NCBI GenBank assembly: GCA_036562265.1
Contig: DATCKS010000297.1
Span: forward strand, 1-5,734
Length of the DNA: 5,734 nt
Source of the DNA: DASVDK01 sp036562265 [NCBI: Thermodesulfobacteriota bacterium]
Lineage (GTDB): Bacteria > DASVDK01
Direction: 5' to 3'
In this document: positions 1 to 5,734 of the stretch, in pieces
Numbering within the stretch: the first letter of the stretch is position 1
Layout of the letters: every line of letters starts with the position of its first letter
The notes under the pieces: model-generated
Database searches by the model: none
The model's input: only the letters and a program-made list of their open reading frames with translations
What the model was told of the DNA's origin: nothing
Translations under genes and position numbers: made by a program

Positions 1-387
1 GGCCGTCACCTGGTCGACGAGCGGCGGCACGACGAGGAGGCCCGCCGTCACGAGCAGGGCGCCGGCCGCGAGGAAGACCACGAGGATCGCCCCCCAGCGG
101 GGGATCGGCCGCCGAAGGACCCTGAAGACGAGCTGCGAGACGAGGTCGACGGCAGGCGCCAGGACGTAGGCGAGAAGCCCCGACAGCACGACGAGCATGA
201 CGAGGCTTCGCAGGCGGACCACCAGGTAGGCCGCCGCGACGGCGAGGAGTGCGAGGACGATCCGGCGCGACAGCGGGCCGAACGGCTCGGGCGCGATCGG
301 GCCGGCCCTGGCAGGCGCCGGCTCCGCTCCCGCGGCGTGGGGCGCCGGGCCGGCCGTGGTCTCGCGATCGGCCGCCCGGCGCCGCAT
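1..387 (-). CDS. AI-2E/PerM-family membrane protein, N-terminal part (cut by window edge)
   Basis: This is the first 129 residues of a probable AI-2E family (YdiK/PerM/TqsA-like) polytopic inner-membrane protein. Its 3' end lies beyond base 1. The ATG at 387-385 follows the kinase stop codon after 3 nt, and a G-rich stretch (GGGGGGA) inside the kinase end can serve as Shine-Dalgarno. Residues 1-40 are Ala/Pro-rich and probably cytoplasmic. Hydrophobic segments follow at about 43-58, 62-79 and 100-120. The segment around LLAYVLAPAVDLV and the later VVPPLVDQV after the third helix resemble the usual family opening (a 'LAYLLNPLVD'-like motif, then 'PPLVEQ'). Family members number about 350 residues and have been linked to autoinducer-2 export, Na+/H+ antiport or other small-solute efflux, so the substrate cannot be predicted. 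The assignment rests on topology and short motifs only, because the conserved C-terminal half is not visible. Close spacing makes it the last visible gene of the operon. Confidence 0.78.
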   Translation of the reverse strand, partial: MRRRAADRETTAGPAPHAAGAEPAPARAGPIAPEPFGPLSRRIVLALLAVAAAYLVVRLRSLVMLVVLSGLLAYVLAPAVDLVSQLVFRVLRRPIPRWGAILVVFLAAGALLVTAGLLVVPPLVDQVTA

Positions 388-390
388 CCC

Positions 391-1323
391 TCACGTCCCC
401 CCGAGCACCAGGCCGGCCGCGCCGAGGATGCCGGCGTCGTCGCCGAGCGCGGCCCGGGCGAGAATCGTGGTCTCGCCCATCGGCCGGTGGGCGCGGGCGA
501 GCAGCTCCGCGCGGAGCGGCGGCTCGATGAGGTCCCATGCCTCGCTCATGCCGCCGCCGATGAGGATGGCCCGCGGGTTGAGGATGTTCACCAGCGTCGC
601 CGCGAGGATCCCGAGGGCGCGCCCCGCGCGGCGGTACACCCCGCGGGCCACCTCGGCCTCCGGCCCCTCCCCCGTCTGCGCGAGCCGGGCCACGGCCGCG
701 GCGTCGAGGTTGCCGTCGAGACCCGCCTCTCGCGCCATGCGGGCCACCGCGGTGGCCGACGCGTAGCGCTCGGCGCACCCCCGGTTGCCGCACCCGCAGG
801 GGACGGCGGTGTCCGAGCTGTCGATGGTGACGTGTCCCGCCTCGCCGGCCATCCCCTGCGCGCCGCGCCAGAGACGGCGGTCGAGGATGATGCCGCTGCC
901 GATGCCGGTGCCGAGCGTGAGGAGGACGAAGCTGTCGTACGGCCGGCCGGCGCCGAAGCGCGCCTCGCCCACCGCGGCCGCGTTGGCGTCGTTCTCGAGG
1001 GACACCGGCAGGCCGGTCCGCCTGGTCAGCTCGACCGCCACCGGGACGTCCAGCCAGCCGGGGAAGTTGGCCGACGCCACGACGGCTCCGCCGGCGTGGT
1101 CGATGACGCCCGGTACGCCGACGCCGACCCCCACGAGCCGGCCCCCTTCCGGGACCTCGCGGGTGACTTCGAGGATCGCCTCGGCCAGTCGGCCGAGCAC
1201 GTGCTCGCGGCCTCGGGAGACCTCGGTGGGGTGCCTACGCCGCGTGCCGACGATGCCGGCGTCGCCGACGAGGGCGAGCCTCGTGTTCGTGCCGCCGAGG
1301 TCGACGCCGACCGCGTAGCGCAC
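391..1323 (-). CDS. ROK-family sugar kinase (glucokinase-like)
   Basis: This 310-residue protein is a cytoplasmic ROK-family kinase that probably phosphorylates a hexose such as glucose, or an N-acetylated hexosamine, with ATP. Visible motifs are the phosphate-1 loop DLGGTNTR (residues 8-15), the catalytic-base region ENDANAAAVGE (110-120, Asp112 the likely base), the phosphate-2 loop LTLGTGIGSG (135-144), the sugar-binding EAGH (161-164) and the zinc motif CGCGNRGC (176-183, with His164, Cys176, Cys178 and Cys183 as expected ligands). The length is normal for a free-standing kinase. There is no N-terminal helix-turn-helix, which argues against a NagC/XylR-type repressor. The start is GTG at 1323-1321, 4 nt after the epimerase TAA, and the next codons (RYAVGVDLGGT) begin the ROK fold directly. 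All key residues are intact. Substrate specificity within the family cannot be read from the motifs. Its place behind nucleotide-sugar genes suggests sugar supply or salvage. Confidence 0.93.
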   Translation of the reverse strand: MRYAVGVDLGGTNTRLALVGDAGIVGTRRRHPTEVSRGREHVLGRLAEAILEVTREVPEGGRLVGVGVGVPGVIDHAGGAVVASANFPGWLDVPVAVELTRRTGLPVSLENDANAAAVGEARFGAGRPYDSFVLLTLGTGIGSGIILDRRLWRGAQGMAGEAGHVTIDSSDTAVPCGCGNRGCAERYASATAVARMAREAGLDGNLDAAAVARLAQTGEGPEAEVARGVYRRAGRALGILAATLVNILNPRAILIGGGMSEAWDLIEPPLRAELLARAHRPMGETTILARAALGDDAGILGAAGLVLGGT

Positions 1324-1327
1324 CGCG

Positions 1328-2263
1328 TTACCGCCCGTGCGCGGCCCGGAAGAAGGCCACGGTCTCGGCCAGCCCCTCGGCGAGCGTGGTGCGCGGCCGC
1401 CAGCCGAGCACCCGGGCGGCGCGCGACGGGTCGATCACGCTGCGCCGCTGCTCGCCCGCCTTGGCCGGCCCGTGTACCGGCGCCGCCGACGACGCCGTCG
1501 CCTCGGCGATCAGCCGGTAGAGCGTGTTCACGTCGGTCTCGATGCCGGTGCCGATGTTGATCGGCCCCGACACCGGCCGTGCGAGGTCGGAGGCCGCCGC
1601 GTTGGCCTCGACCACGTCGCCGACGTACACGTAGTCCCGCGTCTGGGTGCCGTCGCCGTTGATCGTGCAGGGTTCGCCGGCGATGAGCCGGCTCGTGAAG
1701 ATGGCGACCACGCCCGCCTCGCCGTGCGGGTCCTGCCTCGGCCCGTAGACGTTGCCGTACCGCAACGCCACGTAGGGCAGCCCGTGGACCGCCTGGTAGT
1801 AGAAGCAGTAGTGCTCGCCGGTCACCTTCCCGACGCCGTACGGGGAGATCGGGTTCAGCGGGTGATCCTCGTCGGCCGGGAAGCGGATCTGCTCGCCGTA
1901 CGCCGCCCCGCCCGACGACACGAACACGACGCGCTTCACCCCGTGGCGCGCCGCGAGCTCGAGCAGGCGGATCGTGCCGAGAATGTTGACTCGCGCGTCG
2001 TGGATCGGGTCGGCCACCGACTTGCGGACGTCGATCTGGGCGGCGTGGTGATTGAGGATGTCGAACCGGCGCTCGACGAACAGCCGCTCGATCGCCGGGT
2101 CGAGGATGTCGAGGTGGTGGAACTCGGCGCGCGGATTCACCTGCTCCCGCTTGCCGGTGGAGAGGTCGTCGACGACCGTGACCTCGTGCCCGTCGGCGAC
2201 GTAGCGGTCGACCACGTGCGAGCCGATGAAGCCCGCGCCCCCGGTAACCAGGATTCTCGCCAC
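1328..2263 (-). CDS. NAD-dependent sugar-nucleotide epimerase, GalE-like extended SDR
   Basis: This 311-residue cytoplasmic enzyme is an extended short-chain dehydrogenase/reductase that most likely inverts C4 of a UDP-sugar through a transient 4-keto intermediate. Visible features are the Rossmann loop GGAGFIGSH (residues 8-16), the acidic residue after strand 2 (Asp32, favouring NAD), HHAAQIDVRKSV (72-83), SSGGAAYGE (116-124), the catalytic pair Tyr142 and Lys146 in SPYGVGK, LRYGNVYGPRQ (167-177) and GDGTQTRDYVYVGD (203-216), which positions the nucleotide-sugar. At 311 residues it matches the short bacterial/archaeal GalE-like group. By my hand alignment Gly118 sits where E. coli GalE has its catalytic Ser. 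The start is GTG at 2263-2261, whose first G is the last base of the preceding TAG stop. The open frame continues upstream only as a shadow of ugd and the aminotransferase gene. The substrate could be UDP-glucose/galactose, UDP-GlcNAc, UDP-glucuronate or UDP-xylose. The ugd and decarboxylase neighbours make the last two worth considering. Confidence 0.9.
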   Translation of the reverse strand: MARILVTGGAGFIGSHVVDRYVADGHEVTVVDDLSTGKREQVNPRAEFHHLDILDPAIERLFVERRFDILNHHAAQIDVRKSVADPIHDARVNILGTIRLLELAARHGVKRVVFVSSGGAAYGEQIRFPADEDHPLNPISPYGVGKVTGEHYCFYYQAVHGLPYVALRYGNVYGPRQDPHGEAGVVAIFTSRLIAGEPCTINGDGTQTRDYVYVGDVVEANAAASDLARPVSGPINIGTGIETDVNTLYRLIAEATASSAAPVHGPAKAGEQRRSVIDPSRAARVLGWRPRTTLAEGLAETVAFFRAAHGR

Positions 2264-3591
2264 TAGCGTCCCATCCCCATGTAGGTGAAGCCGAGACGCC
2301 GCATCCGCGCCGGCTCGTAGATGTTGCGCAGGTCCACCACCACCGGGCGCGCGAGCGTCTGCTTGAGCCGGTCCCAGTCGAGGTTGCGGAAGAGGTTCCA
2401 CTCCGTGGCCAGCACCAGGACGTCCGCCCCCTTGGCCGCCTCGTAGGCGTCCTCGCAGTAGATGACGTCGGGGTAGAGCCGCTTCGCGCCCGGCATCCCG
2501 GCCGGGTCGAAGGCCTGCACCCGCACGCCGCGCTCGAGGAGCCGCTCGACCAGGAAGAGCGGCGGCGACTCGCGCAGGTCGTCGGTATTGGGCTTGAACG
2601 TGAGGCCGAGGAGCGCCACCGTCGACCCGCGAACGTCCCTGCCGGGGTTCCCTCCGTCGTCGTTCGCGCCGAGCGCCGTGAGGATCTTCTCGAGCGCGTG
2701 CCGCTTCTGCCGCTCGTTGACCGCCATGGTGGCCTCGACGAGCTTGAACTCCATCCCCTGCTCCCGGGCGATGTGCCCGAGCGCCTTCAGGTCCTTCGGG
2801 AAGCAGGAACCGCCGAAGCCCGGCCCCGGGTGGAGGAACTTGCTCCCGATCCGCTGGTCGAGCCCCATCCCCTTCGCCACCACGTGGACGTCCGCGCCCA
2901 CCTTCTCGCAGAGGAGCGCCATCTCGTTGATGAAGGAGATCTTCGTGGCGAGGAAGGCGTTGCTCGCGTACTTGATCATCTCGGCCGTCTCGACGTCGGC
3001 CACGACGAAGGGGGTCTCGATGAGGTAGAGGGGCGAGTAGAGGTCCTTGAGGATGGCGGCCGCCTGACCGCTCGACGTGCCGATGACCACGCGGTTCGGC
3101 CGCATGAAGTCCTCGATGGCCGAGCCCTCGCGCAGGAACTCCGGGTTCGACGCGACGTCGAACGGCACCGGCTCGGGCTGCGACTCCTCGATGATCTTCC
3201 GGATGACCTTGCCGGTGCCGACCGGGACGGTGGACTTGGTGACGATGACCTTGTAGCTGTCCATCGTCTGGCCGATGGCCCGGGCGACCTCGCACACGTA
3301 CTGGAGGTCGGCCGCGCCGTCCTCGCCCTGGGGCGTCCCGACGGCGATGAAGATGACCAGCGCGCGGGAAACCGCCGACTTGAGGTCGTCGGTGAAGGAC
3401 AGGTTCCCCGACCGCATGTTCTTGTCGACCAGCTCGGTCAGGCCCGGCTCGTAGATCGGGATGCGCCCCTGCTTGAGCCCCTCGATCTTCTCCCGGTCCT
3501 TGTCGACGCAGACGACCTTGAGGCCGAACTCCGCGAAGCAGGCGCCGGTGACGAGGCCGACGTAGCCGACCCCCACGACGCAGATGTTCAT
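2263..3591 (-). CDS. ugd: UDP-glucose 6-dehydrogenase
   Basis: This 442-residue cytoplasmic enzyme oxidises UDP-glucose to UDP-glucuronate with two NAD+, providing the precursor for glucuronate- and xylose-containing glycans. The N-terminal Rossmann domain starts with VVGVGYVGL (residues 5-13) and has Asp30 for the NAD ribose. STVPVGT (120-126) and NPEFLREG (149-156, with Glu151) follow. The central domain carries EMIKYASNAF (204-213, with Lys207 and Asn211) and the catalytic cysteine Cys263 in GFGGSCFPKD (258-267). The C-terminal UDP-binding domain contains LGLTFKPNTDDLRESP (328-343). Length and all catalytic residues are normal for a bacterial Ugd. Related GDP-mannose and UDP-ManNAc dehydrogenases share the fold, but the motif set reads best as UDP-glucose dehydrogenase. 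The ATG is at 3591-3589, with AGGGAGA 7 nt upstream. It lies 12 nt behind the aminotransferase stop and overlaps the epimerase start by one base, so it is an internal operon gene. Confidence 0.96.
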   Translation of the reverse strand: MNICVVGVGYVGLVTGACFAEFGLKVVCVDKDREKIEGLKQGRIPIYEPGLTELVDKNMRSGNLSFTDDLKSAVSRALVIFIAVGTPQGEDGAADLQYVCEVARAIGQTMDSYKVIVTKSTVPVGTGKVIRKIIEESQPEPVPFDVASNPEFLREGSAIEDFMRPNRVVIGTSSGQAAAILKDLYSPLYLIETPFVVADVETAEMIKYASNAFLATKISFINEMALLCEKVGADVHVVAKGMGLDQRIGSKFLHPGPGFGGSCFPKDLKALGHIAREQGMEFKLVEATMAVNERQKRHALEKILTALGANDDGGNPGRDVRGSTVALLGLTFKPNTDDLRESPPLFLVERLLERGVRVQAFDPAGMPGAKRLYPDVIYCEDAYEAAKGADVLVLATEWNLFRNLDWDRLKQTLARPVVVDLRNIYEPARMRRLGFTYMGMGR

Positions 3592-3598
3592 ACCCGTG

Positions 3599-3605
3599 TC
3601 TCCCT
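3599..3605 (-). promoter_or_regulatory. Ribosome binding site of ugd, overlapping upstream stop codon
   Basis: On the minus strand AGGGAGA ends 7 nt before the ugd ATG. Its first two bases are the last two of the aminotransferase TAG stop (3606-3604). The overlap means a ribosome ending the aminotransferase gene sits on the ugd ribosome binding site, which suggests translational coupling. It also supports the ATG at 3591 as the start. Confidence 0.7.
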
Positions 3606-5019
3606 AACGTGCTCCATGAGCCCCGCTTCCGTTCGTCCCCCCCGCGACCTCGGCGAGGCACGCCCCGAGGATGCCGACCGCCTCGTCGACCTGCTCGCGC
3701 GTCACCACGAGCGGGGGCGAGAAGCGGATCGAGGAGGTCCCGCACCCGAGGAGCAGGAGCCCTCGCCGGAAGGCCAGCTCGATCACCAGGTCCCGCTCCC
3801 GCGTGGCCGGCTCGCGCGAGGTGCGATTGCGCACGAGCTCCATCCCGATCATGAGCCCCACCCCCCGCACGTCCCCGACGAGACGGTTCGTCGAGGTGAA
3901 GGCCTTGAGCCGACCGAGGAGGTAGGCGCCCACGCGGGCCGCGTTCTCGATGAGCCCCTCCTCGAGCAGGTCGAGCGTGGCGAGCGCGGCCGCGCAGGCG
4001 ACCGGGTTGCCGCCGAAGGTCGAGGCGTGCGCGCCCGGCTCCCAGGTCATGAGGTCCGAGCGCGCGATCATGGCGCCGAGCGGCATCCCCGAGGCGATCC
4101 CCTTGGCGAGGACCAGGATGTCCGGCGCCACGCCGGCCTGCGAGCACGCGAAGAGCGTGCCGGTGCGTCCCATGCCGCACTGCACCTCGTCGGCGACGAG
4201 CAGGATGCCGTACCGATCGCAGAGCGCGCGAAGCCTCGGGAGGAACTCGGCCGGCGGCACCAGATACCCGCCCTCGCCCTGGATCGGCTCCACCACGACG
4301 GCGGCCACCTCCTCGGGGGGTACCAGCCTGTGGAAGTAGAGCCGCTCGATGGCGTCGACGCAGTCGACCCGGCACCCGGGGTAGGTGAGGCCGTAGGCGC
4401 AACGGTAGCACGACGCGTACGGAACATGGTGGACCTGGGGCAGAAGCGGCCCGAAGCCGCGCGTGTGGACCGCCTTGCTCGCCGAGAGCGACAGGGCGCC
4501 GAAGGTGCGACCGTGGAAGGCGCCGTGGAAGGCCAGGAAGCGGGGACGCCCCGTGGCGTAGCGCGCGAGCTTGATGGCGGCCTCGATCGCCTCGGCCCCG
4601 GAGTTGGTGAAGAACACCCGCTTGGGATGGTCGCCAGGAGCCGCGGCGGCCAGGCGGCGCGCGAGTTCCACCTGCGGTCCGTAGGAGAAGTCGGTGCCCG
4701 ACATGTGGATCAACGTTGCCGCCTGCCGCGCGATCGCCTCGACCACACGGGGATGGCAGTGGCCGGTGGCCGCCGCCGCGATGCCGGCCGTGAAGTCGAG
4801 GTACCGGCGGCCGTCGAGGTCGTAGACGTGCGCCCCCTCCCCTCGCGCCACGGCGAGCGGATAGCCGCGGGTGTACGAGGGGGAGAGGTAGCGGGCGTCC
4901 TCGGCGATCAGGGCCGCCGAGAGGGGCCCGGCTCCCGCCGCCCGCGCCGCCGCCTCCGCGGCGGCAGCCCGGCGGTCGGCGTCGGACGGGGCGGCCTCGA
5001 TGTCACGCTTGTCGAGCAT
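3604..5019 (-). CDS. Class III PLP aminotransferase, acetylornithine/4-aminobutyrate type
   Basis: This 471-residue cytoplasmic fold-type I enzyme uses pyridoxal phosphate to move an amino group, probably between an omega-amino acid or similar amine and 2-oxoglutarate. Visible features are YDLDGRRYLDFTAGIA (66-81), the cofactor phosphate loop TNSGAEA (138-144), the ring-stacking region HGAFHGRT (165-172), VVVEPIQGEGGY (241-252), Asp277 in ADEVQCGMGRTG that pairs with the ring nitrogen, the Schiff-base lysine Lys306 in LAKGIASGMPLGA, and Thr334 in ASTFGGNP. All catalytic residues are present. Four cysteines (204, 207, 216, 220) form a CxxC-x8-Cx3C pattern in a short insertion. The first 30 residues are Ala-rich, Asp/Arg-charged and poorly conserved-looking. 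The ATG at 5019 is supported by GAGGA 8 nt upstream. Class III enzymes are normally amino-acid or polyamine transaminases, while sugar aminotransferases belong to the DegT/DnrJ family, so a direct role on UDP-sugars is unlikely. Homologues are labelled as acetylornithine or 4-aminobutyrate aminotransferases, and the exact substrate is unknown. It is the first gene behind the sigma-54 promoter. Confidence 0.93.
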   Translation of the reverse strand: MLDKRDIEAAPSDADRRAAAAEAAARAAGAGPLSAALIAEDARYLSPSYTRGYPLAVARGEGAHVYDLDGRRYLDFTAGIAAAATGHCHPRVVEAIARQAATLIHMSGTDFSYGPQVELARRLAAAAPGDHPKRVFFTNSGAEAIEAAIKLARYATGRPRFLAFHGAFHGRTFGALSLSASKAVHTRGFGPLLPQVHHVPYASCYRCAYGLTYPGCRVDCVDAIERLYFHRLVPPEEVAAVVVEPIQGEGGYLVPPAEFLPRLRALCDRYGILLVADEVQCGMGRTGTLFACSQAGVAPDILVLAKGIASGMPLGAMIARSDLMTWEPGAHASTFGGNPVACAAALATLDLLEEGLIENAARVGAYLLGRLKAFTSTNRLVGDVRGVGLMIGMELVRNRTSREPATRERDLVIELAFRRGLLLLGCGTSSIRFSPPLVVTREQVDEAVGILGACLAEVAGGTNGSGAHGAR

Positions 5020-5027
5020 CCAGGGGG

Positions 5028-5032
5028 TCCTC
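5028..5032 (-). promoter_or_regulatory. Ribosome binding site of the aminotransferase gene
   Basis: Minus-strand GAGGA lies 8 nt before the ATG at 5019. It fixes that start and sits inside the 24-nt leader predicted from the sigma-54 promoter. Confidence 0.75.
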
Positions 5033-5053
5033 GGTCAGGGAACCGCAGAAGCA

Positions 5054-5069
5054 TGCAATTCCATTGCCA
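5054..5069 (-). promoter_or_regulatory. Sigma-54 (RpoN) -24/-12 promoter
   Basis: Minus-strand TGGCAATGGAATTGCA matches the RpoN consensus TGGCAC-N5-TTGCA. Both the TGGCA and TTGCA blocks are exact, and the invariant GG and GC are 10 bp apart as required. The GC at -13/-12 (5056-5055) predicts transcription starting near 5043, giving a 24-nt leader to the aminotransferase ATG with the Shine-Dalgarno inside it. Sigma-54 promoters need an ATP-dependent enhancer-binding activator, usually bound about 80-150 bp upstream. That region here contains dyads, but the activator gene is not in the window. Control by nitrogen status, a surface-polysaccharide programme or a two-component system are all possible. 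Position, orientation and consensus agree well; there is no experimental support. Confidence 0.72.
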
Positions 5070-5113
5070 TTCGGAGCGATCGGGCCCCATGACCCGAAGG
5101 AAACCCTCAGGTA

Positions 5114-5124
5114 GCCACCGTGGC
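5114..5124. repeat. Short dyad GCCAC-C-GTGGC upstream of promoter
   Basis: This is a perfect 5-bp inverted repeat around one central base, centred about 76 bp upstream of the predicted start. It could be half of an activator site for the sigma-54 promoter. A dyad this short also arises by chance in GC-rich DNA. Confidence 0.3.
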
Positions 5125-5169
5125 GTCGGTCGGGAAGCCGCCCGATCGCCGGTCTCGAGGGGGCACGGC

Positions 5170-5180
5170 GCAAAGTTTGC
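5170..5180. repeat. Short dyad GCAAA-G-TTTGC upstream of promoter
   Basis: This is a perfect 5-bp inverted repeat around one central base, centred about 132 bp upstream of the predicted start. Its A/T-rich core stands out in this composition. The distance suits an enhancer-binding site. It has no following T-run, so a terminator is less likely. Confidence 0.35.
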
Positions 5181-5215
5181 GGCCTTCCGGGGTGCGGTTT
5201 CTCGGCGCGGCCCGA

Positions 5216-5734
5216 TCAGGTGCGACGGCCGGCCATCCCCCGGCTCCGGTAGTACTCGATGGTCGCCCTGAGGCCGTCGTCGATGTCGACTCGAGGCTCC
5301 CAGCCGAGGAGGCGCCTGGCGAGCGTGATGTCCGGGCGGCGCACCTTCGGATCGTCCACGGGGAGCGGCTTGAAGACGATGCGGCTCGTACTGCCGGTGA
5401 GCCGCTTCACGCGCTCGGCGAACTCGAGCACCGTCCGCTCCTCGGGATTGCCCAGGTTGACCGGCCCGACGTAGTCGGAGTGGAGGAGCCGGTAGATCCC
5501 CTCGACCAGGTCGTCCACGTAGCAGAAGCTACGGGTCTGCGACCCGTCGCCGAAGACGGTGATGTCCTCGCCGGCCAGCGCCTGGAGCGTGAAGGCCGGC
5601 ACCACGCGGCCGTCGTGCGGGCGCATGCGGGGGCCGAACGTGTTGAAGATGCGCACGATCCGGACGTCGACGCCGTGCGCCCGGTGGTAGGCCATCGTCA
5701 TCGCCTCGGCGAAGCGCTTCGCCTCGTCGTAGAC
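5216..5734 (-). CDS. uxs: UDP-glucuronate decarboxylase (UDP-xylose synthase), C-terminal part
   Basis: The visible 172 residues are the C-terminal half of an extended SDR enzyme that decarboxylates UDP-glucuronate to UDP-xylose with bound NAD+. The 5' end lies beyond base 5734, and the frame is open to the edge. The first visible residues are [11 protein letters not shown], which carry the catalytic Tyr and Lys of the YxxxK motif (second and sixth visible residues). The family's characteristic [47 protein letters not shown] and [10 protein letters not shown] motifs follow in order. This set closely matches eukaryotic and bacterial UXS, including human UXS1 as I remember it, and separates it from dTDP-glucose dehydratases and GalE. 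The N-terminal NAD-binding half is missing, so completeness is unknown. The substrate would be the product of the nearby UDP-glucose dehydrogenase. The gene has the same orientation as the downstream operon but is separated from it by a 196-bp region with its own promoter. Confidence 0.93.

What the first reader, a model, noticed from the sequence alone, without database searches (positions are those of the whole stretch)
5054..5069. Near-consensus sigma-54 promoter heading an aminotransferase and nucleotide-sugar operon
TGGCA and TTGCA blocks with exact GG/GC spacing lie in the one intergenic region, in the right orientation, and predict a 24-nt leader containing the Shine-Dalgarno. RpoN control of a transcription unit joining a class III aminotransferase, ugd, a GalE-like epimerase, a ROK kinase and an AI-2E-type membrane protein would link nitrogen status or a developmental/surface signal to glycan precursor supply. 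The sites are seen in the sequence; the regulatory meaning is inferred.
Basis: partly seen in the sequence, partly recalled or inferred. Interest (0 to 1): 0.6.

Follow-up and report, generated by a model that had tools for sequence, protein, structure and literature searches.

The report
Likely sigma-54 promoter before aminotransferase operon
A short DNA sequence that closely matches the recognition site of the alternative bacterial sigma factor 54 sits just upstream of an aminotransferase and sugar-nucleotide gene cluster in an unidentified bacterium; it may be a real promoter of a familiar kind, but the key checks (sigma-54 gene in this genome, conservation in close relatives, mapped transcript) could not be made.

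Summary
TGGCAATGGAATTGCA lies at 5069-5054 on the minus strand, with GG-N10-GC spacing, in the only intergenic gap over 12 nt. It points at a class III aminotransferase and predicts a 24-nt leader with a GAGGA. A matrix from 42 E. coli intergenic sigma-54 sites scores it 12.2 bits, above 7 of those 42; the next best place in the window scores 6.3. Such a site in this gap on this strand is expected at about 0.1% (Markov null) to 0.5% (real-DNA background); somewhere in the window, about 0.05 to 0.29 are expected.

No genome is held for the window, so rpoN could not be checked. Close relatives were not found; 0 of 92 distant aminotransferase homologues carry a comparable sense site upstream. No NtrC- or NifA-type site matches in the gap. 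The gap follows a co-directional UDP-glucuronate-decarboxylase-like gene, so read-through is possible.

Best reading: a real sigma-54 promoter (about 55%), first of all for the aminotransferase. Sigma-54 control of class III aminotransferases and of polysaccharide genes under nitrogen limitation is already known. Ordinary if true.

The parts
5054..5069 (-). sigma-54-type -24/-12 element TGGCA-N6-TTGCA (GG at 5068-5067, GC at 5056-5055)
5043..5043 (-). predicted transcription start (+1), 19 nt from the motif centre
   Evidence: inferred with the rule in the footnote of Table 1 of PMC4591121
5020..5043 (-). predicted 24-nt leader; GAGGA at 5032-5028, 8 nt before ATG; in-frame TGA at 5037-5035
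   Evidence: sequence
3604..5019 (-). class III aminotransferase, 471 aa (Aminotran_3; NF004426 acetyl ornithine aminotransferase family, above its cut-off)
2263..3591 (-). nucleotide-sugar dehydrogenase, 442 aa, probably UDP-glucose 6-dehydrogenase (best NCBIfam model TuaD, below its cut-off)
   Evidence: TIGR03026 above cut-off
1328..2263 (-). GalE-type NAD-dependent epimerase, probable GTG start at 2263 sharing one base with the ugd stop (TAGTG); nearest solved relative 4zrm, UDP-glucose 4-epimerase. My queries began one codon earlier, at 2266; the frame is open back to 4411
391..1323 (-). ROK-family kinase, 310 aa
1..387 (-). AI-2E-type membrane protein, N-terminal 129 aa, cut by the window end (E 1.1e-4, below the Pfam cut-off)
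5216..5734 (-). C-terminal 172 aa of a UDP-glucuronate-decarboxylase-like enzyme, upstream and co-directional, cut by the window end
   Evidence: best solved relatives are UDP-glucuronate decarboxylases (5.5e-57, next kind 2.1e-25); 68% identical over 165 aa to a stretch beside a UDP-glucose dehydrogenase in L084

Best explanation
5069-5054 (minus) is a working sigma-54 promoter. RNA polymerase with sigma-54 would bind it as a closed complex and start at about 5043 when an unknown AAA+ enhancer-binding protein, bound further upstream or acting from solution, remodels it. Its first target is the class III aminotransferase, probably an amino-acid or polyamine nitrogen-scavenging enzyme. The closely packed ugd, epimerase, ROK and AI-2E-type genes downstream would be carried along, in addition to read-through from the UDP-sugar gene before the gap. 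Shown: the element, its spacing, position and orientation, and the gene order. Inferred: sigma-54 in the host, the activator, the start site, the signal, co-transcription.
For: Exact GG-N10-GC and TGGCA/TTGCA blocks. Score within the range of E. coli sites bound in vivo and about 6 bits above anything else in the window. Correct strand, outside the frame, 24 nt from +1 to ATG; 23 of the 42 E. coli intergenic-sense sites lie within 45 nt of the gene (my count from Table 1). Permuted matrices reach this score in the gap in 8 of 2000 trials. In 80 distant loci such hits (12.2 bits or more) were seen in 3 of 334 sense gaps and 0 of 322 antisense gaps, against a mean of 1.15 for permuted matrices: a weak sign that the matrix carries over to other phyla, absent at lower scores (10 sense and 10 antisense hits at 9 bits). 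Precedent: astC and patA of E. coli, class III aminotransferase genes, are in the same table, marked as confirmed sigma-54 promoters (their class is recalled).
Against: rpoN cannot be shown in this genome, and 3 of 10 genomes holding distant homologues show no rpoN match (some of these may be incomplete). 0 of 92 distant aminotransferase homologues have a sense site of 11 bits or more upstream, while 2 of 92 have one of 12.2 or more on the antisense strand. No NtrC- or NifA-type site in the gap. Real-DNA background makes such a site somewhere in a 5.7-kb window unremarkable (about 0.29 expected), and the motif was chosen after seeing it. The score is below the median of the E. coli sites (14.8).
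Confidence: 0.55

Rival explanations
1. Chance match: an A+T-richer patch in a G+C-rich gap that happens to spell the element; the genes are transcribed from another promoter or by read-through from the upstream UDP-sugar gene.
For: Real genomic DNA of 80 distant loci carries hits of this score at 2-4e-5 per position, 42 of the 46 inside called genes. Permuted matrices hit the window at this score in 217 of 2000 trials. The upstream gene is co-directional and no intrinsic terminator was found in 4900-5400 (only 0.1 expected by chance, so a weak point). Literature: many sigma-54 sites are expected to arise by chance (PMC6397444, abstract and passages).
Against: Only about 0.1-0.5% expected in this gap on this strand; usual distance to the ATG.
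Confidence: 0.35
2. The small dyad inside the site (GCAAT-GGA-ATTGC) is an operator for a local repressor or activator rather than a promoter element.
For: Perfect 5-bp arms with a 3-nt spacer at 5067-5055 (sequence); a 5-bp stem is predicted on one strand.
Against: GCAA...TTGC follows from the sigma-54 motif itself when A comes after TGGCA, so only one pair is extra; folding of 5044-5072 is average (z 0.03); none of the six proteins scanned is a DNA-binding regulator by its Pfam matches.
Confidence: 0.05
3. The gap acts mainly at the RNA level: a structured leader or processing element (5076-5149, 10-bp perfect arms) in a transcript reading through from the upstream gene.
For: Inverted repeat 5076-5085/5140-5149, 10 of 10 complementary; 81-nt fold of -41.2 kcal/mol, z -2.18, 4 of 200 shuffles as good.
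Against: The region was picked after the repeat was seen; the longer stretch 5040-5152 gives z -1.35 (21 of 200) and the whole 200-nt gap folds no better than shuffles (z 0.57, 133 of 200); no Rfam family at gathering score, and in the gap only one chance-level match (E 9.3).
Confidence: 0.05

Closest known systems
Sigma-54 (-24/-12) promoters of class III aminotransferase genes, E. coli astC and patA
   Same: Sigma-54-type element close upstream of a class III aminotransferase gene (sites in PMC4591121 Table 1; the class of the two enzymes is recalled)
   Different: There, binding is shown by ChIP-seq and the promoters are marked as confirmed; here only sequence. The window's enzyme passes the cut-off of NF004426 (acetyl ornithine aminotransferase family) and not that of the putrescine aminotransferase model, and it heads sugar-nucleotide genes.
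NtrC/sigma-54 control of the cepacian exopolysaccharide clusters (bce-I, bce-II) in Burkholderia cenocepacia H111
   Same: Nitrogen-limited, sigma-54- and NtrC-dependent expression of a polysaccharide cluster (PMC5491218, passages); bceC is listed as UDP-glucose dehydrogenase in PMC9684580 (passage)
   Different: Shown there by mutants and RNA-seq; here no rpoN, NtrC or expression evidence, and the window shows sugar-nucleotide enzymes without glycosyltransferase or export genes among the six proteins scanned.
Sigma-54 as controller of the bacterial exterior (Francke et al. 2011)
   Same: Predicted general theme: sigma-54 control of precursors of exopolysaccharide, LPS and wall (PMC3162934, passages)
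   Different: A comparative inference over many genomes; this locus is one unplaced case.

Membership tests
Sigma-54-dependent promoter | GG and GC doublets 10 nt apart within TGGCA/TTGCA-like blocks | tested here: met
Sigma-54-dependent promoter | Matrix score in the range of experimentally bound promoters | tested here: met
   12.20 bits; 7 of 42 E. coli intergenic-sense sites score lower when left out; below their median of 14.8
Sigma-54-dependent promoter | Sense orientation at a suitable distance from a gene start, outside coding sequence | tested here: met
   24 nt from predicted +1 to ATG 5019, in-frame TGA between
Sigma-54-dependent promoter | rpoN in the same genome | not testable with these tools
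   no genome held for the window
Sigma-54-dependent promoter | Cognate enhancer-binding protein and upstream activating site | tested here: inconclusive
   none among the six proteins scanned; no NtrC- or NifA-type site in the gap (consensus recalled); other activators have other sites
Sigma-54-dependent promoter | Conservation of the element before orthologous genes | tested here: inconclusive
   0 of 92 distant homologues, but none is a close relative and none of the 80 named loci has the same operon
Sigma-54-dependent promoter | rpoN-dependent transcript start at +1 | not testable with these tools
   needs RNA data

The most novel reading that the evidence does not exclude
In an unplaced, G+C-rich bacterium, one sigma-54 promoter drives a unit of at least five genes that ties amino-nitrogen scavenging (class III aminotransferase) to UDP-glucuronate/UDP-pentose supply, so that nitrogen or surface signals set glycan precursor flow together with transamination.
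Probability: 0.25. Interest if true: 0.3.

Novelty: new member of a known kind. Interest (0 to 1): 0.15.

Why it matters
If real, it adds one more sigma-54 target of a kind already described (aminotransferases; sugar-nucleotide and exopolysaccharide genes) in a bacterium whose close relatives were not found in the collections searched here. It would help to predict what the cluster responds to, but it would not change how sigma-54 promoters are understood.

Tried and rejected
Own genome: not held, so rpoN and activator genes could not be sought. Whole-genome searches with the aminotransferase over phyla reached from these loci (198, 1, 198, 396, 198, 251, 77 and 237 genomes) listed nothing above 62% identity. 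Limits: share genomes, larger phyla were only sampled, in many genomes only part of the first-look candidates was scored, E-value limits of 1e-150 to 1e-178 were set (one search returned nothing at its limit), and phylum names are only inferred from the named loci. UDP-glucose dehydrogenase in 10 and 18 genomes: best identity 63%. Scans of viral contigs with the aminotransferase (1 relative, 52%), ROK (none), UDP-glucose dehydrogenase (35, at best 55%) and epimerase (2, at best 50%) gave no close relative; plasmids: all 1984 records with a match are below 60%.

Looked for and not found: sigma-70-type promoter (0, with 0.0 expected in shuffles) and intrinsic terminator (0, with 0.1 expected) in 4900-5400, so neither absence says much; known RNA family; RNA structure of the whole gap. 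The 60-aa minus-strand frame 4908-5090 that covers the site was set aside because it overlaps the aminotransferase in another frame. An ECF-type reading of GGAATT was considered by eye and left as weak. The host group could not be named.

Full report
What is there. The window (5734 nt, G+C 0.72) is a co-directional minus-strand gene run: the C-terminal part of a UDP-glucuronate-decarboxylase-like enzyme (5734-5216), a 196-nt gap, a class III aminotransferase (5019-3604), a nucleotide-sugar dehydrogenase that is probably UDP-glucose dehydrogenase (3591-2263), a GalE-type epimerase (2263-1328, GTG start), a ROK kinase (1323-391) and the start of an AI-2E-type membrane protein (387-1). Pfam matches are strong for all but the last, which is truncated and falls below the Pfam cut-off. 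Among the curated NCBIfam models, only NF004426 (aminotransferase) and TIGR03026 (nucleotide sugar dehydrogenase) reach their cut-offs in the listed hits. All gaps except 5020-5215 are 12 nt or less, so 'the one intergenic region' is right for this window.

The site. On the minus strand 5069-5054 reads TGGCAATGGAATTGCA: GG-N10-GC, one mismatch to TGGCACN5TTGCW (consensus recalled, in line with GGcacg-N4-ttGC quoted in PMC5491218). The predicted +1 is 5043 and the leader 24 nt, with GAGGA 8 nt before the ATG. An in-frame TGA six codons upstream of the ATG (5037-5035) fixes the site as non-coding with respect to the aminotransferase.

How surprising it is. I built a matrix from the 42 intergenic-sense sigma-54 ChIP-seq sites of E. 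coli (PMC4591121, section 6 read). The window site scores 12.20 bits; the 42 sites left out one at a time average 14.6 (sd 3.0, median 14.8) and 7 of 42 score lower. The next best place in the window scores 6.3. With a Markov null the site has p about 5e-6 per position; with a matrix adjusted to the window's base content 17 of 42 sites score lower and p is 5e-7 to 2.75e-6. Real DNA is less forgiving: in the 80 named loci, 46 hits at 12.2 bits or more occur in 1,578,928 positions, 42 of them inside called genes. That gives about 0.005 expected in this gap on this strand and about 0.29 in the whole window. Column-permuted matrices agree: 8 of 2000 reach the score in the gap, 217 of 2000 in the window. 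The position of the site, not its existence, carries the weight, and the motif was picked after reading the sequence.

Does the matrix mean anything outside E. coli? In the 80 loci, sense gaps of 60-600 nt hold 3 hits of 12.2 bits or more (3 of 334 gaps), antisense gaps 0 (of 322); permuted matrices give a mean of 1.15 hits in the sense gaps (sd 1.16, maximum 6 in 150 trials). At 9 bits there is no difference (10 and 10 hits) and at 10 bits little (8 and 6). This is a small excess and no proof; gene calls there are crude (longest frames).

Conservation. No close relative could be found; the best aminotransferase identities are 62-65%, spread over many phyla, and none of the 80 named loci has the same operon. 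Among 92 distinct distant aminotransferase loci, 0 have a sense site of 11 bits or more (the highest is 10.1) within up to 400 nt upstream of the aligned part; the antisense strand has 2 of 92 at 12.2 or more. So sigma-54 control is not a general trait of this enzyme family. For the window's own lineage nothing can be said. Of ten genomes holding such homologues, 7 have an rpoN match and 3 do not, so rpoN cannot be assumed; the genomes may be incomplete.

Mechanism. If rpoN is present, my rough estimate runs as follows. About 1-2% of promoter-bearing gaps in a genome such as E. coli carry a true sigma-54 promoter (42 sites; the number of transcription units is recalled), against 0.3-0.5% by chance. 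Allowing for about one in three that rpoN is absent (a guess), this gives 55-70% for a true promoter; lack of conservation in distant homologues and after-the-fact choice push this to the low end. The direct target is the aminotransferase. Its best solved relatives are named 4-aminobutyrate aminotransferases, isoleucine 2-epimerase and alanine/serine racemase, and the NCBIfam model passed is 'acetyl ornithine aminotransferase family'. A role in amino-nitrogen scavenging is the natural reading (inference), as for E. coli astC and patA, which are in the same sigma-54 table (function recalled). Whether ugd and the rest depend on this promoter is open: they are closely packed behind it, but the gap follows a co-directional UDP-sugar gene and no intrinsic terminator was found, with few expected.

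Compared with what is known. The finding would be one more member of a known kind.

Verdict. Observation confirmed; interpretation plausible, unproven and not novel in kind.

Noticed in passing
5076-5085 and 5140-5149: Perfect 10-bp inverted repeat (GCGATCGGGC/GCCCGATCGC) 54 nt apart in the gap, enclosing a predicted 81-nt RNA fold (z -2.18; 4 of 200 shuffles as good). No Rfam family. Could be an RNA element or chance.
   Followed up: partly
5216-5734 and 2263-3591: The upstream truncated enzyme is UDP-glucuronate-decarboxylase-like and 68% identical over 165 aa to a stretch beside a UDP-glucose dehydrogenase in L084, which suggests a UDP-glucuronate to UDP-pentose cluster that begins before the window.
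   Followed up: partly
L011 9266-9282 (+) and L019 947-963 (-): Two Riflebacteria loci carry strong sigma-54-type sites (14.7 and 15.7 bits) in sense gaps, 45 and 57 nt before called gene starts; the downstream genes were not identified.
   Followed up: no
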